In this document: piece after piece, positions 1 through 64,000 of the stretch
Position numbering within the stretch: the stretch's first letter is position 1
Layout of the letters: the number at the start of each line of letters is the position of its first letter
Source of the DNA: a virus
DNA length: 64,000 nt
Strand: one strand, 5' to 3'
Virus record (IMG/VR): IMGVR_UViG_3300032053_000032
Coordinates: 1-64,000 of that record
Notes under the pieces: model-generated
Database searches by the model: none
Told to the model about the DNA's origin: nothing
What the model saw: only the letters and a program-made list of their open reading frames with translations
Position numbers and translations under genes: made by a program

Positions 1-1
1 A

Positions 2-172
2 GACGAGCACGGACTCGTCGAGTTCATGGACGGCACGGTCACCGACTACCTCTGGCGCCGTAGCGCGGGGATGTCGGCGTGTCTGGAGTGCTCAACGAAG
101 GACCTGCCGTCTGCGGTAGGAATCGCGCGTGAGTGGATCCTCGGCCTCATCGAGGCCGCCGCAGGTTTCTAG
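2..172 (+). CDS. C-terminal end of an unknown protein (start outside window)
   Basis: The frame is open from the first bases to a TAG, giving the last 56 residues of a protein whose start lies outside the window. It contains a C-x2-C pair (CLEC) and ends in a predicted amphipathic helix. The family is not recognised. It reads in the same direction as the head genes that follow, so it probably belongs to the end of the packaging or portal module. Confidence 0.6.
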   Translation, partial: DEHGLVEFMDGTVTDYLWRRSAGMSACLECSTKDLPSAVGIAREWILGLIEAAAGF

Positions 173-218
173 CCCGCCGTGAAGTGACACCGCCCGCTCC
201 TTGTGCCATCCTGTCGGC

Positions 219-668
219 ATGGGACAGCAAGCGAAGGCCAAGGCGCAAGTTCGCCACATGAAGAAGCTGTTCGGTGGCAAGGAGACAGCCTTCGAGGTTC
301 ACCAGAAATACGGCTTCCGCATGGCGTGCTGCGCTCCGGGAACCAACAAGAACAATAGGTGCGGCGGACCCCCGGTCATTCGCATCCGCGTGTACACGCC
401 GTACCTGGAGCTGTTCTCCAAGCACCCGGAGTTCTGCATCCAGATCGCCGCCGGGAACCGCGATGGTTCCTACGTTCCCACGGTCGACACGAAGTGGGGA
501 CCGATGGTGCTCCTCTCCGACATGACCGCCTGCAAGTTTCACCAGCAGAGCGCCGAGCGCGCCGCCGCCCACCCTCCAAAAGGCCTGCAGACCTGGGTGA
601 CCATCGACCGCGGCCCGACCGCCGAGAAGGTCGTGGGTCAGGTTCCTCTAGTCGGCGTGAGTTCGTAG
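219..668 (+). CDS. Unknown 149-residue protein
   Basis: The ATG at 219 was chosen over an upstream TTG because the protein then begins MGQQAKAKAQ, a typical basic start. No clear Shine-Dalgarno sequence precedes it; TGCCAT lies 9 nt upstream and may be a weak -10 box. The protein has Cys pairs near residues 37-38 (MACCAPG) and a beta-rich middle, but no family was recognised. Its stop is immediately followed by the GTG of the next gene, so the two are co-transcribed. Confidence 0.6.
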   Translation: MGQQAKAKAQVRHMKKLFGGKETAFEVHQKYGFRMACCAPGTNKNNRCGGPPVIRIRVYTPYLELFSKHPEFCIQIAAGNRDGSYVPTVDTKWGPMVLLSDMTACKFHQQSAERAAAHPPKGLQTWVTIDRGPTAEKVVGQVPLVGVSS

Positions 669-1358
669 GTGAGCGCGCAGACCGACCATGAGGCTATCGC
701 GGATGTGATGAACGGTGGCGTGGGTACTCCAACGGATGCGTCACATGCAGAACTAGCACACCATCAGCATGTGCGGATGTATCGCGCTCGCGCTGAGGAA
801 GCAAAACGTCGTGGTGACAAGCCACAGCAAGCTCTGGCGGAACGCCTAGCTGCGGCGCATCACCGCGTTCGCGCCGCGCTTCTTACCAACCCAGGTAGTT
901 TCAGCAAAGCTGACTATAACGCAGCCCATGCCGTTGCGTCGCCAAAATCCCTCATGGGTGCCACTTCCAAAGTAAACATGGTTGATGGTGATCGCCGCGG
1001 GGCCTCGATGAACCTACTGCATCCAGGTCTGCATTCAGAGGCACACTTTGAGAGTGCAAAGGCAGAAGCAGGTGGAAGCCCCGCGCTACATGCGCAGCTT
1101 CGTGATGAGAACATACAGGCCGCAAGAAAGATGGTTGATAGCAACAAACCTGCCGCCGCTGAGCACCTGAAACTCGCCGCCGCTCACGAGAAGCTGCGGC
1201 ATGACGCCGAAGGTCCAGAGCGTCCAGAGCAGAAGTCGCAGGGCGCGAAGTTAAAGCAGCTCGCGTCTTCCAAGAAGAAGGGGGACAGGGAAGCTCCTGG
1301 CAAGATCGCCGCCGGTCGTGAGTACGCACGTGATGACAAGGGGGAGTTTTCGTCGTGA
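669..1358 (+). CDS. His-rich helical protein with RDxxGxFSS tail (paralogue A)
   Basis: This 229-residue protein is almost entirely helical, with repeated His/Ala/Lys heptad-like stretches such as AEHLKLAAAHEKL, and ends RDDKGEFSS. A second protein at 15374-16285 has the same helical style and ends RDAGGKFSS. The codons are visibly richer in A/T than those of neighbouring structural genes. It has a GTG start directly after the upstream stop and a 4-bp GTGA overlap with the HNH gene. The function is unknown; a virion-internal or accessory role is only a guess. Confidence 0.65.
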   Translation: MSAQTDHEAIADVMNGGVGTPTDASHAELAHHQHVRMYRARAEEAKRRGDKPQQALAERLAAAHHRVRAALLTNPGSFSKADYNAAHAVASPKSLMGATSKVNMVDGDRRGASMNLLHPGLHSEAHFESAKAEAGGSPALHAQLRDENIQAARKMVDSNKPAAAEHLKLAAAHEKLRHDAEGPERPEQKSQGAKLKQLASSKKKGDREAPGKIAAGREYARDDKGEFSS

Positions 1359-1810
1359 GCGATCTCCTTGCCAAGCATGTCCGCGCCAAGCGTGAGAAGG
1401 ACGACGACGAGAAGGACGAGCTTCTCTCCGATCAGGAGAAGGGCGCGCGCCAGAAAATCATCGACGGCGCCAAGGAAGCTGGCGCTACCCTCGACCGTCC
1501 TGACGCCCGCGGTGGGCTGCCGCCGTCTCTGGTGCTTGGCGCCTTCCGTCGCGACAAGTTCGCCTGCACCGACTGCGGATCGCAGAAGGACATCGGACCG
1601 CACCACATCGGTGGGATCCCAGACACCAAGAAGAAGTCCCTCGCAGGGCACAAGAACAAGCTGTCGAACATCTCCACGCTCTGCGTGAAGTGCCACGACA
1701 AGGAGCACAACAAGGCTCGCGAGGAGGGGCTTGACTCCAGCCAGGTGCTCCCGAAGGGCGACGTCGGAACCGACCGCGATCACGGTGACAAGCCGGTAGC
1801 ACGGGTCTGA
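1355..1810 (+). CDS. HNH endonuclease
   Basis: This 151-residue protein has a charged N-terminal 50 residues followed by a zinc-HNH domain: CTDC at 71-74, HH at 83-84, an Asn near 105, and CVKCH at 110-114 with a further His at 118. This is the beta-beta-alpha metal HNH layout, which cuts DNA. HNH genes beside head genes often assist terminase in cos or headful packaging, but a free-standing homing-type nuclease cannot be excluded. Translation is coupled to the upstream gene by GTGA. Confidence 0.85.
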   Translation: MSDLLAKHVRAKREKDDDEKDELLSDQEKGARQKIIDGAKEAGATLDRPDARGGLPPSLVLGAFRRDKFACTDCGSQKDIGPHHIGGIPDTKKKSLAGHKNKLSNISTLCVKCHDKEHNKAREEGLDSSQVLPKGDVGTDRDHGDKPVARV

Positions 1811-1826
1811 CGTGATGTCGCTAAAA

Positions 1827-1866
1827 CCCTTCGGGGCCTTCTCGCCGAATCCCGTCGGGTGAGAAG
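1827..1866 (+). other. Two hairpins in the leader of the adenylation-methyltransferase gene
   Basis: The first hairpin is CCC-TTCG-GGG at 1827-1836. The second pairs CTTCTC (1838-1843) with GAGAAG (1861-1866), extended by CCGA/TCGG inside. No T-run follows, so this is not a classical terminator. It could stabilise or regulate the 1896 transcript. Confidence 0.45.
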
Positions 1867-1895
1867 AAGTAGCTGTCCTGCCCAAGCCTAGCGGA

Positions 1896-3980
1896 ATGGT
1901 CGACTTCACTACCTTCGCGCCAGGTGCCCGTATCATGCTCGTGCTGCCCTCCGGTCCAGCTCTAGCCGAGGCGCTACGTGCTTGCTGGGCAAACGGCCTG
2001 GTCGCGATCCCACGCGATCCCAAGAGCAAGCAGAACGTCCAGGTCGCGGAGCACGCGCAGGTCCACGCGCGCGTAGATGTTGACGGAGTTCATCCGAATC
2101 ACGTAGTTCATCCACTCTCGCCGCTCCACGACCGCCTCATCCTTTACACGTCCGGCTCTACAGGAGATCCGAAGGGCGTCGTGCTTACCGAGGCCGCGCT
2201 GAAGTCGAACGCGGTCCAGGTCGCGAACCGTCACGACTTCGCCTCGGGCGCGCACGCTACCTGCTTGTCACTGCATCACTGCAACGCGATCTGCGGGTCG
2301 CTCTACGGAACGATGCTCACGGACTCGCGCCTGATCATCTCGGGCAGCAGCGACATGACCGCGTACTTCTCGGCCATCGAGACGCACCGTGTATGCACCG
2401 CTACCATCGTGCCCGCTCTCCTTGAGAAGCTCCTCGCCTCGCCTCCGCGCTGGCCTTCCCGCCTCAAGTACCTGATCACGGCTGCGGCCCCGCTCACCCG
2501 CGACCTCGCGCGCCGCTTCCGTGATGTCTACGGTGAAGAGCGTCTCGTGCAGGGGTACGGGATGACCGAGGCGGTCAACTTCTCGACCACTATGCCGAAC
2601 CTCGCCGGGAAAGCTTGGTCAGCTGCCTACGTGAACCAGCACCCACCGGTCGGCGCCCCGCTGCCTGGAACCGAGCTGCGCGTGGAAGATGGCGAGGTTC
2701 AGGTGCGCGGCTTGAACTTGATGCGGGAATACTGGCGGAACCCGGAAGCTACAGCGGAAAAGTACACCTCGGACGGATGGTTCAAGACCGGAGACGTCGG
2801 GTTCGTAGGGGATGACGGACTTCTCCGCTTGAGCGGGCGCATCTCGGAGGGGATCAACTGGCGTGGCGCGATGACCTACCCGACAGACTTCGAGGAGTCC
2901 TGGGCGCTCAATTCACCCGGCTGCGCGATATCAGAGCGTGGTGTCTGTGTTCCTGTTGTTGACCCGGACGGACGCGAGCACCCCGCGGTAGTCGGCTGCT
3001 TGACAGCCGTCGCGCTCGGCTTGAACGACCCACCACCGATGGCGATGGACTCCGGTCCCGTGCAGGGGACGTTGACGTTCAAACCTCGCCGCCGCTCGAT
3101 GTCCACGGCCCTTACCTGTCGCTTCGATGATGACGTGCGCTACGAAGCGTTGCGCATTACTGCGTTCGAGGTGTACTCCATGATGGACTACCAGAGCCTA
3201 GACGCTCTCCAGATTTCGTCAGTGCAGGAACGCTGGATCGTAGATCGGGCTCTCGAATTTCGCCAGAAAATGACCGGCGCGCGGCTCGGTGACAAGCGGC
3301 TTGCCAGAATCGGCGGCGCCTGGAACGACGTCTGGAGCGAGGCCCTTCAAGCTCTCGGCACGCAGTGGGGTGCGCACGATGCGGAGCACCCTAAGCGGAT
3401 CATCACCGAGATCCCCAGCCTATGGCGCCGCCTCATGCACGAGTGGCCGATGGGCGTCTACGGTGACCTCGTGGCGGACATCATCGCTCGTCGAGGTCTA
3501 CTTCATGGCCGCGCGCTGGAGTTCGGGACTGGGGTAGGGAACACGTCCGGTCTTCTCAACCGCGCTAAGTTTGACGAGCTGTTCCTCACGGATTTGCAGC
3601 AGAGCACGAAGCGTGGTGTGCGGGCGTGGAACTTCGACTGCGGGGAACCTTATACCGTGGGGCTAGACCTCATATTCGGGACGAACGCCTTGCACTGTTC
3701 CAAGAGCCCCACGAAGGCCCTGCACACCATGTTCACGATGCTCAAGCCAGGAGGGCACCTTGTAATTGGGGAAGGTGAAGCTCACCCGTATCGTGACGAG
3801 CCCTGGGCACTGCACGCGTTCTTCGGCCTCTTCGACGGCTGGTGGGACGTCGGCGGGTTCCTAACGCGCCGCGGATGGGTCGAGCTGCTTGAGCGCACCG
3901 GCTTCGTCGATGTAGGATGGAGCGTGTTCCGTGCCGGCAGGTTTGATCTCGGAGGTGCTCTATGGGCGCGCAGGCCCTAG
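1896..3980 (+). CDS. Adenylate-forming (ANL) enzyme fused to a PKS-type methyltransferase
   Basis: This 694-residue protein has two catalytic parts. Residues ~80-370 form an ANL adenylation domain: P-loop YTSGSTGDPKG (84-94), GYGMTE (220-225), KTGDVG (297-302) and hinge-like SGRISEGINWRG (313-324). The part before the P-loop is short, and no PTGK catalytic lysine motif follows, so the C-terminal lid is missing or strongly diverged. Residues ~535-690 form a SAM methyltransferase: ALEFGTGVGN (540-549), TNALH (596-600), LKPGGHLVI (616-624) and GLFDGWW (644-650), as in polyketide-synthase C-methyltransferases. No carrier-protein DSL motif is convincing. The arrangement recalls NRPS adenylation domains interrupted after motif A8. 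The next gene, a MaoC-like hydratase, overlaps it by 19 bp. The substrate is unknown. The ATG has only a weak GCGGA upstream. Confidence 0.85.
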   Translation: MVDFTTFAPGARIMLVLPSGPALAEALRACWANGLVAIPRDPKSKQNVQVAEHAQVHARVDVDGVHPNHVVHPLSPLHDRLILYTSGSTGDPKGVVLTEAALKSNAVQVANRHDFASGAHATCLSLHHCNAICGSLYGTMLTDSRLIISGSSDMTAYFSAIETHRVCTATIVPALLEKLLASPPRWPSRLKYLITAAAPLTRDLARRFRDVYGEERLVQGYGMTEAVNFSTTMPNLAGKAWSAAYVNQHPPVGAPLPGTELRVEDGEVQVRGLNLMREYWRNPEATAEKYTSDGWFKTGDVGFVGDDGLLRLSGRISEGINWRGAMTYPTDFEESWALNSPGCAISERGVCVPVVDPDGREHPAVVGCLTAVALGLNDPPPMAMDSGPVQGTLTFKPRRRSMSTALTCRFDDDVRYEALRITAFEVYSMMDYQSLDALQISSVQERWIVDRALEFRQKMTGARLGDKRLARIGGAWNDVWSEALQALGTQWGAHDAEHPKRIITEIPSLWRRLMHEWPMGVYGDLVADIIARRGLLHGRALEFGTGVGNTSGLLNRAKFDELFLTDLQQSTKRGVRAWNFDCGEPYTVGLDLIFGTNALHCSKSPTKALHTMFTMLKPGGHLVIGEGEAHPYRDEPWALHAFFGLFDGWWDVGGFLTRRGWVELLERTGFVDVGWSVFRAGRFDLGGALWARRP

Positions 3981-4363
3981 TTGAGGGCGCTCTTCTTGGG
4001 ATGATCAGGATGGACGCCACGGAGGCGCGCATGTTTGCGCTCCTGTACGACCGCAACCCAGTGCATGTTGAAGTCGCCCGCAGGAACGCTATCTTGCCGG
4101 AAGACACGGTGAGCGGTCTGTACGTCGTCGCGAAGGCGCTAGATCTGCTTCAAGTTGCCGCCCCCGATCACACCGCGCGCGTGCTCTGCGCCAGCAAGAT
4201 GTCCGTCCGCTGGCTCGCTCCTGTGATCGGAGATCAGTGGGTTTCGCTCCGTATCGAGACGGTCATCATGGAACGGACGTCCAGAATCTTCCTGCGGCTG
4301 CTGCTCCGCGTTGGTGATGTCCCGGTAGCCGAGATCGACCTTCACCAGATCCTGGCCGTGTAG
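3962..4363 (+). CDS. MaoC-like hotdog-fold hydratase/dehydratase
   Basis: This 133-residue protein carries YDRNPVHVEVA, the hydratase-2 motif (canonical GDxNPxH), with the Asp-x4-His dyad at D30 and H35, the spacing found in PhaJ-type (R)-enoyl-CoA hydratases. The later VRWLAPVIGDQWV matches the second conserved strand (FxxPVxxGD) of MaoC proteins. Its length fits a single hotdog domain that would act as a dimer on an enoyl thioester. The start lies within the end of the adenylation-methyltransferase gene, implying coupled translation and a shared pathway. The GD of the motif is replaced by YD, so activity is inferred. Confidence 0.75.
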   Translation: MGAQALVEGALLGMIRMDATEARMFALLYDRNPVHVEVARRNAILPEDTVSGLYVVAKALDLLQVAAPDHTARVLCASKMSVRWLAPVIGDQWVSLRIETVIMERTSRIFLRLLLRVGDVPVAEIDLHQILAV

Positions 4364-5316
4364 TGGCCCGCCGCGACTACGAAGCCGCCATCGAGGAGCA
4401 CCGGCAGAAGCTTCACCGGATCCTCGACCGTCGTGGCGTAGTACAGATGAAACGGCTGTACCAGGACGCCCACGCCGAGCTAGAGCGGAAGCTCACCGCC
4501 GTAGCTGGTCGCAAGGCGACCATGACCTCGTTTCAGCAGAAGCTGCTACTCCTTCAGGTGAAGCACGGGCAGCAGGACATCTCGAAGCGCATGACCAAGG
4601 GCCTTTCTGCCGCGAGCGCCGATGCTCAGGTCGAGTCGCTCCACTCCCTTACGAAGACCGTCTCCCGCGCGGCCCCGCAGTTCCGTGGGGCGCAGGTTTC
4701 GCTACCTATCGAGGAGGCTGCGAGGTTCCGCGGCATCATCGACAAGCGCCGGACGTCGTTGCTTCAGGCGCACGCCACGTCCATGTCGACACATAGTGCC
4801 CGCGTCGTGAAGAAGATGGAGACGGAGCTGTCCAACTCACTCATGTCCGGTGAGTCGAATGACGAGGCAATCCAGCGCGTAGTTGGAGTAGCCGACGTCG
4901 AGTGGTGGCAGGCCGAGAGAATTGTCAAAACCGAGCTTGCGTGGGCCTACAATTCGACGCAGGCCGACGGTATCGCCGCGAGCGCGGAAGCTGTTCCCGG
5001 ACTCATGATGCGCTGGACTGAGAACTGCGACGATACGTCAAGCGCGCCTCTCGATGACCGTGTCGGCGTAGACTCCATCGCGATGCACGGACAGGTTGCG
5101 AAGCCGAACGGCGGGATGTTCACCTGCCCACCTACTGCGCCCCTCCCCGACGCGAAGGGGCAGACACGCGTGTCGGACTCGCTCTCCGGTGAAAGCTGGG
5201 CGTTTCCCCCCAACCGTCCGAACGATCGTGCTGCGCTCTCCCCTTGGCACCCGGACTGGGGTGTTCCTGGCTGGGTATGGCGTGGAAGACGTGTTCCCGT
5301 CACCTCAGTTCGATGA
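4363..5316 (+). CDS. Mu gpF-like head morphogenesis (minor capsid) protein
   Basis: This 317-residue protein has a long helical N-terminal half, then IVKTELAWAYNSTQADG, the conserved helix of the Mu gpF/SPP1 gp7 family, and a C-terminal region rich in P, W and D ending in a short beta module. Such proteins bind portal or early proheads in a few copies. The GTG start overlaps the upstream TAG by one base. Its place just before scaffold and capsid genes fits this role. The intervening metabolic cassette is unusual for this position. Confidence 0.8.
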   Translation: MARRDYEAAIEEHRQKLHRILDRRGVVQMKRLYQDAHAELERKLTAVAGRKATMTSFQQKLLLLQVKHGQQDISKRMTKGLSAASADAQVESLHSLTKTVSRAAPQFRGAQVSLPIEEAARFRGIIDKRRTSLLQAHATSMSTHSARVVKKMETELSNSLMSGESNDEAIQRVVGVADVEWWQAERIVKTELAWAYNSTQADGIAASAEAVPGLMMRWTENCDDTSSAPLDDRVGVDSIAMHGQVAKPNGGMFTCPPTAPLPDAKGQTRVSDSLSGESWAFPPNRPNDRAALSPWHPDWGVPGWVWRGRRVPVTSVR

Positions 5317-5351
5317 ACGTGCTACCTTGCGATGAGATCAGGAGGTTTGAG

Positions 5352-5879
5352 ATGGCGCTTCTCCCGAAGGCACTGAAAGCATTCTCCGCGAAGGGTGGCG
5401 GCAAGCCCAAGATGCCGTTCGGCAAGAACGCCAAGAAGGGCGACGGCAAGAACCCGTTTGCCAAGAAGGCCGCCGCCGAGTCCGATCCTGACGATGAGGA
5501 TGACGAGGAGCCGGACGAGGACGAGGACGAGGACGAGGAGGAGGGTGGCCAGAAGGACGACGGAACCCACCCCGAGCCCGACGGCGACGAGGGTCAGGGC
5601 GGCGTCGGAGATGACGACGGCGACGAGTACAACGACGAGAAGATCGCCAGCATCGCGGCGCAGGTTGCCGCGGGTACGCTCCCGGACGATCCAGACCTCG
5701 CGGACGCCGCCGAGAGCTACAACCCGGAGACGGACGGGACGCCGTCCTGGGTGTCCGATGAAGCTCTCTGGGAGAAGGCCAAGGGTGTCGTCGACCCCGA
5801 AGGCGCCGGAGCGAAGTACGACACCCCGTGGGTGGTCGTCGCGGCAGTCTTCGAGGAGATGGGTGGCGCGCACGTTTAA
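5352..5879 (+). CDS. Acidic low-complexity protein of the head module
   Basis: This 175-residue protein starts at the ATG preceded by GGAGG at 5341-5345. It has a Lys/Gly-rich N-terminus (~45 residues), then a run dominated by Asp and Glu (~residues 45-95), then a folded-looking C-terminus (TPWVVVAAVFEEMGG). The charge pattern suggests a prohead-internal or nucleic-acid-mimicking protein. No family was recognised. Confidence 0.65.
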   Translation: MALLPKALKAFSAKGGGKPKMPFGKNAKKGDGKNPFAKKAAAESDPDDEDDEEPDEDEDEDEEEGGQKDDGTHPEPDGDEGQGGVGDDDGDEYNDEKIASIAAQVAAGTLPDDPDLADAAESYNPETDGTPSWVSDEALWEKAKGVVDPEGAGAKYDTPWVVVAAVFEEMGGAHV

Positions 5880-5889
5880 CACCGCGCAC

Positions 5890-5918
5890 TTGCACCCGTA
5901 ACGTCCTGCCTGTACCAT
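5890..5918 (+). promoter_or_regulatory. Sigma-70-like promoter giving a leaderless mRNA
   Basis: TTGCAC (5890-5895), a 17-nt spacer, then TACCAT (5913-5918) lie exactly 7 nt before the ATG at 5926, and no Shine-Dalgarno sequence fits in between. The geometry matches the promoters at 43.6, 45.3, 47.8 and 50.7 kb, though the spacer sequence does not. Confidence 0.6.
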
Positions 5919-5925
5919 CACCTTC

Positions 5926-6174
5926 ATGTCGATCAAGTTCCTCCCCTACACGGGACCAGAATCGGTGGTTCCGGATGACGCGCAGCTCGCGCCGTCAGCG
6001 GAACGCGTGTACGACGAGACGATCAACATCCCGGAAGCGACGATGCTCCGCGCGATGACTCGTCCGAACTGGGACAACCCGATCATGGCCCCCGCGTACA
6101 CGGAAGCCGAGCAGCTTCCAGCCCCGCAGGCGCTCGGGCAGAACGCATCCCCTTTCAAGCTCGGAGGCAAGTAG
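5926..6174 (+). CDS. Micro-gene 1 of the PFKL(G/N) array
   Basis: This 82-residue protein ends SPFKLGGK. It is the first of four consecutive small genes with PFKL(G/N) C-termini. The rest is Pro/Ala-rich and probably poorly ordered. The codons for LGGK contain GGAGG, which acts as the ribosome-binding site of the next gene. Its own start has no Shine-Dalgarno sequence and appears leaderless. The function is unknown; head location and size suggest a small capsid-associated peptide. Confidence 0.7.
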   Translation: MSIKFLPYTGPESVVPDDAQLAPSAERVYDETINIPEATMLRAMTRPNWDNPIMAPAYTEAEQLPAPQALGQNASPFKLGGK

Positions 6175-6175
6175 C

Positions 6176-6400
6176 ATGGCTGACGACCACACCGTGAAGC
6201 GCGGCCCGCGCGCGAAGGCGCTCTCCGGATCGCTGATCTCCCCCGAAGGCAACGACATGGGCGGGAAGTACGACCCGCAGGCTGGTCACCCCCCGATGGA
6301 CGGCCTGCCAACGTCGGAGTACAAGGGGCTCACACCCGGTATCAACGGCAGCGCCTCTGCTCCCGAGCACACCACGCCGTTCAAGCTTGGAGGAACCTGA
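6176..6400 (+). CDS. Micro-gene 2 of the PFKL(G/N) array
   Basis: This 74-residue basic, Gly/Pro-rich protein ends TPFKLGGT. It starts one base after the stop of micro-gene 1, using the GGAGG inside that gene's end. It contains NDMGGKYDPQAG, a weak echo of the NDMS...KYDAD stretch in genes 3 and 4. The function is unknown. Confidence 0.7.
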   Translation: MADDHTVKRGPRAKALSGSLISPEGNDMGGKYDPQAGHPPMDGLPTSEYKGLTPGINGSASAPEHTTPFKLGGT

Positions 6401-6564
6401 TGTACGACTGCAACGACATGAGCGACGTCGGCCAGGACAAGAAGTACCAGCAGCCGACGGACAAGTACGACGCCGATCAGGGCAAGTACAAGCAGCAGGA
6501 GATCGCCCTCAACGGCAAGGCTCCCGCCCCCGCGCACTCGACCCCGTTCAAGCTGAACGGCTGA
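6400..6564 (+). CDS. Micro-gene 3 of the PFKL(G/N) array
   Basis: This 54-residue protein runs from the ATG overlapping the upstream TGA (TGATG) and ends TPFKLNG. Its first 30 residues match the next gene closely (NDMSxVGQDKxYxQPTxKYDAD), so the two are a recent tandem duplication. It is short enough to be missed by default gene callers. The function is unknown. Confidence 0.7.
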   Translation: MYDCNDMSDVGQDKKYQQPTDKYDADQGKYKQQEIALNGKAPAPAHSTPFKLNG

Positions 6565-6582
6565 AAGGACAAGGACAAGACG

Positions 6583-6780
6583 ATGGCCGACAACACGAAC
6601 GACATGAGCAACGTGGGGCAGGACAAGCAGTACAAGCAGCCCACCGAGAAGTACGACGCCGATCACGGCAAGTACAACGACCCGATCGATGGTCAGCGCG
6701 GAACCGATGAGGGGAACATGTTCCCCCTCGACGCGCTCCCCATGGCTCCTGCGCCGAACCCCTTCAAGCTCGGCAAGTAG
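6583..6780 (+). CDS. Micro-gene 4 of the PFKL(G/N) array
   Basis: This 65-residue paralogue of micro-gene 3 ends NPFKLGK. Its stop is not followed by a GGAGG, so conservation of PFKL here is not explained by ribosome binding for the next gene. It is hydrophilic, with no signal peptide or membrane segment. The function is unknown. Confidence 0.7.
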   Translation: MADNTNDMSNVGQDKQYKQPTEKYDADHGKYNDPIDGQRGTDEGNMFPLDALPMAPAPNPFKLGK

Positions 6781-6789
6781 CAGGACCGC

Positions 6790-7179
6790 GTGGCCGACAT
6801 CCTCCACCTGAGCGGTACGGTAGACGTGCAGCCGGCTTCTGGATTTCCATCCGGTGATCCGTCTACCGACATCCCGCTCGATGAGACGGTCACCCTCAAG
6901 CGTCAGATGCAGTCGGGTCGCGTCGACCTCGACACGGACGCGACCAAGGTCGTCAACTTTGGTGACCTCGCGGGCGCGAACGTCGTGATCCTACGCGCTA
7001 ACTTTGGCAAGGTGAAGGCTCGCTTCACCTCTGCGGATGGAGCGGTGCAGTCGATCCCTGTCGACCCGCTCTTGACGGTCATCTCGCTCAGCGTTCCGTT
7101 CACCGCGCTCGACTTGACGCGTGTGGCCGGTCAGGGGAATACGGTGCAGGTCAACTACTCGCTCGGCGAGAAAGCGTAA
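6790..7179 (+). CDS. Beta-rich head or decoration-like protein
   Basis: This 129-residue protein has a GTG start. Alternating hydrophobic strands dominate (VVNFGDLAGANVVILRANFG), typical of small virion beta-proteins. It lies between the micro-gene array and another probable structural protein. No specific family was recognised; a cement or decoration role is inferred only from position and composition. Confidence 0.55.
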   Translation: MADILHLSGTVDVQPASGFPSGDPSTDIPLDETVTLKRQMQSGRVDLDTDATKVVNFGDLAGANVVILRANFGKVKARFTSADGAVQSIPVDPLLTVISLSVPFTALDLTRVAGQGNTVQVNYSLGEKA

Positions 7180-7231
7180 CGGCTCGATAGTCGTTTCGTG
7201 ATAGAACAAGCAAAAAGGAGCAAGTGACACG

Positions 7232-7627
7232 ATGAGCACCCTTACCAAGACTGACACCATCAAGGACGAGCTGAACAACGCACTCCCAGGCAAGGTCGAG
7301 CCCGCGCTGTTCAAGCTCGGCCTCGGCGACTTGCTCACGCCGATCGTCGACGTCTCTGGTGTGATCACCGCGACCGCGAGCTACAAGCTCGCCAAGAAGG
7401 TGGTCAACGCGCTCAAGATCCAGGTGATCGCGTCCGGCACCGCCGGAGCGATCGGCCAGTACATCCTGGGCGAGGTCGGCATCGATCCGGGCGGCGCGGG
7501 CACCGCCGTCGGCGTCTGTACGCTGGGGGCCGACTTCCAGACGATCACGTTCCTGCACACCGTGACGAGCGTCAAGATCACGTACTTCGGAACGCCGGAC
7601 CTCTCCAAGCCGTTCCTGACCATCTAG
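7232..7627 (+). CDS. Probable structural protein (decoration or minor head)
   Basis: This 131-residue protein has a strong AAGGAG ribosome-binding site. It is rich in Gly, Val and Thr with several strand-like stretches (ATASYKLAKKVV, KIQVIASG). It sits two genes upstream of the capsid gene. Homology was not recognised; a head-surface protein is the best guess. A separate transcript is possible because the 50 bp upstream are AT-richer than their surroundings. Confidence 0.55.
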   Translation: MSTLTKTDTIKDELNNALPGKVEPALFKLGLGDLLTPIVDVSGVITATASYKLAKKVVNALKIQVIASGTAGAIGQYILGEVGIDPGGAGTAVGVCTLGADFQTITFLHTVTSVKITYFGTPDLSKPFLTI

Positions 7628-7641
7628 GTTCATGCAGCGAG

Positions 7642-7686
7642 CCCGCCGCGCTCGGTCATCATGCTGATGCTCGGGTGTGCGGCGGG
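7642..7686 (+). other. Hairpin in the gap before the scaffold gene
   Basis: CCCGCCGC (7642-7649) pairs perfectly with GCGGCGGG (7679-7686). No T-run follows, so it may be a processing or mRNA-stability element. The rest of the 174-bp gap holds only the AAGGAG site of the next gene. Confidence 0.4.
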
Positions 7687-7801
7687 ATCACCAGACAACA
7701 TGGCCGCTTCGGACGTCGGCAAAATCTCGTCGTGCTCGTAACGCGCACGGCGGCGGTAACAGCCGGATGACCGGACGGGAAAACAGACGAAGGAGCAGAC
7801 C

Positions 7802-8614
7802 ATGCCGACCGATGAAGAGATCGCCGCCGCGAAGGCGGCAGAAGAGGCAGCCGCGAAAGCAGTTGCCGAGAAGCCCGTTGAGGGTACGCAGCCGACCCCG
7901 GATGGTGGGCTCAAGATCCTGAGCGCCGGTGCCTACAAGCGCATCAAGGACGACGCCGCCGCGAAGGGCGAGCGCCGCGCGCTGGAGAAGATGGCCCGCG
8001 AATCGGGTTTCGGCTCCGTTGAGGAGTTTCAGAAGGCCGCGAAGGGCTTCAAGGCTGGAACGACCACGCCGAAACCTGCCCCTGCTCCGCAGCAGAACGG
8101 GCAGCAGGCTCGCGATCCCGGCAGAGCACCCGCAGGGATGAGCAACCGCGAGAAGAACGCGTGGGACAAGGAGCGCGTCAAGATCCTCGCCGACTTCGAG
8201 GTGGTCAAGAAGCAGTCCGCCCTGAACGACAAGAAGTATCGCAAGGCGCGCAAAGACCTGGAGAACAAGGAGACGGAGATGGCGCTCCGCGAAGCTGCGG
8301 CAGCTGTCGGAATCCGCGACCTTGACTACGCCGTGCGCCTGCTCGAAAAGCACGTCGAGAATAAGGAAGAGAAGGATCTGGCCGGCTTCGATGAGGTCAA
8401 GTTCTTCGAGGGGCTGCGTACCCCGCATCCCTACCTGTTCGGCGAGCGCGTGACCCCGGCGCATACCGGAACCACCGCGCAGCCCCCGGTTCCGCCGAAG
8501 CCTGGCGACGCCGCCGCAGCTCATGCTCAGAACGGCAAGTTCGACGCGAGAAGCGCGACCGCAGAAGAAGTGCAGAAGCAGCTCGCCAAGCGCGGGATTC
8601 AGCCCGGCACCTAG
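7802..8614 (+). CDS. Scaffold-like protein
   Basis: This 270-residue protein is placed directly before the major capsid gene. The N-terminus is Ala/Glu/Lys helical, the middle is Pro/Gln-rich, a long charged coiled-coil-like helix follows (residues ~115-175), and the end is a basic helix (EEVQKQLAKRG). Low sequence complexity, high charge and position fit a head scaffolding protein that organises capsid subunits and is then lost. No catalytic protease motif was seen. Confidence 0.65.
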   Translation: MPTDEEIAAAKAAEEAAAKAVAEKPVEGTQPTPDGGLKILSAGAYKRIKDDAAAKGERRALEKMARESGFGSVEEFQKAAKGFKAGTTTPKPAPAPQQNGQQARDPGRAPAGMSNREKNAWDKERVKILADFEVVKKQSALNDKKYRKARKDLENKETEMALREAAAAVGIRDLDYAVRLLEKHVENKEEKDLAGFDEVKFFEGLRTPHPYLFGERVTPAHTGTTAQPPVPPKPGDAAAAHAQNGKFDARSATAEEVQKQLAKRGIQPGT

Positions 8615-8714
8615 AACTTGGGTGTTTTCGCGCTTTTTCCCGAGCTTGCACAGTGATAGTGTAGTTACCTAGTCAACAGGCGGGGTTTCCCGTCACAAGC
8701 TCGGAGGCTTTACA

Positions 8715-10115
8715 GTGGCAGATTTCAGCACGATCCTTCAGTCCCCAGACATCCGCGCCATCGTTCAGGATGGCTTCCTGGAGCGCGCCTTCCACGACGG
8801 CCTCTTCCCCAAGATGCTGTTTCGTGGAGAGGCGACTCCGGTCCTCTGGCCCGCTCACGCCGGTGACAGCGCGATCTTCACGGGCGTCGCTCCCGTGAAG
8901 AAGAAGATGAAGCCGATCGTGCCTGGGCAGGACCCCGGCGCTTCCGACTACCAGAAGGAGCAGTGGACCGCTGTCCTGCAGACGTACGGCGACTCCATCC
9001 CGACGCACATGCCGTCGTCGCTCGTCGCCATCGCGTCGCTGTTCCTCCGCAACGCTCAGCAGCTCGGCCTCGGCGCCGCGCGCACGCTGAACTCGCACGT
9101 CCGCAACCGCCTCTACAACGCGGGGCAGTCCGGCTGGACCGTTGCCGACGGCGCGCAGGTCGCGGTGACGGTGCTCCGCGTGAAGCGCCTCAACGGCTTC
9201 ACCACGGCGCGCCAGACGGGTGCGAACGCCACCGTTCGCTACGATCTCGTTTCTGCGGCGAACCCGCTCGCAGTCCTCATCTTCAACACGGGCACGGGCC
9301 TGGAGCAGTCGGTCAACGTCATCGGCTTCACCGCCGACAACTCGGGCGATCAGACCGGCCCCGGCACGATCACCGTGGACGCGGCCGTCACCGTGTCGAA
9401 CCGCGACTACGTGATCTCCGTCGATCGCACGTTCCTGGTGCGCGTCGGCGGTGGCAACAAGGTCGACTCGATCACCTCGGCCTCGCTCCTCAAGCTCGCC
9501 GACCTCCGCTCGGGCGTGTCGCGCCTTCAGCAGGAGAACGTCCCGGAGCACCCGGATGGGTACTTCCACTGCCACCTCGACCCCACGTCGCAGGCGCAGG
9601 TCTTCAACGACGCTGAGTGGCAGCGCCTGCTCACGTCGATGCCCGATGGCTTCCAGTACAAGTCGCTGGCGATCGGCCAGCTCCTTGGCGCGGTCTACTT
9701 CCGCAACTCGGAGTGCCCGCAGATCGAGACGATCGACCCGAACGACGGCGTCACCTTCTCGCTCGACGACAACTTCGCGGGCGAGCTGACCGCGAACGGC
9801 CTCGCGTCCGGCGTCAAGGTGCACCGCCCGCTGTTCACCGCGCAGGGCGGGATCATGGAGTACTACCAGGACCTCGGCGCCCTCATCACCGATGCGGGCA
9901 TCAACGGCAAGGTCGGGCAGTTCCAGATCACGAACAACGGCATCGAGGTCATGAGCGACCGTGTTCAGCTCATCATCCGCGCGCCGCTCAACAAGTTCCA
10001 GGACACGGTCGACACGACCTACAAGTTCCAGGGCGACTGGCCGGTCCGCACGGACTCGACGACCGGCGACGCGGCTCGCTACAAGCGCCAGCTCGTCATC
10101 GAACATGGGGCATGA
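8715..10115 (+). CDS. Major capsid protein
   Basis: This 466-residue protein has a GTG start with GGAGG at 8704-8708 in the 12-mer AAGCTCGGAGGC, which also precedes the micro-gene 2 start. The region around PDGYFHCHLDPTSQ and the final beta-rich third recall the N4 gp56/HK97-fold capsid family; an inserted strand-rich domain occupies ~residues 160-240. Strong codon bias (GC3-rich), size, the scaffold neighbour upstream and a perfect terminator downstream fit the most expressed virion protein. A TTGCAC at 8646 may belong to its own promoter. Confidence 0.8.
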   Translation: MADFSTILQSPDIRAIVQDGFLERAFHDGLFPKMLFRGEATPVLWPAHAGDSAIFTGVAPVKKKMKPIVPGQDPGASDYQKEQWTAVLQTYGDSIPTHMPSSLVAIASLFLRNAQQLGLGAARTLNSHVRNRLYNAGQSGWTVADGAQVAVTVLRVKRLNGFTTARQTGANATVRYDLVSAANPLAVLIFNTGTGLEQSVNVIGFTADNSGDQTGPGTITVDAAVTVSNRDYVISVDRTFLVRVGGGNKVDSITSASLLKLADLRSGVSRLQQENVPEHPDGYFHCHLDPTSQAQVFNDAEWQRLLTSMPDGFQYKSLAIGQLLGAVYFRNSECPQIETIDPNDGVTFSLDDNFAGELTANGLASGVKVHRPLFTAQGGIMEYYQDLGALITDAGINGKVGQFQITNNGIEVMSDRVQLIIRAPLNKFQDTVDTTYKFQGDWPVRTDSTTGDAARYKRQLVIEHGA

Positions 10116-10133
10116 TTAAAGCGTTTTCTTACT

Positions 10134-10164
10134 AAGAAGCCCGCCAAGTGCGGGCTTCTTGCTT
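10134..10164 (+). terminator. Rho-independent terminator after the capsid gene
   Basis: AAGAAGCCCGC (10134-10144) pairs perfectly with GCGGGCTTCTT (10150-10160) over a 5-nt loop and is followed by GCTTTC. The 11-bp stem right after the capsid stop would end or attenuate the head transcript. Confidence 0.85.
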
Positions 10165-10187
10165 TCAGCCTTATCGCCTTGTAGACT
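10159..10187 (+). promoter_or_regulatory. Promoter overlapping the capsid terminator
   Basis: TTGCTT (10159-10164), 17 nt, TAGACT (10182-10187). It overlaps the terminator tail, so transcription stops and restarts here. Its start near 10194 would begin the structured RNA and continue into the connector genes. Confidence 0.55.
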
Positions 10188-10193
10188 CGATCC

Positions 10194-10590
10194 CACTTGA
10201 ACCTTCATCTTCAAAGTTCGACCGTGCGTGTCACGGTTGACATGGGCAGCGGACCCGGTTTTACCGGACCATCACGACGGATCCACGATGTGGAGCCGCG
10301 GCTGCCCCCCAGTCTGTGTGGGGACCCTCGTCGGTGCCTGCAACATCAACAGACTGGTATCGAGCCTTCGGGCTCAACCCGAAAGACCACACCTACGCTT
10401 GTCGGACGGCGTGGTCTTTCACCCCGGCTGCTGTTCTTCGGAACAAGGGTCACATGTTCGTCGTCGCTGATACGTCAGCACCGCGCTTGTCGCGTTTCGA
10501 CGTCCCGACCTGAGACGGAGCGACCGTATTACGGCAACCCTACGGACGGGTAGTCCGGTAAGCCGTCGTCATCGCTCCGTCTCGCGCCAC
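10194..10590 (+). ncRNA. Candidate large structured non-coding RNA
   Basis: No convincing gene lies in the ~490 bp between the capsid stop and the ATG at 10611, but many perfect helices do. They include ACCGTG/CACGGT (10221-10237), CCGGT/ACCGG (10255-10267), CCAGTCTG/CAGACTGG (10309-10316 with 10350-10357), GAGCC-TTCG-GGCTC (10362-10375), AAAGACCAC/GTGGTCTTT (10382-10390 with 10411-10419), TGTTC-TTCG-GAACA (10432-10445), GCTGA-TACG-TCAGC (10466-10479) and a 12-bp closing stem (10512-10523 with 10572-10583) that encloses two nested hairpins. UUCG and UACG loops point to selection on RNA. It could be a free RNA or a very long structured leader for the 10611 gene. Confidence 0.65.
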
Positions 10591-10610
10591 CTTTTGAAAG
10601 TAGGAGCTTC

Positions 10611-10916
10611 ATGGCCATCAAGTCGACCGACCCCCTGGAAGCCGCCAAGATCAACGCTCAAGGAGAGCCTGCGCGCCCACGGGTCAAGGCAGAGACGCCG
10701 AAGGTCATCGTCCCGGCGAAGATCTCTCGTATCGGTCCTGAGGTTCCTGAGACGTTCCAGAGGTACTACCGCTGCGTGAACGGCGGGCACATGTCCTGGA
10801 GCGGATCCGTGACGCACGTCCACCCGAACCAGATTCTGGATATGACCTGCTACGGCCCCGGCGCGCTCGACATGTTCCGCACCGCCGGCTTCGTACTGGA
10901 GCCCGTCACCAAGTAG
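10611..10916 (+). CDS. Small head or connector protein, family not recognised
   Basis: This 101-residue protein has a GTAGGAG ribosome-binding site. The N-terminal 40 residues are basic and probably flexible; the rest (RYYRCVNGGHMSW...) is a compact beta/alpha domain with two Cys. It is first of the run of connector genes and is read through from the structured RNA region. Confidence 0.55.
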   Translation: MAIKSTDPLEAAKINAQGEPARPRVKAETPKVIVPAKISRIGPEVPETFQRYYRCVNGGHMSWSGSVTHVHPNQILDMTCYGPGALDMFRTAGFVLEPVTK

Positions 10917-10933
10917 TCGGAAGGAGGTAGCTG

Positions 10934-11335
10934 ATGGCGTTCGACGACGCGACGAAGGAACGCATCCGCTACCACCTGGGCTACATGAACGTCCAGGTCG
11001 GATCTGGCCTGTCGTTCGGCCTCCCCATCCCGATCCAGACACTGTTTGTCGTCGACTTCGCGATGAACCGCATGATCGCCGCGGGCGAGCCGCGCGTCAT
11101 CCAGATCCTCGACGTCATGGATAAGATCGAGTGCCGACTCATCGAGTCGACGACGCGTCTTGCCGCATCTTCTCTCGGCGACCTGAAGCTCCGCGACGAC
11201 GAGCCGGATAAGCTGGAGCGTGAGTACTGCCGCTGGGGCATGCGCCTCGCCGGGCAGCTTGGATGCCCCATCTACGCGTACTCCGAGCGGTACGCGAAGT
11301 ACTCACGGGGTGGCAACATCCCCGTGCAGAGGTAG
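10934..11335 (+). CDS. Probable head-tail connector protein
   Basis: This 133-residue, mostly helical protein sits behind GGAGGTAG. It is followed by three genes whose order (connector, stopper, tail completion, terminator) matches the usual neck block between capsid and sheath. The C-terminus has YCRWGMRLAGQLG. The family is not recognised with certainty; the role comes from position. Confidence 0.5.
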   Translation: MAFDDATKERIRYHLGYMNVQVGSGLSFGLPIPIQTLFVVDFAMNRMIAAGEPRVIQILDVMDKIECRLIESTTRLAASSLGDLKLRDDEPDKLEREYCRWGMRLAGQLGCPIYAYSERYAKYSRGGNIPVQR

Positions 11336-11338
11336 CAG

Positions 11339-11902
11339 ATGAGCTGCTCATGCTCAGGGACTTGCGCGTGCGGACCGCAGAAGTTCACGCGGTTCACCGA
11401 CATGCAGTTCAAGGGCACGCTCGGGCAGAGCCTGATCGGCGTGGCTGACGGCGCGCGCGACCTGTTCACGCAGTTCGGTCTGCGCCCCTACGTAGTTCGG
11501 ATGATCCGCACGCGCTGGACCGGTGACCCTCGCGGGGATGGCAACGAGTACGTCGAGCACATCCGCGACCTGCTCCCCACCCCGAAGCTTGTCGACATGT
11601 CCAGCCTGTCGGAGGTGGTGCTCGCCATTGGTACCGACGAGACGGGCTCCGTGATGCTGACGGAGATCTCCGGGCGCTACACCGAGGACGAGCTGCGCGG
11701 TCTTGACCCCGACGGGACCCCGGTGGAGAGCAACTCCCAGGTCTACTTCGAGATCGAGTTCCCGAAGCCAAGCGGAGGGCTCAGCGAGCACCGGCGCTTC
11801 ACGCTCGCGGGCGCACCATCGTACATGGCGGACAAGTTCCAGTGGCAGATTCGCCTCGAACGGCAGCGGCCCGCGCGCGACCGCCAAGGGTACCCGCGCT
11901 GA
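11339..11902 (+). CDS. Probable neck/head-closure protein with Cys-rich N-terminus
   Basis: This 187-residue protein starts with CSCSGTCACG, five closely spaced Cys that could bind a metal, followed by an alpha/beta region and strands. Its stop shares TGATG with the next gene. Its position between connector and gp10-like genes suggests a head-closure or adaptor role. No sequence family was recognised. Confidence 0.45.
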   Translation: MSCSCSGTCACGPQKFTRFTDMQFKGTLGQSLIGVADGARDLFTQFGLRPYVVRMIRTRWTGDPRGDGNEYVEHIRDLLPTPKLVDMSSLSEVVLAIGTDETGSVMLTEISGRYTEDELRGLDPDGTPVESNSQVYFEIEFPKPSGGLSEHRRFTLAGAPSYMADKFQWQIRLERQRPARDRQGYPR

Positions 11903-12384
11903 TGCCGACCATGAAGCTTACCGGAGCAGAGTTCGTGAAGCGGTGGAAAGGGATCGCTGCCGGTCGGGCGAACGCCGCTGTCTTCCGCGGTATGGTGGCT
12001 GGAGCGCAGCGTGCCGTGTCGATTCTTCAGACCGCCACCACGCAGGCGAGGGCCATCGACACGGGCGCGTACCGGCAGGCGTGGCGCGCGACCATCTCAG
12101 GGCAGAACGTGTCCGTTTCCAACGGCCGGCCATACGCGGGGGTGATCGAATACGGGCGCCGGCCCGAATCGAGGCGTCCACCATCCGACGTCATCGCCCG
12201 GTGGGCTCAGCGCAAGCTCGGGCTCACTCGTGTCGAAGCTCAGCGGGCAGCCTTTCCTATCGCGCGCGCCATCGCCCGGCGTGGCATCCGCGGGAAGTTC
12301 ATCGCGCGCTCGTCCGCGGAGCAGGTCATGAAGGTGACTCGCGAGGCCATCCAGACTGCTATGGATGCGGAGCTTGCCCGATGA
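11902..12384 (+). CDS. HK97 gp10-like tail-completion protein
   Basis: This 160-residue protein starts at the ATG overlapping the previous stop. It shows the gp10-family pattern: helical N-terminus, DTGAYRQAWRATISG, then NGRPYAGVIEYGRRPESRRPP, in which a Tyr-Ala-x-x-x-Glu-Tyr-Gly turn follows the strand, and a basic helical end. These proteins sit at the neck or tail-tube end and complete the joint. It overlaps the following gene by ATGA. Confidence 0.75.
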   Translation: MPTMKLTGAEFVKRWKGIAAGRANAAVFRGMVAGAQRAVSILQTATTQARAIDTGAYRQAWRATISGQNVSVSNGRPYAGVIEYGRRPESRRPPSDVIARWAQRKLGLTRVEAQRAAFPIARAIARRGIRGKFIARSSAEQVMKVTREAIQTAMDAELAR

Positions 12385-13067
12385 ACTGCTTCGGTCCTAC
12401 CAAGGTACTTCCGCCTGGCGCACCGCTACCCGGAAGTCCATCTCCTGGTCAGGTAGGTGGATCTACCCTTGTGAAGCTCGGTGTAAAGCAGGTGCTCACG
12501 ACGAACCGGGAAACGGACGCACGCACGGCCATCACCCGAGGCCTCCGTGAGTACCTGGAAAGCCTCTCGATCGACGTCGGGGGACGTGACATACGGTTCC
12601 AGCGTGTCTTCGAGGACTGGCCAGAACCTGAAGATGTCGCGGTGTACCCGTCCGCGCTGGTTCATACCCCTTCCGAGGCCACGTACGACGCGAGCAAGTT
12701 CTCGCCGTCCGTGACCAGAACGCAAGACGGCGGCGCCATCTCCTCAGCGAGTGAGATGCAGGTAGACCTGACTGTAGAGGCGTGGGCGACGGACCCTCTC
12801 GAACGAGCAGCTATCATGGCGATGCTTGAAGATGCCTTCAACCCGCCAGTTCACGCTCGCTCTGGGCTCATTCTTGAGCTGCCCCACTACTTCTCGGCCC
12901 GCGCCACATATGAGCCCATGGGCGTGTCGTACGTGAACTCCGAAGAGGAGGCGCAGCGCAGGATCCGTCGTGTACAGGTTCGGCTCCGTGCGCACCTGCC
13001 CATACTTCGGGTGGTTCAGTTCCCGGATGCCCGCCCGTTCGTCAAGGTGGAAGTGGTAGAGTCGTGA
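12381..13067 (+). CDS. Probable tail terminator/completion protein
   Basis: This 228-residue protein begins at the ATG within ATGA of the upstream stop. The middle and end are alpha/beta with a long strand pair before EEEAQRRIRRVQVRLRAHLP. It lies last before the sheath gene, where contractile-tailed phages keep the tail terminator that caps the tube and sheath. No specific family was recognised. Confidence 0.5.
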   Translation: MNCFGPTKVLPPGAPLPGSPSPGQVGGSTLVKLGVKQVLTTNRETDARTAITRGLREYLESLSIDVGGRDIRFQRVFEDWPEPEDVAVYPSALVHTPSEATYDASKFSPSVTRTQDGGAISSASEMQVDLTVEAWATDPLERAAIMAMLEDAFNPPVHARSGLILELPHYFSARATYEPMGVSYVNSEEEAQRRIRRVQVRLRAHLPILRVVQFPDARPFVKVEVVES

Positions 13068-13114
13068 TGCAGCGGCACCACCAAACGTGTAGGATTCGCA
13101 GCGGAGGATAGAAG

Positions 13115-15367
13115 ATGCCTGGTTTCATCCGGAGATTCACGACGATCCCCACTCGCCAAGTCCTCACGGCTATCGAGGGCGTGAACATCATCGATCTGCC
13201 GCCGCCAGGCAGCATCCAGGGCGTGGGCACTGGCACTGCTGGCCTGGTGGGCGAGTTCGCTGACATGACGCTTGGCGTGCAGGTGTCCCCGGCTGGCCTG
13301 ATCACGACCAAGCCGCGGCCGTCCCAGATCACATCCAGCAAGGACCTGACCGACAAGCTCGGCGGGTTCGACGAGACGCTGGGCGAGTTCGGTGGCGACT
13401 GCGGTAACGGTTTCGTCGAGCTGCGAAACAAGAGCTTCGCCGCGCTCGTCGCGGTGCCGATCAACCTCTGCTCCTCCAAGGGCACCCGCGTCTGGCGCAA
13501 GCTCCCCGGCAACACGTCCGCGGTGCTCCCGACCCCGGTCGTCCCGATGCAGGCTGCGGGCGTCCTCGCCGGGCGCGAGTTCAAGACCGGAACCGACAAG
13601 GCGCGCCTCGCCGGCCCCGTCAATTTCTCCGGTGGCAACTCCTACGAGTCGGGCGTCGATGGAGTTGCAGCCCCGGCAGGGCTCCCGGCGACGTCGCAGA
13701 ACTTCGCGTCCGCCACGGGCAACTTCCTGCTGACCGGCGTGAAGAAGGGCGACGCGATCGTCATCGATGTCGTTCCGACGAACACCACGACCGTCACCGA
13801 CAACCCGCTCCTCATCGGCGCGGTGACCGCCAACGTCGGCTCTACCACCGGCTTCCCGACCGCGGGCACGATCAAGATCGACAGCGAGCTGATCGACTAC
13901 ACCGGCAAGACGGCCACGAGCTTCACCGGGCTCACGCGCGGCACGCACGGCACCGCTGCCGCTGCCCACGTTCTCGGCTCGGCCGTCTCGCTCATCAACG
14001 ACGCCGACACCTACCGCGTCCGCGCGGTGGTCGACGCGACGAACCTGACGATCGAGAAGCAGGACGGCACCAACTTCACGATCGCCAACTGGCTCGCGGC
14101 CGTGGCGCTCCCGTGGCGCCTCCACGTCGCGGCCGACGCCGACTCGGGCGGGAACACCATCCTGTCCGACGCCGCCGGGTACGTGGTCCCGACCCGCCCC
14201 CTCACCAACGGTGCAGGCCTCTCGACTGCCGACGGCACCATCCCGGCCTCGACGCTTCTCACCCCGACGATCATCCCGCCCGCGCTCACTGGCACGACCT
14301 GGGATTCCCTCTCGGGCCTTCAGGCGATCACGGACCCGGTTACCGGGCTCTTGTTCGCGTTCGCTGTTCAGGCCCCGAACGCCCCGAACAGCGCTGCGCT
14401 CGACGTGCTCTACGGGCTCGCGATCGATTCGTTCCTCGGCGACGACGAGCCGGTCCACAGCGTCACCACGCTCTGGTCGGCCCGCAAGGCGAACGCGGGC
14501 GTGAGCGGCATCGCCTCGAAGCTCAAGCAGCATGCCCTCGACGCCTCCGCGCGCGGGCGCGGGCGCGTGGTCTGCATCTCCCCCAACCTGGACATGCTTA
14601 CCGAGTCGATCGCGATCGGGAACGCGGTGCCCGGCGTTGGCGCGAACCGCGATGAGTCGGTCTTCTACGAGTGGCCCGGCATCATCACGAGCGTCCCGGA
14701 GGCCGTCCCGTTCGCGCTGAAGTTGGCCGACGGGTTCACCACGAGTGACAGCGACCCGAACCACCTGTCGGGCATCCTCGACACCGGCTCCGACGGCTGG
14801 ATGGCGAGCATCCTGTCGAACCTCGCCGCCGAGAAGAACCCCGGCCAGAGCAGCCCGCCCATCCCGCAGGTCATGGCCGCCGCGCTCGGGATCCAGCACG
14901 GCGTGACCGGGCTCGGGCTCCCTGACTACACGCTGTTCCGGCAGTTCGGTGTCTGTGCGCCGAAGTTCGACCCGGCCGCGGGCGTCCTTGGATTCCAGTC
15001 CGGGATCACGAGCAGCCTGATCGCGGGGCAGAAGAACATCAACCGCCGCCGCCTCGCGAACGAGATCGAGGACAGCCTCGCGCTCGCAGTGCTCCAGTTC
15101 GCGAAGCAGCTCCTCACCGAGAACCTGAAGGACGCGATCGTGTCCGAGACGGTCGCGTACCTCACCGACCTTCAGCAGCCGAACAACCAGGCCGCCTCGC
15201 GCATCTCGGGCTACCTCGTGGACCGCAACTCGGGGAACACGGCCGACCAGCTTGACGCCGGCATCTACGTCGTGATCGTCAAGGTCCGCTCGTACGCCAC
15301 CGCGGACTTCATCACCTTCCAGGTGAGCGTCGGCGAGTCGGTCAACGTGACCACGCTCGCCGCGTAG
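13115..15367 (+). CDS. Contractile tail sheath protein
   Basis: This 750-residue protein has a GGAGG ribosome-binding site. The C-terminal third has the sheath pattern (NRRRLANEIEDSLALAVL, a terminal beta strand ending VSVGESVNVTTLAA) used for the handshake between subunits. About residues 220-330 form an inserted beta domain (FTGLTRGTHGTAAAAH, a repeat seen in tail-surface proteins) likely facing outward. ATGCAG-N17-TAGGAT ends 22 nt upstream and may be its own promoter. It is followed by a His-rich gene, not immediately by the tube. Confidence 0.85.
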   Translation: MPGFIRRFTTIPTRQVLTAIEGVNIIDLPPPGSIQGVGTGTAGLVGEFADMTLGVQVSPAGLITTKPRPSQITSSKDLTDKLGGFDETLGEFGGDCGNGFVELRNKSFAALVAVPINLCSSKGTRVWRKLPGNTSAVLPTPVVPMQAAGVLAGREFKTGTDKARLAGPVNFSGGNSYESGVDGVAAPAGLPATSQNFASATGNFLLTGVKKGDAIVIDVVPTNTTTVTDNPLLIGAVTANVGSTTGFPTAGTIKIDSELIDYTGKTATSFTGLTRGTHGTAAAAHVLGSAVSLINDADTYRVRAVVDATNLTIEKQDGTNFTIANWLAAVALPWRLHVAADADSGGNTILSDAAGYVVPTRPLTNGAGLSTADGTIPASTLLTPTIIPPALTGTTWDSLSGLQAITDPVTGLLFAFAVQAPNAPNSAALDVLYGLAIDSFLGDDEPVHSVTTLWSARKANAGVSGIASKLKQHALDASARGRGRVVCISPNLDMLTESIAIGNAVPGVGANRDESVFYEWPGIITSVPEAVPFALKLADGFTTSDSDPNHLSGILDTGSDGWMASILSNLAAEKNPGQSSPPIPQVMAAALGIQHGVTGLGLPDYTLFRQFGVCAPKFDPAAGVLGFQSGITSSLIAGQKNINRRRLANEIEDSLALAVLQFAKQLLTENLKDAIVSETVAYLTDLQQPNNQAASRISGYLVDRNSGNTADQLDAGIYVVIVKVRSYATADFITFQVSVGESVNVTTLAA

Positions 15368-15373
15368 TTTCCT

Positions 15374-16285
15374 ATGTCTCAATCTGATCTTAACGCTATG
15401 CGGAAGGTGCGTATCGCACAACGCAAGCGTCGGGCTATAGCAGAGGCTGACGCTGAGCGTAAGAAACGTGCCGAGACGTCTGGTGCGAAATCGACAGAAG
15501 TTCCCAAAACGAAGGTGGCAGAATCTCCCAAAGTTGAAGAGCCATCAACTGGCTCTCAGCATCGTTCTACTGCCCCGCTCGATGAGCGGGATCGGCTCCC
15601 GGCTGGGGCCGACGAGCGAGATAAACGCCGACTTGGTGCAAAGCTAACATCCGAAAAGTCAGGATCTTCCTCTTCCTCAGGTTCGTCTGAAACGTTGTCC
15701 CAGAAGCTCGAGCGCGGTGCTCGTGAACTAAAAGGGCCAGTGATTGGAACGCCTGGAGGCACTCTTCACACCATGTTGGAAGGTGCTAAAGATCCCAGTG
15801 TCGACAAGCATCTCTACACCGCTGATAATGTTCGGAAAAACACACCAGGTGTGCGTGAATCACGAGATCTAGTAGAAATCTCACACTTCCACAAAGCGGT
15901 AGCGGATCAGCTTCGCCATCAGGCAAGTGCTGGACGTCTCAAGTACCCGGAGAAGGAACTAAAGAACGCTGAGGCGCACGAAAGGTTAGCCGGGGCGTAC
16001 GAGCAAGAGGCCAAGAAAGATCCTGCTCAGTACAGAGTGAGTCAGCACACGCATCTCGAGCGGCAGACTGCGATTCACAAAAAGGTTGCAGATGCCGATC
16101 AGGTGCACGCTGATAAATACAAGACCATGGCGGCCGAAGAAGCCTCACCGGAGCACAAAAAGCTGCTTCAAGACGTCGCTGCCCGGCACCAGAAAACCGC
16201 TAACCAGTCGAAGGCCATCGTGGAACATCACCAGCGGGTAGCTGACGAGTACAAGCGTGACGCCGGCGGGAAGTTCTCGTCTTGA
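15374..16285 (+). CDS. His-rich helical protein with RDxxGxFSS tail (paralogue B)
   Basis: This 303-residue, Ser-rich N-terminal, then strongly helical protein has repeated units of the form H..A..Y...A and HERLAGAYEQEA, ending RDAGGKFSS like the gene at 669-1358. Its A/T-rich synonymous codons contrast with the GC-rich sheath and tube on either side, so it looks like an inserted module between sheath and tube. The -35 box of the next promoter overlaps its stop. The function is unknown. Confidence 0.65.
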   Translation: MSQSDLNAMRKVRIAQRKRRAIAEADAERKKRAETSGAKSTEVPKTKVAESPKVEEPSTGSQHRSTAPLDERDRLPAGADERDKRRLGAKLTSEKSGSSSSSGSSETLSQKLERGARELKGPVIGTPGGTLHTMLEGAKDPSVDKHLYTADNVRKNTPGVRESRDLVEISHFHKAVADQLRHQASAGRLKYPEKELKNAEAHERLAGAYEQEAKKDPAQYRVSQHTHLERQTAIHKKVADADQVHADKYKTMAAEEASPEHKKLLQDVAARHQKTANQSKAIVEHHQRVADEYKRDAGGKFSS

Positions 16286-16310
16286 CGCGACCCGTCCCCC
16301 AGCGTAGCCT
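16282..16310 (+). promoter_or_regulatory. Promoter upstream of the tail tube gene
   Basis: TTGACG (16282-16287), 17 nt, TAGCCT (16305-16310). It starts transcription about 100 nt before the tube gene and is followed by a terminator-like hairpin, suggesting attenuation. Confidence 0.6.
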
Positions 16311-16340
16311 TTCCTTGTAGCCGCACCTCCTTGGAGGGAT

Positions 16341-16393
16341 AGGGCTCACTCCTGCAGTCTGGTAGCTGCGCGGGTGGGCCCTTTCTCTTTTTT
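16341..16393 (+). terminator. Rho-independent terminator or attenuator before the tube gene
   Basis: AGGGCTCAC (16341-16349) pairs with GTGGGCCCT (16374-16382), one G-U pair, followed by TTCTCTTTTTT. It lies between promoter and tube gene, so it can end the sheath transcript and attenuate the new one. Confidence 0.75.
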
Positions 16394-16419
16394 GGTCCGG
16401 CAAGAAAGGCTTCCCACCG

Positions 16420-16854
16420 ATGGCTTCCGGCAGACTCCTCGGCCTCAACGCGCAGCTCCTCCTCATCGTGAAGGGGCAGCAGCTCGACACCATCACCGAC
16501 GTCCGCTCGTTCGAGATGACCGCCGAGCTGGAGATCCTCAAGGAAGGGTACCTCGGCGAGTCGACCGACCGGCGCGACGACATCTACCGCGGCGTCAGCG
16601 GGAAGCTCTCGCTCCACATCGAGAACGAGGACATCTTCACGCTCATGCGCGCCGTGGTCGACCGCGCGCGCCGCCGCGAGGCGGGGACGAAGGTCAACAT
16701 CAAGGCCAAGCTCGACTTCCCCAACGGGGACAACCCCATGATCCTCATCCCCGACGTCAAGTTCGGGGCGATCCCGTTCACGCTGGGAGGCCGCACCGAG
16801 TACGCCACGGTGGACCTGTCCTTCGAGTCGGAAGACTTTAGCGTCGTCGGTTAA
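16420..16854 (+). CDS. Tail tube protein
   Basis: This 144-residue protein has the length and beta-rich pattern of myovirus tube proteins: LNAQLLLIVKG, SFEMTAELEILKEGYLGE, then GVSGKLSLHIENED and a closing VDLSFESEDFSV strand. Tubes form hexameric rings inside the sheath. It lies before the assembly chaperone pair as expected. The ribosome-binding site is a weak AAGAAAGG. Confidence 0.85.
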   Translation: MASGRLLGLNAQLLLIVKGQQLDTITDVRSFEMTAELEILKEGYLGESTDRRDDIYRGVSGKLSLHIENEDIFTLMRAVVDRARRREAGTKVNIKAKLDFPNGDNPMILIPDVKFGAIPFTLGGRTEYATVDLSFESEDFSVVG

Positions 16855-16894
16855 CACAGCAACACAGTAAGCCCAACCCCAAGGAGGGCATCTC

Positions 16895-17275
16895 GTGCAA
16901 GACATCGTCGAAAAAAGGCTCGCAGCGCTCAAGCGCGACCGTGAAGTTCACACGTTCGAGATCCCGCCCGGCATGTGCGGCCCCGAGTACAAGTCCGTCT
17001 CGCTCCTGGAGCTGACCGCCGATGAGGAACTCCTCGCCGCGAAGCGTTCCAAGGATTCGAGCGGCGCGCTTCGCCTCGGCTACGAGCTGGCCAAGCAGTC
17101 CCTCTGCGAGGTGAACGAGCAGCCCGTCTCGCTGAACGACGGGACCGCCGACCGCGCGTGGAACCACATGCCGCCAAAGGTGCGCAGCCTGGTTGTCCAG
17201 GCGTACGCCGAGCTTCACTCGCCGCCGGAGGAAGCGACCGACGCTTTTCTCAAAAGCCGCCAGGTGCGCGTGTAG
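16895..17275 (+). CDS. Tail assembly chaperone, short form (gpG-like)
   Basis: This 126-residue acidic helical protein has a GTG start after AAGGAGG. It lies between tube and tape measure, the invariant place of the gpG/gpGT pair that coats the tape measure during assembly. The zero-frame product ends with SRQVRV. A longer product arises by the -1 frameshift described in the overlapping entry. Confidence 0.8.
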   Translation: MQDIVEKRLAALKRDREVHTFEIPPGMCGPEYKSVSLLELTADEELLAAKRSKDSSGALRLGYELAKQSLCEVNEQPVSLNDGTADRAWNHMPPKVRSLVVQAYAELHSPPEEATDAFLKSRQVRV

Positions 17276-17508
17276 CACACCTCAGCCTTGCGGTGTTCGT
17301 GGCTTCGCGACCATCACCACAGGAGGCTGAGCGGGACATCTGGCGGACGATCGCGTTTCTCGGGCGGCACGCCGGGCAGCCGGCCAACGTGGTGAAGGGC
17401 TTGACCATGCGGGAAGCGTTCATCTTGGTGGAGGAAACCTGCTCACTCCTTGAGCAGGAAAAGGGAGATGGAAGTGGACGCGCAGGTCGCGCGGGAGGAG
17501 CCTGGTAG
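16895..17508 (+). CDS. Tail assembly chaperone, long form by -1 frameshift (gpGT-like)
   Basis: The -1 frame stays open past the end of the short form, from the overlap to a TAG at 17506-17508. The probable slip is on TTT (17246-17248) within GCTTTTC, where the tRNA re-pairs with TTT one base back. A GGAGGA at 17227-17232 lies 12 nt upstream, the spacing at which internal Shine-Dalgarno sequences stimulate -1 slippage. GGTG/CACC hairpins follow. The added 86 or so residues contain RDIWRTIAFLGRH and a helical end. The slip site is not a perfect X-XXY-YYZ heptamer, so its exact position is inferred. Confidence 0.65.
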
Positions 17509-19227
17509 ATGGCGACGATCGAGCAGGTCGAATGGCAGTTCAAGGTCGTCGACCAAGCCTCCAAGGCTATGTCTGGGATCGTCGGCGCCGCCGAGAAGCT
17601 CGAGAACAAGCTCAAGGGCGTCACCGACCTGCTCAGCGCTGCCGGGGGTTTCGCCGGCATGTTCGCCATCGGCTCCTCCGTTGCCGGGATCAACCAGACA
17701 TACGAAGCTGTCCTCCGGCTGAAGTCCGCCACCGGGCTCGCCGCGGAAGATGCCCACTCGATGCTCGACGCATTCGAGCTTTCCGGCGTGGAGGGTGGCG
17801 AGCAGATCATCGAGCGCATGACGATGAAGATCCAGAAGATGGGCGCGACCGGGGGCAAGAGCGCCGCCAAGATGGGCGCTGCGATGCGGAAGTTCGGCAC
17901 CGACGACGCGCAGAGCGCGGTCGACGTGATGATGGACCTGTCCACTGCCGCGCAGAAGGGCACGCTCAACCTCAACGACCTCCGGGAGTCGTTCGGCATG
18001 TCGGGCCAGCAGGCGATCAAGATGCAGCAGATGCTGGCCCGTGGCCCTGAGCGCATGAAGGCGCTCATGGACGGCACGTTGGCGTCTGGCGACCTGATCA
18101 CGGAGCAGGCCCTCGCCAGCTTCCAGGCGATGAAGGACTCCAAGCTTGCGCTGAAGGACTCGTGGGACGGGCTCGTCGGAACGCTCTACAAGTCGGTCGT
18201 CCCGATGATCACGTCCGCCATGACGAAGATCGGCGGGATGCTCGACCGGCTCCAGCCCAAGATCGACAAGATGGCCGCGTTCCTCCACGACCACATGGAG
18301 CAGATCGTCGGGCTCGCGGCGACCTTCGTGAAGCTGATGACCGCGAACAAGCTCACCCGGATGGTCACCGGACAAGGCCTCGGGAGCTTGGCTGCTGGGT
18401 TCCTAGCCAAGAAGGGCGGCGCGGCCGGCAAGATCGGCGAGATGATGGGTGGCGGGGTTCAGAAGGTCTTCGTGGCCAACTGGCCCGGAAGCATGAAGGT
18501 CGGCGGTGGGCTCCTCGGGGCGACTTCTGCTGGCGGTGGCTTAGGCGGCATGCTCGGTGGCGGTGCGAAGGAGGTAGGTGACGCTTTCGGGAAAGGCCCA
18601 AGCGTCATCGCGAAGGTGGCCGGCGCGTTCGGCGGCCTGCTTACAAGCCTCCCGATGGTCGCGATGGTGGTCTACACGTTGTCGCAGCACTTCGGCGCGT
18701 TCGCATCCGTCATCGCGCGACTCGCTCCTGTCGCGATGCAGGTGGGTGCGGCGCTCGGGCGGATCTTCGACGCGGCGAAGCCCATCATCGACCTGGCCGC
18801 GGACATCATCGGTGGAATCCTCCTTGTTGCCGTGAACGCCATCGCCACGGCCATCGAGGGCATTCTGCTGTTCGCGCGGGCGATCGGCTACTACATGGCG
18901 AACATCACCACGATCGGGTACGACCTGGCGAGCGCGTTCGGTGACGCGCAAGGTGACGTCGACGCGGAAAGGTCGCAGCAGCAAGCGCTACGCGAGCGCG
19001 CAAATCTGAAAGAAGCCAACGCTAACCGCGATCGGGCAAAAGCTGACGCGCTCAAGGGTTCCGGGGCACCGAGCACGAACTTCATCAACAACAAGTTCGA
19101 CATCAAACAGGAGTTTGCTGAAGGGTTTGATCATGACCGCATCGCCGTCGCGTTCGCCTCGGACCTCTCGCAGATCGGCGAGAGGAAGCTCCAGTCCGCG
19201 TACGCTCCACTTGGGTCGGTGCGCTAG
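17509..19227 (+). CDS. Tape measure protein
   Basis: This 572-residue protein starts after GGAGGAG. The N-terminal ~300 residues are helical with Gly/Ala-rich turns; a hydrophobic Gly-rich centre (residues ~330-480) contains three to four membrane-like helices (FGGLLTSLPMVAMVVYTL, IIGGILLVAVNAIATAI); the end is charged coiled coil. Tape measures set tail length, at roughly 0.15 nm per residue about 85 nm here, a short contractile tail. It directly follows the chaperone frameshift pair. Confidence 0.88.
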   Translation: MATIEQVEWQFKVVDQASKAMSGIVGAAEKLENKLKGVTDLLSAAGGFAGMFAIGSSVAGINQTYEAVLRLKSATGLAAEDAHSMLDAFELSGVEGGEQIIERMTMKIQKMGATGGKSAAKMGAAMRKFGTDDAQSAVDVMMDLSTAAQKGTLNLNDLRESFGMSGQQAIKMQQMLARGPERMKALMDGTLASGDLITEQALASFQAMKDSKLALKDSWDGLVGTLYKSVVPMITSAMTKIGGMLDRLQPKIDKMAAFLHDHMEQIVGLAATFVKLMTANKLTRMVTGQGLGSLAAGFLAKKGGAAGKIGEMMGGGVQKVFVANWPGSMKVGGGLLGATSAGGGLGGMLGGGAKEVGDAFGKGPSVIAKVAGAFGGLLTSLPMVAMVVYTLSQHFGAFASVIARLAPVAMQVGAALGRIFDAAKPIIDLAADIIGGILLVAVNAIATAIEGILLFARAIGYYMANITTIGYDLASAFGDAQGDVDAERSQQQALRERANLKEANANRDRAKADALKGSGAPSTNFINNKFDIKQEFAEGFDHDRIAVAFASDLSQIGERKLQSAYAPLGSVR

Positions 19228-20487
19228 GTGGCGATCACCTCCGGCTTCCATCTCCTCGATGTCTCCGCGTTCGTTATCACGGCGCTGTCGGGCGAGACGC
19301 GCGAGATCGTCCTGTCGGGGCGCGCCCTCCCGTTCCGGCCCTACTCGTTGAAGGGATCCCAGCGCGCAGAGTTCACTTGGACCCCAGGCAGCCCGGTCGC
19401 GAGCGTCCAGGTGATGGGTTCGCAGGAGGCCCCAACGACCATCAAGGGCAGGTGGAGCGACCGCTTCATCGGCGACAACACGACGGTTACGGCGCAGGGC
19501 GCGGAGATCATCTCCAACGCCCCGCCGGCCACGCTCAACGGGGAAGCCCTCTCGAACGTGAAGGAACTCGTGCGCGCCGTGGAGCAGATCCGGCGCGCGG
19601 GCCAGCTCGTCCGCGTGACCTGGGAGGAGACGGTCCGCCACGGCATCCTGACCGACTTCTCCCAGATGTGGAGCACCGCCCGCGACGTCGAGTGGGAGAT
19701 GACCTTCACGTGGGCGTCCCTCGGCGACGAGGCCGCCATCACCTTCGTCGCGGAGGAGATGGACCTGTCGGAGCTAGTCGCGCGGCACAGGCTGCTCAGC
19801 GACGCGGCTCTGGGTGCGATCGGTGGCGTCGCGGACGTCCTGGCGATCACCGAGTCCAAGACGTTCACAGACGAGGTCACGACCAAGCTCGCGAACGCCC
19901 GCACGAGCGTGTCCAACATGGAGGACACCGTCAACGGGCTCGTCGGGCAGGTAACCAACCCGCTGGGAGCCCTCGCCGCCGCCGCCGGGATGTGCGGGTT
20001 CATCCGGCAGGAGATGACCGACCTGGAGTTCAACCTCCAGGACAGCATCCACGCGTCCCTTCTCATTTTCGGCGTTGACTTCCAGCTCCAGACGATGGCC
20101 TCGACCTTCAAGCAGTGGTTCACGGCCAAGGCCCCAAGCCAGACCGCGTCGATCAGCAACACGGTACGCAGCCAAACGGCTCCGTTCGCCGCGCAGGTGA
20201 GCGTGCAGAAGAAGGTCCGCGACCTGCGCCGCGCCGTGCGCGGCCACAAGCACCAGGCCACGAACGACCAGATCAGGCTCTCCAAGCGGCTCGACGGCGA
20301 CCTGCTCGGAACGCACACCGGCCGCCTCGGCGAGGACCTCCGCGGCGTGTCGCAGGCGTTCTACCAGTCGCCAGACGAGTGGCAGCGCCTCGCGCGCTTC
20401 AACGGCGTGACCACGTCCAAGGTCCAGGCTGGACAGGTGATCCTCGTTCCGCGCGCGGACGACGGCAAGCGGGGGCGTGCGCGGTGA
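19228..20487 (+). CDS. LysM-containing tail/baseplate protein
   Basis: This 419-residue protein has a beta-rich N-terminus (~150 residues) with GSQEAPTTIKGRWSD, a helical middle, and a C-terminal LysM-like module (EDLRGVSQAFYQSPDEW then LARFNGV and VQAGQVILVP). Proteins of this type bind the tape measure or hub and may hold the tube initiator, like gp53-type wedge or LysM tail proteins. It has a GTG start and a weak ribosome-binding site, and lies between tape measure and hub. Confidence 0.7.
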   Translation: MAITSGFHLLDVSAFVITALSGETREIVLSGRALPFRPYSLKGSQRAEFTWTPGSPVASVQVMGSQEAPTTIKGRWSDRFIGDNTTVTAQGAEIISNAPPATLNGEALSNVKELVRAVEQIRRAGQLVRVTWEETVRHGILTDFSQMWSTARDVEWEMTFTWASLGDEAAITFVAEEMDLSELVARHRLLSDAALGAIGGVADVLAITESKTFTDEVTTKLANARTSVSNMEDTVNGLVGQVTNPLGALAAAAGMCGFIRQEMTDLEFNLQDSIHASLLIFGVDFQLQTMASTFKQWFTAKAPSQTASISNTVRSQTAPFAAQVSVQKKVRDLRRAVRGHKHQATNDQIRLSKRLDGDLLGTHTGRLGEDLRGVSQAFYQSPDEWQRLARFNGVTTSKVQAGQVILVPRADDGKRGRAR

Positions 20488-20493
20488 AGTCCA

Positions 20494-22608
20494 ATGAATC
20501 CTAAGGATTTAGGGACTGTCTTCTACCCGAGCTGCGTCGTCCACTTCCTCTTCAGGTTCGACGAGACGCTCCAGGTGGCCGAGTCGAAGGCCGACCTCGT
20601 CAGTGGGCTAGACATCGACACGTCATCCCTCGCCAGCGCGACCGCGCGCCTGGCGAGCCAGGCCGTCTTGGCAGGGCACGTCATCGAAGCAGCAATAACC
20701 GAACTGGGAGACAAGCCGGCACCCGTCCTGCGCCCGCTGGTCTACCCGGCCGACGGGATGAGCCCCATCACGAACCGCGTGCCGCAGAAGGCGACCATCG
20801 AGCTTCCAGGACTGCGCCAGGCCGGCAAGTTCAGCCTGAGCTTCAAGTACCTGGACCTGCCGATTGACCCGCGGCTCGTTCGTGCGTGCTCGGTTGAAAT
20901 CCACCTTGGGACGGTCGGGCCCAGCGCCTTCGGGCGTGGGATGCTCGGCGGGCAGAAGTCTCCTGGCGGGCAGATCGAGAGCATCATGTCTACCCGCAAC
21001 GCGGAGGGCACCGCCAACGACGACACGATGATCATGTACGGTACCGTCGACAACTGGTCGGTGGAGCATGACGAGAGCGGCAGCACGATCTCGATGGACG
21101 GCCGTGACCTGCGCGGGCTCCTGCTCGATGCTAAGGTCCCGATGCAGAAGATGGCGGACCTCCAGCTCGACAAGCCGATCGACGAGGTCGTGAAGGCGAT
21201 CCTGCACACGCTGCCGTCCGAGGTAGACCTCAGCCTGTTCGTCATCTGCAACCAGGAGGAGTGGGGCGGCGTCATCCCGTCCCCGGTCGACAAGGACGGG
21301 CTCACGCGTGTCCGTCTCAAGGCGGATGGCGCCGGCACAGGGCAGTCGTCTGGCGCGGGCGCCGGGCAGGACAAGCTCTCGTACTGGGACATCATCACCA
21401 GGTACACCGGGCTCGTCGGCGCGGTCCCGTACTTCCGCGGGCAGTACCTGTGGATCCGGCCGGCGCGCCGGCTGTACGACATGCTGGAAAACCCGAAGAC
21501 GCGCACTCCGTTCGCGGACGGCGAGGCGCGCACGGTCACCTCCGTCGGGAGCGATGGGGCTGCCATCGTCGAGAAGATCCGCATCCGCCGCCTGGTCTAC
21601 GGGCGCAACATCTCCAAGCTCTCGTACGAGCGGAAGTTTGCGCAGGCATGCCCGATCGTCGAGGTCGTCTCGCTCGACGACTCGGTCCGCGGTGAGGGGA
21701 AGCTCCTGCTCGCGCAGTGGCCCCCGAAGGGCTCGCTCGCGGCAATCCTCAAGGGCGACACGGACGAGACGTCCAACGCTGTGGCGGACCCGACCGGGGC
21801 GGCACCGAAGTCGAGCAGCAATACGGGCGGCGCGAACCGCACGCGCATCAACGTTCCTGGGATCCGCTCGATGGCGCGCCTCACGGCCATCGCTCAGGAC
21901 ATCTACGAGGAGATCGGGCGCGGTGAGATGGGCGGCAACTGCTCCACGCGCGCGCTCACCTCGTTCGGCGGCGACTCGCTCGACCCGGACATGCTGCGGC
22001 TTCGCCCGTCCGACGGCGTGGAGTTCCTCGTCGACAAGCGTGCCCTAGCGTCCCGGCCACCTCTCGCTGCCGCCCAGCTCATCGAGAACACGCAGATGCC
22101 CTTTGAGGCGCTCGTGCAGAAGGTAGCCGGCACGCTCCAGGGCGGAAGGTCAGGCCAGAAGCCGGACACGAATCTCGCTCGCGTGCTTGTCGCGACCGCG
22201 CGCTCCGCGATCGTCGACAGCATGCGGTTCTTCCGTGTCTCCAACGTGAAGTACAACTGGGCGGCGTCGGTCGGACAGGGCGGTGGCGGTGGCGTGGACA
22301 TCGCGTTCGACTTCCAGAACTACGTCGTTCCACGCCACAAAGCTTCGACAGCACCGGAACCAAAATACACGGCCAACGCGAAGGTCACGCCTGTGCAAAT
22401 CCAGGGTGATATAAATTTCCTGCAACAACTTGCTCAGCAGTTTGGAGTAGCCGCGTACAAGAAGGGCATCTCGCGCCCTGGTAGTGCGGAGGAGGGGCAC
22501 GAGTTCGGTGTAGGCGACTCTGTTGAAGAAGGCATCCGCCTGAAAAAAGAGGCGCTTCAGGATACGGTATTCAACGCAAACGTGGGCATCGGGCGGGGGC
22601 TCAGGTAG
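20494..22608 (+). CDS. Baseplate hub protein (gp27/gpD-like)
   Basis: This 704-residue protein has repeated beta modules, with SMDGRDLRGLLLDAK and LSYWDIITRYTGLVGAVPYFRGQYLWI being the conserved hub features that form the pseudo-sixfold ring on which the spike sits. A Gly-rich loop (VGQGGGGG) lies near residue 590. Position (after tape measure, before spike and gp25) and size support this call. The start lacks a strong ribosome-binding site; translation is probably coupled from the upstream gene. Confidence 0.75.
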   Translation: MNPKDLGTVFYPSCVVHFLFRFDETLQVAESKADLVSGLDIDTSSLASATARLASQAVLAGHVIEAAITELGDKPAPVLRPLVYPADGMSPITNRVPQKATIELPGLRQAGKFSLSFKYLDLPIDPRLVRACSVEIHLGTVGPSAFGRGMLGGQKSPGGQIESIMSTRNAEGTANDDTMIMYGTVDNWSVEHDESGSTISMDGRDLRGLLLDAKVPMQKMADLQLDKPIDEVVKAILHTLPSEVDLSLFVICNQEEWGGVIPSPVDKDGLTRVRLKADGAGTGQSSGAGAGQDKLSYWDIITRYTGLVGAVPYFRGQYLWIRPARRLYDMLENPKTRTPFADGEARTVTSVGSDGAAIVEKIRIRRLVYGRNISKLSYERKFAQACPIVEVVSLDDSVRGEGKLLLAQWPPKGSLAAILKGDTDETSNAVADPTGAAPKSSSNTGGANRTRINVPGIRSMARLTAIAQDIYEEIGRGEMGGNCSTRALTSFGGDSLDPDMLRLRPSDGVEFLVDKRALASRPPLAAAQLIENTQMPFEALVQKVAGTLQGGRSGQKPDTNLARVLVATARSAIVDSMRFFRVSNVKYNWAASVGQGGGGGVDIAFDFQNYVVPRHKASTAPEPKYTANAKVTPVQIQGDINFLQQLAQQFGVAAYKKGISRPGSAEEGHEFGVGDSVEEGIRLKKEALQDTVFNANVGIGRGLR

Positions 22609-23265
22609 ATGCTGAGCAAGACGCGAGTCTCGAACACGATCGACACAGGCCGCCTGAGTCAGGCCGTGTCGCGCCCAGGCATTGACCCCCGCACGTGGGT
22701 TTGGCCGGCCATCGTCAAGAAGGTCACCATCGACGCGGACCACGGTGTCTTCCTCGACGTGCTCCTGCTCCCAGATCAGCTCCCGGAGACAGCCCGCTAC
22801 GCGCCCATCTACTCGGGCAGCGGGTTCGGGCTCTACTTCCCGATCGAGGTCGACGACGAGATCATCGTAATGGCTCCGCACGGGAACCCGGACGAGGGGC
22901 TCATCGCGATGCCCCGCCCGTGGTCGGGCGCCGACAAGCCGCCGGCCGAGATCTCCGGCAAGCCTGCTGACCTACTCCTGCTCGCCAAGGACGGCGCCAC
23001 CGTGCGCGTGGCTGTCCAGGGTACGGGGAATATCGTGCTCGATCCGCGCGGGACCGGGAAGGTTCTCCTCGGTGGTGAAGCTGGAACCTCGCCCGTGTCC
23101 CGCGTCGGCGACTCGATCAAGATCCCTGGAGCTGGGCCGAATTTGCTCTCGCTTGGGCTTCAGGCGCAGCTTGACCTGCGCTACACCATCCTGAACCCAG
23201 CATCTGCACTTCTCGATATCTCGGGCACGATCACGAGCGGGGCGTCTAAGGTGGAAGCCAAATGA
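22609..23265 (+). CDS. Baseplate spike protein (gpV/gp5 OB-fold like)
   Basis: This 218-residue protein starts with an OB-fold-like domain (VWPAIVKKVTIDADHGVFLDVLLLP) followed by short repeating strands (KVLLGGEAGTSPVSRVGD), the hallmark of the triple beta-helix of phage central spikes. No lysozyme domain is present, so it is a minimal spike. The start is directly after the hub stop and it shares ATGA with the next gene. Confidence 0.75.
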   Translation: MLSKTRVSNTIDTGRLSQAVSRPGIDPRTWVWPAIVKKVTIDADHGVFLDVLLLPDQLPETARYAPIYSGSGFGLYFPIEVDDEIIVMAPHGNPDEGLIAMPRPWSGADKPPAEISGKPADLLLLAKDGATVRVAVQGTGNIVLDPRGTGKVLLGGEAGTSPVSRVGDSIKIPGAGPNLLSLGLQAQLDLRYTILNPASALLDISGTITSGASKVEAK

Positions 23266-24077
23266 CCTGGGGCATCTTCAGTTGGGGCACGAGCCCATTC
23301 GGCGGCCCGCCCGTCGGCATCCACATCGCCTCGGCGGTCGCGACCAGCACGAACACCGTGCTCGTGTCGCTCACTGCGCCGCCTCTGGCTGCATCCGGCT
23401 TCCAGATCGGCGCGTCGCCGAACCCCATGACGTGGACGCTCGTTCGCCTCGACAACGGTGCCACCCTGCCGGTCATGGCAGCCCGCCTCGTGGGGTCGAT
23501 GCAGGTGGAGCTGTTCACGCTCACCCAGCTTGCTGATCAGCGCGTTCGTCACCGCGTTGGGAGCACAACCCTGCTCTCCGCAAGCGGCGCGATCATCACG
23601 CTACCCAACAGCGCGGACTTCGACGGCGTTATCCGCGCGGACGTCGAGACGAACGCCAGGAACGCCAAGCGCACGACCTCGCAGCGCGACCTCCACAACG
23701 TCCCCACCCCGACCAGCAACTCGGTTGGTGGCACGCTCAGGATCGGGCGCGACGGCGACTATGAGACGGAAGGCGGCACAGAGCTGCTACGGAAGCTGAT
23801 CATCCGCCGGCTCGTCACCGCTCCTGGCGAGTTCTTCCACCTGCCGGATTACGGGCTCGGCATCAAAGTGAAGGAGGCCCCGCCGGGCGGGAGCATGACT
23901 CGCCTGAAGCAGGAGATCATACGGCAGGTCCAGCTCGAACCAGAGGTAGCCGAGGTCGGTGCGCAGGTCACGATGTCGTCGGACGGCCTGCTGTCCGTCC
24001 AGCTCCTCGTTCGCACCGTGAGGGGCGAATCCGTGGAAGTCTCGGTCAAGCAGGGCCAGAATGGGGTGCAATTCTAG
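23262..24077 (+). CDS. gp25/gpW-like baseplate wedge protein with N-terminal extension
   Basis: This 271-residue protein has a gp25-type wedge domain in residues ~165-270 (LLRKLIIRRLVTAPGEFF, then SMTRLKQEIIRQVQLEPEV and two closing strands). This family resembles T4 gp25 and lines the baseplate. About 150 N-terminal residues form an extra beta domain starting with MTWGIFSWGTSPFGG, a tail-protein tag. The ATG lies inside the spike stop (ATGA). Confidence 0.8.
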   Translation: MTWGIFSWGTSPFGGPPVGIHIASAVATSTNTVLVSLTAPPLAASGFQIGASPNPMTWTLVRLDNGATLPVMAARLVGSMQVELFTLTQLADQRVRHRVGSTTLLSASGAIITLPNSADFDGVIRADVETNARNAKRTTSQRDLHNVPTPTSNSVGGTLRIGRDGDYETEGGTELLRKLIIRRLVTAPGEFFHLPDYGLGIKVKEAPPGGSMTRLKQEIIRQVQLEPEVAEVGAQVTMSSDGLLSVQLLVRTVRGESVEVSVKQGQNGVQF

Positions 24078-25289
24078 ATGGGCTTCCCGACCAGGCAAGA
24101 CTTCGTACGGATCTCCCGCGACGAGATCCTGTCCCAGAACTCCGCGCTCGCGCTCGACGCCGTGGACCGCGACGGCGCCGACGCGAACGTCATCGTGGCC
24201 GCCATCTCCGCAGCGGCGGACGAGGTCATCAACCAGCTCGCCGACGTCGAGGCCGGGCAGTTCCTCGACAGCGCGGAGGGAACCAAGCTCGACCGCTGGG
24301 TGTTCGACCGCTACCAGCTCGTCCGGAAGCCGCCCGCGCCGGCGTTCGGCTCGGTCGAGTTCAGGCTCGCGGCGGCCAACCCGGCAGCATTCACCATCCC
24401 TGTCAGCTTGGTCCTGTCCACCTCCGACGGGCGCCAGTACGTCACGACCCAGGCCACCGTTTTCCCGCTCGCGTCGCTGGGCCCGATCGTCGCCCCCGTG
24501 CGGAGCGTCCTCGCCGGGCTGAAGCAGCAGGCGGCCGCCCTCGCCATCACGAGCATCGTGGGAACCATCTCCGGCTCTCCCGCTGGGATCACGCTGAAGA
24601 ACAGCCTCGCTACGGCCGGCGCGGCGGACGGCGAGAAGGACGCGGACCTGCGCGACCGCGCGCGGCGCTTCTTCACGACGGCAGAGAAGGGAACGCTCAA
24701 GGCGATCGAGGCTGGGGCGCTCGCGGTAGCCGGGGTGCGGCGCGCGACCGCGCTGGAGATCATCGACGTGTCTGGACGCCCCGCGCGCGTCGTCCAGCTC
24801 ATCATCGCGGACGGCTTCACGGACGCGCTCGCCAACCTCGGAGCGAACCCCATCTCGTACCAGACGCAGAGCCAGCAGCTCGCGCTCACCGTCTTCAACT
24901 CGCTCTCGAACGTCCGGGCAGCGGGCATCTACGTCCAGGTGCTCGTGGCGCAGATCATCCTCCAGCCGGTTCTGCTCAACCTGCACTTCCAAGCCGGCGT
25001 GAACGTGGACCTCGTCGCGAACACGACGCGCTCCACGATCGTCGCCTTCGTGAACAACCTCGCGCCGGGTGCGACGCTCGACCCGGCCGACCTGCTCACC
25101 GCGATCAGTACGGTGCCTGGCCTCGACATCAAGGGCGACGAGATCCAGAGCCCACCCGGCACCGTTGACCCGACACCGCTCCAGGTGATCCGCACGATGC
25201 TCGCGCTCGTGTCTGCGTCCGTCTCCAGCGGTACCCAGATCGGACTCTCCGCGAACCCGGATGTCGCGTTCATCCTGGGGGCGACGTAG
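24078..25289 (+). CDS. Baseplate J-like wedge protein (gp6-like)
   Basis: This 403-residue protein has the gpJ/gp47 family order: helical N-terminus, EGTKLDRWVFDRYQLVRK, a beta domain with FTIPVSLVLSTSDG, then EKDADLRDRARRFFTTAEKG and a helix-strand C-terminus. These subunits dimerise to join wedges round the hub. It starts one base after the gp25-like stop, the usual neighbour. Confidence 0.88.
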   Translation: MGFPTRQDFVRISRDEILSQNSALALDAVDRDGADANVIVAAISAAADEVINQLADVEAGQFLDSAEGTKLDRWVFDRYQLVRKPPAPAFGSVEFRLAAANPAAFTIPVSLVLSTSDGRQYVTTQATVFPLASLGPIVAPVRSVLAGLKQQAAALAITSIVGTISGSPAGITLKNSLATAGAADGEKDADLRDRARRFFTTAEKGTLKAIEAGALAVAGVRRATALEIIDVSGRPARVVQLIIADGFTDALANLGANPISYQTQSQQLALTVFNSLSNVRAAGIYVQVLVAQIILQPVLLNLHFQAGVNVDLVANTTRSTIVAFVNNLAPGATLDPADLLTAISTVPGLDIKGDEIQSPPGTVDPTPLQVIRTMLALVSASVSSGTQIGLSANPDVAFILGAT

Positions 25290-25293
25290 GCGC

Positions 25294-26496
25294 GTGACCA
25301 CCGACTTCCCCATCGGCGACTCGCCGTCCGACTGCTCGCCTCTCGCGCTGGCGCAGCAGGACTTCCTGGACCTGTTCGACCGCATCCTGCCCGAGAGCTA
25401 CCTCGGGCCGATGAAGAACGGCGAGGGGCCGGGTTACGAGGTCTTCAAGGCGCTCGCGAAGGTATTCGCGCGGGCGTCCCTCGCGGTCGGACGTGCCGAA
25501 TGCACGGCGCTCCTCCTCGCGGCCACCGGCCCGCGGTACTCGACCGGCGTCGTCGAGTTCTACCGATCCGTGACGACCGCCGGGAGCCTGGTCATCAAGG
25601 CCGGTACGATCGTCACCACGTCCAAGAGCGGCCGAGATTTCGCCGTGGTTGCGGACGTCACGATGGCTGGGCTCACCATCTCCGCGAACGTCCAGGCGCT
25701 CGTCGCGAGCTACCAGTGGGACGTGACCGGGCAGGTGATCATCTCGCAGGGCGTCCTGCCAGGCGAGATTGACACCGTCAAGTTCCCGATCCAGTCCAGC
25801 CTCGCCCCGGCGCGCCTTGGCGACCCGTACGCCGACCCGACCGTGATGGTGCGGCAGTTCGCAACCTTCTCCGGAGGCTTACCAGCAGCGCTTGACCAGC
25901 TCGGGTCCGACCGCGGGATCGATCGCGTGCCAAGCGAGACGGACAGCCACTACCGGGCACGCGTCCGCTCGCTCCCGCAGGTCATCACGCCGGACGCGAT
26001 CGAGAGGGTCCTCGTCGACCTGCTCAGCCCGCTCGGGATCGCGTTCGACCTCATCGAAACATGGGCGCCCGCGTACCAGACGTGCTGGTTCAGCGACAAC
26101 TTCGACCCCTCTGCGATCCCGATCACCTCGGGCTTCGATTCCAACAACTTCTGCTGGAGCGACCCGCGCGCCGCATACCCGTTCCGCGGGCGCTGGCTCT
26201 CGCAGATCGACATGGCCGGCGCGTTCATCGTGGTCCTGCCAAACCTCCCGGCGCTGCTCAACCAGGGGATGGCGTGGAACGACCCGGCGAACGATCTCGC
26301 CGCCCACACGGATACGCAGGGCTCGCGCGCGTACACCGTCTGGAATATGCCGGACAGCCCCGTCGCGGCGATGGTGCAGGGCGCGTGGAACGGCGACGAC
26401 TACCAGAAATCGGCCTTCTACCTGAAGGTCATCGACATCCTGAACGCGATCAAGGCCGGCGGCGTGACGGTCGAGGTCGTGGTACAAGGGCAGTAG
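25294..26496 (+). CDS. Second baseplate wedge protein (gpJ/gpI-related)
   Basis: The GTG at 25294 was chosen because it follows the gpJ stop directly; in-frame codons upstream overlap gpJ. This 400-residue protein has a J-like N-terminal half (TGVVEFYRSVTTAGSLVIKAG, then SETDSHYRARVRSLPQ) and a novel C-terminal half rich in Trp and Asn (NFCWSDPRAAYPF). It probably caps or replaces gpI in linking wedges to fibres. Confidence 0.65.
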   Translation: MTTDFPIGDSPSDCSPLALAQQDFLDLFDRILPESYLGPMKNGEGPGYEVFKALAKVFARASLAVGRAECTALLLAATGPRYSTGVVEFYRSVTTAGSLVIKAGTIVTTSKSGRDFAVVADVTMAGLTISANVQALVASYQWDVTGQVIISQGVLPGEIDTVKFPIQSSLAPARLGDPYADPTVMVRQFATFSGGLPAALDQLGSDRGIDRVPSETDSHYRARVRSLPQVITPDAIERVLVDLLSPLGIAFDLIETWAPAYQTCWFSDNFDPSAIPITSGFDSNNFCWSDPRAAYPFRGRWLSQIDMAGAFIVVLPNLPALLNQGMAWNDPANDLAAHTDTQGSRAYTVWNMPDSPVAAMVQGAWNGDDYQKSAFYLKVIDILNAIKAGGVTVEVVVQGQ

Positions 26497-26505
26497 GAGC
26501 ACAAC

Positions 26506-27729
26506 GTGGCAGACGCACCGTGGGACCGCACTATCATTCAGGCGCTTGAGCGCCCGATCTGCGACGACATCGATCAGGCGCAGTCGCAGATGGACGGCGC
26601 GCTTCGTGAGGTGCTCGACCGGATGCTCCTCCAAAGGACGTCGATCGCAAACGACGTCGGAGCGTGGAACAACAACGCCGCGGTCTTCTTTGGTGACGGC
26701 TTCAAGGTCCGTCCGGTCGCGGCTGCCCTCCAAGTGTCCGTCACCGCCGGGCTCGGCGTCGTGGTCGACACGACCGACGTCCCGATCGCGATCGGCGCTG
26801 GCATTGCTGGTGCCGCGGTTCCTGGCCTCGACGACCGCTCGCGTCTGAAGCCGCTCCCGCTGGAAGCGAACGCTGTCTTCAACATCCCAGCTCCCCCCGG
26901 CGTCGGGCTTCAGCGCTTCGACATCATCGAAGTGAAGCAGAGCCGCGTCATTACGAACGCGACCGCGCGCGCCGTCCTGAACACGGGCACAGGTATCTTC
27001 GCGCCGAACGTCGTGAACAAGACGCTGGAGTTCAAGCTCGACGGGCACGTGGGAACCGTCGTATCGCCGGCTGTGTCGGTTCAGTCGCTCGGCTACAAGC
27101 AGGGTGCGGCGGCGGCCGTGGCCGTATCACCGGCCGTCTCGCCTGGCTACACGATCATCGCGCGCATCCTCGTCATAAACGGCGCTATCAACGTCGATAA
27201 CGGCGTCATCCAGGACCTCAGGTCGCAGGCTGCATCTGGTGGGATGAGCCGTGTCGGGCTGCGCTTCACGATGCCGACGACGGGCGCTGCTGTGGTTCCC
27301 ACGATCACCAACCTGATCGCCCCTGCAGGGGCGGTCGCGGTGGTGGTAGGGCAGGCGTCCGGCTTTGCCTCGAACGCGACCTCAGCTCAGGCCAACGTCT
27401 ACATCATAGGCGCCGCCGTGGCGGGAGCGAACAACGCGATCACCGTGAACAGCGAGCACGTCAACACGCCAAACACCGTGTACGTATCGTCTTTCAACGT
27501 CTCTCCGCTCGGTGTTCTTGTACAGGGAATCACAGCCGCGGAGAAGGCAGAAATTGAGGGAGCCAACGCGAGCCCTGCTGGCCTCAAGGTCGCCGTGGGC
27601 CAACCGCGGCTGGCCTTCCGCGTGTTCTCGAACGCCCTCCTGAACGGTGGGTCCGTGCGCAGCATGGACGGGTCGCTCGGCGACCCGAACCCGATCCCGT
27701 ACCACGTCCAGATCGTGGGCGAGAGGTAG
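26506..27729 (+). CDS. Fibre-attachment or baseplate-rim protein
   Basis: This 407-residue protein has a GTG start with AGGAG. The N-terminal 60 residues are helical, the rest is beta-rich with Val, Ala and Thr runs. The order (after the wedges, before obvious fibres) suggests the rim protein that holds fibres. The C-terminal PYHVQIVGER strand resembles phage baseplate periphery proteins, but no family was named. Confidence 0.5.
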   Translation: MADAPWDRTIIQALERPICDDIDQAQSQMDGALREVLDRMLLQRTSIANDVGAWNNNAAVFFGDGFKVRPVAAALQVSVTAGLGVVVDTTDVPIAIGAGIAGAAVPGLDDRSRLKPLPLEANAVFNIPAPPGVGLQRFDIIEVKQSRVITNATARAVLNTGTGIFAPNVVNKTLEFKLDGHVGTVVSPAVSVQSLGYKQGAAAAVAVSPAVSPGYTIIARILVINGAINVDNGVIQDLRSQAASGGMSRVGLRFTMPTTGAAVVPTITNLIAPAGAVAVVVGQASGFASNATSAQANVYIIGAAVAGANNAITVNSEHVNTPNTVYVSSFNVSPLGVLVQGITAAEKAEIEGANASPAGLKVAVGQPRLAFRVFSNALLNGGSVRSMDGSLGDPNPIPYHVQIVGER

Positions 27730-27732
27730 CCG

Positions 27733-29367
27733 ATGCCGGCAGCAGTCATCAAGATCAACGGCGTCGTCGGCTCCAACGATGACCTTCCGATCAATGTCCT
27801 CGTGCTACTGGATAACCAGAATGCTGGAGGTGAGATCACCTACCTCTGGAGTATCGTCGATCAGCCGCTCGGCGCCGCCGACGCGCTCTCCGCTACGAAC
27901 ATCCAGAACCCGACCTTCACCCCGAAGAAGGAGGGCACCTACCTCCTCAAGCTGGTGGTGAACCAGGCTCTTGTCTCCGAGGTCACAGACACCAAGATCG
28001 TCGGGATCCGCCAGGTCAAGAAGCCCGCTCTCCGTATTCCAGCTGCTGGGGAGACGCTAGAAGATGGAACGACAGGGTGGGCCCCAGCGGTTGACGCCTT
28101 CCTGCGCACGATCGACAGCGTCCAGGCAGATCCTGGAGTCCTCGTTGGCGTGAACGGCGGCGGAACCGCACTGGCAGCGGGCGTCGTCTACTGCGTCCGC
28201 CCGATCGGAATCACGAGCATCAAGCTCGGGCTCCCTGGCGAGGAGACGTTCGTCCCAACTTTCGCCATCGCTCTCGCGACACTGGCGCAGCAGTTCCTTG
28301 AAGGTCCGCTCTATGCCGCGGAAGGTGGTGTAGACGGCGCTCCGGCCGGCGCTGGCATCCTCATGCGCGTCCGCCGATTTGGGCGCATCGCGTTCCCGAT
28401 CACGGCCTTGGCTGGAAGCGTGCTCGGCGACCCCGTGTTCCTACAGGACGACGGGACGATCAAGCCTGGCGTGGTCGGTACCACCTCACGCCGAGTTGGC
28501 ACGGTGACCCGCGTCATCACGCCAACTACCTACGCGGTCGACTTCGATGGATCCACGCTTCCAACGCGCTCGCAGATGGGGCCGCTCAAGTTCAGCGGGT
28601 CGTTCCCGACTGCCGATACCAACATCGGTGGGGACACCTTCCTCGCTGGAAACCTGGAAGTAGGACTGACCCTCGACGTTGCCGGTGCCGCCACGTTCGA
28701 TGCCGGCCTGGCCGTTGTCGTCGGAGACGCCACGTTCATCCAGGGAGCAACGCGCCAGAACGTCACCAAGAGCGGTGGCGGGCTCCTCGGACTGGAGACA
28801 GCGACTGCCGATCCGGTCAACATCGGGACGAACTCCGTGGACCGCTGGCAGGTGAAGGCAACAGGCGAGCTGGCTAGCGTCGGCGGCAACCGCCAGATCC
28901 AGAACGTCCTCGACCCCATCGTAGCCCAAGATGCCGCAACCAAGAACTACGTCGACACGGTGTCCTCGAAGCTTAGGCAGACGCTAACGACAGAGATCAC
29001 GGTCGACACGACAACGGCTAGCGCCGTTTTTGTAGCGTTTCTGTCGCAGGTGATCACGATTGCCGCCGGTTCCAAGGTGATGATCTGGTTCTCGTTTGGA
29101 GGATCTAACAGCACAAACAACAACGGTTTGGCATTTCGGATCCAGATCGATGGCGTGACGAAGCGCGGCACGGCTGCATCTACGATCTCCCCGGCCGGCG
29201 CCACCGAATCTGGTGGCATAGTTCAAGAGATTTCTGGCCTCGCTGTCGGTGTGCGAACTGTTACCGTTCAGTGGCGTGCGACCTCCGGCGGGACTGCTCA
29301 GGTTCGTCCAGTTACTGTTCCTGACTTTGAGCACGCCACCCTCGTCATTGCTGAAGTCACCGCGTAA
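27733..29367 (+). CDS. Tail fibre with N-terminal PKD/Ig-like domain
   Basis: This 544-residue protein has residues ~1-95 forming an Ig/PKD-like fold (ITYLWSIVDQPLGAA, then FTPKKEGTYLLKLVV). After a linker come short repeated strands typical of fibre shafts (GGDTFLAGNLEVGLTLDVAG), then DAATKNYVDT, the motif before the coiled-coil or knob in many tail fibres. The last ~130 residues form a beta-sandwich-like tip. Good AGAGGT ribosome-binding site. Confidence 0.7.
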   Translation: MPAAVIKINGVVGSNDDLPINVLVLLDNQNAGGEITYLWSIVDQPLGAADALSATNIQNPTFTPKKEGTYLLKLVVNQALVSEVTDTKIVGIRQVKKPALRIPAAGETLEDGTTGWAPAVDAFLRTIDSVQADPGVLVGVNGGGTALAAGVVYCVRPIGITSIKLGLPGEETFVPTFAIALATLAQQFLEGPLYAAEGGVDGAPAGAGILMRVRRFGRIAFPITALAGSVLGDPVFLQDDGTIKPGVVGTTSRRVGTVTRVITPTTYAVDFDGSTLPTRSQMGPLKFSGSFPTADTNIGGDTFLAGNLEVGLTLDVAGAATFDAGLAVVVGDATFIQGATRQNVTKSGGGLLGLETATADPVNIGTNSVDRWQVKATGELASVGGNRQIQNVLDPIVAQDAATKNYVDTVSSKLRQTLTTEITVDTTTASAVFVAFLSQVITIAAGSKVMIWFSFGGSNSTNNNGLAFRIQIDGVTKRGTAASTISPAGATESGGIVQEISGLAVGVRTVTVQWRATSGGTAQVRPVTVPDFEHATLVIAEVTA

Positions 29368-29378
29368 GGAGTACAGGC

Positions 29379-30275
29379 ATGGGAGCTACTTTTCCGGCGG
29401 TCACGTACCGCTACAAGTACGTCGGGGATCTCGGGAGCATCGTCACCGCCGCCGTCCCCAGCGCGCACCTTGTCTCCATCGACAGTGACTCGTATGTTGA
29501 CGTTGCGGTACCCAAGCCGGACAAGGACAAGCTCGACGCTGCCATGCAGCAACTCGGCTTCCTGTTTGACAGCGTCCTGCCGCCAGCGCCGCCAGACCTG
29601 AAAGCCACGATCGACGCGCCGAGCCCCGACATCTGGGCGTTCGGATCGGCCGATTCGGCCACGTCGATGCTCGCGTGGCCAGGTGCCGTTCCGACCAAGC
29701 TGGAGTGGCTGGAGAACGAGTCGCGCGGGCGCAAGGTCCTGGAGATCACGCACCTCGTCCCCACCGTCCTGTTCGGTGGCGTGCTCGCCTTCGCGCCAAC
29801 GTCCCAGTGGGAGGGCGGTGACCTCGCGGAGCTGTCCCTGCTGCTCCCGGCAACGGTCGTCACGCCGAACGCCGGATCTGGCTCGTGCAAGCTCATCAAC
29901 ACAGGCAAGGGATTCAGCACCATCCTCCCCGCTGCCGGAGACGGTGACCACGACGTCGATCTCTCTACCGCGGTCCCGGTCCCTGTCGAGGAGGGCAAGA
30001 TCGGCGAGTGGGCTGTGGACCAGGTGACCGGGAACATCTCGTCAGCCCTTGGGAGCGGGAAGTACCACCTACTCGACACGACCATGGAGATCGCCGGCGT
30101 GCGCGTAGGCGGAATCCACCCGTCTGCTGGTGCCCAGCAGCAGTCCTACGTCATCTTCGCCTCGCTGGACACGCCAGTCAAGATCCACCCGAGCTGGAAA
30201 GTTCACTTCTCGGTCACCAAGAAGTCCGCAGGTCCCGGCACCGTCTCGGTGTGGGCCATCGCGACGAAGATCTGA
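29379..30275 (+). CDS. Tail-associated structural protein
   Basis: This 298-residue protein has an AAGGAG ribosome-binding site. It is beta-rich throughout (ATFPAVTYRYKYVG, VPVPVEEGKIGEW) with a closing strand (VSVWAIATKI). It sits among fibre genes. No family was recognised; a fibre or receptor-binding accessory is likely from position only. Confidence 0.5.
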   Translation: MGATFPAVTYRYKYVGDLGSIVTAAVPSAHLVSIDSDSYVDVAVPKPDKDKLDAAMQQLGFLFDSVLPPAPPDLKATIDAPSPDIWAFGSADSATSMLAWPGAVPTKLEWLENESRGRKVLEITHLVPTVLFGGVLAFAPTSQWEGGDLAELSLLLPATVVTPNAGSGSCKLINTGKGFSTILPAAGDGDHDVDLSTAVPVPVEEGKIGEWAVDQVTGNISSALGSGKYHLLDTTMEIAGVRVGGIHPSAGAQQQSYVIFASLDTPVKIHPSWKVHFSVTKKSAGPGTVSVWAIATKI

Positions 30276-30285
30276 GGAGGAGGTA

Positions 30286-30603
30286 ATGGTCGCTGGCGTC
30301 GTGATCCTCGTCGGGTTGCTCGCGGCGGCCGCCGTCGCGCTCGTCGTCATCGGCGCGTCGCAGCTCCAGGCGAAGCACGCGCTCGCCCAGAGCTTGAGCA
30401 ACGCAGGCACCGTGGTGGTGATGGCGATTCTCTTCCTGTTGGTGATCGGGATCGACGTCTGGCTCGCGCTCGACAAGAAGGTGGGAAACACCTACAGCGA
30501 GCGGATCCGCGCGTGGGGCAAGATCTGGCCTCCGTTCCGGCTGATCCTCTCCTTCGGGATGGGCGTGCTCGCCGGACACTGGTTCTGGGGCTCGGCGAAG
30601 TAG
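30286..30603 (+). CDS. Small membrane protein, holin candidate
   Basis: This 105-residue protein starts after GAGGAGG. Hydrophobic segments at ~3-24, 41-61 and 84-100 predict three membrane helices with a charged middle loop and a short basic end. A three-helix protein of this size in the late operon fits a class I holin that forms membrane lesions. Two further membrane proteins near the endolysin (36095 and 38192) are rival lysis candidates. Confidence 0.55.
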   Translation: MVAGVVILVGLLAAAAVALVVIGASQLQAKHALAQSLSNAGTVVVMAILFLLVIGIDVWLALDKKVGNTYSERIRAWGKIWPPFRLILSFGMGVLAGHWFWGSAK

Positions 30604-30610
30604 ATCTCGC

Positions 30611-30646
30611 GCACGCGGGAACCCTCGCGTGCTAGCCTTGTGGCTA
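30611..30646 (+). other. Double hairpin between the membrane protein and the next structural gene
   Basis: GCACGCG (30611-30617) pairs with CGCGTGC (30626-30632); TAGCC-TTGT-GGCTA (30633-30646) follows immediately. No T-run. It may be a transcript processing or anti-decay structure. TAGCCT inside the second stem could also be a -10 box. Confidence 0.4.
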
Positions 30647-30668
30647 CACCTCACCAGGAGTAGTCGAC

Positions 30669-31271
30669 ATGGCCCGCAGCAAGCTCACGAACGTATCTCC
30701 AGGGCCGGTCACGGTCCCCCCTCCGTTCTCGCGCATCCTCGGCTCCGAGCGGTCGCTGATCATCGGCGCCAGTGCTGCGGACGTCTACGCTGCCTTCGAT
30801 GGTGGCGCTGCCGCGGTCGCGGGGCTCCTGCTCGTCGAGGACACCGACCCGACCAGCCCGGCCGACATCGCCGCGCTACCCGATCAGAGCAAGACGGGGC
30901 AGGTCACCGTCACCGCGGCCACCTTCGGGAGCGGGCTCGGCGCGAACAAGTACGTCCCAGGTCCCGGCGTGAAGGCGTTCATGGTGCGCGCCCGCGTCGC
31001 GCTCCTCGGCACGGCCGGCGCGACCCTCGGCCAGGGAGGTGGGTTCGAGCTGATGGGCTCCTTCTCGGTGAACGCGGCCGGGGTGCTCCAGCAGGAGGGC
31101 ACGACCACTGTCGTCCACTCCAAGGCTGACGCCGGGTTCAACGTCGCAACCGTCCCGACCTTCGACGCGACCACGCTCACCACGGCGCTCGACATCCTCT
31201 GCACCAACGGGGCAGCGGGCGAGACGAACAAGTGGGCCGTCCTGCTTTCCATCTCGCCGATCTCGGCGTAA
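30669..31271 (+). CDS. Structural protein of the tail-fibre region
   Basis: This 200-residue protein has a CAGGAG ribosome-binding site. The first 50 residues resemble an attachment module (SPGPVTVPPPFSRILGSERS), then a beta-sandwich-like region. It is paired with the following 102-residue gene. The specific role is not recognised. Confidence 0.5.
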   Translation: MARSKLTNVSPGPVTVPPPFSRILGSERSLIIGASAADVYAAFDGGAAAVAGLLLVEDTDPTSPADIAALPDQSKTGQVTVTAATFGSGLGANKYVPGPGVKAFMVRARVALLGTAGATLGQGGGFELMGSFSVNAAGVLQQEGTTTVVHSKADAGFNVATVPTFDATTLTTALDILCTNGAAGETNKWAVLLSISPISA

Positions 31272-31281
31272 GGAGTCGACC

Positions 31282-31590
31282 ATGTTCGCGACGATGCAAC
31301 TGATCGACGTCAGCGCCGTGCTGGCCTACACGGCGAACCCGCAGTCGGACCTCTCCGACAAGCTCGGCGCGAGCGCGGTCCTCGACTACACGCTGATCGT
31401 CGAGAACGCCGCCGGTGATGCGGTCGTGAACTTCAGCGACGACGGCGTGCGCGACATCGGACAGCTCAACGCCGCCGGGCCGAACAAGGGACTCGGCTTC
31501 GTCGACGACATCAAGAGAGTCTGGCTCAAGAAGATGTCGGGCACGAACCCGATCAGCGTCCGCGTGATCGCCAAGCGGAGAGTCCAGTGA
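31282..31590 (+). CDS. Small structural protein
   Basis: This 102-residue protein has an AAGGAG ribosome-binding site. It is beta-rich with a basic end (VRVIAKRRVQ), and overlaps the next fibre gene by GTGA, so it may be its partner or chaperone. The family is not recognised. Confidence 0.5.
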   Translation: MFATMQLIDVSAVLAYTANPQSDLSDKLGASAVLDYTLIVENAAGDAVVNFSDDGVRDIGQLNAAGPNKGLGFVDDIKRVWLKKMSGTNPISVRVIAKRRVQ

Positions 31591-33011
31591 ACTTCGTCTC
31601 CGGAACGCCTGGCCCCCCCGGACCACCCGGCGCGTCGGATGCCTCGATCCTGACGACCGGTGGGATGCTCTATGGATCAGCACCGTCTGTCGCAGCGAAC
31701 CTGCCGATCGGCACCGGTGTGCTGTCCGTGTCTGGTGGACTGCCAGCCTGGAGCAACAACCCAACGCTGTCGATGCCCGCGCTCGCGGCAACTATCGTTG
31801 CCGGACTGACACTCCTCAACCCAACTGCTGCTATTTCTGGCACCCAGCAGAACAGCCCGGCTGTCGTCATGACAGGTCAAGGGTTTGGCACCGTTGGTGG
31901 GTCTAAGAGCGTCGCGTGGGCTATGTATGTACAACCCACACAAGGAACCTCGCCAGACGGCACGCTGACGTACGCTTTCTCTCTAAATGGTGGCGCTTAC
32001 GCTACTCGTCTAGCCCTGTTTGGGTCAGGGCTCATGTCGGTCGGGAACATCTCTTTCGACGGCGTGCCAGGCAACATCTCGACGAACAACATCTATCTGA
32101 ATAGCTTCATAATCGCCGGGATCAGCCAACTCAACTTCCTGAGTAACCTTGGCGCGACAACTGGTTCTGGTCACGTCTTCACCAACGCGAACGTGATGGC
32201 TCCATCGACGAGTATCAACCAATCAGCGTTCGTGATTGGCGCTGACGGGGTTGGCGTTCCGCTCAGTTGGGCCCCGACGGGTGGTGCTCCGAACTTCGTT
32301 GGACTGCACGTGAACCCCGAGATCAATGGGACGTCTACTGGCAAGGGTGTTGTCGCCGCGATTGTAGCCAAGACCGCCACGCTCGCGGGTGGCACGGTCA
32401 TCGTTCTCGACGTCGGAACCTCTCCGACCGACTACTTCGACGCCGGGTATGTCTCGCGACTTAAGGTTGACAAGCTTGGCACGACGAGCATCGCCACCAA
32501 TACAACATCTGCGGTCGGGTACGCGCTGGGCATCACGCACTCAAACACCGGCGGTGCGCCAGCCCTCAACATCAACAACACGGTTGGTACGACTTCCATC
32601 GCCATCACGCCAGGCGGTGGGCGAGCCATCGACATTCAGCAGAACAGCACCGCGGCGACCGGCATCAACATCCAGGACAACGCGAGCCCGAACGGCAACA
32701 ACATGCTCACGCTCACACGCAGCGGAGCAACGTCCTCGGGCCACGTCATCAGCATCACCAACGCTGGTACGGGCGACGCGCTTCACGGCGTGGGTGCTCT
32801 CACCATCGATGGTACGACCACCCTCTCCATCGGGCCAGCTTCAGCTACCGATGTGAGTGTGAGCCGTGCTGCCGGTAAGATCGGCTTCTACGGTCATGCC
32901 ACGGTGGCGCAACAGACCGTGCTCGGGAGCCGTGCAACTGGCGCTGCCTTGGCTGACTTTCTCACCAAGATGGCAAATACAGGGCTTATCGTCGACGGAT
33001 CGACTGCTTAA
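31587..33011 (+). CDS. Tail fibre with collagen-like start
   Basis: This 474-residue protein has residues 7-15 forming a short collagen triplet run (TPGPPGPPG). A long region of Thr/Asn/Gly-rich short strands follows, then DVSVSRAAGKIGFYG and a terminal motif (DFLTKMANTGLIVDG) seen at the ends of fibre proteins with a trimeric tip. The GTG start is inside the previous stop. Confidence 0.7.
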   Translation: MNFVSGTPGPPGPPGASDASILTTGGMLYGSAPSVAANLPIGTGVLSVSGGLPAWSNNPTLSMPALAATIVAGLTLLNPTAAISGTQQNSPAVVMTGQGFGTVGGSKSVAWAMYVQPTQGTSPDGTLTYAFSLNGGAYATRLALFGSGLMSVGNISFDGVPGNISTNNIYLNSFIIAGISQLNFLSNLGATTGSGHVFTNANVMAPSTSINQSAFVIGADGVGVPLSWAPTGGAPNFVGLHVNPEINGTSTGKGVVAAIVAKTATLAGGTVIVLDVGTSPTDYFDAGYVSRLKVDKLGTTSIATNTTSAVGYALGITHSNTGGAPALNINNTVGTTSIAITPGGGRAIDIQQNSTAATGINIQDNASPNGNNMLTLTRSGATSSGHVISITNAGTGDALHGVGALTIDGTTTLSIGPASATDVSVSRAAGKIGFYGHATVAQQTVLGSRATGAALADFLTKMANTGLIVDGSTA

Positions 33012-33021
33012 GGAGCGCATT

Positions 33022-33276
33022 GTGCCCATTTCTCAGCCCCCACTTGTACAACCAGATGTTCAGTCTGGGATGCTCAGCTTCTACCGAGACAACGACGGCG
33101 GCGACTGCACCTCCATGGCGCCGGGTGGCAACTGTAACGGTGTGCCCGGCCTCGATGCGGAGCTAGCCACGCTGGTCGCCGACGGTGACATCACCAGCCA
33201 GGAAGCAGTCACGCTCGTGAGTCTGCACACCAAGGTGCGTACAGCGCTGAGGTTGCGCGCTGACCTTCAGCCGTAG
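33022..33276 (+). CDS. Small unknown protein after the fibre
   Basis: This 84-residue protein has a GTG start with AAGGAG. It contains Cys at two places (DDGGDCTSMAPGGNC reads as a loop) and a helical C-terminus with Leu and Arg. It may be a fibre chaperone. No family recognised. Confidence 0.5.
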   Translation: MPISQPPLVQPDVQSGMLSFYRDNDGGDCTSMAPGGNCNGVPGLDAELATLVADGDITSQEAVTLVSLHTKVRTALRLRADLQP

Positions 33277-33314
33277 TGGGCGCAAGCAGAATATTCAAGA
33301 GACACAGGAAGCCA

Positions 33315-33716
33315 ATGCAGATCTACATCAAAGTTCCAGATCCGATCACCTTGCTCAACCTGGAGACGGGTGGGCCTATCCTCTCCGACGAGAAGAAGGA
33401 GACTCCCGAGGAGCCCTGGGACATCTCGCACTTCTTCGTGCGCTACATCTTCTCGGATCCGCTCGTCAGTGAGGGGCGCTCACCGCGCGCGGCGGGGCAG
33501 TTCATCACGCGTGTCCGGGCCGCGCTGAAGGCCATCAAGGATGGCGTCCTACTCCTCGACGAGCCGGACCGGCTTCTGGTCAAGCAGATCCTGAATCAGG
33601 AACGCCCGAAGGAGCTGGAGAAGAGGGTTGGCCCGATGCTCATCATGCACCCGATGATCACGAGTCAGCTCGAATCTTTCATCTGCGCGATCGAAGAGGG
33701 CACACCCTCTCCTTAG
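33315..33716 (+). CDS. Small helical protein before the first tailspike
   Basis: The ATG at 33315 was chosen for its CAGGAAG ribosome-binding site; a GTG at 33276 overlapping the upstream stop would add 13 basic residues. The 133-residue protein is mostly helical and acidic (DEKKETPEEPWD). It may be a tailspike assembly factor; no family recognised. Confidence 0.5.
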   Translation: MQIYIKVPDPITLLNLETGGPILSDEKKETPEEPWDISHFFVRYIFSDPLVSEGRSPRAAGQFITRVRAALKAIKDGVLLLDEPDRLLVKQILNQERPKELEKRVGPMLIMHPMITSQLESFICAIEEGTPSP

Positions 33717-33727
33717 GAGGAGATCTT

Positions 33728-35371
33728 ATGGCCCGTTGCCGCGTCAGAAACCTTACCGGACTGCCCATCACGCTCCCCGCGCCGTACGGCAGGCTCCTTC
33801 ACGCTGGTCAAGCTGTAGTTGTGGCTGATTCGCGTGATATCGTCGTCGCAAAGCTAGGTGGTAACGCGGTCGTCTCCGGGCTGCTCGATATCCTCGACGT
33901 GGAAGACGGGCAGGTCTTCGACCTTCCGTCTGGTGGTACGGCTGGATTCTCATCAGCCTCTGTTGGAAAGTCGATCGACATCTATCTGAGCCCTCTCGGT
34001 TCGGCTCTTGGCAGCGGCACCAAGCTTTCCCCGATGTCCTCACCGGATGACGTGCTCGCGGTGTTTCCGGTATTCAGCTTCGGCAGCGGTCGGACGAAGG
34101 TCCATTATGCCGACTCGTTGGGCAGATGGGACGACGACCTGAACTACGACGGCCTTGGTGGACAAGCGACGTACACCGCCTCGGCGCTCTGGGTATGGTC
34201 GAACGAAAGCCAGCGCACGGCGTACATGCATCGCGGCCCGCAGATGGTGCGTGCCACTGTCGCTGGTGGGAACAACTTTATCGATGCTGCCAACGTCAAA
34301 ACGCTCTCGACGCCTGCCGTCTCGGCGAAGACCAGGGTCACCCTGGGCACGAGTCCTGGATGGACGGTGAACGACCTTCAGAGGAAGTTCGCTCGGTTCG
34401 TCAACACCGTATCTGGAAAGCTCGTGATCTGGGAGATGCCAATCACGACGAATACGGCGAATTCATTCGACATGGACAACACGTCCATCAACGCTGGACT
34501 CACGGCAGATCTTGCCAACATGACGATCGAGATCGTTGTGCCTGGCGCGATTATCGCTGCTCCTGTTGGAGGTCAGATCACCCTCAAAGGCCTCGACTGT
34601 TCTCTGCACAGTTCGATCTTGGCAGAGGAGGGATGCGCCCTGGAGCGTCTCGCCTTCAATTCCTCCACGCAGGTCATGGACTCGGGGTGCGCAGTGGACC
34701 GCTGCACGTTCAACGCAAGCGGGCGCTTCGTCGGCTTCAACTGGGGCTTCGTCAACTGTATCTTCGGTGCTCGTCAGGCGTTTCTTGCTGGTGCAACTGG
34801 TCAAGGTGTAGCCATCGCAAGACCAGACTCCACCACCAGCCCGGAAGTGCAGACCACGACCAGTTGTGTGGAGATCATCTCCTACGGGGCGGTATTTCTC
34901 GGTGGAAGTGCGTCTACCGCTGGCAAGGGCTCTCCGTTCGCCTATAAGGCGATGAGAAATTTCAGCATCTACAACGCCAATTCTAGCGTGATCGTCGCGT
35001 TCGCTAATTCGATCTGGCAGACCGACAACGTCCACACGTATACGACCAGCGTGATCGCGATCCAGGGGTCTGGGAACACCGCCCAAACAGGGTTCCAGAC
35101 GAACGACAATGGGATGATATTCTTCGACTCGCCAGCTACCTTCCCGAACGAGATCAGCATCACGCCTTCCATCTCTGGATGGGCGTTCGTCACGCCGGAA
35201 CTCGCCGCGACCCCGAACGGGATCGCTGCCGGCGTGGGGGTAGGGAACTTCGAGGAAGTGGCTGGCTACAACGGCTTCTACACCCACCGCCAGAGCGGAA
35301 CGGCCACGGCACCTCTCGGCGGATCTGGCATCGTCGCCACCCACCAGCGTGGCTTCGGGCTGGGAAACTAG
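33728..35371 (+). CDS. Tailspike-like receptor-binding protein, copy 1
   Basis: This 547-residue protein has GGAGGAG upstream. The first ~70 residues (MARCRVRNLTGLPITLPAPY...) are nearly identical to those of the gene at 36485 and form the virion anchor. Beyond that, repeated short strands with Asn, Ser and Gly turns suggest a right-handed beta-helix, as in surface-glycan-degrading spikes. The region GNFEEVAGYNGFYTHRQSGTAT recurs in similar form at the end of both copies. The enzymatic residues are not identifiable by eye. Confidence 0.7.
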   Translation: MARCRVRNLTGLPITLPAPYGRLLHAGQAVVVADSRDIVVAKLGGNAVVSGLLDILDVEDGQVFDLPSGGTAGFSSASVGKSIDIYLSPLGSALGSGTKLSPMSSPDDVLAVFPVFSFGSGRTKVHYADSLGRWDDDLNYDGLGGQATYTASALWVWSNESQRTAYMHRGPQMVRATVAGGNNFIDAANVKTLSTPAVSAKTRVTLGTSPGWTVNDLQRKFARFVNTVSGKLVIWEMPITTNTANSFDMDNTSINAGLTADLANMTIEIVVPGAIIAAPVGGQITLKGLDCSLHSSILAEEGCALERLAFNSSTQVMDSGCAVDRCTFNASGRFVGFNWGFVNCIFGARQAFLAGATGQGVAIARPDSTTSPEVQTTTSCVEIISYGAVFLGGSASTAGKGSPFAYKAMRNFSIYNANSSVIVAFANSIWQTDNVHTYTTSVIAIQGSGNTAQTGFQTNDNGMIFFDSPATFPNEISITPSISGWAFVTPELAATPNGIAAGVGVGNFEEVAGYNGFYTHRQSGTATAPLGGSGIVATHQRGFGLGN

Positions 35372-35379
35372 GAGATCAG

Positions 35380-35682
35380 ATGGAACTGCGAGAGTACAAC
35401 ACGTTCGATGTGGAGAAGTTCAAGCGCGAGTCGACAGACCTGCCACCGGCTATCGCGGCGCTGATCCCTCTGTACGAGCGGCACATTCAGATCCTGCCAG
35501 AGCATCACCGAGCGGTCGTGGAGGTCAGGCCGGGCTTCTGGGACGTCTCATGCGACGATTGCTGCATGGTCATCGAGCACTTCGCGCCATACGTGAAGGC
35601 GTCCGAGCCGGAGATCACGATCATCATGCCAGCGCCAGAAGCCTCGCACGAAGCAGAGACGCCGGAACCAGAGGTAGCCTAG
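35380..35682 (+). CDS. Small acidic protein between spikes
   Basis: This 100-residue protein has a GGAG ribosome-binding site. A helical N-terminus is followed by VSCDDCCMV, a Cys cluster, and an acidic, Pro-rich tail. It could be a spike chaperone or metal-binding accessory. No family recognised. Confidence 0.5.
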   Translation: MELREYNTFDVEKFKRESTDLPPAIAALIPLYERHIQILPEHHRAVVEVRPGFWDVSCDDCCMVIEHFAPYVKASEPEITIIMPAPEASHEAETPEPEVA

Positions 35683-35685
35683 CCA

Positions 35686-36084
35686 GTGCAGGTTCTGCAT
35701 CTTACCGGGATAGTTGAAGACGGGTCGAGGAGGTCTTCGACTATCCCAGCAGACATGCGCAAAGTTGTACATGCAACGCGCGGCGCGAGCTTGTCCATCT
35801 TTGTGCAGGTACTCCTGCCATCTGGCGCCGCACCTGATCAGGCTGGCGCAACGCTTGTCCTCTCCGTGCAGCGCGTACCTTGGCCGAATGCCCCAGCTAT
35901 TCAGGTTGCCGGAGTACTACAGCCGGACGGTACTTACCTCTGCGCGATCACGCCTGCCATGACGCGCGATCTGGCGGTAGGGCGCTACCTCTACGATGTC
36001 TGGTACCTTCAGGGAGCGGACCGCAACCAGGTCGTTCCCGTCAGCGCGTTCTTTATCGCCCCGACCGTCACCCCCGTACCCTGA
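35686..36084 (+). CDS. Small beta-rich structural protein
   Basis: This 132-residue protein has a GTG start directly after the upstream gene. Strands and a final RYLYDVWYLQGADRNQVVPVSAFFI resemble baseplate upper-protein-like folds (BppU-type) that carry receptor-binding proteins. This similarity is by pattern only. Confidence 0.45.
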   Translation: MQVLHLTGIVEDGSRRSSTIPADMRKVVHATRGASLSIFVQVLLPSGAAPDQAGATLVLSVQRVPWPNAPAIQVAGVLQPDGTYLCAITPAMTRDLAVGRYLYDVWYLQGADRNQVVPVSAFFIAPTVTPVP

Positions 36085-36094
36085 AGGAGCCGGC

Positions 36095-36478
36095 ATGTCG
36101 ATCACCGCAGGCGAGATGGCCGAGCTGTTCGTGGCTGGCGCCGCCGCCGCGGCGGCCTTTATCGGGATCGGGAAGATGATCTTTGGTGGTGAGAGCACCG
36201 CGAAAGCTCTTGCCGAACTGAAAACGGAGCGCACCGTCAAGGACGAGATCGCCAAGAAGGAGGTGCACGACACCATGGCAACTCACGAAAAGTCGGACGA
36301 AAAGTTCCACGCCGAGATCAACAAGAAGCTCGACGTCGTGATGGAGAAGCTCGACATCCTCCTCAACAAGCAGCACGAGGGTGATGTTCGGCTTGCTCGT
36401 GTCGAGACGGAGCTGGACATCAGGCGTCCGACGCCGATCGAGGGCGTTCCGGCTATCCGTGACGGCGGGAAAGGTTAG
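36095..36478 (+). CDS. Membrane-anchored coiled-coil protein (possible i-spanin)
   Basis: This 127-residue protein has an AAGGAG ribosome-binding site. One N-terminal membrane helix (LFVAGAAAAAAFIGIGKMI) is followed by a highly charged coiled coil of ~70 residues. That topology matches inner-membrane spanin subunits, and it lies near the endolysin. An outer partner (lipoprotein) was not found next to it. Confidence 0.5.
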   Translation: MSITAGEMAELFVAGAAAAAAFIGIGKMIFGGESTAKALAELKTERTVKDEIAKKEVHDTMATHEKSDEKFHAEINKKLDVVMEKLDILLNKQHEGDVRLARVETELDIRRPTPIEGVPAIRDGGKG

Positions 36479-36484
36479 GCTACT

Positions 36485-38173
36485 ATGGCTCGTTGCCGTG
36501 TACGTAACATTACAGGACTGCCCATCACGCTCCCCTCTCCGTATGGAATGTTGCTACATGCTGGGCAAGCGATCATCATCGCAGATCAGTCTGCGACGGT
36601 TATTTCCAAGATCGGTGGTGCGCTCGCGGTAGCTGGATTACTGGATATCGCAGATGTTGAAAATGGGCAGCTATTCGACGTAGCCTCTATCGGCGTGCTT
36701 CAGGGAACGCCTGCGGTTGGCATCCCACCGATCGACGTCTTTATCTCGGCTGCGACTGGAAGTGATACCAACCCCGGAACGCAACTGGCTCCATTTGCCA
36801 CGATCGACCACTTCTACGCGACCTACCCGTCTATGTTTTTCGGCGGCGGTCAGATCAACTTGTGGATCGCCGACTCAGAAGGCAACTTCTCCAGCTCGCC
36901 GGTGTATAGCCAGACCGCAAAACAGCAGGTTCATATATGCCAGGCCGTCCTAGTCAAGAACATGGGGGCTGGGATATTCGACCCCAGCCCCTCCATCTGC
37001 TACCGCGGCCCGCACATGGTCTTGGCGACGCTCACCACGGGGTCACCAGCCGGGGCCGTGATCTCGTCCACCTCCATCCCCGCCCTGACAAAGAAGACGC
37101 GCGTCACGTTCACCCCGGACCCTGGGTGGACGGCGAACGAGTTCAAGCCGGCCAGAGACTCGGGCTCGCAAAAGTTCGCCCGGTTTCGCAACGGCACCAA
37201 CCTCGTCGTTTACGAGGCGCCGATCAGCTCGAACACCTCCAACACGCTGGACATCGACTTCGACGACCTGAAGGCTGTCCTCGACCCGCTCATCGGTGCT
37301 GTATCAACCGAGATCGTTGTTCCAGGTGCGCTCATTCAGGGAGTCCCGAATGCAGGCAACGTCTGCAATATCATTGGTGACGTCGCTGGTGGGCGCACGT
37401 GGCCTGGATTTGCTGGCGTGAGCACTTTTGAACGCCTTGCATTCAACGTCGGCACCGTCTCTGCCGGGGCTACCTTCGACCGCTGCGTGCTGACAGGTGG
37501 AAATCCGCACACCGGAAATCGCGAGACGCTGGCGTGCTGGGGCATCGGGGTATCTTTCGTCAACTCGTCTTGTACATTCGGGATGAACTTCCTCGGTAAG
37601 ACGAGCCTGTACTACGCGATCCCACGCCCAGACTCCGCGCTGAGCCCCGCTAACCAGCCGACTACCACGGCGCTCGCGATGGAGCTGATTCTCCATAACA
37701 TGGGGCTCAACATCGGGCTGGACCCGAATGGATCTGTCATCGGCGGGCAGTACAAGGCATGGCGCAACATCTCCGTCTACCAGTGGAGCGCAACTAACTT
37801 TAACGTCGGAAACACCGATGGTGGGATCGTTGTTTCAGGGCCTGGATCTTCGTTTCAGTCACGGCTCACCACAGCGGCGGGTATAAAAGTCGCGATTCAG
37901 GGTACGTCGAGTATCGGTGTGTACGGACTCTGGGCAAAAGGTGGTGCTCTCATCTCTATCGACAGCCCGAACGCTAACGCTGGTTTGATCACCATCGCTG
38001 GGACCAGCGGTGCACTGGCAGTCGATACAGGCGCACCTGTCGCTTACGGCGTGGCGGCTGGAAACTTCGAGGAAGTCATTGGCTGGAACGGTAACTTCAC
38101 TCGAATGTTGGAAGGGACCGCGACACATCCTACTGGAACACCATCTCGGATTTCAACGCTCGCTTTGCAATAG
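36485..38173 (+). CDS. Tailspike-like receptor-binding protein, copy 2
   Basis: This 562-residue protein shares the ~70-residue anchor with the gene at 33728 (MARCRVRNITGLPITLPSPY...) but has a different body: SAATGSDTNPGTQLAPFATI is the classic entry of a beta-helix spike. The anchor codons differ at many third positions, so the duplication is not recent. Two spikes with one anchor imply alternative or branched receptor binding. Confidence 0.72.
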   Translation: MARCRVRNITGLPITLPSPYGMLLHAGQAIIIADQSATVISKIGGALAVAGLLDIADVENGQLFDVASIGVLQGTPAVGIPPIDVFISAATGSDTNPGTQLAPFATIDHFYATYPSMFFGGGQINLWIADSEGNFSSSPVYSQTAKQQVHICQAVLVKNMGAGIFDPSPSICYRGPHMVLATLTTGSPAGAVISSTSIPALTKKTRVTFTPDPGWTANEFKPARDSGSQKFARFRNGTNLVVYEAPISSNTSNTLDIDFDDLKAVLDPLIGAVSTEIVVPGALIQGVPNAGNVCNIIGDVAGGRTWPGFAGVSTFERLAFNVGTVSAGATFDRCVLTGGNPHTGNRETLACWGIGVSFVNSSCTFGMNFLGKTSLYYAIPRPDSALSPANQPTTTALAMELILHNMGLNIGLDPNGSVIGGQYKAWRNISVYQWSATNFNVGNTDGGIVVSGPGSSFQSRLTTAAGIKVAIQGTSSIGVYGLWAKGGALISIDSPNANAGLITIAGTSGALAVDTGAPVAYGVAAGNFEEVIGWNGNFTRMLEGTATHPTGTPSRISTLALQ

Positions 38174-38178
38174 CATGC

Positions 38179-38184
38179 TACCCT
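38179..38184 (+). promoter_or_regulatory. -10 box for the holin-like gene
   Basis: TACCCT ends 7 nt before the ATG at 38192, with no Shine-Dalgarno sequence between, matching the leaderless arrangement seen elsewhere. A -35 box is not obvious. Confidence 0.4.
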
Positions 38185-38191
38185 CACGGGC

Positions 38192-38662
38192 ATGGGTATC
38201 CTCACCGTGAGCACCGTCTGTGGCACCATCCTGGTCATTCTCGGCCTCATCTACAAGTTCCTCGCCCCGCTCGTCAAGAGCCCGGTCATCGCCGGGATCC
38301 TGTCACGCGCGAAGGATGAGGTTTTCGCCGCTGTTCACGAGGTGGATGCTGGGTACGTTGACGCGATCAAGCTCGCTTCCGCCGACGGCACCCTGACTGC
38401 GGCCGAGAAGGCTGTTGCAAAGGACAAGGCCATCGCCATCGCCAAGAGCAACATCGGCATGAAGGGCCTCGCGACGCTGAGCAGGATCGCCGGGATCGAG
38501 TCGGTTGAGAAGTGGATCGCCTCGTGGATCGAGCGCGGCGTGAGCACAAAGCGCCTCACCGAGCAGCACGCGGACGCAGCAACGCTGGCTGCTTCTGCTG
38601 TCGCCGGGGGTGACGCGACCGTCCCTTTCGTCAAGCCCGCGCCGAACAACTCGCCGCGGTAG
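38192..38662 (+). CDS. Holin-like membrane protein, short form
   Basis: This 156-residue protein has one N-terminal membrane helix (GTILVILGLIYKFLAPLV) and a long amphipathic, Ala/Lys-rich domain resembling LLH-type phage holins. It lies just before the endolysin. It carries the slippery heptamer CCCTTTC near its end (38623-38629), which would redirect translation to a longer product. Confidence 0.6.
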   Translation: MGILTVSTVCGTILVILGLIYKFLAPLVKSPVIAGILSRAKDEVFAAVHEVDAGYVDAIKLASADGTLTAAEKAVAKDKAIAIAKSNIGMKGLATLSRIAGIESVEKWIASWIERGVSTKRLTEQHADAATLAASAVAGGDATVPFVKPAPNNSPR

Positions 38663-38919
38663 TTGCGGCGCAGTCGGTTGTCGCGGGGCAGCGGCTCGAC
38701 CACGTCGACTCGCTTCGGGTAGGGGAAGGCCATCTCGACCTGAGCGCCTTCGCTCACGGGGACGGGATCGGTGGCACCTCGGGCGTCTCGCTCGACTATG
38801 AGCACCGCGCGACGGCTGGGCTGTCCATGTTCGGCACCGGGTGGGCCGGTGCAAGCTACGGTGCGGGCGGGTTTGCCCCGGCGTACGGCGCGCAGGTCGG
38901 TCTTCGTCTCAAATTCTAG
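38192..38919 (+). CDS. Holin-like protein, long form by -1 frameshift (candidate)
   Basis: A perfect X-XXY-YYZ heptamer, C-CCT-TTC (38623-38629), lies in the zero frame at residues 145-146. After a -1 slip the frame is open for 96 more codons to a TAG at 38917. The extension has no ATG, GTG or TTG start before its Met in LSMFGTGWAG, so it cannot readily be a separate gene. It has good codon structure and ends in strand-like GAQVGLRLKF with a C-terminal Phe, as in outer-membrane beta-strands. The fused product would be ~242 residues and could link inner and outer envelope layers in lysis. Confidence 0.5.
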
Positions 38920-38928
38920 GAGGACGTC

Positions 38929-39807
38929 ATGGGCTTGATGATCGGCGGGCACGAAGAGGAGATCCAGGGCGTCGTCATCAACTCGTGGATCAAGCACCCG
39001 GAGCTTCGCCTGGACGGCGGGGACCGACGCCCGCGCGACCCAGCGCGAGCCCACGCCTGGCCCGTCCGCAGCATCGTCATCCACACCGTTTACGGCGACG
39101 AGCCGATCGTGCTCCTCAAGGGCAAGGGACCAGACGGTGGCGAGCCCGCCGCGTGGATCAAAGACCAGCGCGGCGACAAGACCCACGCTGGCGAGCACAT
39201 GCTAGTCGGGTTTGACGGCGCGGTCGCCTGCACCTGTGACCTCCTAGGCGAGGCGAGCTACCACGCGGAGAGCATCAACGAGCTGTCGATCGGCATCGAG
39301 ATCTGCACCCAGCGCGCACGGGACGTGACAACCGGCCAACCAGTCTTCTACATGTGGCAGGCTTCGCTCGACGCCACCCTGGCAATCTGCGACTACCTGA
39401 CCGCGCTCCCGCGGGCATCCGCCGGGCACGGGCTGATCTCCGTCGCGCGCCAATACCACTCCCCGTTCCGTAACGGGTCACCCGTGCCGAGGTTCGCAGC
39501 GGGCGGATCCGACTGGACGGGCATCCTCGGACACCGCGACCAGACCTCCAAGAGAGGAGCTGGTGACCCCGGCCACCACGTCTTCGACGTGCTAGCTGCG
39601 CGCGGCTACGAGGCGTTCGACGTCATGGATGATGCTGACAAGACGGTGTGGAAGGTCCGCCAGGCGTACCTGAACGGGAAGTACGGCTCCCACCTCACCG
39701 TCGACGGCGTGCCGGGACCTGGGACGCGGGCGGTGCTGGAGCAGGCGGGGTACCGCGGGGGGCTGTGGCAGTTCCCTCCCAGCGCGACCCCGCTCCCAAC
39801 GGCATGA
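38929..39807 (+). CDS. N-acetylmuramoyl-L-alanine amidase endolysin
   Basis: This 292-residue protein has GGAGG upstream. An Amidase_2 core spans residues ~15-215: IVIHTVYGD (first zinc His), YHAESINELSIGIEI, and GHRDQTSKRGAGDPG near the third ligand region. The C-terminal ~60 residues (WKVRQAYLNGKYGSHL, VDGVPGPGTRAVLEQAG) resemble a peptidoglycan-binding repeat. It cleaves the amide between MurNAc and L-Ala. No signal peptide, so release depends on a holin. The last 113 bp overlap a convergent gene. Confidence 0.88.
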   Translation: MGLMIGGHEEEIQGVVINSWIKHPELRLDGGDRRPRDPARAHAWPVRSIVIHTVYGDEPIVLLKGKGPDGGEPAAWIKDQRGDKTHAGEHMLVGFDGAVACTCDLLGEASYHAESINELSIGIEICTQRARDVTTGQPVFYMWQASLDATLAICDYLTALPRASAGHGLISVARQYHSPFRNGSPVPRFAAGGSDWTGILGHRDQTSKRGAGDPGHHVFDVLAARGYEAFDVMDDADKTVWKVRQAYLNGKYGSHLTVDGVPGPGTRAVLEQAGYRGGLWQFPPSATPLPTA

Positions 39808-40438
39808 TCTCCAGTCTGTAGATCGCGCGCGCGGCTCCCTTCGTTTCGACCATCTCCTCCGATACCCTTCCCGTCACGATCAGCTCCTGAAGCGCACGCC
39901 GTACGGTGCGGTAAGCCATTGAGGTTTGGGTGCAAAGCTGATCGCTCGTCGCGCTGTCATCTCGCAGAGCTTGGATCACAGCGGTCTGCGACGCGGTTGC
40001 TCCATCGAGAAACAGACAGCGATCACAAGCGCGCGCGTCCTCGTGCTTCTTCTCGCCGCACGGGCAACACCGCAGCTTGCTAAGCCGACTCGTCTCTCGC
40101 ATCCTGGCGGCCTTTACCGGATCACGCCGACGCTCTCGCTGTCTTGCGTTGTCCTCTTCACGAAACTTCGGATCTGAACGTCGACGCTTACCAGCCGCGC
40201 GCTGAAGCTCCTGCCATCGCTCGCGGTTCGAGTCGATCCAGCGGCGTCCGTTTGCCTTGTGGCGCTCCTTGTTGGCCTCGTACCAAGCGCGCCCTTGCGC
40301 CTTTAGGCAGTCCAAGCAGGTGTGTCGCAGGCGAATCTTGCCGCGCTGGAAGTATTCCAGGAAGAAATCCGACGTGAACGGCTTGGTTTTCTTGCAGAGG
40401 TTGCAGCGGAGTTTCTCGGGAGGAACGCGCACACGCAC
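39695..40438 (-). CDS. Zinc-finger and winged-helix-like DNA-binding protein
   Basis: This 247-residue protein has a GTG start and a GGAG ribosome-binding site. The N-terminus has CNLC and CLDC pairs as in phage zinc proteins related to endonuclease VII; the middle is strongly basic and helical; CCPCGEKKHEDARACDRC forms a second zinc site; DSATSDQLCTQTSMAYRTVRRALQEL looks like a winged helix. The last ~35 residues are low-complexity antisense to the endolysin and may be dispensable. It is probably a regulator or nuclease. Confidence 0.6.
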   Translation of the reverse strand: MRVRVPPEKLRCNLCKKTKPFTSDFFLEYFQRGKIRLRHTCLDCLKAQGRAWYEANKERHKANGRRWIDSNRERWQELQRAAGKRRRSDPKFREEDNARQRERRRDPVKAARMRETSRLSKLRCCPCGEKKHEDARACDRCLFLDGATASQTAVIQALRDDSATSDQLCTQTSMAYRTVRRALQELIVTGRVSEEMVETKGAARAIYRLEIMPLGAGSRWEGTATAPRGTPPAPAPPASQVPARRRR

Positions 40439-40443
40439 ACGCG

Positions 40444-41028
40444 CTACTCCGGTTCCTTCGGGCAGAACGTATCGAGGAGCCAGCGGCCCACGAGGTCGAG
40501 GACACTGTGGGCGATTGGATACTTTTCGTCACCCGTGAACCCGGACGGCTCGAACTTCATCGCCTTCCACTTCGAGGCGATAGCATAGCACGGCGTTCCA
40601 TACTGCCAGGCGACGGAGGCAGCCATCGCAGCGCCATCGAACGCGCCGGAAGCGAGCGACCCGGACTTGCCGACTCTGATGAAGATCTCCCCTGGGCGCC
40701 CGTCTTCGTAAAGCCCGATGGTCACGTAGATCTTGACCACCCCGCTCGGGTTGTCTTCCGACGGGGCAGCTTGAATCCGAAACGCGCGCGTCGGTCCCTT
40801 ACGCGTGTCGCTCAGGCGCTGGCGCTGGACCACGCGCGGGGGTGGATCTGCTGGTGCGCCAGCAGGAAGCGTTGAGGTGAACGCGTTGGGATCGTGCGAC
40901 ACCAACTCCTGCTTGAGGTCAAACGCGATCTGCTCGCGTGGGGGCAGCACGAGCACGGTAGGTCCGTGACGACCGCTCTTGGATTCGAGAGGCTTCAGCT
41001 TTTGTGGCTTCTTGGGTTTGTTGCTCAC
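40444..41028 (-). CDS. Stand-alone TSCPD-like domain of ribonucleotide reductase
   Basis: The GTG inside the upstream stop (GTGA) was taken as the start, giving 194 residues. VKIYVTIGLYEDGRPGEIFI, GSLASGAFDGAAMA and MKFEPSGFTGDEKYPI match the C-terminal region of B12-dependent (class II) ribonucleotide reductases. The catalytic barrel is absent from this gene and from the window. It may modulate a host or phage reductase; the N-terminal 70 residues are Pro/Lys-rich. Confidence 0.7.
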   Translation of the reverse strand: MSNKPKKPQKLKPLESKSGRHGPTVLVLPPREQIAFDLKQELVSHDPNAFTSTLPAGAPADPPPRVVQRQRLSDTRKGPTRAFRIQAAPSEDNPSGVVKIYVTIGLYEDGRPGEIFIRVGKSGSLASGAFDGAAMAASVAWQYGTPCYAIASKWKAMKFEPSGFTGDEKYPIAHSVLDLVGRWLLDTFCPKEPE

Positions 41029-41468
41029 TTGACCTCGATGATGGACCACCCACCGCCGTCCTTCTTGGCGACGCGGGTGACCTGGAAAAATCGGTACGGG
41101 TGCAGCTCGGCAGCGACCTTGATCTTGACCCGGCCGGTTGGCTCCATGAAGCCCTTTACCTCGTGGAACTCTATCGAGCCATCGAGAAGAAGCACCCTGA
41201 AGTCCGGAACGTAGTACGTCATGTCCGCCAGGCGCAACTTTTCGGGCTCGAAGTCCCAGCGCACGACGTCCGGCGGGCTGCTATCAGACCACGGTGAGAT
41301 GCGCCGGAGTTCCAGCACACGCGCGTACGCGGCCTCCATCGCGTTCATCGCTCCTGGCTTGCGTCCCTTAGCGTGCCAGCGCCCCCTCACGGTCTTCGCC
41401 GTGGTCACGACGACTCCGGGCACCGGGTTGGGCAGGACGACCTTGGCGGGCTTCCTGGCGCGTGCCAT
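41025..41468 (-). CDS. DUF1064-like PD-(D/E)xK nuclease
   Basis: This 147-residue protein contains AMEAAYARVLEL, then TYYVPDFRVLLLDGSIEFHEVKGF, i.e. PD...ExK with the catalytic Asp, Glu and Lys on adjacent strands, followed by VKIKVAAELHPYRFFQV. This is the layout of T7-endonuclease-I-like phage nucleases (DUF1064), probably acting on branched DNA. The start shares TGATG with the upstream gene. Confidence 0.75.
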   Translation of the reverse strand: MARARKPAKVVLPNPVPGVVVTTAKTVRGRWHAKGRKPGAMNAMEAAYARVLELRRISPWSDSSPPDVVRWDFEPEKLRLADMTYYVPDFRVLLLDGSIEFHEVKGFMEPTGRVKIKVAAELHPYRFFQVTRVAKKDGGGWSIIEVK

Positions 41469-41767
41469 CAGTTTCCGTCGCTGTGATCAATGATATCGTA
41501 CTTGTTGCAGGTCACGCGCAGGAAGTCCTGCCACGCTGTGGCGATGTCCGCGGCTAGCTCGCAGTCCGTGAGCAGGTGCTCCGGATCTCGGCAGAACTCG
41601 ACGTGGTGAAGCATCTCCCCCTGCACCAAGGCCACCGCGATGAAGCCGTCGTCCATCGAAGAGAACATCCTCTTGATGACCTGGAGGAGCATGCGGATCT
41701 TGGGATGCACCGCGTCAGCCTGCGCCATGACCTGCTCGACCGCGCTGCGTCTCTGAGCGTCCGTCAT
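41468..41767 (-). CDS. Unknown 99-residue protein
   Basis: Helical protein with GAGGAG ribosome-binding site. A Cys pair appears near CRDPEHLLTDC. The start overlaps the stop of a tiny membrane protein. No family recognised; co-transcribed with the nuclease and reductase-domain genes. Confidence 0.55.
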   Translation of the reverse strand: MTDAQRRSAVEQVMAQADAVHPKIRMLLQVIKRMFSSMDDGFIAVALVQGEMLHHVEFCRDPEHLLTDCELAADIATAWQDFLRVTCNKYDIIDHSDGN

Positions 41768-41877
41768 CGTAAGAACTCCTCGATTGAGGGGCTTACCGTC
41801 GCTGTGATCACAGCTAGCACCAGCACTACCACCACGATGAACAACGTGGCGAGAACTTCATCCCTTCGCGACCTCAC
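41764..41877 (-). CDS. Tiny single-span membrane protein
   Basis: This 37-residue protein has a GTG start with a perfect AGGAGG at 41885-41890, 7 nt away. Charged MRSRRDE, then a hydrophobic helix (VLATLFIVVVVLVLAVITA), then SIEEFLR. The stop overlaps the ATG of the next gene (ATGA). It is below the size most gene finders report. The function is unknown. Confidence 0.6.
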   Translation of the reverse strand: MRSRRDEVLATLFIVVVVLVLAVITATVSPSIEEFLR

Positions 41878-41915
41878 GAGCATACCTCCTGGCTTGGGCG
41901 ACGCAGGAGATGTTG

Positions 41916-42071
41916 CTACGTGTCGTTGGGCAACTCAAGTGCGTGAGCAAGTTTGTGCAGAGCGTGGAGCGCGCGCTCCACGAAGGATGCGTTCCTTCGC
42001 TTTTCATGCGCCTTTTGCCAGTCCGAGGTACGCTTCTTGCGCGCTTTGGCGCGCTTCGACCACTTGCTCAT
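41916..42071 (-). CDS. Small basic protein
   Basis: This 51-residue protein starts at the ATG overlapping the VWA-gene stop (ATGA). The N-terminal half is extremely basic (SKWSKRAKARKKRTSDW), the rest is an amphipathic helix. It probably binds nucleic acid. No family recognised. Confidence 0.6.
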   Translation of the reverse strand: MSKWSKRAKARKKRTSDWQKAHEKRRNASFVERALHALHKLAHALELPNDT

Positions 42072-43444
42072 CCGTCGTTCGTCTCGTCGATGGAGATAAA
42101 CTTTCCCCACTCGCACGGGTGCTGCTGATACGGGCCGACCAAGAGCCAGATGACGGAGGCCCACGGCGGTGGCTCGGCGGGTGCTGGACCCTGCCCATCG
42201 GTCACGATGATGATCACGTCTGGCCGCGGATTCTCGGTATCATCGGGCGGCAACCCAGCCAGGTACTCGAAGACGGGGCAGAAGTCCGTCCCGCCACCAC
42301 CCTTGAGCTGCGCGGCAGCTTCCTGCCAGGAAGCCGCGCGTACCGCGGTGTGAACCGTGGCGTCGCAGGTCAGGAATGCCACGGACGCGTTCAGCACGGC
42401 GAGCACCCCCGACGCTTCCGCCATCGCGCGGTTCAGCTCGGCAACGCCCATCGACCCAGACGTGTCGACCACGAACGCAACGTTCGGCACGAACTCGTAG
42501 AAGCCGGCGAGGCGAGGCTTCCCTGGTCCGAAACCGAGCCCTGCCTGGCGCACCGACGTGCGCCGGTAGGTGTAGTCCACCACCCCTGCACGCTGCACGA
42601 GCCCGCGGATCGAGTGAGCCAGCTCCTGCTCCCAGGAGATCTTGGGTGGCTTCAACTCAGCGTCCGCCCACCGCTGAAGTCCTGCCGGAACGTCTCCGCG
42701 ACCCTTGCTGGCTTCCTCGCGGATCGCTTCGGCTGTCTCGCGGCGGATCCGGCGGATCTCGGGTTCTGACTTCCCTACCTGACGGCCAGTCGAGTCCTTG
42801 GCGTCCTCATCCGGCTCGCCAGGCACCGCCTGCCCACCGCCGGACCCGCACCACCCGGTTCCCGCGCCGGGCTTGGCGCCCATCTCAGCGGCCTTCTCAC
42901 CAGCCTTCTGAGCTTCCCCCTTTTCCCGCCCAGAGCCATTCCCAGACTGGTCTGGAGTTGACCCCCTGCCGAGCGCGGCCAGGCGGTTGTAGTAGTCCTC
43001 CGCGATGGATCCGGGCTTGAAGCCGAGCGTCTGAGGGAGCACCGGCGGGCTGGCCTTGGGCGCGCGGAACTCGCGGTCCTTGGCGTCTGGACCGTAATCG
43101 CCGGGCTGCTCGGGCTTGATGAGCACCAGGTCGTCGTTGATCTCCATGTCGTGCGCGATGTTCCAGAGGCGGTGTTCCCCGGCGTGCTTCTCGCAGCGGG
43201 TGAACGACTCGCGGAGCGGATGCATGACCTCGTGGCAGAGAACCCAGGCGATCTCGCCCACGGTCCACCTCTCGATGGCCACCGGATCGTAGAGCGCGAC
43301 CATTCGCGGCGTGATCCCGATGGTGCCCAGTTCCGGCTGCTCCCGGAACACCATCGAGTTGAGCGCGCGCCGGAAGTAGGGCAGCTTCTGCTTGGCGATG
43401 TGCCGGCCGGCCATCAGCTTCGCACGCGGGGTGAGGGTGGGCAT
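42068..43444 (-). CDS. Metallopeptidase-like and VWA-domain protein (MoxR partner)
   Basis: This 458-residue protein has AAGGAG in the end of the upstream gene. Residues ~1-130 form a zincin-like domain with HEVMH (71-75) and NIAHDMEIND nearby; ~150-250 is a charged linker; ~315-455 is a von Willebrand A domain with the MIDAS start VDTSGSMG. This is the DUF2201 architecture. The MoxR ATPase is two genes upstream, and MoxR/VWA pairs act as chaperones that insert or remodel cofactors or complexes. The phage target is unknown. Confidence 0.8.
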   Translation of the reverse strand: MPTLTPRAKLMAGRHIAKQKLPYFRRALNSMVFREQPELGTIGITPRMVALYDPVAIERWTVGEIAWVLCHEVMHPLRESFTRCEKHAGEHRLWNIAHDMEINDDLVLIKPEQPGDYGPDAKDREFRAPKASPPVLPQTLGFKPGSIAEDYYNRLAALGRGSTPDQSGNGSGREKGEAQKAGEKAAEMGAKPGAGTGWCGSGGGQAVPGEPDEDAKDSTGRQVGKSEPEIRRIRRETAEAIREEASKGRGDVPAGLQRWADAELKPPKISWEQELAHSIRGLVQRAGVVDYTYRRTSVRQAGLGFGPGKPRLAGFYEFVPNVAFVVDTSGSMGVAELNRAMAEASGVLAVLNASVAFLTCDATVHTAVRAASWQEAAAQLKGGGGTDFCPVFEYLAGLPPDDTENPRPDVIIIVTDGQGPAPAEPPPWASVIWLLVGPYQQHPCEWGKFISIDETNDG

Positions 43445-43448
43445 CGGG

Positions 43449-43595
43449 CTACTCCTTGCCGTACACGACGGCGGCCTTGAATGCGTAGAAGAACTCGGTA
43501 TCGGTCCCTTCGGTCACCTCGGCGCGTACCTGCTCGATGGTGAAACCGTAGGCGAGAAGGTTAGCGATCCGGCGGATGGTCGAGTTCGTTTCCAT
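43449..43595 (-). CDS. Small leaderless-transcript protein (METNS start, copy 1)
   Basis: This 48-residue protein starts METNS, identical at DNA level over its promoter and first codons to the gene at 50773. The body is helical (VEQ-type acidic) and unrelated to that gene. The ATG is 7 nt after a -10 box with no ribosome-binding site. Its own stop region provides AAGGAG for the VWA gene, so the two are coupled. Confidence 0.65.
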   Translation of the reverse strand: METNSTIRRIANLLAYGFTIEQVRAEVTEGTDTEFFYAFKAAVVYGKE

Positions 43596-43602
43596 GAGAA
43601 GC

Positions 43603-43631
43603 AGTATGCTCGCTTTCCGCGTTGTATGCAA
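43603..43631 (-). promoter_or_regulatory. Early promoter, GAAAGCG family
   Basis: On the minus strand: TTGCAT (43631-43626), 17-nt spacer ending GCGGAAAGCGAG, CATACT (43608-43603), then 7 nt to ATG. A second GCGGAAAGCG arm lies inverted at 43642-43651, so the -35 box is enclosed by an inverted repeat that could bind a regulator. GCAAAATAGTT lies just upstream as a possible UP-element. Confidence 0.75.
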
Positions 43632-43655
43632 CAACTATTTTGCGGAAAGCGACGA

Positions 43656-44876
43656 TTAGCGACGTGACCGAGGCTGGAGGCCGGTCGCCTTGACGAACGG
43701 CTGCATCTTGGCGAGCACCGGCCGGGCTTCCGGGATTTGCGACAGCTCGCTATCGATGAGCGTTCCCATCGGGCGGATGCAGAGGTCAGCCATCTCGCCG
43801 ACCACCTCCCCGAGGATGCCCCAGAGGACCGTCGCGCGCGCCTTCCGCTTGTCGAGCTTCCGGTCTTCGAGGATGGTGGCGCACGCGTTGAGCGTGACCT
43901 CGGTGCGGTCGATGCGGTCCGGGTCGTGCGACCACTTCGTCACGCGGTCCATGACGTCGAGCGGGTTCGGCAGGTCGACCTTTTCGCGGTACTCGAACAG
44001 CTCCGAAGCTGCGCCGGCCCCCACAAACGACGCAACGAACTCCTCCGCATCGCCGACTTCGAGCCCGTTCACCTCACCGGAGGACAGCGCGCGGGCTGCA
44101 TTCTCCCAGGAGCGCGGAGAGCACCACGCGCGGCCGGCCTTCCCGTCTCCGAGCTTGGGCACCTTCAGGAGCGCGTCGGGCACGGCCTTGATGTAGCCGG
44201 CGACCACCGCGCGCGCCTTCGCCCACGGGCTGCCCCAGTTCTCCATCACCCGAGCTTCTTCAGAAGCTGCCGATCCAAGCACGACTTCGGTGTGACGGTC
44301 GGCACCGGACCCGAGGAGCCAGGACGTCCACTCGCCGACGTCCGGCCGGTTGTCCTGAAGCCAGGGCAGGTGCCCCATGCGGTTCGCGACCGGGGCAGGC
44401 AGCTCGCTTCCACCCGCGGACAGCTCCGGCGGGTTGGCTGCTCCGAAGATGCGGACGCGCCGCCCGAGGAAGTGCGCGCCGATCCGCTTCTCGTGGATGA
44501 GCCCCATCAGCGCGGGACGAAGCGCAGCGGGCGCCGTGTTCGTCTCGTCCACGAAGACGATGCCCACCGGAACTCCCTGGGCATCAAGCAGGTTGTCGGT
44601 CCACTCCGGGGGTGGGTAGGTGAGGATCATGCGGTCCACGATCTTGCCGTCCGGGTACTTGAACGGGCGGATCTCGGGCACCGGCGTCACGCCGAATGCG
44701 CCCTCCTGGCGCTCACCTGGCGACAGCACCTCGACGTACAGCCCAGTCTCCCGGCCGAGCTGGAGGATCGCTTCGGTCTTCCCGACACCGGGAACGTCCC
44801 AGAGCAGCATGGGAAGGCCCCAGCCGCGGCTGGTGGGCGTGAAGAGTGCGGCGCGGAGAATATCGAGGCGGCTCAT
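43656..44876 (-). CDS. MoxR-type AAA+ ATPase
   Basis: The start at 44876 was chosen for CAGGAG upstream; in-frame codons beyond it read through a structured non-coding stretch. This 406-residue protein has Walker A DVPGVGKT (27-34), Walker B IVFVDE (106-111), and FGAANPP (sensor 1). MoxR ATPases work with VWA proteins as chaperones or metal-insertion machines; the partner is at 42068-43444. Late in the sequence is a helical lid. Confidence 0.85.
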   Translation of the reverse strand: MSRLDILRAALFTPTSRGWGLPMLLWDVPGVGKTEAILQLGRETGLYVEVLSPGERQEGAFGVTPVPEIRPFKYPDGKIVDRMILTYPPPEWTDNLLDAQGVPVGIVFVDETNTAPAALRPALMGLIHEKRIGAHFLGRRVRIFGAANPPELSAGGSELPAPVANRMGHLPWLQDNRPDVGEWTSWLLGSGADRHTEVVLGSAASEEARVMENWGSPWAKARAVVAGYIKAVPDALLKVPKLGDGKAGRAWCSPRSWENAARALSSGEVNGLEVGDAEEFVASFVGAGAASELFEYREKVDLPNPLDVMDRVTKWSHDPDRIDRTEVTLNACATILEDRKLDKRKARATVLWGILGEVVGEMADLCIRPMGTLIDSELSQIPEARPVLAKMQPFVKATGLQPRSRR

Positions 44877-44914
44877 GTAATTGGCTCCTGGTAGAGGTCT
44901 TGGGCAAAGCGTCC

Positions 44915-45028
44915 CGCTCGTGCCCGGCGCAACGTGGTCCTGGTGTTCTGGAAGGCTTTTGTATCGCCTTGCCGAACCTGGGCCTCCGTTACGGGCCGAG
45001 GTGGGAGCCGTTGCGCCGGGCACGAGCG
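44915..45028 (-). ncRNA. Possible structured RNA closed by a perfect 20-bp inverted repeat
   Basis: 44915-44934 and 45009-45028 are exact reverse complements (20 bp), with 74 nt between. The interior holds AAGGC/GCCTT and CCTC/GAGG hairpins. It lies between a zinc protein and the MoxR gene on the minus strand, where it might be a processed RNA, an attenuator-like leader or a recombination site. It has no T-run. The strand is assigned by the flanking genes. Confidence 0.5.
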
Positions 45029-45048
45029 AGGCGTTCCGCGCCAGTCTG

Positions 45049-45243
45049 TTACTCCTCGTCGATGCAGGCGAGGCAGGTCGCTCGGTGAGCGCGGACGGTG
45101 TCCGCGACGCACGCGGGGCACATCGGCGCTTCGCACCGGGGGCAGTACATGCCGCCGGAGTCATCTCCGCAGCCCGTGCAGATCTCCGGGTTGGTGTTTT
45201 CGTCAGTGCGGTCGTACTCCATCGCGTTCGTCTGATTGCTCAT
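45049..45243 (-). CDS. Small zinc-binding protein (leaderless transcript)
   Basis: This 64-residue protein has CTGC, CPRC, CPAC and CLAC pairs spaced as a B-box or RING-like double zinc site. The ATG is 7 nt after a -10 box. It probably mediates protein or nucleic-acid contacts. It is acidic at the N-terminus. Confidence 0.7.
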   Translation of the reverse strand: MSNQTNAMEYDRTDENTNPEICTGCGDDSGGMYCPRCEAPMCPACVADTVRAHRATCLACIDEE

Positions 45244-45250
45244 GTTTCTT

Positions 45251-45279
45251 ACTATGCTCGCTTTCCTCGGTTTGTGCAA
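45251..45279 (-). promoter_or_regulatory. Early promoter, GAAAGCG family
   Basis: On the minus strand: TTGCAC (45279-45274), 17-nt spacer ending GAGGAAAGCGAG, CATAGT (45256-45251), 7 nt, ATG. GCAAAATAGTT precedes the -35 box, as at 43.6 kb. Confidence 0.75.
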
Positions 45280-45324
45280 GAACTATTTTGCAGCTCAGCG
45301 TTTTATTTCAAGTGCCGTCGGTGA

Positions 45325-45564
45325 CTACTCGTGGCTGGTGTCGCCGTCGTCCTTGTGGTGCTCGCAGCTCGCGCACCAGACGATGCCCTCCAAGGTCCGC
45401 TTGAGGGACAGGCTGACGCACTCGGGGCACAGCACGTGCCCACACCCGACGCAAACCTTCGCTCCAGGCGTGAGCACGTAGCCGAGATCTTCCACGAACT
45501 CGACCACGGAAGTCCCGCAGGACTCGTCGAGCGGTGCGCCAGGGCAGTTGGAGTTCGAGGCCAC
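45325..45564 (-). CDS. Small zinc-ribbon protein
   Basis: This 79-residue protein has a GTG start. CVGC, CPEC and CASC pairs form one or two zinc sites. A longer alternative reading in another frame was rejected because it destroys the Cys pattern. The family resembles other phage small zinc proteins nearby. The function is unknown. Confidence 0.65.
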   Translation of the reverse strand: MASNSNCPGAPLDESCGTSVVEFVEDLGYVLTPGAKVCVGCGHVLCPECVSLSLKRTLEGIVWCASCEHHKDDGDTSHE

Positions 45565-45601
45565 TAGTACTCGCCCTTGGCATCAAAGTGCGCGTCATCA
45601 C

Positions 45602-45808
45602 TCACTTCTTCTCCGTTAGCGTGATCGTCAGATTGTGTGCAGTGTCCTTGGACAAGACATCAATTGCCCATGAAGTCGTCAGGGACTTATCTGCAATCGA
45701 AGGGTGATGTGCTCTGACCCAAGCGTGGATGGCTTCAACAATCTCACTCGAATCGAGTATGACCTTCACAGGCAACTCCTCTGGCATTTCCCGATACGGG
45801 TTTGTCAT
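45602..45808 (-). CDS. Unknown 68-residue protein
   Basis: GAGGT lies upstream of the ATG. Acidic N-terminus, a helix (SEIVEAIHAWVRAHH) and a beta strand with NLTITLTEKK. Codons are more A/T-rich than those of neighbours, hinting at later acquisition. No family recognised. Confidence 0.55.
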   Translation of the reverse strand: MTNPYREMPEELPVKVILDSSEIVEAIHAWVRAHHPSIADKSLTTSWAIDVLSKDTAHNLTITLTEKK

Positions 45809-45820
45809 AAATACCTCACA

Positions 45821-45849
45821 GGCGGCTCGTCGTGAGAATCGAACTCACG
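45821..45849 (-). other. tRNA 3'-end-like T-arm (remnant or att-like site)
   Basis: On the minus strand, GTGAG-TTCGATT-CTCAC is a perfect T-arm with a consensus loop, followed by GACGAGC that could be the 3' half of an acceptor stem. No matching 5' acceptor, D-arm or anticodon arm was found upstream. Temperate phages often carry such 3' tRNA ends as attachment cores, but no integrase is visible here. The remaining ~120 bp up to 45962 contain no other feature I could support. Confidence 0.35.
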
Positions 45850-45962
45850 TAATTCCCAGAGTCTGATGTCCAACGGAGTTCGCCGTGCGTCGCGATCTCG
45901 TTAGCTACCTTCCTTAACCAGTTCGGCATACTGCAAGCGTGGGAGGTGCCGTAACAACTAGG

Positions 45963-46646
45963 TTAAACGCCGCGCTTTTTCAGCACACCGACGTGTTTAG
46001 CCACGCCGGCAGCACCCGAGATCGCGAACAGCACCTCCATGTCCGCCTCCAGATCTGCCAGTCGCTGGCCGCCCGCGTCGAAGACGGCCTGGATCCGGTT
46101 CAAAGTCTCGCGCCGAACGACCACAGCCAGCGTCATGTCCGACGCGATCTGCACCGCCCAGCGAGGCGCGTAGGTGCCGGCCGGGCGGACGTACACCTCC
46201 ATCTGCCGCGGCCCATGGATCGCTGCTTGGCGCTGTTTCCGAAGCGGCGGGTAGACGACGCCCGCCATCCCGTGGCCGTCGATCTGAACATAGCGCCGAA
46301 CCTCGTAGCTAGTCTCGATCCGGTCGACGTTGCTTCGCTGGATCGAAGCCGTCCCGTTACCCGCTGACACGAGTCCAGCCACGGCCATCTCCTTGCGCAC
46401 CCGTTCCTGCCCAGACTTCATCTGCCGACGCTGGCAGTGGCCCTCGACGACGTCTGACCCCTGGTGGCGGTAGAGATCCCGCGTTGCGCCACCGCACCAT
46501 GGGCACTTCACCACGCCTTCCAAGCGGGATCTCTCGGCTTTAGCCGCGCGAGCGACCGCGACGCGCTCGACCATCGCGTCTCGCTTCTGGAGCAAGTTGT
46601 CGATGGACACCGACGGGACCAGCGACTCGTTCACGGGAGTAGTCAT
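45963..46646 (-). CDS. Unknown protein with a zinc-like Cys cluster
   Basis: The start at the TGATG overlap with the upstream gene gives 227 residues. CPWCGGATRDLYRHQGSDVV with a later HC suggests a zinc site at residues ~50-75. The C-terminal part is alpha/beta. It lies directly behind a cyclotransferase-fold gene and may act in the same process. No family recognised. Confidence 0.6.
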   Translation of the reverse strand: MTTPVNESLVPSVSIDNLLQKRDAMVERVAVARAAKAERSRLEGVVKCPWCGGATRDLYRHQGSDVVEGHCQRRQMKSGQERVRKEMAVAGLVSAGNGTASIQRSNVDRIETSYEVRRYVQIDGHGMAGVVYPPLRKQRQAAIHGPRQMEVYVRPAGTYAPRWAVQIASDMTLAVVVRRETLNRIQAVFDAGGQRLADLEADMEVLFAISGAAGVAKHVGVLKKRGV

Positions 46647-47272
46647 CAGCGGGCCTTCCTGCGCGCTTTCGTGATCATGAGATCGGACGGCACGCTGCGC
46701 ACGGGGTTGAGGTAGTTCGTCTCGCGCGCCAGCGCCTCGCCGCGGTGGCCTGCCCAGGTGTCCGCCCACGAGGCCAGCATCGAGGCGCGGGTGGCGGCTG
46801 CTTGCTTGTCGGCGTGCATCTGGCGCGCGGCCGACTGGCGGATCGCATCGTCGAGAGGAGCAAGCGCCCACCCCATCGCGAGGTAAGCGCGGGCGATCTG
46901 TCGAAGGTAGCCGTTCGTCGGCGCGCCGTAGGCGAAGGGCGTCACCTGCCGGTAGACGTGCGCCTTGACGGCCTTCCCGCTCGGAACGAACACCGGGAAC
47001 ACGTCACGTGCGTACGTCCACGGCGCACCTTCGTAGCCGTCTAGCTTGGCAAGGTCTGCGCTGCTGACTTCCCACACGAGCCCGCGCACGACGTCGTTGC
47101 GGCTGGCTGCCTCCACCGTGGCAACCGTCGAGCCCCAGCTGCGCGAGTAGCCGGCGAACAGAAGCCGCTGCCCGCGCAGCTCGGCTGGAGCCACGAGGTC
47201 GGAGGATGGGCAGCGGTGCGCCATCTGCGCTGCGTCCATGTTCGACCCGAACGCGAAGACGAGCTGGCTCAC
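46646..47272 (-). CDS. Gamma-glutamylcyclotransferase-fold protein, copy 1
   Basis: This 208-residue protein has a GTG start overlapping the upstream stop. LVFAFGSNM is the substrate-loop signature of the GGCT/AIG2 fold, and LAKLDGYEG carries the catalytic Glu (E81) in the usual LDxxEG context. The extra ~80 C-terminal residues are helical and basic. GGCT enzymes cleave gamma-glutamyl amides to 5-oxoproline; with an amidoligase upstream, peptide-like modification and its removal are possible. Confidence 0.8.
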   Translation of the reverse strand: MSQLVFAFGSNMDAAQMAHRCPSSDLVAPAELRGQRLLFAGYSRSWGSTVATVEAASRNDVVRGLVWEVSSADLAKLDGYEGAPWTYARDVFPVFVPSGKAVKAHVYRQVTPFAYGAPTNGYLRQIARAYLAMGWALAPLDDAIRQSAARQMHADKQAAATRASMLASWADTWAGHRGEALARETNYLNPVRSVPSDLMITKARRKAR

Positions 47273-47460
47273 GTGCTACCTCCTGCGAACGCGGATGGGA
47301 TCCCGCTGGCCACCCGATCGCGATCAAGCTCGATTAGGCGCACCAGGTCGAGCTGTTCGACGAACACCCAACGATAGCCGCGGCCGGCCGCGTCCTTGTC
47401 GAGCGACTTCAGGAACGCCCATGTGAGCGGGTAGAAGTGCATGATCTTCATGTTGCTCAT
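47269..47460 (-). CDS. Unknown 63-residue protein
   Basis: The ATG lies inside the upstream stop (ATGA). The protein has MKIMHFYPLTWAFLKSLD and a charged helical end. It is co-translated with its neighbours. No family recognised. Confidence 0.55.
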   Translation of the reverse strand: MSNMKIMHFYPLTWAFLKSLDKDAAGRGYRWVFVEQLDLVRLIELDRDRVASGIPSAFAGGST

Positions 47461-47744
47461 CGACCCACCCGACGGATCGGCCGAGCGTTGAGCTGCGCAA
47501 CGATGAACTGCGCGAGCGCGACCCACTCGCCAGGGGTAGGTGCCCAGAGGCGCTGCCCTTCGTTGCCGCAGCAGCCATCGGCGCAGCGGTCATCGAAGAT
47601 GTTGACCAGCACGTCGACTTCGACGCGGAACGCCTTGGCCGTCATCAGCGACGCCTTCTGAGCCGCAGTCCACTGGATGCGGAGGACGTTGGCAGGCTGA
47701 AGGCTGAGGACTCGGCCGGCCGCTTGAATTTGCGTTTTGCTCAT
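47457..47744 (-). CDS. Unknown 95-residue protein (leaderless transcript)
   Basis: The ATG is 7 nt behind a -10 box of the GAAAGCG-type promoter. RCADGCCGNEG is a Cys cluster near residues 52-62. Starts MSKTQ, as the 45243 gene starts MSNQT, because the promoter and start segment are shared. The function is unknown. Confidence 0.6.
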   Translation of the reverse strand: MSKTQIQAAGRVLSLQPANVLRIQWTAAQKASLMTAKAFRVEVDVLVNIFDDRCADGCCGNEGQRLWAPTPGEWVALAQFIVAQLNARPIRRVGR

Positions 47745-47751
47745 GTTTCTT

Positions 47752-47780
47752 ACTATGGGCGCTTTCCGCGTTGTATGCAA
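47752..47780 (-). promoter_or_regulatory. Early promoter, GAAAGCG family
   Basis: On the minus strand: TTGCAT (47780-47775), 17-nt spacer ending GCGGAAAGCGCC, CATAGT (47757-47752), 7 nt, ATG. The segment GAAATCGCATTTTGCCCC just upstream is identical to that at 50.7 kb. Confidence 0.75.
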
Positions 47781-47835
47781 GGGGCAAAATGCGATTTCTT
47801 CGGAAATCGTACAAGCTACCGTAACTGCTAGCGTG

Positions 47836-48120
47836 CTAGGCGACCTCTTCCACGAGCTTCGCGCTGATCAACGAAGCGATGATGCGCTGACAGAGCACGT
47901 CCATCGCGGTCACGGCTCCCACCTTGCCGGCCGGTGTCTCGTCGGTGCGCTCCGACGACACGTCGATCAGAAGCCCGGTCTGCTGCATCACCCGATGAAG
48001 CAACGTGACGACATACTCGCCCAGCGTCTCACCAGGTGAGAAGTCCATCGCGCGCAGCGACTCGATGATCTGGCGCGCAGTCCCCTGGTGCAGTCGTCCG
48101 TCCGGCATCTTGATCCGCAT
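47836..48120 (-). CDS. Unknown 94-residue protein
   Basis: GGGAGG precedes the ATG. A basic N-terminus (MRIKMPDGRLHQG) is followed by helices. It is the last gene of the amidoligase operon before a promoter. No family recognised. Confidence 0.55.
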   Translation of the reverse strand: MRIKMPDGRLHQGTARQIIESLRAMDFSPGETLGEYVVTLLHRVMQQTGLLIDVSSERTDETPAGKVGAVTAMDVLCQRIIASLISAKLVEEVA

Positions 48121-48122
48121 GG

Positions 48123-48521
48123 CTAGTCCTCCCTGGTGTAGTCGATCGCGTTGTAGTGACTGGCGACGCCGTCGAGCCAGTCTCCCGTCGGAATCTCGAT
48201 GTTGCTCCACTTCCGATCGTGGCTCATCACGTACCCGAGGACGGTGGAGCCGTCCAGCAGGTGAATCAACTGACGGTGGTACAGGCTAGGAGCACCTTCC
48301 AGGCGATCGAGGCGCGCCAGGGTCTTGTCGTCCACCTGGTAGACTTCCCCGACGATGGGCACCCCGCGCCACGTCCAGGTGATGCAAGGGTACCCACCGA
48401 GGTGCCACATCTGCCAGGTGGGCTCCGTGCGCGCGTGACGCAAGAAGGTAGCGCCGGCCAGGTGGTAGTGGTTTCCCTGACCAGAGCGGAGCGTGCCGTA
48501 CACAAAGACTTCGGTGAGCAT
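48123..48521 (-). CDS. Gamma-glutamylcyclotransferase-fold protein, copy 2
   Basis: This 132-residue protein starts VFVYGTLRSGQGN, the AIG2/GGCT substrate loop, and has LDRLEGAPSLYHR with the catalytic Glu (E75). It is the short AIG2-like form and lies directly behind the amidoligase; such pairs are known in phages and were proposed to form and cut isopeptide-type bonds on proteins or small molecules. Confidence 0.85.
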   Translation of the reverse strand: MLTEVFVYGTLRSGQGNHYHLAGATFLRHARTEPTWQMWHLGGYPCITWTWRGVPIVGEVYQVDDKTLARLDRLEGAPSLYHRQLIHLLDGSTVLGYVMSHDRKWSNIEIPTGDWLDGVASHYNAIDYTRED

Positions 48522-48544
48522 CGCGATCTCCTGTCTTGGGCGGG

Positions 48545-49513
48545 TTAGCTGTTGTCGTCCGACGAGGCGGCCGCGATGACCGCTGCGGTGGCAAGCTGGA
48601 AGGACACGGAACCGCTGGAGGCCGCAGTGGCGACGGGCGCCGCGGTAAAGGCCGCCATCAGGTGGGTGCGCACGGTGCTGAACTCCTCACCCTTGCTGAA
48701 GCCGAGCTTGCTGACCAGGTACGTCATGCCCGCGCGGTCCGCCGTGATGGGCGTCGAGAGGGGGATGGAGGTCTTCCAGGTCTTGCAGCGAGCGACCATC
48801 GCGAGGCAGAGCTGGATGTACGCCTTGACTTTGCCAGCGTGAAGGGTCGAGTTGAAGAGGCGGAACTCCACGGTGCCCTTGGTCCAGACCGCGTGAAGGT
48901 TCAGGGCCTGGTAGCGGCTGCCATCGTAGTGCGTGGGGTAGTTCTCGACACGGCCGTACCAGGCGCGTGAGAGGCCGCGCGAATCCTTGGCGATGGTAGC
49001 GCGCTCCGAAGCAGGAGCGCGGCGCAGACGCTCGCAGAGGGTCTTGCCAAGCTTCTTGCAGTACTGTTCGCGACGGGGAAGGACCGCGAGCGACGTGAAG
49101 AGCAGATCCTGGTAGTAGTGCATGAGCGACGCGAGGTTGATGGTGTTCTGCGCCGTGAGCGACTCGGCGCCGACATGGACGTGGATGCCACACGACTCGT
49201 CAACCTGCGCGCCGCAAGCGCGAACGGCGCGAACAACCGCCTGAACCGTGTCGAGGTCGCTGTACACGAGGATGGGCGAGACGACTTCCGCGCCACCGTT
49301 ACAGGGAAGCGACCCGTCGCGCATCGACTTCCAGACGCGCCCGTCGGTGGCAGTAACGATCCAGGTATCGTAGCTATCGTGCGTGTGGGTGACGACGCCA
49401 CCGACGACCGACTGAACGGCCTCTGCAACAACCTGGCGGCTCTTGCCGAACGTTTCGACTTCGAGGCCAAAGCGGAAAGACTTCATCGACTCGGTCTGGT
49501 TCGCGGTGGTCAT
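48545..49513 (-). CDS. Amidoligase-family COOH-NH2 ligase
   Basis: This 322-residue protein has the Amidoligase_2 motifs: GLEVETFG (16-23), SCGIHVHVG (107-115), LNLHAVW (204-210), TKGTVEFRLF (211-220), and a helical C-terminus. The fold is that of the glutamine-synthetase-like ligases, which use ATP to join a carboxylate to an amine. The ATG follows TATAGT by 7 nt without a ribosome-binding site. It starts the accessory operon containing the GGCT genes. Confidence 0.9.
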   Translation of the reverse strand: MTTANQTESMKSFRFGLEVETFGKSRQVVAEAVQSVVGGVVTHTHDSYDTWIVTATDGRVWKSMRDGSLPCNGGAEVVSPILVYSDLDTVQAVVRAVRACGAQVDESCGIHVHVGAESLTAQNTINLASLMHYYQDLLFTSLAVLPRREQYCKKLGKTLCERLRRAPASERATIAKDSRGLSRAWYGRVENYPTHYDGSRYQALNLHAVWTKGTVEFRLFNSTLHAGKVKAYIQLCLAMVARCKTWKTSIPLSTPITADRAGMTYLVSKLGFSKGEEFSTVRTHLMAAFTAAPVATAASSGSVSFQLATAAVIAAASSDDNS

Positions 49514-49520
49514 GAGAGGT

Positions 49521-49538
49521 ACTATATGCGTATTCTGT
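49521..49538 (-). promoter_or_regulatory. Amidoligase promoter
   Basis: On the minus strand TATAGT (49526-49521) lies 7 nt before the ATG. TGGCACAGAATACGCA just upstream is nearly repeated before the divergent gene at 49956 (TGGCACAGAAAACGCATA). GG-N10-GC spacing also resembles a sigma-54 -24/-12 element; which factor is used is not known. Confidence 0.5.
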
Positions 49539-49789
49539 GCCAGTCGCGGTTTCTGCGGTCGCTTACGTGGTTTCGCACACTTAGCCGAATGACGTGCCCA
49601 AGCGAGTGCCGCAAATTGTCTCTAAGAGTTACGCCTACTTACGTGCAAATAGCTGAAATTGCAGGTAACGCGGAGACTGCAATTAGTGCATAGCTTGCCG
49701 TAAATTGTCACTTCGCGCTGAGCGAGCAAACGTATCCTTTATACGCGGTTTCTGCGGAACACGCGTACCCGGCTTTTGCGCTCGTAAGC

Positions 49790-49810
49790 GGCTAGTTTGA
49801 CTAGCCTTTT
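49790..49810 (+). terminator. Terminator-like hairpin inside the control region
   Basis: GGCTAG-TTTGA-CTAGCC followed by TTTT on the plus strand. No annotated plus-strand gene ends here, so it may close a short RNA or act as a leader attenuator for the 49956 operon. Confidence 0.6.
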
Positions 49811-49861
49811 GCTACCAGAAGCACCCCAGTGACTTCACCTACCTGTGACGCCAACGGCACA

Positions 49862-49879
49862 CGGTCAACATGTTGACCG
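49862..49879. promoter_or_regulatory. Perfect 18-bp palindrome, operator candidate
   Basis: CGGTCAACATGTTGACCG is its own reverse complement and lies 77 nt upstream of the 49956 start. Its dimer symmetry suits a repressor or activator operator. Confidence 0.6.
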
Positions 49880-49955
49880 GCTAGGTAAGTATGAGGAATG
49901 ACATAGCTGGCACGGGCAAACCGCCTATGGCACAGAAAACGCATAGAGAGAAGAT

Positions 49956-50486
49956 ATGTCAAACACCGGTTACGAGAACGCACCCCAGACGCTCCTCCTC
50001 GCTACGAACTGCGCTGCGTGCAATCGCCCGCTCTGCGACAGCGTCTCGGTGAACGCCGGCATCGGTCCCGAGTGCCGCAAGAAGTACGGTTACAACGATG
50101 ACGCGACGCCCGAAGCGCGTGCTGAAGCGAACCAGATCGTCTGGTCCATCGCGGTCGCGGGCTCGACCGTCTCCAGCGTCGAGGCCGCGTGCCGTCTCGC
50201 TGAGCTGGGGTTTGGCAAGCTCGCGCGCAAGATCATCGAGCGCACCGCCGACATCGTCATCGAGCTGTCGAGCTGCGGCACCCTCTACATGGTGACCACG
50301 CCCTACAACGAGGCGGCCACCAGCGACTTCCGCAACATCCCCGGCCGCCGCTGGCTGAAGGCGCTCAAGGAGAACCACATCCCCGTCACCTCGCGCCGCC
50401 AGCTCTGGAACGCGCTCTGCGCCCACTTCACCGGGATGATCGGCTGCGGTCCGTCGGGCGCTTTTGTAGTTCAGGCGGTGCGCTAG
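49956..50486 (+). CDS. Zinc-motif and HARP-like DNA-binding protein
   Basis: This 176-residue protein has CAACNRPLCDSVS and NAGIGPECRKKYG near the N-terminus, a zinc signature found in phage proteins of the DUF6011 type. The C-terminal part (TPYNEAATSDFRNIPGRRW, then LKALKENHIPV) resembles the HARP repeats of SNF2-type helicases, which bind branched DNA. A plain GAGAG lies upstream. First gene of the plus-strand early cluster. Confidence 0.65.
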   Translation: MSNTGYENAPQTLLLATNCAACNRPLCDSVSVNAGIGPECRKKYGYNDDATPEARAEANQIVWSIAVAGSTVSSVEAACRLAELGFGKLARKIIERTADIVIELSSCGTLYMVTTPYNEAATSDFRNIPGRRWLKALKENHIPVTSRRQLWNALCAHFTGMIGCGPSGAFVVQAVR

Positions 50487-50713
50487 TGGGCGCTGTCGAC
50501 TTCATGTCGCAGCAGGGGCTGTTCCGCGAGCACGACGTCATCCTCGTCCTGGCGACGCCGCGCACCGTCTGCGGACGTCTCACGCCGGCCATCTGGCAGA
50601 TCCAGCAACAGAGCCAGAACCGTCGCTGTCGGCGGTGCTACCCCAACGAGGTAGCCGCGCGGAGCGCCGAGCACGCCATGAGCACGCGCGTCACCGACGG
50701 GCAGAAAAAATAA
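50486..50713 (+). CDS. Unknown 75-residue protein
   Basis: The GTG overlaps the upstream TAG. Cys pattern CRRC with another Cys upstream may bind zinc. Ends with a charged tail. No family recognised. Confidence 0.5.
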   Translation: MGAVDFMSQQGLFREHDVILVLATPRTVCGRLTPAIWQIQQQSQNRRCRRCYPNEVAARSAEHAMSTRVTDGQKK

Positions 50714-50736
50714 ACGAAGAAATCGCATTTTGCCCC

Positions 50737-50765
50737 TTGCACAAACTGAAGAAAGCGAGCATACT
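50737..50765 (+). promoter_or_regulatory. Early promoter, GAAAGCG family
   Basis: TTGCAC (50737-50742), 17-nt spacer ending GAAGAAAGCGAG, CATACT (50760-50765), then 7 nt to the ATG. From the -10 box to the ninth codon or so the sequence equals that at 43.6 kb. Confidence 0.75.
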
Positions 50766-50772
50766 GCTTCTC

Positions 50773-50904
50773 ATGGAAACGAACTCGAAGAAGACGACGC
50801 TCAAGTTCAAGGTGGTCTGCATGGAGTGCGGGCGCAAGTTCAGCACATCCTCGACGCTTCCGAGCTGCTCCAAGTGTGGCTCATCCGACATCGAGGTTGC
50901 GTAG
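50773..50904 (+). CDS. Tiny zinc-ribbon protein (leaderless transcript)
   Basis: This 43-residue protein has CMECG and CSKCG knuckles, the rubredoxin-like zinc ribbon in which two loops hold one zinc. It starts METNS like the gene at 43449. It abuts the 50905 gene with no gap. Such ribbons often serve as DNA or protein adaptors. Confidence 0.7.
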   Translation: METNSKKTTLKFKVVCMECGRKFSTSSTLPSCSKCGSSDIEVA

Positions 50905-51678
50905 ATGGCGCGCATGGCCCGCGCAAGCCGCAAGCCCTTCCCGACGGAAACGGCTCTCCTGCCGTTCCTGGCCATTCAGGTCTTGCACTCGGTTTTCTTC
51001 CCCGAATGGCGGCATCTTCGAGCGTGGGACCTCTGGATCGCCGCTACTTCCGAACAAGTCTATGGCGGCTTCAGCACGCCGCTCGCCCGCTTCGGGGAAG
51101 CTCTCGCGTGGGCAGGAGCTGCCGCGGTCGCCCAGGACATCGTGGGGCGTTGCAGTGTGCGCGCTGAAGTGCGGATCGAAGCGGGCATTCAGGTGGACGC
51201 TTCACCGTGGGAGCTGGCGCAGCTTCAGGCGATGTCGACCGGCATCGTGCGCAAGGACCAACTCAACCCGGTTGCCGCGCTGTACGCCAAGTATCGCGCC
51301 GAGAAGTCGCAGAACATCGCGGTGCTCAAGAACGAGCACTTCGGCGCCATCGGTGACCGCGTGTCCGTCAAGCTCCGCGTCGAGATGGTCAAGGAGCTGG
51401 AGCCGAGCACCCAGTATAACGTCGCGTACGCGTCACGAAACACCCGTAACAATCTGCGCACGCTCCTCCGCTTCGTGGACGACGCCGGCCGCGTGTTCGT
51501 CTGGTTCGCGTCGCACGCTGCAAACGATGTATTCGCGCAGCACGGCGCCGACGGCCTGAAGCCCGTGAAGCCCGGTTCCACCTACAACGTGGTGGGTACA
51601 GTCCTCAAGCAGGACGAGTTCCGCGGGCAGAAGTCCACGATGCTCAGCCGCTGTGTCTTGACGGCGTTCGCCGAATAG
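50905..51678 (+). CDS. Unknown early protein with OB-like C-terminal domain
   Basis: This 257-residue protein has a helical N-terminal half and a beta-barrel-like C-terminal half (VSVKLRVEMVKELEPS, VDDAGRVFVWFASH, YNVVGTVLKQDEFRGQKSTMLSRC). The latter pattern occurs in phage and plasmid proteins believed to bind single strands. It has the start directly behind the zinc ribbon gene, so translation is coupled. Confidence 0.55.
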   Translation: MARMARASRKPFPTETALLPFLAIQVLHSVFFPEWRHLRAWDLWIAATSEQVYGGFSTPLARFGEALAWAGAAAVAQDIVGRCSVRAEVRIEAGIQVDASPWELAQLQAMSTGIVRKDQLNPVAALYAKYRAEKSQNIAVLKNEHFGAIGDRVSVKLRVEMVKELEPSTQYNVAYASRNTRNNLRTLLRFVDDAGRVFVWFASHAANDVFAQHGADGLKPVKPGSTYNVVGTVLKQDEFRGQKSTMLSRCVLTAFAE

Positions 51679-51700
51679 TTCACAAACTGCAAAAAGAACC

Positions 51701-51730
51701 TTGACACAAACTACACAATTCGCGTAAAGT
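51701..51730 (+). promoter_or_regulatory. Sigma-70-like early promoter
   Basis: TTGACA (51701-51706), 18 nt, TAAAGT (51725-51730). Drives the 51777 gene; an AGGAG ribosome-binding site lies between. The region is AT-rich relative to its neighbours. Confidence 0.65.
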
Positions 51731-51776
51731 ACCTCAGTACCGTAAAGCACTTCACCCGCACAGGAGACACCACGCC

Positions 51777-52355
51777 ATGACGACCAAGACGCCTGCCACC
51801 AACCATCCGATCGGAGCCCGTCGCAAGCCACGCTCCAGCACCCCGGCTACCCCTGCTGCTCCCTCGCCAGCGGTTATTGCAGCGCAGCCGGCGACTTCGG
51901 CAGCGGAAGCTGCCGCCACCCCGGCCGTGCCCAAGCGGTCGCGCACCAGCGAGATCGCTTCGTGGGCCAACCGTCAGCACGACATTGCCAAGAAGCTGAT
52001 CGGGCGCGTCGAGCGGTACGACAACGCTCACGCGGTGGCTGCTGCCACACTGCTCACCGAAGCGTCGCGCCTCCTTCACGAGGCCAGCATCGCTCTCGCG
52101 CAGGTGCCGGCAGACGCGGTTGCGCGGCGTGGGCGCCGCAGCGGCAAGGCTGAGATCAAGGTGGGGGACGTCTGCGGGATCACCTCAAAGTTCCTCGACG
52201 AGTACACCGACCTGCTCGCGGACGGAGACATCGACGGACCGATGACGGTCCTCAAGACCGGCGTGAAGACCGTCAGCGTGCAGACCGCGAGCGGCGAGAA
52301 GCTGCCCATGGTCCCGCGAAAGCACCTCGTCCTCTGCAAGCCCAAGGCTGCGTGA
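51777..52355 (+). CDS. Unknown early protein
   Basis: This 192-residue protein has an Ala/Pro/Thr-rich disordered N-terminus (~60 residues), a helical middle and a beta-strand end (VKTVSVQTASGEKLPMVPRKHLVLC). Near its stop GTGATG the next gene starts. It has the style of an adaptor protein. No family recognised. Confidence 0.55.
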   Translation: MTTKTPATNHPIGARRKPRSSTPATPAAPSPAVIAAQPATSAAEAAATPAVPKRSRTSEIASWANRQHDIAKKLIGRVERYDNAHAVAAATLLTEASRLLHEASIALAQVPADAVARRGRRSGKAEIKVGDVCGITSKFLDEYTDLLADGDIDGPMTVLKTGVKTVSVQTASGEKLPMVPRKHLVLCKPKAA

Positions 52356-53215
52356 TGGGCCTCGCAAACGGGCAGAACGCGCTCGGGGTGGTCGTCGTTC
52401 CGGGCAACGAGTGGCTGGTCGCTGGGGCGCTTGTTCTCTGGAGGCTCTCCGGCGTCACCGATGATGATCAGCTTGGCGCGGCGTGGTCGCGCGCAGGGCT
52501 CGACCGCGCGATGCTTCCCAAGGAGACGTCGCTCAAGGACGCGATGAGGATCGCGGTGCAGAAGCAGGTGGCGAAGCACCGGCTCGTGCGACGAACGTCG
52601 ACGGGCTGGCAGATCGTGGACGAACGCGAGCTGGCCTCCTCCGACGATCTGGAGTGGACGCCTACCTGCAAGGTGAAGCTGGACAAGGTCGGCCGGCTCG
52701 ACATCAGGCCCGCCGATCACGCGCTCGCGCCGGCCATCCGCGCCGCGTACGACCTTGCGCAGGAGACGCTCTCGACCAACCGCACGTCATCGTGGCTCGT
52801 CTCGCTCGTGCATCACTGCCGCGGCGTTTCGATCACCCGTGAAGGCGGGATGTACTTCATCCCGAACGCGCTCCTCCCGGTCTGGCGGACGATGACCGGG
52901 GCGATCCGAGAAGCGACAATGCACAGCACCTACGAGATCCCGGCCATGACGGCTGACGACGTCGTTCGCCTCGTGCTTGACGCCGTCGTCGATGAAGCCA
53001 CGAAGCTCACGACCATCATCGAGACGGAACTGGACACCGGCGATCTCGGCCGTGATGCGCTCGCCACCCGTTACGACAAGATCGTGGCGGTCTGCGCCAA
53101 GGCAGAGACGTACGAAGCTCTGCTCGACAACCGGCTCGACAAGATCCGCGAACGGCTGATCACGCTCCAGGCTTCCATCACGGAAGCCGCTCTCGCGAAA
53201 GGGGACGACCAATGA
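52355..53215 (+). CDS. DUF6744-like early phage protein
   Basis: The ATG was chosen because it overlaps the TGA of the previous gene; a GTG one codon upstream is the alternative. The 286-residue protein has an alpha/beta N-terminus, LVSLVHHCRGVSITREGGMYFIP (a motif seen in a widespread phage family of unknown function), and a long helical coiled-coil end. It may serve in DNA or RNA metabolism. Coupled to the sigma-like gene by ATGA. Confidence 0.6.
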   Translation: MGLANGQNALGVVVVPGNEWLVAGALVLWRLSGVTDDDQLGAAWSRAGLDRAMLPKETSLKDAMRIAVQKQVAKHRLVRRTSTGWQIVDERELASSDDLEWTPTCKVKLDKVGRLDIRPADHALAPAIRAAYDLAQETLSTNRTSSWLVSLVHHCRGVSITREGGMYFIPNALLPVWRTMTGAIREATMHSTYEIPAMTADDVVRLVLDAVVDEATKLTTIIETELDTGDLGRDALATRYDKIVAVCAKAETYEALLDNRLDKIRERLITLQASITEAALAKGDDQ

Positions 53216-53826
53216 TCGAGGTGGACGTCAAGACGATCGGCAAGGTCGCCAAGACGGTAGCGCGCAAGTACGCGCGCAGGTGCTGGTGGGCGGACAAGGA
53301 AGACCTGGAGCAGGAGGCGCTCCTCACGATCCTCCAGTGCCGCTACACCTTCAAGCAGGACGTCCACCGCCAGCCGCACGAAGTCGGCGACCGCGGCGTG
53401 CCATTCGAGAAGTACGCCGCCCGCGCGGCCATGCTCGCGCTGCGGGTCTACCTTCTGCGCGAGTCGGCGCCCGTGTCGGCGCGTGGCAACAACGGCGCGA
53501 TGGGGGTGCTCGCCGGCATCTTCCGTGCGCCAACGTCCAGCCTCGACCACACGCCTCACGAGGCATGTCTTCAGGATCAGGAAGTCCTTCACCAGCTCTG
53601 GCTCTCCAAGGTGCGCGCTGTGGTGGCGCGCCTCCTTGACGAGATGGACGCTACCGCGACGGGTGCAGCCTTCCTCGCTGAACCCGTACTCTTGCACGAC
53701 GCGCGGCCGTACGAGGTAGCGCGGCGCACCGGCGTGCCTGTCAAGCGGGTCTACCGCGCGGTGCAGCAGTTCAAGGCGTTCGCGGTGGCTGACCCGGAGC
53801 TGCACACGCTCTGGAAGGCCAGGTAG
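53212..53826 (+). CDS. Sigma-70-like (ECF-type) RNA polymerase sigma factor
   Basis: This 204-residue protein has a region 2-like segment (YARRCWWADKEDLEQEALLTIL, with the DLxQEA core) and a region 4-like helix-turn-helix (PYEVARRTGVPVKRVYRAVQQFK), as in ECF sigma factors. It could direct the host polymerase to phage promoters. The window has several promoters of one common shape, which are candidates for it or for the host sigma. Confidence 0.7.
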   Translation: MIEVDVKTIGKVAKTVARKYARRCWWADKEDLEQEALLTILQCRYTFKQDVHRQPHEVGDRGVPFEKYAARAAMLALRVYLLRESAPVSARGNNGAMGVLAGIFRAPTSSLDHTPHEACLQDQEVLHQLWLSKVRAVVARLLDEMDATATGAAFLAEPVLLHDARPYEVARRTGVPVKRVYRAVQQFKAFAVADPELHTLWKAR

Positions 53827-53855
53827 CTAGTCAAGCGCCGCGTGCAAGATTCAAG

Positions 53856-53884
53856 TTGACGCTTTCGCGGAAAGCGCGCATATT
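53856..53884 (+). promoter_or_regulatory. Early promoter with CGCTTTC/GAAAGCG palindrome
   Basis: TTGACG (53856-53861), 17 nt, CATATT (53879-53884). The spacer contains a 17-bp palindrome CGCTTTC-GCG-GAAAGCG (53860-53876), a likely operator. Unlike its relatives it has a leader with AGGAG before the ATG. Confidence 0.75.
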
Positions 53885-53908
53885 ACAGGACACGCATAGG
53901 AGAATCGC

Positions 53909-54136
53909 ATGGGGACACAGGCCGAGAAGATGATTGCAGACGGGTACATGCCAGCGCCGGAAGTCGCGCGACTGGTCGGGAGGGACATCTCCAGCGTGTA
54001 CCGCTGGATCACGAACAAGCACATCGAGGCAGAGCGCGTGGGGCGCGCCTGGTACATCAAGCGCACGTCGCTCGTCACGTACCTCGGGGAACCGGCCGCG
54101 CGCCGCTTCGGGATCGTGCTGGATAGCGAGGCGTGA
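53909..54136 (+). CDS. Excisionase/MerR-like DNA-binding protein
   Basis: This 75-residue protein has a winged helix-turn-helix of the Xis/MerR type (PAPEVARLVGRDISSVYRW, IEAERVGRAWYIKRTSLVTYL). It starts at ATG behind AGGAG. It is a candidate for the regulator that binds the palindrome in its own promoter. Confidence 0.75.
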   Translation: MGTQAEKMIADGYMPAPEVARLVGRDISSVYRWITNKHIEAERVGRAWYIKRTSLVTYLGEPAARRFGIVLDSEA

Positions 54137-54351
54137 CTTTCAAGCAGTTCAAGATCTTCGTCTTTGCCGCTATCGGTGAGGCGAGTGGCTCGATGAGCTT
54201 GAACTTGCCGTCCTTACAACCGGACGCGACGCTACCGAGGAATTTACCGAGGACGATTTCACGGCGATGCGGGAAGCACTGGCCGATGCTCTGGCCGATG
54301 CTCTCACTGAGGAACCTGCTGGATATTGAAGGGGGCTTGACGTGCATCTAG
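54133..54351 (+). CDS. Small gene with conflicting frames, possibly frameshifted
   Basis: A GTG overlapping the upstream stop opens a 72-residue frame beginning TFKQFKIFVFAAIGEA, but the -1 frame from 54180 to a TGA at 54327-54329 has more convincing coding character (WLDELELAVL, TEEFTEDDF, REALADALADAL) and no start codon of its own. The real protein may join the two, by an indel or a sequencing error near 54180-54190. The start and end are therefore uncertain. Confidence 0.35.
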   Translation: MTFKQFKIFVFAAIGEASGSMSLNLPSLQPDATLPRNLPRTISRRCGKHWPMLWPMLSLRNLLDIEGGLTCI

Positions 54352-55850
54352 AAATCGGGAATCTGAACACGCGCGCGGTCACGGCGACGGAGGATGAATC
54401 CCGGTTTCTGCGGGAGATCCTCGCGTTCAAGGATGAGGCGGCGCAGTGGAAACGTGGCGGCGGGCGGTACGCCAAGACCGACGACAAGATCCGCCTGTTC
54501 AACCTCATGAACTCCAGCTTCCCTACGGGCTACCTGTCCATCGTCGTTCGGATGGCGCGGGAGGCTGGCTACCCGGTAGCGTGGACCGATACCCGCAAGA
54601 CGCCGGACGCGGTGCGCCTTGCAGAGCAAACCGGGTTCGTACCGGACCTCGCGTGGCTCCGAGACTACCAGCTCGAAGCGGTGAAGGCTGCGCTCCGGCG
54701 CAAGCGCGGGATCATCTGGGCGCCGACTGGAAGTGGAAAGACCGAGATCATGATCGGCATCGTGAAGGCGCTGCCTTGCAGGTGGGTAGTGCTCGTCCAT
54801 CGCGGAACGCTCATGGACCAGGCAGCGGAGCGTTACGAGAAACGCACCGGCAAGAAGGCAGGCCGAATCGCGGGTGGCATCTGGGACGTGCAGGACTTCA
54901 CCGTGGCAACCTTCCAGACCCTGGCGAAGAACGCAGGGAAGCCTGAAGCGCAACGGCTGTTCGCGGAGACTGAAGGCCTTCAGGTTGACGAGGCACACAC
55001 GCTACCAGCGGGAAGCTTCTACACCGTGGCCACCCGGTTCCATCAGGCGCACTACAGGTTCGGGCTCTCGGCGACGCCGCTCGCGCGCGGCGACCAGAAG
55101 TCCATCTTCACTGTAGCGGCGACGGGTCCTGTGATCTACCGGATTCAGGCCGAGACGCTGGTTCAGGCCGGTGTCATCGCCAGACCGGAGATCACCTTCC
55201 ACCCGGTAGCTCAGACCGTCGAGAAGCCTACCTGGCAGGGCGTCTACGGCGACGGCGTGGTGCGCTCGGCCTACCGGAACCGCAACATCGCGGAGGCCGC
55301 CAAGCGCGCTGCGAAGCCGTGCCTGGTCTTCGTGAAGGAGATCAAGCACGGCAAGGCCCTGTCAGATCTCCTCATCGACGCCGGCCTGGAAGTCGAGTTC
55401 GTCTGGGGTACCGACTCCATCGAGGAGCGGAAGGCCGCCATCACCAGGCTGGAGCGGGGTGACACGGAGGTGCTCATCGCCTCGACGGTGTTTCAGGAAG
55501 GCGTAGACATGCCGTCGATCGCGTCGGTCGTGGTCGGATCGGGCGGACGCTCCGTCATCGCGGCGCTTCAGCGCATCGGCCGCGGGATGCGCATTCACAA
55601 GGAGACGGGCAAGACCACGTTTCAGGTCTGGGACTTCGCCGACCGCGGGAACAAGTGGCTGGAGCGTCACTCGAAGCAGCGGATGGCCGCGTACTCGGGG
55701 GAAGGCTTCGCCGTGGCGGTGAAGGACTCGCCGCTCGTGGCTCCCTCGAAGCAGATGCTGAACGCGGAGGTCAAGCTCAAGGGAGCGCGGGCGCGCGCGG
55801 ACGAAGCGCGAGCTGCCGCCGCAGAGCTGGCGATCAAGAAGGTCGGCTGA
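54342..55850 (+). CDS. UvsW/UvrB-like superfamily 2 helicase
   Basis: This 502-residue protein has a GTG start with AAGGGGG. Motifs: APTGSGKT (127-134, Walker A), VDEAH (215-219), SATPLARGD (motif III region), STVFQEGVDMPS and ALQRIGRGMR (motifs V-VI). The N-terminal ~110 residues form an accessory domain. Such helicases reanneal or branch-migrate DNA in phage recombination and repair. The end is a basic coiled coil. Confidence 0.85.
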   Translation: MHLEIGNLNTRAVTATEDESRFLREILAFKDEAAQWKRGGGRYAKTDDKIRLFNLMNSSFPTGYLSIVVRMAREAGYPVAWTDTRKTPDAVRLAEQTGFVPDLAWLRDYQLEAVKAALRRKRGIIWAPTGSGKTEIMIGIVKALPCRWVVLVHRGTLMDQAAERYEKRTGKKAGRIAGGIWDVQDFTVATFQTLAKNAGKPEAQRLFAETEGLQVDEAHTLPAGSFYTVATRFHQAHYRFGLSATPLARGDQKSIFTVAATGPVIYRIQAETLVQAGVIARPEITFHPVAQTVEKPTWQGVYGDGVVRSAYRNRNIAEAAKRAAKPCLVFVKEIKHGKALSDLLIDAGLEVEFVWGTDSIEERKAAITRLERGDTEVLIASTVFQEGVDMPSIASVVVGSGGRSVIAALQRIGRGMRIHKETGKTTFQVWDFADRGNKWLERHSKQRMAAYSGEGFAVAVKDSPLVAPSKQMLNAEVKLKGARARADEARAAAAELAIKKVG

Positions 55851-56209
55851 TGCAGAAGCCTGGCGGTAGGGTCGCGTGGGACGACGAAGGGCTCATCCGA
55901 CTGATGATCGTGACCGCGGGGGAAGCGGGCACCGGAACGGTTATCCTCGATCACGTCGAGACGGGATGGCATGGCTGCCTGCACATACGGGACGTGAACA
56001 GCCAGTGGTTGACACCTCTCGATGATGAGGCCGCTGCGGTGCTCTCAGAGGCTGCACTCGGTGCCCGGCTAGGGACGCTCGCCTCAACACGGACGACCTC
56101 GTCCAGCCGGGCGCGATCAGCCCTACACGGGCACGAGCCCGGCTCCTGGGGTGAAGGGGGCGCACACGGGTCGCAAGCGGGCCAAGCTCGTCCTCCCAGA
56201 AGAAAATAG
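55850..56209 (+). CDS. Unknown 119-residue protein
   Basis: The ATG overlaps the helicase stop (TGATG). The first 80 residues form an alpha/beta domain (GLIRLMIVTAGEAGTGTVILD), the rest is Ser/Arg/Gly-rich and probably disordered. No family recognised. Confidence 0.5.
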   Translation: MQKPGGRVAWDDEGLIRLMIVTAGEAGTGTVILDHVETGWHGCLHIRDVNSQWLTPLDDEAAAVLSEAALGARLGTLASTRTTSSSRARSALHGHEPGSWGEGGAHGSQAGQARPPRRK

Positions 56210-56262
56210 TTGCCACGGATGCCCAAGACCGCGTACGGTTTCCTAGTCGACCTGCCGGTTGA

Positions 56263-56392
56263 CCACTAGGAATGATGAGGTTCGTCGACAGAGAAAACGG
56301 GTTGGTTGATTACGACCTCTAGCACACCTCTCTAGAGCAAACGTGCCCTGCCCGCCGGCAGCTCTGTCGACGTACCTCTTCATTCCTAGTGG
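56263..56392. repeat. 31-bp imperfect inverted repeat with inner repeats
   Basis: The arms 56263-56293 and 56362-56392 match over 29 of 31 positions. The 68-nt interior has CTCTAG and CTCTAGAG motifs, and a TCCTAGT/ACTAGGA pair lies at 56241-56271. It lies in the 213-bp gap before the replication initiator. It could be a terminator of the early operon, an operator or part of a replication origin. Confidence 0.6.
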
Positions 56393-56422
56393 CCCGCGCA
56401 CCCCTTTTGCGTAGAGGTCATC

Positions 56423-57817
56423 GTGATCGCTATCCGTCGTGATCTTCGGAACCCTGATACGGTCAGTGGTTCCGCCGTCGTCGAGGAGGCCCTCCTCCTC
56501 AAGAAGCTCGGGGGAAAAGCCTACAATATCTGGCGGTTCCTGATCGAGCACCGCAACCCGGAGACGGGTATCTCGCACGTCACCCGCGCAACTCTCGGGA
56601 GCGACCGCGTGCAGGTCGGGGGCATCAAGGACCGCGACGTCGAGTCCAAGATGAAACGCCTCTGCAAGGCAGGGCTGGTGTCCAACATCGGCTGGCGCGC
56701 GCTGAAGGTGCCGTGCAAGAAGCGCGGAGATAGCGGAGTTGTCGTATTCGACACGAAGCTCGTCTACTGCCGCGTGGTCACGGGAGCACGCGCGCAGGGG
56801 TCAACGACGTCCCAGTGCCTGGTCAGCTACCGCACGAAGGCGTGGCTTTCGGGGGCTGCCGGATGGGGTGGGAAGCGCGCTGGGGCTGGTCGCAAGAAGC
56901 AGCCGAAAACACCCCCAAAAGTAGCAGATAACGCCGCGGAATCGTTCGGCCCTGGAAACTTGGTTTTGAATCAAGAGGGGGCATCAGGGGGGGTTTCGGG
57001 CGAATCAAGTACCGTTATCTATCCGGATCCGGTCCGGAATCCGGATCCGGAAATCTTAAGAAAGATGGCCGGCGAAAAGCCGCCGGCAATTCTTTCAAAT
57101 TTTCTTCCGGAGCTAGATCAGCTCACGACCTCCGGATCCGGTCCACCGCGGAAACCGCTTCCTCTCGAAGAACCCGCCTACCCCGGTTCCGCTGTCGTGA
57201 AGACCGCTATCATTCCGCACCCGCGCGCGCTTTCCGCCGAAACCTCTGATGCGGACGCGGTCCAGTTGTGCCTCAAGCTGTTCCGCGCCGCAGCGTTCAT
57301 CCGCTTCGGGGTGCGCAGCTACCTGTACGCCCGCACACGAGACATCACGACGGTCAAGGACTGGAAGAAGTTCAAGGCGTGCGTCACAAAGATGCGCGAG
57401 CACGACATCGCTCCGGCAACGTGGATCATGTGGTCCTTCGACGCGTGGTGCTCCTTCGGCGGCCACGAGAAGACGCCGCCGATCACGTGGGTGTTTTCCG
57501 CCAACCGTGTCGACCTGCGGCACGGCTGGTTCAACTCCGAGGAACACAGCTATCAGGCGCACACGATCCAGCACGGACCGATAGCGAAAGACCTCCTGCG
57601 GCGGTGGTCGCGCATGCGCCAGACGCTGTGCATGGTCGCGCTAGCCGAGAGCCGAAATCACGATCTCGGGTTCAACTCCGACGACGTGATCCGCCTCTAC
57701 TTCCCTGGCACTACCTACGCCGACATGGTGCGCGCTACCAGACGGGAGGCGCTCGACATCACGACCGACATCGCCAACCGAATCAAGGCCGGCGAGTGGG
57801 TCTGGGGTGGGTGGTAG
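56423..57817 (+). CDS. Replication initiator/helicase-loader-like protein
   Basis: This 464-residue protein has a GTG start with AGAGGT. The N-terminal ~100 residues look like a winged helix domain (KKLGGKAYNIWRFLIEHR, DVESKMKRLCKAGLVS), the middle is a low-complexity linker, and the C-terminal half is helical and conserved-looking (LDITTDIANRIKAGEW). It lies directly before DnaB, as lambda O/P-like initiators do. Repeats within the gene may be the origin it binds. Confidence 0.65.
   Translation: MIAIRRDLRNPDTVSGSAVVEEALLLKKLGGKAYNIWRFLIEHRNPETGISHVTRATLGSDRVQVGGIKDRDVESKMKRLCKAGLVSNIGWRALKVPCKKRGDSGVVVFDTKLVYCRVVTGARAQGSTTSQCLVSYRTKAWLSGAAGWGGKRAGAGRKKQPKTPPKVADNAAESFGPGNLVLNQEGASGGVSGESSTVIYPDPVRNPDPEILRKMAGEKPPAILSNFLPELDQLTTSGSGPPRKPLPLEEPAYPGSAVVKTAIIPHPRALSAETSDADAVQLCLKLFRAAAFIRFGVRSYLYARTRDITTVKDWKKFKACVTKMREHDIAPATWIMWSFDAWCSFGGHEKTPPITWVFSANRVDLRHGWFNSEEHSYQAHTIQHGPIAKDLLRRWSRMRQTLCMVALAESRNHDLGFNSDDVIRLYFPGTTYADMVRATRREALDITTDIANRIKAGEWVWGGW
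57023..57141. repeat. CCGGATCCGG iterons with AT-rich core inside the initiator gene
   Basis: Three copies of CCGGATCCGG at 57023-57032, 57041-57050 and 57132-57141; the first and third extend to TCCGGATCCGGTCC. Between them lies an A/T-richer stretch (57051-57113). Lambda keeps its origin inside gene O in the same way; an origin here is an inference. Confidence 0.5.
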
Positions 57818-59215
57818 ATGGCCGCCAAGAAGCCATCCGTCACGGTCGATCCGTACGGCATGAACGCGATGTTCGAGCGCGCCGCCGTCACCCTCGCTTG
57901 TACGAACACCCGCTTCTTTGGGGTGGTCGGCCGGCACCTCGAACCGGCCGCGCTGGGTTCCCCTGCGGCTCGTGACGCGCTCCTCGCGGCGCAAGCCATC
58001 GGCGCCGAAACCGGCAACGGTCCGGGCTCAGGGATGCTCGTGGTTCAGCGGCTGAGCCGCTGGATGCAGGAGGGCAAGGTCGCGCTGGAGCAGATCCTCG
58101 CGGTGTCCCAGATGCTCGACGACGCCGAGGATGCGGGCCTACCTCCAGAAACTGGCGTCGCCTCCGAGCTGGTCCCGATGCTCCAGCGACGGAAGCAGCA
58201 GGACGTTCTCCGCGAGATGATGCAGGAGTACGCCAACCGCGGTGACTTCGCGAAGGTCGCGCAGCTCCTCGCGGACTGCCAGCGTCTCGGGAAGGAGAAC
58301 AGCGACGCCGGCACGAGGTTCACCACGTCGCTCGGGTTCCTCGACGACCTGAAGACGGCGGACAAGTTCATCATGGGAGTCGTCGGCCTCGACGACGCGC
58401 TCGACGGCGGGCTCTGGCGTGGTGGGCTCGGCTGCGTTGTTGGCTCTACCGGCGCAGGCAAGAGCATGTTCCTGTCGCACGCCGCCGCTCAAGCGATGGT
58501 CACCGGGTACAACGTCGCGTACGCGACGCTGGAGCTATCGATCCCGCTCGTGCGTGTACGCCTCGCGGCGAACATCAGCGGGATCCCGATCAGCTCCATC
58601 CTGAGCGACAAGACGTCGCGCGACGTCGCGGAGTCGCGGTTGACCGCGCTCGAGACGTGCTTCGGGATGCTGCATATCCAGCACTTCACCCCGATGCTCG
58701 CCACCGTCGATGACATCAAGGCGTGGATTGACACGTGCGAGAAGACGAGCGAGCGCAAGGTTGACCTGGTCTGCATCGACTACGCGGACAAGCTCACGGC
58801 GACCGTCGGCAAGGATGCCACCGAGTACCGCACCATGCGGACCGTCTACGAAGGGCTGCGCGCATTCGCCGACGAGAAGAAGCACTGGTGCTGGACCGCC
58901 GCGCAGATGAAGGGCAAGAAGGACAAGAAGAAGCACACCGCTGACGCTGACGACGCTGCCGACTCCATGCACAAGGGGCGCATCGCGGACATCCTCCTCA
59001 CGGCCAATACCCGCGGCGACCACGGTGAGGAGATCTTGTGGAACGTGGCCAAGAACCGCGAAGGGCGCTCGAACGTCGTCTGGGGTCCGGCTCCGCACCA
59101 GTTCGAGATCGGCCGCATCGCGGACACCGAGCGCGTTCACGACATCGCCAGCCTGTTCATGGACCTCGCTGCCGAGACTAAACTGCGGGGCAATTCCCCA
59201 AGTCAACCGTCGTGA
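57818..59215 (+). CDS. dnaB: DnaB-like replicative helicase
   Basis: This 465-residue protein has a RecA-type core: GSTGAGKS (Walker A, about 208-215), YATLELSIPLVRVR, VCIDYADKLT (Walker B region) and AAQMKGKK (about 364). The N-terminal ~130 residues are helical, as in DnaB. It starts one codon after the initiator stop and is followed by the primase, forming a replication cassette. Confidence 0.88.
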   Translation: MAAKKPSVTVDPYGMNAMFERAAVTLACTNTRFFGVVGRHLEPAALGSPAARDALLAAQAIGAETGNGPGSGMLVVQRLSRWMQEGKVALEQILAVSQMLDDAEDAGLPPETGVASELVPMLQRRKQQDVLREMMQEYANRGDFAKVAQLLADCQRLGKENSDAGTRFTTSLGFLDDLKTADKFIMGVVGLDDALDGGLWRGGLGCVVGSTGAGKSMFLSHAAAQAMVTGYNVAYATLELSIPLVRVRLAANISGIPISSILSDKTSRDVAESRLTALETCFGMLHIQHFTPMLATVDDIKAWIDTCEKTSERKVDLVCIDYADKLTATVGKDATEYRTMRTVYEGLRAFADEKKHWCWTAAQMKGKKDKKKHTADADDAADSMHKGRIADILLTANTRGDHGEEILWNVAKNREGRSNVVWGPAPHQFEIGRIADTERVHDIASLFMDLAAETKLRGNSPSQPS

Positions 59216-60072
59216 ACCATCACGAAGAGAACCGCCTCGCTGCCGACTCAGCGCGCGCTGCCAGGCACGCGTCGTCTGGGTGGTGGCGCGCCATCTGCCA
59301 GATCTGCCCGGTCAAGCTCGGAACGCCCGATCGGCGCGGGGGCTTCGCCGTGTTCGTTTCGACCGGCGCGTTTCACTGCTTCAGGTGCGGGACAAGCGGT
59401 CGGCTCCGCGACTGGGAAGCCAGGGAGGAAGTCGAACCTGAAGCAGCCGAGGTCGAGGCGATGGCACCGCCAGACGGCTTCTTCGAGCTGCTTGACCCGT
59501 CCATGCGCAGGTCTAAATCAGCAGAGGCGCCACGCGGGTACCTGCTCGGTCGCGGTGTAGGTCCCGAGCTGTGGGCTGCAGCGCGCATCGGCGCGTGCAT
59601 GTCCGGGAAGCACTTCGGCCGCGTGATCGTGCCCATCCTCGCGGACGATCAAGAGACGTGGCTGGGATGGGTAGGACGGGCCTGGGTACCCCGCTGCGAG
59701 CTGCCCTACCGCTACCCCGCTGGGATGGGTAGGAGGGGTCTGCTGTACAACCACGCGGCCCTGGCAGTAGAAACTGACGTTCCCGCGATCGTGGTAGAGG
59801 GCGTGATGGACGCGCTTGCGGTCTGGCCTCATGGCGTAGCGGTGCTCGGCAAGCCGTCCGAACCGCAGATCATCGCGCTCGCCGCGGCGCGCCGTCCGGT
59901 CGCAGTCGTGATGGACGGCGACGCCTGGGAAGAGGGCTGGGTACTCGGGCTGCGCTTGCGCCTCGAAGGCGCTCGGGCGGGCTCTGTCAAACTGCCACCG
60001 AAGCTCGACCCCGATCAGGTACCCCTTGACTGGCTGATGGCGGAAGCCGATCGGTGCATCGACACGCCGTGA
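59212..60072 (+). CDS. DnaG-type primase (zinc finger and TOPRIM)
   Basis: The GTG overlaps the upstream stop (GTGA). This 286-residue protein has zinc pairs CQIC and CFRC in the N-terminal 65 residues, a central alpha/beta region, and a TOPRIM domain with VVEGVMDALAV and VVMDGDAWEEGW. It is shorter than cellular DnaG and lacks the C-terminal helicase-binding domain. It would make RNA primers with the adjacent helicase. Confidence 0.85.
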   Translation: MNHHEENRLAADSARAARHASSGWWRAICQICPVKLGTPDRRGGFAVFVSTGAFHCFRCGTSGRLRDWEAREEVEPEAAEVEAMAPPDGFFELLDPSMRRSKSAEAPRGYLLGRGVGPELWAAARIGACMSGKHFGRVIVPILADDQETWLGWVGRAWVPRCELPYRYPAGMGRRGLLYNHAALAVETDVPAIVVEGVMDALAVWPHGVAVLGKPSEPQIIALAAARRPVAVVMDGDAWEEGWVLGLRLRLEGARAGSVKLPPKLDPDQVPLDWLMAEADRCIDTP

Positions 60073-60303
60073 GCGGAAATCCTTCCGACTCGCCCAAGGC
60101 GGACAAGAACGGCGTCGTCCTCGCGGTAGGGGACGACGTGTTCTGGCACGAGCGACGGATGCCCATCACCAAGTTTGATGGGCAGTTTCCACACCTGATT
60201 CAGGTACAAGACCCTGGTGGCCTAGGCGCCGGAAACGACATCAACGCCGGCAGCACCCGTCACCTTCGCGCAGATGAGGTTGAAAAATGGCACGAGTCGA
60301 TGA
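60069..60303 (+). CDS. Small protein without an in-frame stop (likely frameshift)
   Basis: The GTG inside the upstream stop opens a frame beginning SGNPSDSPKADK, with a conserved-looking DDVFWHERRMPITKFDG. The frame does not stop before the 60522 gene and would join it through poor-codon sequence. Removing one A from the A5 run at 60283-60287 gives a stop at 60301-60303, whereas a -1 slip there fuses it to the 60287 gene. Homopolymer sequencing error or programmed slippage are both possible, so the end is uncertain. Confidence 0.4.
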
Positions 60304-60505
60304 CACCGTTACTTTCCCGGACGCCCGTCTCCTCCGGGAAACGGAAAAAGCAATTCTTGTCGAAATCGACGAGGTTGAGTACTGGGTCCCCAAGTCCCAA
60401 GTTGATTCCGCCACCCGCATCCACGCTGCCGGTGACGAAGGAGAACTCGTCGTCTCTGCTTGGTGGGTCGACAAGCAGGATGGCCTCAAAGCACCAACCA
60501 GCTAG
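60287..60505 (+). CDS. Small phage protein of unknown function
   Basis: This 72-residue protein has the pattern DARLLRETEKAILVEID, VEYWVPKSQVD and GELVVSAWWVDKQ, shared by a small phage protein family of unknown function. It starts inside the A5 run of the upstream gene. It lies in the replication operon. No enzymatic motif is visible. Confidence 0.65.
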   Translation: MARVDDTVTFPDARLLRETEKAILVEIDEVEYWVPKSQVDSATRIHAAGDEGELVVSAWWVDKQDGLKAPTS

Positions 60506-60521
60506 CTACAGGAGATTCAAC

Positions 60522-61202
60522 ATGATTCGCATCACGTCTTTCAAGGCAGAGGCCGTAGTCCTCGACGCCGTCCGGCAGGTAGCGTTCGACGACAACGCGC
60601 TGCTTATCGAGCACCTCACCCTCAACGAGGCGCACACCATCCTTCAGATGCTTGGGGGGATGCGCGCGATTGAGCAGGCCCCGGCGCTGCTTCCTGGATT
60701 CACCCCGTCGCTTGTGCCAGCCGAACCGACGGCAGTTCAGCAGGTCATCGTCAGGGCCGCTGCTCCTGCTCCGACGAACGGCCACGCCGCTCCAGCTACA
60801 CCCGCTCCGGCTACCGCAGCTCCGGCTCAAGCGCGCCGCCGTACGGCTCACGTGGGAACCGGAGACTCGGCGGTCCCGGCTCAGCCTGCGCCTCCAGCGC
60901 CACAGCCTGCCCAGGAAGCGCCCGGTCCGAAGCCACCGGCTGACCCGGTACCCGTCAACGCGCCGATCGCCGCCAAGGGCGTAGCGGACATCCCGCTCGC
61001 GGTCCTCAACGCACCGAAGCTCCGCGACGTGCTGGTCTACCTCTCCGAGAGCGGCCTCAAGAGCGCGGACGACCTCGTCAAGAAGTGCATGGAGTTCCAG
61101 CCGCACGTCGCCTGCCTCACCAGGATCGCCAACCTGGAGGACCGCGTCCGCCGCGCCCTCGAAGTCATGGGGCTGGAAACTGGCAGCCCGGCCGCGGCGT
61201 GA
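60522..61202 (+). CDS. Ala/Pro-linker early protein
   Basis: The ATG follows CAGGAG. The N-terminal ~60 residues form a small alpha/beta domain (ITSFKAEAVVLDAVRQVAF), a 110-residue Ala/Pro-rich linker follows, and ~60 C-terminal residues are helical (LVYLSESGLKSADDLVKKC). The architecture suggests a single-strand-binding or replication accessory protein, but no family was recognised. Another reading would extend it upstream without a stop. Confidence 0.6.
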   Translation: MIRITSFKAEAVVLDAVRQVAFDDNALLIEHLTLNEAHTILQMLGGMRAIEQAPALLPGFTPSLVPAEPTAVQQVIVRAAAPAPTNGHAAPATPAPATAAPAQARRRTAHVGTGDSAVPAQPAPPAPQPAQEAPGPKPPADPVPVNAPIAAKGVADIPLAVLNAPKLRDVLVYLSESGLKSADDLVKKCMEFQPHVACLTRIANLEDRVRRALEVMGLETGSPAAA

Positions 61203-61435
61203 TCCCGCCATCCGAGATAGTCAACCACCCTCAGCACTACGGGGGTGACACCACCTACGAAGCGATCAAGGTGATCGAGGCGTGGGGGCTAGGGTTCTGT
61301 CTCGGCAACGTCGTAAAATACATCGCCCGCGCGGAGCACAAGGGTGCCCCGATCGACGATCTTGAGAAGGCTCGCTGGTATCTCGATCGCGAAATAGCAC
61401 GACGTCGGCGTGAGAAAGAAGTGCAGCGTAAGTGA
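61199..61435 (+). CDS. DUF3310 protein
   Basis: The GTG is inside the upstream stop (GTGA). This 78-residue protein has NHPQHYGGDTTYEAIKVI, then FCLGNVVKYIARAEHKG and LEKARWYLDREI, the complete DUF3310 pattern common in phage replication operons and sometimes called nucleotide kinase-like. The function is not established. Confidence 0.88.
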   Translation: MIPPSEIVNHPQHYGGDTTYEAIKVIEAWGLGFCLGNVVKYIARAEHKGAPIDDLEKARWYLDREIARRRREKEVQRK

Positions 61436-64000
61436 CAGCTACCCTCCCGCTCTACGCCGCCGCGGTACCGCCACGTCTTCGGGTTGAGACTGAAGAACCC
61501 CGTAACGTGGATGCGAACTGCGATCGGTGTCCGCTGTCCGCTGGCAAGCTCCGCTCTCGATGCATGCCAGCGGATGGCCGAGCGGGCGGGCTCTACGTCA
61601 TCGGAGACTTCCCGAATCAGAACGATGTCGCGGCCGGCCGGCCCTTTTCAGGTGGAACCGGCAGGCTCATCCGTCCTGCCGTGACCAAGCTGTGGAAGGG
61701 TGACGTCGCCTTCGACTCCGCGCTCAGATGCGCCCCAGGCCGTACGGGCATCGAGGAGTCGATGGTGGACGCCTGCCGTGGGTACCTCGCTGGAGTGCTT
61801 CGCCAGGTACGCCCGCAGCGCATACTCGCGCTCGGCGGATGGGCGGCGATGGCGGTCCTTGGTCGATCCCCGGCCCCGTTCTCTACCCGGCGTGCGTTCT
61901 CCTGGCTGTTCTCCGACGGGCAAGATCCGGTGCCCGTGTTCATGATGATGGGGCCTGGGTACGGCACGAGGAACCGCTTCGTTCAGAAGTGGTGGAACGA
62001 CGACCTCGCGTGGGCGCTCACCGCGGAGCCACCGTTTCCGCCAGTCTGGCAAGACGGAGAGATCCGTCTCGTAACGACGTTAGCCGAAGCAGAGGAGGCA
62101 GTCACCTCGCTACGCGCCGCGCCGTGGTTCGCGTTCGACGCCGAGACTTCTGGCAGGATGTTCGAGGACGAGTTCACCGTCCTATCTGTCGCTGCTACCA
62201 CGAAGGGATCCGATGTAGCGTGGTTCTGGGATGCAGTCGCTCTAGCTGATCCGGCCATCGTCTCGGTGTTCAAGCTCCTGATGGAAGACCACACGGTCAA
62301 GAAGGTCGGCCAGAACATCAAGTACGACATGCTCGCGCTCCGACGTGGGCTAGGTATCGTGCTCCGCGGCTTTCACGGAGACACACGCTTGTGGCGGAAG
62401 CTCGAAGATCCGGACGCTGCCGGCGACCTCGCGACCCTGAACGAGCTGGTTGGGATGGGTGGTCACAAGGACGAAGCCGAGGAGTACCTCGCGAAGTCGC
62501 GCCGTGCTCTAGCCAAGGCGCACCGTGGCTACAAGAAGAACCCCGACGAGCTATCGTTACTTGCTGTAGATCTGATCAACCGCGCACAGGTGCCACTCGT
62601 CGACTACCGGAACGGGACGACCATCCCGCGTGAAGGGATCATCGATCCAGCGATAGAGACGGCCGTACGTCTAGGCGCCGACCCGCTCAAGTACATCTAC
62701 GCCTTGCTCCCGTACGACATCATCGCCCGCTACAATGCACGCGACTCCATCGCGACGGCACGTCTTGGCGAACTGCTAGAAGACCGCATCTCGAAAGAGC
62801 CAGATCTGCAACGCACCTGGGACACGCTGATCAAGCCGGCCACGGATGCAGTCGCGCTCGTCGAGTACACCGGTATCGCCGTGGACGTCCCTGCCATCGA
62901 AGCCTTCCGCGATCACCTCGCGTTGCAGCTCTTGGACGTCACCTCGCGGCTCGACAAGTACGGCACGTTCAACCCAGCTTCCGTGCCGCAGGTACGCAAG
63001 CTGCTGTTCGAGACGCTGCATCTGACGCCACCTAAGACTACAGATTCTGGGCTGGCCTCGACGGACAACGAGTCCCTGGAGTCGATCCAGCATCAGCATC
63101 CAGTAGTCGGCGACCTCATCGCGTACCGCAAGATCACGAAGCTCAAGGGTACGTACGCGGACGGGATGCTTGAGCACGTCACGTCGGATCACCGGATCCA
63201 CCCTACGCTGAACCTGGACGGCGCTCGAAGTGGTCGCCTATCGTGTTCAGATCCAAACCTGCAGAACGTGCCTCGTGGCGAGTCCATCGAGGGTGCGATG
63301 GCGCGCAACTGCTTCGTTGCGCCGCTCGGTTCGACCCTGCTCCAGGCCGACTACAGCCAGCTTGAAATCCGCATCGCTGCCATGCTTTCCGGTGACGAGG
63401 TGATGATCGAGATCTTGAGGTCCGGGCACGACTTCCATCAGCGCACCGCGGAGTTCATCGCGCCGATCGTGTGGGGCATCAAGGCGCATCAGGTCACGAA
63501 GAAGCACCGCTCCGCAGCAAAGGCGTTCGTCTTCGGCGTCCTCTACGGCATGTCGGACGCCGGTGTGGCTTCTCGCGCGGGCTGCTCTCTGGAAGAGGCC
63601 GGGAAGATCCGTGAAGCGATTCTTGGCCGGTTCCGCAAGCTGGCGAAATACTGCCAGGAGCAGCTCGCCTACGCCCGCAAGCATGGGTTTGCCTGGACGT
63701 GGTGGGACGGCCATCAAGCGCGCCGCCGCCCGCTCTGGCATATCGGCGACTCGGATGCAGATGGTGCTCTCCGGTCGGTAGCTGAACACAGCTCGTGGAA
63801 CACACCCATCCAGGGAACCGCATCCGACTTCTGCCTCGCGTCGCTGATCGCTGTTCAACAGTGGATCGAGGAGGACGTCGTGCCGGCCAAGCTCGTGCTT
63901 ACCGTTCACGACTCGCTGATGCTTGAGGTAGTCGACTCGGCGCTACCCGAGGTAGCCTTTCAGCTTCGCCGGATCATGACGAGCTGGAACTCTCTCGGCG
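61432..64000 (+). CDS. Uracil-DNA glycosylase fused to family A DNA polymerase (3' end outside window)
   Basis: The GTG is inside the DUF3310 stop. N-terminal ~195 residues: a family 4/5-like uracil-DNA glycosylase with C-x2-C (CDRCPL), GRPFSGGTGRLI and later Cys that could hold a 4Fe-4S cluster. Next FAFDAETSG, a 3'-5' exonuclease-like domain with LTVHDS at the far end. Polymerase motifs: DYSQLEIRIAAML (A), KHRSAAKAFVFGVLYGMS (B), LTVHDSLMLEV (C). The window ends about 860 residues in. The fusion would couple uracil removal to synthesis. Confidence 0.88.
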   Translation, partial: MTATLPLYAAAVPPRLRVETEEPRNVDANCDRCPLSAGKLRSRCMPADGRAGGLYVIGDFPNQNDVAAGRPFSGGTGRLIRPAVTKLWKGDVAFDSALRCAPGRTGIEESMVDACRGYLAGVLRQVRPQRILALGGWAAMAVLGRSPAPFSTRRAFSWLFSDGQDPVPVFMMMGPGYGTRNRFVQKWWNDDLAWALTAEPPFPPVWQDGEIRLVTTLAEAEEAVTSLRAAPWFAFDAETSGRMFEDEFTVLSVAATTKGSDVAWFWDAVALADPAIVSVFKLLMEDHTVKKVGQNIKYDMLALRRGLGIVLRGFHGDTRLWRKLEDPDAAGDLATLNELVGMGGHKDEAEEYLAKSRRALAKAHRGYKKNPDELSLLAVDLINRAQVPLVDYRNGTTIPREGIIDPAIETAVRLGADPLKYIYALLPYDIIARYNARDSIATARLGELLEDRISKEPDLQRTWDTLIKPATDAVALVEYTGIAVDVPAIEAFRDHLALQLLDVTSRLDKYGTFNPASVPQVRKLLFETLHLTPPKTTDSGLASTDNESLESIQHQHPVVGDLIAYRKITKLKGTYADGMLEHVTSDHRIHPTLNLDGARSGRLSCSDPNLQNVPRGESIEGAMARNCFVAPLGSTLLQADYSQLEIRIAAMLSGDEVMIEILRSGHDFHQRTAEFIAPIVWGIKAHQVTKKHRSAAKAFVFGVLYGMSDAGVASRAGCSLEEAGKIREAILGRFRKLAKYCQEQLAYARKHGFAWTWWDGHQARRRPLWHIGDSDADGALRSVAEHSSWNTPIQGTASDFCLASLIAVQQWIEEDVVPAKLVLTVHDSLMLEVVDSALPEVAFQLRRIMTSWNSLG

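Follow-up and report, generated by a model that had tools for sequence, protein, structure and literature searches.

The window, a stretch of 64,000 nucleotides from a virus record of 85,027 bases (G000), encodes among its head genes a 694-residue protein in which an ANL adenylating domain is joined to a C-methyltransferase of polyketide synthase (PKS) type, followed by a MaoC-like protein. Judged by its sequence, the fusion represents a genuine, conserved, phage-borne family common to several phage lineages. In our preferred reading, to which we give a probability of about 0.55, the two genes would form a phage-borne accessory module for the activation of an acid, its transfer to CoA or a host carrier, C-alpha methylation and MaoC-like hydration or dehydration. 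The main features of the locus are as follows (window coordinates).

1355..1810, + strand: HNH endonuclease gene, bounding the cargo site on the left
1896..3980, + strand: fusion of an ANL adenylating domain and a PKS-type C-methyltransferase, 694 residues (Pfam, PDB sequence matches, AlphaFold, Foldseek)
2145..2177, + strand: ANL A3/P-loop motif YTSGSTGDPKG, residues 84–94
3069..3092, + strand: A10-like lysine motif TLTFKPRR, residues 392–399, with K396 (alignment)
3468..3977, + strand: predicted PKS-type C-methyltransferase core, residues 525–694, with the SAM motif EFGTGVGN, H600, E626, FGLFDGWW and the DLGG tail
3951..3955, + strand: GGAGG within the last part of the fusion gene, resembling a ribosome-binding site for the MaoC-like gene (by eye)
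3962..4363, + strand: putative MaoC/hotdog-type hydratase-like protein, 133 residues (Pfam match below cut-off; positional relative in contigs L228/L229; D30-x4-H35)
4363..5316, + strand: gene for a Mu gpF-like minor head protein, bounding the cargo site on the right

Domains of the fusion and its MaoC-like partner

Both open reading frames lie, with their 19-bp overlap, where the earlier note had placed them, and the six motifs that it quoted for the fusion are all present (at residues 84, 220, 297, 540, 616 and 644). Its central proposal, an ANL domain fused to a PKS-type C-methyltransferase, is borne out by Pfam, by motifs and by sequence matches in the PDB. The Pfam AMP-binding profile matches residues 70–280 (E = 7.8e-42), and the predicted domain shows the features of the ANL superfamily, namely the P-loop, the A5 Glu (E225), the A7 Asp (D300), the A8 Arg (R315) and the A10 lysine. 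This lysine, which the note had considered missing together with its lid motif, is K396 in T392-x-T394-x-K396-P-x-R399, and was overlooked because the motif reads TLTFKPRR. The motif aligns with the canonical TSTGKPQR of a Pseudonocardia homologue, other homologues having TQTKKPQR; the A10 glycine is replaced by Phe in the window's fusion, and T392, T394, K396, P397 and R399 are invariant in five aligned full-length proteins (three from phages and two from Streptomycetaceae). Used on its own, the ANL lid (residues 343–433) gives no Pfam or NCBIfam match. The N terminus of the fusion is not short for the family, several relatives starting at about the same point. The closest solved relatives of the ANL domain are acyl- and aryl-CoA ligases, and since its A4 region aligns with such ligases and not with amino-acid A domains, the suggested substrate is a carboxylic acid that lacks an alpha-amino group.

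The methyltransferase domain matches Pfam Methyltransf_23 over residues 527–671 (E = 4.8e-9), and its best PDB sequence matches are the C-methyltransferase domains of CurJ, LovB, DisA, PsoF and the citrinin PKS. Its plasmid matches (13 of 13) fall within long genes whose names are of the PKS, NRPS, beta-ketoacyl synthase, SDR-family or thioester-reductase kind. The SAM-motif residues, N597, H600, E626 and GWW are invariant in the methyltransferase alignment, and the spacing from His to Glu is 26 in all three phage proteins checked. PKS C-methyltransferases use a catalytic His–Glu dyad (PMC9821293), which we infer to be H600/E626 in the fusion. A predicted class I SAM core with a His–Glu pair and FGLxxGWW gives the domain the features of a PKS-type C-methyltransferase.

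The AlphaFold model of the fusion, computed from a mixed alignment, has a pLDDT of about 90 over residues 1–310 of the ANL part and mostly of 70–97 in the methyltransferase core. The lid is poorly predicted, and its model is not counted as evidence because the alignment placed some methyltransferase fragments badly. In agreement with the domain identities first proposed from motifs, the top Foldseek matches are proteins with adenylation and methyltransferase-like domains, the NRPS proteins PchE (7emy) and TioS A-M-A (5wmm); acyl-CoA ligases come next (E about 1e-24), and the amide synthetase McbA is also among the matches. None of the 50 matches listed from a viral structure library covers both domains well, the best being ANL-only proteins and separate methyltransferases.

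In the downstream protein, the Asp-x4-His dyad described by the earlier note is present as D30-x4-H35 and, with the following catalytic Gly in VSG, corresponds to the hydratase 2 motif of (R)-hydratases (PMC3823801). The protein is called MaoC-like here, and not a family member, because its score against the Pfam MaoC_dehydratas profile (E = 1.7e-5, 24.8 bits) is below the curated cut-off of 27. A single-sequence search against phages, plasmids and viral contigs returned only one weak archaeal match, and the AlphaFold model obtained from the single sequence (pLDDT 45) is too poor for a fold search. A relative of 123 residues (E = 4e-8) was found in L228/L229 through the neighbourhood of the fusion; its gene lies directly 3′ of the fusion gene and overlaps the end of it. 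This relative has a DPNPEH motif, shares VSG with the window's protein and gives no match to the MaoC profile.

A variable cargo site among the head genes

The head-module setting described in the earlier note is genuine, HNH, minor head protein, scaffold and major head protein genes being found around the cassette, with a 1-bp overlap between the MaoC-like and gpF-like genes. Some 80 viral loci contain a related major head protein (42–67% identity to that of the window), and many of them keep the order from HNH to gpF, with a gap that ranges from about 36 bp to 2.7 kb; both flanks are conserved in relatives without the ANL cassette. The HNH–gpF junction (window 1811–4362; the same junction in L007–L086) is a cargo site of variable content. 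Within the gap or close to it, relatives have a D12 DNA methyltransferase, a DRAT-like ADP-ribosyltransferase, further HNH genes or a DUF192 protein, and one has a collagen-like protein there, in a record where no HNH gene was detected. An AMP-binding gene occurs in none of 55 relatives' records, many of them fragments. The location had been presented as unexpected for such enzymes; the cassette is really there, and its position is less surprising because the junction is a variable cargo site. At the same locus, L008:770-3106 encodes a 778-residue gpF homologue with a long C-terminal extension without family assignment. Among the structural genes (window 5352–39804 and the portal region) there is also an AstE/AspA-type (succinylglutamate desuccinylase/aspartoacylase) catalytic domain (E = 4.1e-5).

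The closest full-length relatives of the fusion by identity are bacterial, as would be the case if the cassette were an assembly chimera or host contamination. This explanation is largely refuted and extremely improbable: the record is continuous through the 19-bp and 1-bp gene overlaps, the GC content of the cassette matches its surroundings, the phage flanks are conserved on both sides and the fusion recurs in other viral contigs. The codon usage of the fusion gene (rank 8 of 58, in the lower 15% of genes) is slightly atypical and within the phage range. A contig join or contamination was ruled out on GC, codon usage and the conserved flanks.

The ribosome-binding site of the fusion gene itself looks weak, and a search for a sigma-70-type promoter found none. 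Since both genes are co-directional with the structural gene block in which they lie, late expression is likely, and the product of the cassette would serve progeny or late-infection chemistry, not early takeover. The 85-kb record has no tyrosine integrase, and a temperate lifestyle is still compatible with it. One end of the record has a portal gene (80726–82348) and a HAD-like gene running off the end, the other end being window 219–668. In L010, a continuous stretch (portal, HAD-like, a homologue of 201–668, HNH and gpF) has the gene order found across the two ends of G000, which may thus represent a nearly complete genome in circularly permuted form.

Relatives in phages and bacteria

A scan with a methyltransferase alignment identified full-length fusions in the viral contigs L174 and L175–L177 (32–33% identity over about residues 9–693), and a later scan added those of L228/L229, 29% identical to the window's, and L230, a fragment at a contig end. 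L230 goes with L174 and L175–L177, and L228/L229 form a second group. In L174 the fusion adjoins long-tail-fibre genes. The two genes together, for which the earlier note had proposed a search of viral metagenomes, recur in L228/L229, contigs of an apparently unrelated phage lineage, and the arrangement is therefore not private to the window's phage. Confinement of the pair to bacterial clusters at a contig join, which the note had considered as a possible outcome, is at odds with the presence of the fusion in other phage contigs and of the MaoC-like gene downstream of it in L228/L229. In the records of the phage relatives, which are partial, nothing related to the major head protein of the window was found. 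ANL genes from a GenBank phage set were set aside, none of them covering 80% of the query and several coming from records named as bacteria.

The two genes could also be recently captured host genes with no phage role, that is, hitchhiking and possibly inactive cargo. The variable cargo site, the 55 relatives' records without an ANL gene, the codon usage rank of the fusion and its variant A10 motif are all consistent with this idea. It is nonetheless improbable, given that the catalytic residues of both domains are kept at about 32% identity in several phage proteins and that the MaoC-like partner has kept its position in L228/L229.

In bacteria, matches occur in 17 of 299 genomes of the Pseudonocardiaceae, the family of Actinophytocola (E ≤ 1e-45), and in 3 of 299 genomes of the Streptomyces family (E ≤ 1e-42), whereas a sample of 397 Actinomycetota and 399 Pseudomonadota genomes, with about two candidates scored per genome, gave none. 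Two of the Streptomycetaceae relatives are full length, with identities of 42% and 44% (E = 1.6e-134 and 3e-125) and intact methyltransferase motifs. In the Pseudonocardiaceae copies the methyltransferase core is mostly eroded or gone and the C-terminal DLGG tail is kept, so that methylation cannot be a requirement throughout the family; the fusion thus offers an evolutionary series, intact in phages and some Streptomycetaceae and eroded in Pseudonocardiaceae. Three Pseudonocardiaceae copies (L204:8997-10946, L205:8719-10677 and L206:2778-4727) have an open frame without P-loop, A10 lysine and SAM motif, and in L204 and L206 a cupin gene follows, forming a pseudo-enzyme pair.

Relatives in the Pseudonocardiaceae often lie beside NRPS/PKS genes, and the neighbours of bacterial relatives comprise NRPS genes, MbtH-like proteins, cupins and type I PKS genes. 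The presence of homologues in such clusters, of antibiotic type, in soil actinobacteria suggests that the fusion is borrowed natural-product chemistry. Neither the surroundings of the Streptomycetaceae relatives nor the other bacterial loci examined yielded a MaoC-like homologue. An uncharacterised small cluster of Streptomycetaceae (L219:8400-15276) consists of class II aaRS-like, ANL-methyltransferase, cupin, aldehyde dehydrogenase and ATP-grasp ligase genes. In the trees, the window's fusion lies closer to actinobacterial sequences than the L174/L176 pair, a placement of weak to moderate support. Grouping the phage sequences in one clade gives a p-AU of 0.049, a borderline rejection on trees with long branches, and both single and repeated acquisition by phages are compatible with these results.

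Putative function and comparison with known systems

The earlier note had seen no carrier protein, and indeed a search of the 85-kb record with the PF00550 profile finds nothing up to E = 10; no carrier is found in three relatives' records either. An acyl carrier protein (ACP) hidden between the domains (DYQSLDALQISSVQERW, about residues 431–447) was rejected, this segment being unconserved in relatives and giving no PF00550 match. In the preferred reading, the ANL domain would adenylate a carboxylic acid, in the manner of an acyl/aryl-acid ligase rather than on an alpha-amino acid, and the activated acyl group would pass to CoA or a host carrier protein, a step proposed because the phage record encodes no carrier. 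The C-methyltransferase would methylate C-alpha of the resulting thioester, which for its PKS relatives is a beta-ketoacyl chain, and the MaoC-like protein would hydrate or dehydrate the same acyl thioester.

Alternatively, the acyl group would go directly to an amine or hydroxyl, as in the amide synthetase McbA, with the methyltransferase decorating substrate or product, no thioester carrier and another role for the MaoC-like protein. The lack of a carrier in this record and the three relatives' records, the structural match to McbA and a Streptomycetaceae locus in which ATP-grasp and aaRS-like genes are neighbours agree with such amide or ester formation. However, the methyltransferase is most like PKS C-methyltransferases, which act on carrier-bound chains, MaoC enzymes work on acyl thioesters, and host CoA and ACP are always at hand, making this route unlikely, if worth keeping in view.

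A phage cupin gene adjoins the fusion in L174, L230 and L228/L229, and the same cupin is present in this genome outside the window (coordinates of G000):

73600-74316 (= L005:10604-11317), − strand: phage cupin, 38–41% identity to those of L228 and L174
72758-73597 and 71565-72761: PP-loop/PAPS-reductase-type genes beside the cupin

ParB-like genes lie on either side of this locus (71–75 kb). The gene order in L228 is ParB-like, cupin, fusion, MaoC-like, IbrA-like and IbrB-like, whereas here it is ParB-like, cupin, PP-loop, IbrA-like and IbrB-like, and thus the fusion pair sits elsewhere in this genome. At least 459 viral stretches contain the cupin family, in most cases with PP-loop ATPases alongside; among the 80 best loci, 50 have an IbrA-like neighbour and 24 another PP-loop-type protein. 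Since the fusion is nearby in only one of these 80 loci, that of the L174 record, the cupin of this genome may be independent of the fusion, and a functional link between the two is suggestive, not proven. Our guess is that in several phages the module may serve the cupin and PP-loop-ATPase locus, which is also present in this genome. More tentatively, there could be an unrecognised phage system in which a small molecule or a phage macromolecule is produced or altered by this locus, and in which, in a subset of phages, the fusion, with the MaoC-like or another partner, would attach a methylated acyl group that had been formed on host carriers.

The window also contains amidoligase and GGACT (gamma-glutamyl cyclotransferase-like) genes (48126–49513, − strand), and in L228/L229 relatives of both, together with a glutamine amidotransferase, lie beside the fusion cassette. 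If the activated and methylated acyl group were attached to phage nucleotides, DNA or a virion protein, one could account for the pairing of the fusion with cupin and PP-loop ATPases in several phages, for these amidoligase and GGACT genes and for a cassette within the structural gene block. Such modification is nevertheless quite unlikely, as no enzyme that would transfer the group to DNA or protein was identified and most cupin/PP-loop loci lack the fusion.

Natural-product-type acyl chemistry is unexpected among phage head genes, and it seems that some phages use a part of it. With the fusion in several phage lineages, accompanied by the MaoC-like gene in two, and in Streptomycetaceae, one can put forward, in testable form, the idea that phages divert the acyl metabolism of the host to chemistry of their own, and the cupin, the ANL–C-methyltransferase and the MaoC-like protein make a tractable three-enzyme set for biochemical discovery. 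A limited literature search found no report of a phage ANL–C-methyltransferase fusion and nothing relevant on phage NRPS/PKS-type enzymes. IbrA/IbrB are reportedly mentioned in phage papers, and phage biosynthetic genes and IbrA/IbrB loci resemble the present case as metabolic cargo in tailed phages.

Among bacterial proteins, the class I adenylate-forming enzyme of plasmid pLS2-1 of Pseudonocardia sp. HH130630-07 (WP_068800937) shares 49% identity in the ANL domain (residues 12–336), the TxTGKPQR lysine motif and the C-terminal DLGGxxW tail. It differs in its length (547 residues) and in the deletion of the methyltransferase core, and a cupin, a type I PKS, a LuxC-type reductase and a P450 are encoded near it. 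The ANL-methyltransferase proteins of Streptomycetaceae (genomes G1179 and G1332) are homologous over their whole length with both domains intact; the first of these bacterial copies adjoins cupin, ALDH, ATP-grasp and aaRS-like genes, the second a 258-residue gene without family assignment.

The interrupted A domains of NRPSs (TioS A-M-A, 5wmm; PchE, 7emy) likewise combine adenylation and methyltransferase in one chain. In PchE a methyltransferase-like domain is inserted within the A domain, as is the methyltransferase of TioS A-M-A, whereas that of the window follows the A10-like lysine, with nothing after it and no PCP. An A-M-A architecture was rejected, as K396 precedes the methyltransferase (residues 525–694) and no lid follows it; a thiotemplated NRPS/PKS assembly line was also rejected, the system having no carrier protein domain of its own. 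With the C-methyltransferase domains of PKSs (CurJ, the citrinin PKS and PsoF), the fusion shares the SAM motif, the NxxH...E pair and FGLxxGWW, in a comparison of motifs made with plasmid PKS C-methyltransferases, the stand-alone AmxMT1 being likened without alignment. Unlike these domains, it has a shortened N-terminal part and lies behind an ANL domain, with no ACP or KS. Most likely, the ANL–C-methyltransferase family, undescribed within the literature searched, represents known chemistry, acid activation and C-alpha methylation in polyketide/NRPS style, in an unexpected place.

Follow-up and report, generated by a model that had tools for sequence, protein, structure and literature searches.

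The window, by which we mean the whole 64,000-nucleotide stretch that we analysed, covers bases 1-64000 of a virus record that is 85,027 bases long. A match to tail sheath (phrog_23) indicates that this uncultivated phage has a contractile tail. The head genes follow the usual order provided that the record is circularly permuted, with the terminase and portal genes near the far end. After these come genes for a MuF-like protein, an acidic protein, an array of four small proteins, two proteins of about 130 amino acids (the b130 and b140 families), a scaffolding protein, and the major capsid protein (Table 1). The array, at 5926-6780, lies immediately upstream of the b130, b140, scaffold, and capsid genes, and its four consecutive genes encode proteins that end in PFKLG or PFKLN. 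The open reading frames and the C-termini are as an earlier, preliminary description of this DNA gave them. When we scanned all 819 open reading frames of at least 35 amino acids in the 85-kb record for P[FWY]x[LIVM] near the C-terminus, the four array genes were the only plausible genes that we found, besides a few unrelated matches.

Table 1. The array and its neighbours, in coordinates of the window.
Feature	Position	Strand	Evidence or remarks
MuF-like protein	4363-5316		phrog_115, E 2e-6
Acidic protein, 175 aa	5352..5879	+	Conserved neighbour upstream of array; C-terminus Y..P..VVA.VY..MGG, untagged
Array gene A, 82 aa, C-terminus ASPFKLGGK	5926..6174	+	ORF, coding score, gene call, positional equivalents in relatives
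C-terminal tag of gene A, PFKLGGK	6151..6171	+	
Array gene B, 74 aa, C-terminus TPFKLGGT	6176..6400	+	ORF, coding score, gene call, alignment A3 of 30 relatives
C-terminal tag of gene B, PFKLGGT	6377..6397	+	
Array gene C, 54 aa, C-terminus TPFKLNG, body VGQDK...YDA..GKY	6400..6564	+	ORF, coding score, gene call, alignment A7
C-terminal tag of gene C, PFKLNG	6544..6561	+	
Array gene D, 65 aa, C-terminus NPFKLGK, paralog of gene C	6583..6780	+	ORF, coding score, gene call, alignment A2
C-terminal tag of gene D, PFKLGK	6760..6777	+	
b130 family protein, 129 aa	6790..7179	+	Conserved neighbour downstream of array; no PHROG family
b140 family protein, 131 aa	7232..7627	+	Conserved neighbour downstream of array
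Scaffolding protein	7802..8614	+	phrog_194, E 1e-5; Pfam Phage_scaffold, E 7.6e-8, slightly short of the curated cut-off
Major capsid protein, HK97 fold (predicted)	8715..10115	+	phrog_1357, E 3.9e-12; AF2 model pLDDT 82, Foldseek matches to phage capsids, E about 1e-9

The bodies of the array proteins fall into recognizable classes. The class of gene A often has a GDLG...FEPR body among the relatives, and the class of gene B has a conserved R.PR..A motif near its N-terminus (alignment A3). As already noticed in the preliminary description, the proteins of genes C and D are alike over about 30 N-terminal residues, and a comparison of the two family profiles by hhalign confirms that they are paralogs (A7 vs. 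A2, 98.5%, E 2.5e-15) with the common body GQ.K...YDA.HGKY. The profiles for genes B and D align weakly across G.Y...PF (E 2.5e-5). Relatives of gene D end in ...MPKAPDPSPFxLGPM..GGR (alignment A2). Across the clade, the tagged array proteins have 49-125 amino acids, with a median of about 70. Proline and glycine make up 22% of the array proteins (vs. 14%), their hydropathy is 0.415 (vs. 0.464 for the other proteins of these loci), and the last 12 residues of the tagged proteins have an average charge of +1.4. Judging by this composition, the array proteins are probably largely disordered. Searches against PHROG and Pfam profiles gave no family above noise for the array proteins of the window or for 30 relatives of gene B and 30 of gene D, with the sole exception of one isolated match to phrog_35862 (E 0.0019). 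No array protein matched an enzyme family.

The capsid protein is confidently predicted to be HK97-like. The AF2 model that we used was built from 50 sequences (pLDDT 82), and we discarded a model from 6 sequences (pLDDT 37). The best Foldseek match of the 50-sequence model has E 1.3e-9, and the top matches listed are capsids of phages or archaeal viruses. The b130 protein had no credible match in PDB by sequence. The acidic protein upstream of the array has two internal sites near its N-terminus, KMPFGKN and KNPFAKK, that are reminiscent of the tag, and there are PFGK or PFAK sites near the N-terminus of the acidic proteins of three relatives as well (L002 3470-3895, L025 3015-3560, and L081 4973-5488). 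Such PF[GA]K sites are present in a few of 25 gene calls of the acidic type and are not conserved across the clade.

Some other genes in the window and in one relative are unusual. Directly upstream of the MuF-like gene, within the head gene cluster, the gene at 1896-3980 encodes a protein of 694 aa that combines an AMP-binding (acyl-adenylating) domain (Pfam E 7.8e-42) with a methyltransferase domain (E 4.8e-9), and the next gene (4001-4363) encodes a protein with a weak MaoC-like dehydratase domain; a metabolic cassette of this kind is unusual for a phage. The proteins at 669-1358 and 15374-16285 have another C-terminal ending in common (REYARDDKGEFSS and DEYKRDAGGKFSS), which is possibly a second shared tag. 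On the minus strand, a putative DUF2201 metallopeptidase with a VWA-like domain (42068-43444; Pfam E 3e-21) adjoins a likely AAA ATPase (43656-45164; weak Pfam matches), and these neighbours are similar to MoxR/VWA pairs. In one of the relatives (L003), an open reading frame at 1334-1786, directly after the b130 gene, has features of an HNH endonuclease as judged by eye. Its last 20 or so residues repeat the C-terminus of the preceding b130 gene (LTRVPGTPTTVDVFLGQNS); it looks as though the end of the host gene had been duplicated by a mobile endonuclease.

We found relatives of this phage by capsid searches of viral contigs, which returned 5 and then 80 loci, along with two bacterial MAG contigs (labelled Armatimonadetes and uncultured proteobacterium). 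The sequence collections consist of uncultivated contigs, many of them incomplete, and genes were called mechanically with a simple gene caller. Merging near-identical loci on the basis of shared 5-mers left about 50 non-redundant relatives (51 loci in our counts), whose capsid proteins are 38-67% identical. The preliminary description suggested searching viral metagenomes for C-terminal tags of the PFKL type beside capsid genes, and these about 50 relatives do have them: at the position of the array there are 2-4 small genes whose products end in P[FWY]x[LIVM] or P[FWY]xxL. The strict motif P[FWY]x[LIVM] is present in the last 20 residues of 82 of 202 short genes of the region vs. 8 of 338 other genes (51 loci), while a shuffling control gave 5 on average and 10 at most where 82 were observed. 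So the tag did not arise by chance. The second form of the tag, P[FW]xxL[KR], is exemplified by PFANLKK, PWKNLKGG, and PFGSLKK. The shared tag is real and extends well beyond the window.

The tag is also well conserved. Three classes, all downstream of gene A, could be aligned, and P[FWY] is kept in 25 of 30 members of class B, 20 of 25 of class C, and 29 of 30 of class D (with F itself in 29/30). In the B and D families, whose members are only 13-52% identical to the proteins of the window, few columns are as conserved as the P and F of the tag. The residues after PF vary strongly, and some proteins end exactly in KPFK or KKPF; in class D, the tag is often about 12 residues ahead of the stop. 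Of 37 loci whose upstream region was complete, 36 had at least one matching array gene; the remaining one, L057, carries the variants LPFAARK and FPFK. Even the most distant locus (L086, with 38% capsid identity) has two such genes, which end in VPFKITKP and KPFKL. In a subclade of 25 rows with 42-48% capsid identity, the C-termini shift to LPF, MPF, SPV, or FPV, and these variant endings are sometimes alike in two genes of one phage (RPMPFARK and RPMPFTPK in L066; RRSPVKRK and KPSPVQHG in L078). A scan of the collection with the tag region of class D, for which a tighter set of class D sequences was the query, returned mostly loci that were already known from the capsid search; one returned locus (L095) was left out of the context check. 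Among cultured phages, no relative of gene D was found by tblastn. The only cultured phages with related capsid proteins are the Streptomyces phage Kromp (29%) and the Komagataeibacter phage phiKX1, with phiKX2 (24%). In Kromp and phiKX1, the capsid proteins are homologous and no array of small genes precedes the capsid gene; tags are thus not a requirement of the capsid fold as such.

Could the tag be a by-product of the ribosome-binding sites of tightly packed genes? As the preliminary description pointed out, the codons for LGG in genes A and B contain GGAGG, and it suggested that part of the conservation may be ribosomal. This holds for the residues after the core, where 45 of 118 tags have SD-like words in their codons, and fails for PFxL itself, where just 6 of 118 do. 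Nor do the tags vary freely when no downstream ribosome site is needed: P[FWY] is kept in 65 of the 75 genes whose 3' codons lack the SD of the next gene, and the tags of class D often lie some 12 residues ahead of the stop. We therefore reject a ribosomal origin for PFxL, and the tag as a whole being such a by-product is hardly credible, while a ribosomal origin of the trailing G, K, or R is plausible. We also rejected homogenisation at the DNA level by gene conversion: same-residue positions within a genome share codons in 210 cases vs. 197.7 expected from codon usage (z 1.4). All four codons are used for the proline of the tag (CCG 63, CCC 34, CCT 14, and CCA 7). Given these varied codons and a rate of codon sharing that is as expected, selection acts on the peptide.

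We asked if a given phage has similar tags on its different genes. These tags are more alike than after permuting phages (z 6.0), a value that is inflated by the relatedness of the phages. As a phylogenetic control, we compared disjoint sister pairs on the capsid tree, which has many weak branches; 12 of 18 pairs were positive (Wilcoxon p 0.058, sign p 0.12), and p was 0.07 in an earlier version, whose gene classes were noisier. With z 6 falling to p 0.058 under this control, we do not accept co-variation as proof of a single partner. It is at most suggestive of one.

What the data directly show is the tag itself, conserved across the clade and confined to the array, with a core that is independent of ribosome sites and codons that lack the signature of gene conversion. 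From this we infer that the tag has a binding partner, the same one for all array proteins, and that this partner is a head protein. Our best explanation, at about even odds (roughly 0.5), is that the C-terminal tag serves as a motif by which the array proteins dock to a single common partner in the head, most likely the capsid protein or the scaffold. Each array protein would be a short, probably largely disordered polypeptide, and its last 5-15 residues would form a short linear motif with the consensus [S/T/D]-P-F-x-[L/I/V]-[G/K] or P-[F/W]-x-x-L-[K/R]. One partner in the assembling head, likeliest the HK97-fold capsid protein or the scaffold, would recognise the motif, and two to four different small proteins would thereby be recruited into or onto the prohead. 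Docking to a capsid or prohead protein was proposed in the preliminary description, and it fits best because the tag is C-terminal, conserved in the clade, restricted to genes beside the scaffold and capsid genes, and common to different small proteins; which head protein is the partner is our surmise.

The main rival to docking as cargo is a bridging or cement role for the array proteins, because the motifs in their bodies are conserved too. In that case, the N-terminal body motif (R.PR..A or GQ.K...YD..HGKY) and the C-terminal tag would bind two different virion proteins, and the array proteins would staple the head together instead of being its cargo. Both ends are indeed conserved: in classes C and D, HGKY has a near-invariant G and Y, and in class B, R.PR..A has an invariant R and A. 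The linkers are rich in proline and glycine, and the bodies are conserved between phages, not highly diverse like the T4 internal proteins. We consider this reading unlikely on the whole, if clearly less so than the others. We give little weight to common descent of tandem duplicates alone, without a specific shared partner. Genes C and D are clear paralogs, and B aligns weakly with D, but the tag outlasts most of the bodies. Since PF remains among the most-conserved columns despite low pairwise identity and since the proline codons vary, purifying selection on the peptide is needed. We strongly doubt that the tag is a site for a prohead protease or a degradation signal for temporary assembly factors; a cleavage signal, the other suggestion of the preliminary description, found no support. 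In other phages, head maturation often involves proteolysis of head proteins (PMC5694885), but we recognised no prohead protease among the head-region genes that we tested, a cut at the very end of the protein would remove just a few residues, and what follows PF varies strongly, down to exact ends such as KPFK and KKPF.

Docking by a C-terminal tag would have parallels in known systems. In encapsulins, a shell of the HK97 fold takes up C-terminal cargo peptides, which dock in its lumen (PMC7355545). Here too, a short C-terminal hydrophobic or basic peptide is found on different proteins that are encoded beside the gene for an HK97-fold shell. On the other hand, encapsulin cargo proteins are enzymes (e.g., FLP or DyP), whereas these tags are on tiny, probably disordered proteins; the motif here is a different one, PFxL, whose docking to the shell is a proposal; and with terminase, portal, scaffold, and tail sheath, the locus belongs to a tailed phage. 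In T4, a terminal sequence that is common to the internal proteins IPI-IPIII sends them into the prohead (PMC3012670, PMC5694885), and similarly, a short terminal sequence common to several small proteins of the head cluster would direct them into the prohead. But the T4 sequence is N-terminal, has 10-20 residues, and is removed by a protease, while the tag is C-terminal in every class, and the T4 internal proteins are a diverse set of defence proteins, while the bodies of the array proteins are conserved between phages. So the array tag is neither an encapsulin cargo-loading peptide nor a T4 capsid-targeting sequence, even though it would work like one in our best explanation. A literature search of limited scope, which is not evidence of absence, found no C-terminal tag system in phages.

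If the tag does dock to the capsid or the scaffold, phage shells would have in it a C-terminal cargo tag ready for use, in parallel to encapsulin loading and to N-terminal targeting in T4, and the way in which a clade of phages builds several tiny proteins into one head would be explained. A broader idea, which is possible but on the doubtful side, is that a C-terminal peptide code lets tailed phages load a set of different small proteins inside the HK97-fold prohead or on its surface, with the tag and a pocket in the shell co-evolving, as the phage counterpart of encapsulin loading. Genes of this size are often dropped in uncultivated phages. If docking is true, then P[FWY]x[LIVM] endings would be a handle, readable from the genome, on the unannotated head proteins of these phages.

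Follow-up and report, generated by a model that had tools for sequence, protein, structure and literature searches.

The gene for the major capsid protein (MCP) of an uncultured phage is separated from its downstream neighbour, p101, by a stretch (positions 10116-10610) that raises two questions: whether it carries a structured RNA, and whether such an RNA would be a product of its own or a part of the head-gene messages. The window analysed here is a stretch of 64,000 nucleotides of this uncultured phage genome, whose source record in IMG/VR comprises 85,027 bases. The phage is contractile-tailed and uncultured; the genes around the stretch are its head module, and a tail sheath gene lies farther downstream of p133. 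The genes concerned are as follows.

7802-8614, + strand: head scaffolding protein gene (phrog_194, 1e-5; PF06810 Phage_scaffold, 7.6e-8, at 32.9 bits slightly under the 35-bit cut-off)
8715-10115, + strand: MCP gene (phrog_1357 major head protein, 3.9e-12; relatives)
10611-10916, + strand: p101, uncharacterised, with its start codon 27 nt past helix P1 (see below)
10934-11335, + strand: p133, the conserved next gene, which served to locate relatives

PHROG and Pfam searches assigned p101 to no family, and its predicted fold (AF2 pLDDT >90 in the C-terminal domain) had no PDB match under E 1. In the p101 family (the window and 28 relatives), the N-terminus is variable and a C-terminal domain of ~50 residues is conserved (YRV..S..GQ.T.L.AG.V....YG..G..RL...GV.LE.V). 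HNH-endonuclease-like ORFs occur between MCP and p133 in five relatives (L044, L135, L116, L019 and L029), either on the 5' side of the RNA or past p101, and this slot looks like a hot spot for homing endonucleases. The MCP group also includes a contig of an Armatimonadetes MAG from peat (fen) (L145, PMZA01000066.1), a weak hint at the host.

The stretch behind the capsid gene

All helices named in the initial annotation, among them three UUCG/UACG hairpins, a 12-bp stem and an 8-bp pairing, are present in the sequence, and its claim of a structured RNA is upheld both by shuffle z-scores and by covarying relatives. The stretch 10116-10610 folds with an MFE of -204.7 kcal/mol (z -5.17), and 0 of 100 dinucleotide shuffles were equally low; over 35 related sequences including the window, the mean z is -6.4, and 32 of the 35 lie below -3. 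From 5' to 3', the features are these.

10134-10160, + strand: 11-bp perfect inverted repeat (10134-10144/10150-10160) directly after MCP, terminator-like, with T's within the stem
10161-10595, + strand: structured RNA between MCP and p101, 5' end undefined (folding z-scores above)
10244-10307, + strand: candidate variant of the core hairpin (unproven), GGGCAGC/GCUGCCC enclosing two small hairpins (R1 model, MFE)
10310-10356, + strand: 8-bp pairing CAGUCUGU/ACAGACUG (10310-10317/10349-10356), from sequence and MFE, without comparative support
10362-10375, + strand: UUCG hairpin GAGCC-UUCG-GGCUC (sequence)
10432-10445, + strand: UUCG hairpin UGUUC-UUCG-GAACA (sequence)
10467-10478, + strand: UACG hairpin CUGA-UACG-UCAG (sequence)
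10512-10583, + strand: 3' domain, with P1 (10512-10523/10572-10583), P2 (10531-10535/10562-10566) and a pseudoknot in between (R2 and R3 models, family covariation)
10538-10557, + strand: H-type pseudoknot, S1 CCC 10538-10540/GGG 10548-10550 and S2 CGGAC 10543-10547/GUCCG 10553-10557 (family comparison)
10584-10595, + strand: conserved 3' tail GCGCCACCUUUU, a closing-helix strand in relatives followed by a pyrimidine tract (comparison with relatives)

The 12-bp stem, which had been taken to close the whole RNA, exists but is P1 of the 3' domain. A similar split applies to the transcription signals that had been proposed for an independent transcript starting near 10194. The perfect inverted repeat is real, and so are TTGCTT (10159-10164) and TAGACT (10182-10187) at a spacing of 17 nt, but a consensus scan of 9900-10950 called 0 terminators and 0 promoters. 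Because the promoter is unsupported, so is the independent transcript.

The lack of coding character noted earlier is borne out. The three ORFs of the stretch (65-118 aa) are without relatives, their best match across 81 other non-redundant intervals having an E of only 0.19, whereas p101 reached E values down to 1e-11 in the same comparison. Insertions and deletions disregard the frame, with 15 of 16 gaps between close relatives (five pairs) not being multiples of 3.

Known RNA families were compared using Rfam 15 (4227 families). At the gathering score there were 0 matches in the window, and the capsid-slot RNA had no match in 20 related loci; a permissive search of the stretch (E<=5) returned no GOLLD, ROOL or phi29 pRNA. 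The phi29 pRNA is likewise a structured phage RNA tied to head function, but it differs in place and in architecture, and its Rfam model does not match the slot RNA. With the stretch as BLASTN query, phage and plasmid sequences gave only short GC-rich or terminator-like matches. The available text of four articles (PMC12286853, PMC9241854, PMC7567579, PMC2864571) describes no structured phage RNAs at capsid or scaffold genes, and none emerged from the full-text literature searched by title and abstract, subscription papers being outside this scope. The conserved folded RNA behind the capsid gene is in no RNA database within the scope of Rfam.

A conserved RNA in the MCP-p133 slot

A large group of uncultured tailed phages shares a conserved structured RNA in the MCP-p101 stretch. 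Its parts are the core hairpin, the closing helix and a 3' domain with an H-type pseudoknot as its cap. Searches with MCP and p133 yielded 136 usable intervals, running from the MCP stop to the p133 start (or the locus end), and 82 after near-copies had been merged. The RNA-carrying relatives have MCP identities of 42-67%. Interval lengths are bimodal, with one set at 388-490 nt, hardly more than p101, and the other mostly at 550-1000 nt. A core hairpin of the form GC-AAACCC-stem-loop-stem-(U/C)GG-AACC-GC within a freely varying stem was found in 29 of the 82 intervals, all in the long set. At E <= 0.024, the covariance model R1, trained on these 29 sequences, recognised 41 of 91 sources, namely the training sequences and 12 from outside training, some of them near-copies. 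Standard pairs fill 96.0% of the 454 alignment cells, against only 33-40% pairing when partners were slid as a control, and the covariation score is 0.554 versus 0.109 +- 0.017 in shuffles. The internal loop (AAA/AACC) and the flanking GC and CC/GG pairs are nearly invariant. Core variants exist in three further relatives (L116, L104 and L016, with AACUCC/UGGAUC; by eye).

In the window, the core hairpin GC-AAA-CCC...UGG-AACC-GC is not recognised. The GGGCAGC/GCUGCCC stem at 10244-10307 encloses GGACCC..UGGAGCC and could be an expanded variant of it, the best R1 alignment of 3.3 bits being no evidence for this. Two side observations concern the relatives. Ahead of the core there is often a hairpin whose loop reads (U)YCGGUC, TCGGTC being present in 26 of 36 core-positive sequences versus 8.5 expected. 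In L130, L051 and L128, a clade whose intervals measure 551 nt and whose p101 is shortened, the slot seems to carry a compact, different fold with a possible pseudoknot of CGU/ACG type, seen in part by eye.

The genome is GC-rich, and hairpins come cheaply in single sequences, so that any GC-rich intergenic stretch might be expected to fold well. The dinucleotide-shuffle z-scores and the covariation tests refute such a composition artefact for the family and make it extremely improbable as an explanation, although it may apply to the 5' half of the window's RNA taken alone. The claim of a structured RNA could have failed on a lack of covariation or on a translated gene; the relatives covary, and coding character is absent.

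Where the core lies was established by scanning 2.9 million viral contigs for DNA patterns, blind to genes. The strict core pattern was present in 25 contigs, in 25 of 25 on the MCP strand and within the MCP-p133 slot (two of these contigs end before MCP and three before p133). A looser pattern found 51 contigs, 50 of them with the match in the MCP-p133 slot and on the MCP strand; the single match outside the slot is stemless and apparently due to chance.

The slot RNA is variable in its 5' part and fixed in its 3' part. In well-preserved members, the 3' domain runs from P1 (usually 10-18 bp) through an internal loop, P2 (4-9 bp) and a second internal loop to P3 (usually 5-7 bp); the 5' strand of the second internal loop is usually CCC, and the apical loop usually opens with GGG. 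Whole-domain MAFFT alignments left P1 and P2 unaligned, and a descriptor with shuffle controls, together with short models, was used instead. Ignoring loops, the P1-P2-P3 descriptor scored at least 22 in 31 of 86 intervals versus 10 of 430 shuffled ones; the window scored 20.5, and 58 of the 430 shuffled intervals reach 20. In 28 of the 31 positives, three or more Watson-Crick pairs join the internal to the apical loop, a feature that the descriptor does not demand, versus a mean of 19.0 and a maximum of 25 in 2000 loop swaps. The paired letters vary (CCC/GGG, CUG/CAG, CCG/CGG, CGCG/CGCG, CGAG/CUCG and GCCC/GGGC). Read as S1-L1-S2-L3, the arrangement is an H-type pseudoknot, in which L1 usually has 2-3 nt with A at its end, S2 starts with C, and G comes after it. 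With the pseudoknot demanded, a score of 28 was attained in 14 of 82 intervals versus 0 of 410 shuffles, the window scoring 24.8.

The 3' pseudoknot domain of this family, directly ahead of p101, is present in the window, where S2 is flanked by the invariant A10542 and G10558. For models trained without the window, this pseudoknot was the best match in its 505 nt (R2, 14.0 bits, E 0.0065; R3, 14.9 bits, E 0.0012); when 670 kb were searched, the R3 match had an E of 1.6, and it is significant only inside its own interval. One relative (L125) has the 3' domain in a short RNA, and the pseudoknot domain may therefore be the minimal unit.

The closing helix joins the strand right after P1 (GCCACC, GCUGCC, GCCGC, CCAUC and others) to the strand after the core (GGUGGC, GGCAGC, GCGGC, GAUGG and others). 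Over 22 sequences with both landmarks, its summed score is 290 versus a maximum of 286 in 1000 permutations, and a score of 12 is attained by 17 of the 22 versus a mean of 10.7. The closing-helix strand is followed by a pyrimidine tract (CACCUUUU in the window) and then by the p101 ribosome-binding site. From the end of P1 to the p101 start codon the median distance is 30 nt (18-36 nt in 25 of 32, >50 nt in four).

Non-Watson-Crick positions in P1 are G-U in 22 cases versus A-C in 4, with stem ends set with G-U allowed, an excess that on sequence grounds favours the MCP strand; folding energy prefers neither strand (the MCP strand in 16 of 35). Of the 80 rows of an MCP tree, 32 have the core, 4 a variant and 8 the 3' domain alone, while 10 have short intervals and 26 have long ones without recognised RNA. 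The slot RNA is scattered over deep MCP branches, including a clade at ~45% MCP identity, tree support being weak mid-tree. This distribution is read as that of an old element with several losses, and horizontal gain is also conceivable.

The initial annotation had likened the RNA to the ornate phage RNAs GOLLD and ROOL, which would make it a free-standing non-coding RNA, produced in bulk late in infection and acting in trans. The slot RNA does resemble these in being large, multi-domain and phage-encoded, with UUCG hairpins and no coding character, and the first hairpin behind MCP could end the MCP message. It differs in being smaller and in having no covariance-model match. According to the available text of PMC12286853, GOLLD and ROOL usually lie close to tRNA genes; the slot RNA, in contrast, always lies in the capsid slot and on one strand, not in tRNA islands, and the window has no tRNA genes. 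These points, together with the absence of a promoter in the consensus scan, the closeness to p101 and a pseudoknot design common to scaffold and MCP leaders (next section), favour a cis element and make a free RNA unlikely.

Pseudoknots of the same design at scaffold and capsid genes

A pseudoknot of the same design lies where scaffold genes start or directly precedes MCP genes, in this phage and in others. Model R3, trained on 3' domains only, gave 71 matches, 15 of which are scaffold-leader sites ~1 kb upstream of MCP. The copy in the window lies outside 10116-10610.

7742-7766, + strand: scaffold-leader pseudoknot, 36 nt ahead of the scaffold ATG, S1 CGC 7742-7744/GCG 7753-7755 and S2 CGGC 7748-7751/GCCG 7762-7765, with flanking A7747 and G7766 (alignment of relatives)

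The strongly conserved leader consensus, ACGC-n-ACGRCGGCGGUNAANAGYCGG, folds into S1 CGC/GCG, an L1 ending in A, and S2 CGRC/GYCG with G next. In an alignment of 27 sequences, 156 of 156 cells are paired, and the variable pair is AU in 15, GC in 10 and UA in 1; S1 is invariant, its pairing being supported by complementarity and not by covariation. Phages without the large RNA also have this leader (for instance L021, L022, L048 and L098). The shared topology, the flanking A and G and low-scoring model matches (E 0.07-5) weakly suggest kinship between the 3' domain and the scaffold leader. A search of the whole window for further pseudoknots gave nothing above shuffles. The scaffold-leader element, including the leaders of cultured phages, belongs to no Rfam family; the single match, an int-alpA RNA (RF02996) at 7136-7202 of L230, a contig that also has a variant scaffold motif, lies elsewhere.

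A pattern scan without S1 found 59 contigs, with 44 matches before the scaffold or MCP genes of this group, 5 cut off and 10 elsewhere. The S1 strand, which is not in that pattern, stands at the expected distance in 53 of the 59; four of the six misses (L206, L214, L217 and L251) have ACGC a few bases farther, and two (L223 and L230) are without it. With S1 included and the two letters of the variable S2 pair left open, the scan matched 79 contigs, 76 of them with a Watson-Crick pair (AT 47, GC 15, CG 12, TA 2); the three unpaired ones (L263 and L271, which share one sequence, and L261) are apparently chance matches. The outer stem also covaries, scoring 627.5 over 50 distinct contexts versus a maximum of 587.5 in 1000 permutations.

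By place, 52 of the 79 precede scaffold or MCP genes of the wider group (31 scaffold leaders, and 21 at 48-72 nt before the MCP start), 10 lie inside scaffold reading frames, 6 are cut off and 11 are other. In seven of these 11 (L259, L274, L277, L262, L264, L281 and L284), the element stands 13-17 nt ahead of an ORF; five of these ORFs are distinct, and by PHROGs 5 of 5 encode head scaffolding proteins. The 21 MCP leaders belong to more distant relatives, among them L254, L256, L268, L270, L280 and L282. One contig (L211/L280) has the pseudoknot before the gene preceding MCP, which has a scaffold-like C-terminal part, and again before MCP.

The in-frame pseudoknots lie roughly 15-50 codons past the scaffold start, and the genes concerned encode PF06810/phrog_2303 proteins. 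Here the S2 pairing survives amino-acid changes, GAC..UCG being read as D..S and GGC..CCG as G..P. A cause at the protein level alone (the motif DGGEQSG of other phages) was rejected, since the motif is outside the annotated gene in this group, GAC..UCG and GGC..CCG change together, and true leaders exist elsewhere.

The strongly conserved unpaired letters of core hairpin and pseudoknot would suit a riboswitch-like leader that senses a small molecule of the infected cell. Among the 79 classified matches, however, the element stands next to head morphogenesis genes only and to no metabolic gene, which makes this explanation very unlikely.

Cultured phages carry the element as well. BLASTN with one leader led to Mycobacterium phage Avani (L285 2440-2580), where the match falls in a 77-nt gap ahead of gp6, whose annotation is head scaffolding protein. 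The sequence of this leader is ACGCC-CA-CGUCC-GGCG-GUCAAC-GGACG-GACC-AGGAGG, and with it as the query 19 records were retrieved, from 14 Mycobacterium, 3 Gordonia and 2 Rhodococcus phages. In Gordonia phages ODay and Malisha, the element precedes the annotated scaffolding gene, and in Rhodococcus phage ReT1v-1 it lies ahead of a DUF4355 gene, with S2 CAUCC/GGGUG. The remaining BLASTN matches in cultured phages, for example in endolysin and tape measure genes, are short and weak. By MCP, the cultured relatives are Streptomyces phage Kromp (29%) and Komagataeibacter phages (24%); these have a gap of 58 nt or none behind MCP and hence no large RNA.

Possible roles in head-gene expression

The best explanation, at a probability of roughly 0.55, is that the slot RNA and the leader pseudoknots are cis-acting post-transcriptional elements of head-gene mRNAs, and not free RNAs of the GOLLD/ROOL type. 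It is preferred because of the fixed slot and strand, the 3' end that lies a median of 30 nt before the p101 start, and the occurrence of the same pseudoknot design at scaffold and MCP genes; the mechanism and the ligand given below are putative. In gene 32 of T4 and RB69, according to the available text of PMC535899, an H-type pseudoknot 5' of the ribosome-binding site is bound by gp32, and the one in T4 additionally overlaps a reading frame beside a homing endonuclease. An H-type pseudoknot 5' of the ribosome-binding site is likewise found in the scaffold leaders and in the p101 leader, in both systems as a small structure upstream of a phage gene start. The two differ in that the T4 operator serves a single-strand binding protein, whereas head genes with several copies per operon are concerned here, and no sequence relation is seen.

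By analogy, the pseudoknot beside the ribosome-binding site would be read by a trans factor, as the gene 32 pseudoknot is by gp32, that represses or meters translation of the next gene. The Avani pseudoknot ends 4-5 nt before AGGAGG, and its stabilisation would therefore hinder ribosome loading. The P22 scaffolding protein reportedly represses its own synthesis post-transcriptionally, a finding said to go back to Wyckoff and Casjens in 1985, and such control would explain the gene company that the pseudoknot keeps. On the strength of gp32 and P22 self-repression, the likeliest ligand would be a head protein, the scaffolding protein first, and unused scaffold would shut off synthesis of itself and of other head genes. 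In the MCP-p101 slot, the pseudoknot would end a larger RNA. The remaining domains of that RNA (the first hairpins, the core and the closing helix) may shield the very abundant MCP message from p101 and what lies behind it, or make that message more stable, and may set the level of p101 and of the genes after it.

Two observations speak against the cis-acting explanation. The large RNA is dispensable in relatives, being absent from 10 of the 80 rows of the MCP tree and unrecognised in 26 more, and the window has no recognisable core hairpin. Moreover, a translating ribosome would melt the in-frame pseudoknots (10/79), which thus count against initiation being simply blocked and leave room for a role in transcription or RNA stability. 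The put RNA of phage HK022 binds RNA polymerase and lets it read on. An element of this kind, or one that protects the MCP 3' end or separates it from the downstream message, would be indifferent to reading frame, in keeping with the pseudoknots within scaffold genes, and would suit a large RNA with a variable 5' and a fixed 3' part behind the most abundant message. It fits poorly with pseudoknots that lie very near ribosome-binding sites, and terminator-like hairpins are no general feature of the slot, standing right behind MCP in 5 of 30 core-positive relatives versus 2.0 in shuffles. Such a role is considered rather unlikely.

An extension of the cis-acting explanation is put forward as a tentative possibility. 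In unrelated tailed phages, one pseudoknot design, placed at scaffold and capsid genes and at genes behind the capsid gene, and at times within the scaffold frame, might sense unassembled head protein and so couple translation to assembly, forming a phage-wide head-assembly regulon in which the 430-nt RNA would be an elaborated sensor.

The slot RNA adds a large RNA family in a region of phage genomes to which annotation pipelines assign nothing. Tailed phages need set ratios of scaffold, capsid and connector proteins, and the post-transcriptional means by which these are reached are largely unknown. With a conserved RNA element that marks exactly these genes across phages, cultured phages of Mycobacterium, Gordonia and Rhodococcus among them, control coupled to assembly becomes open to direct testing.
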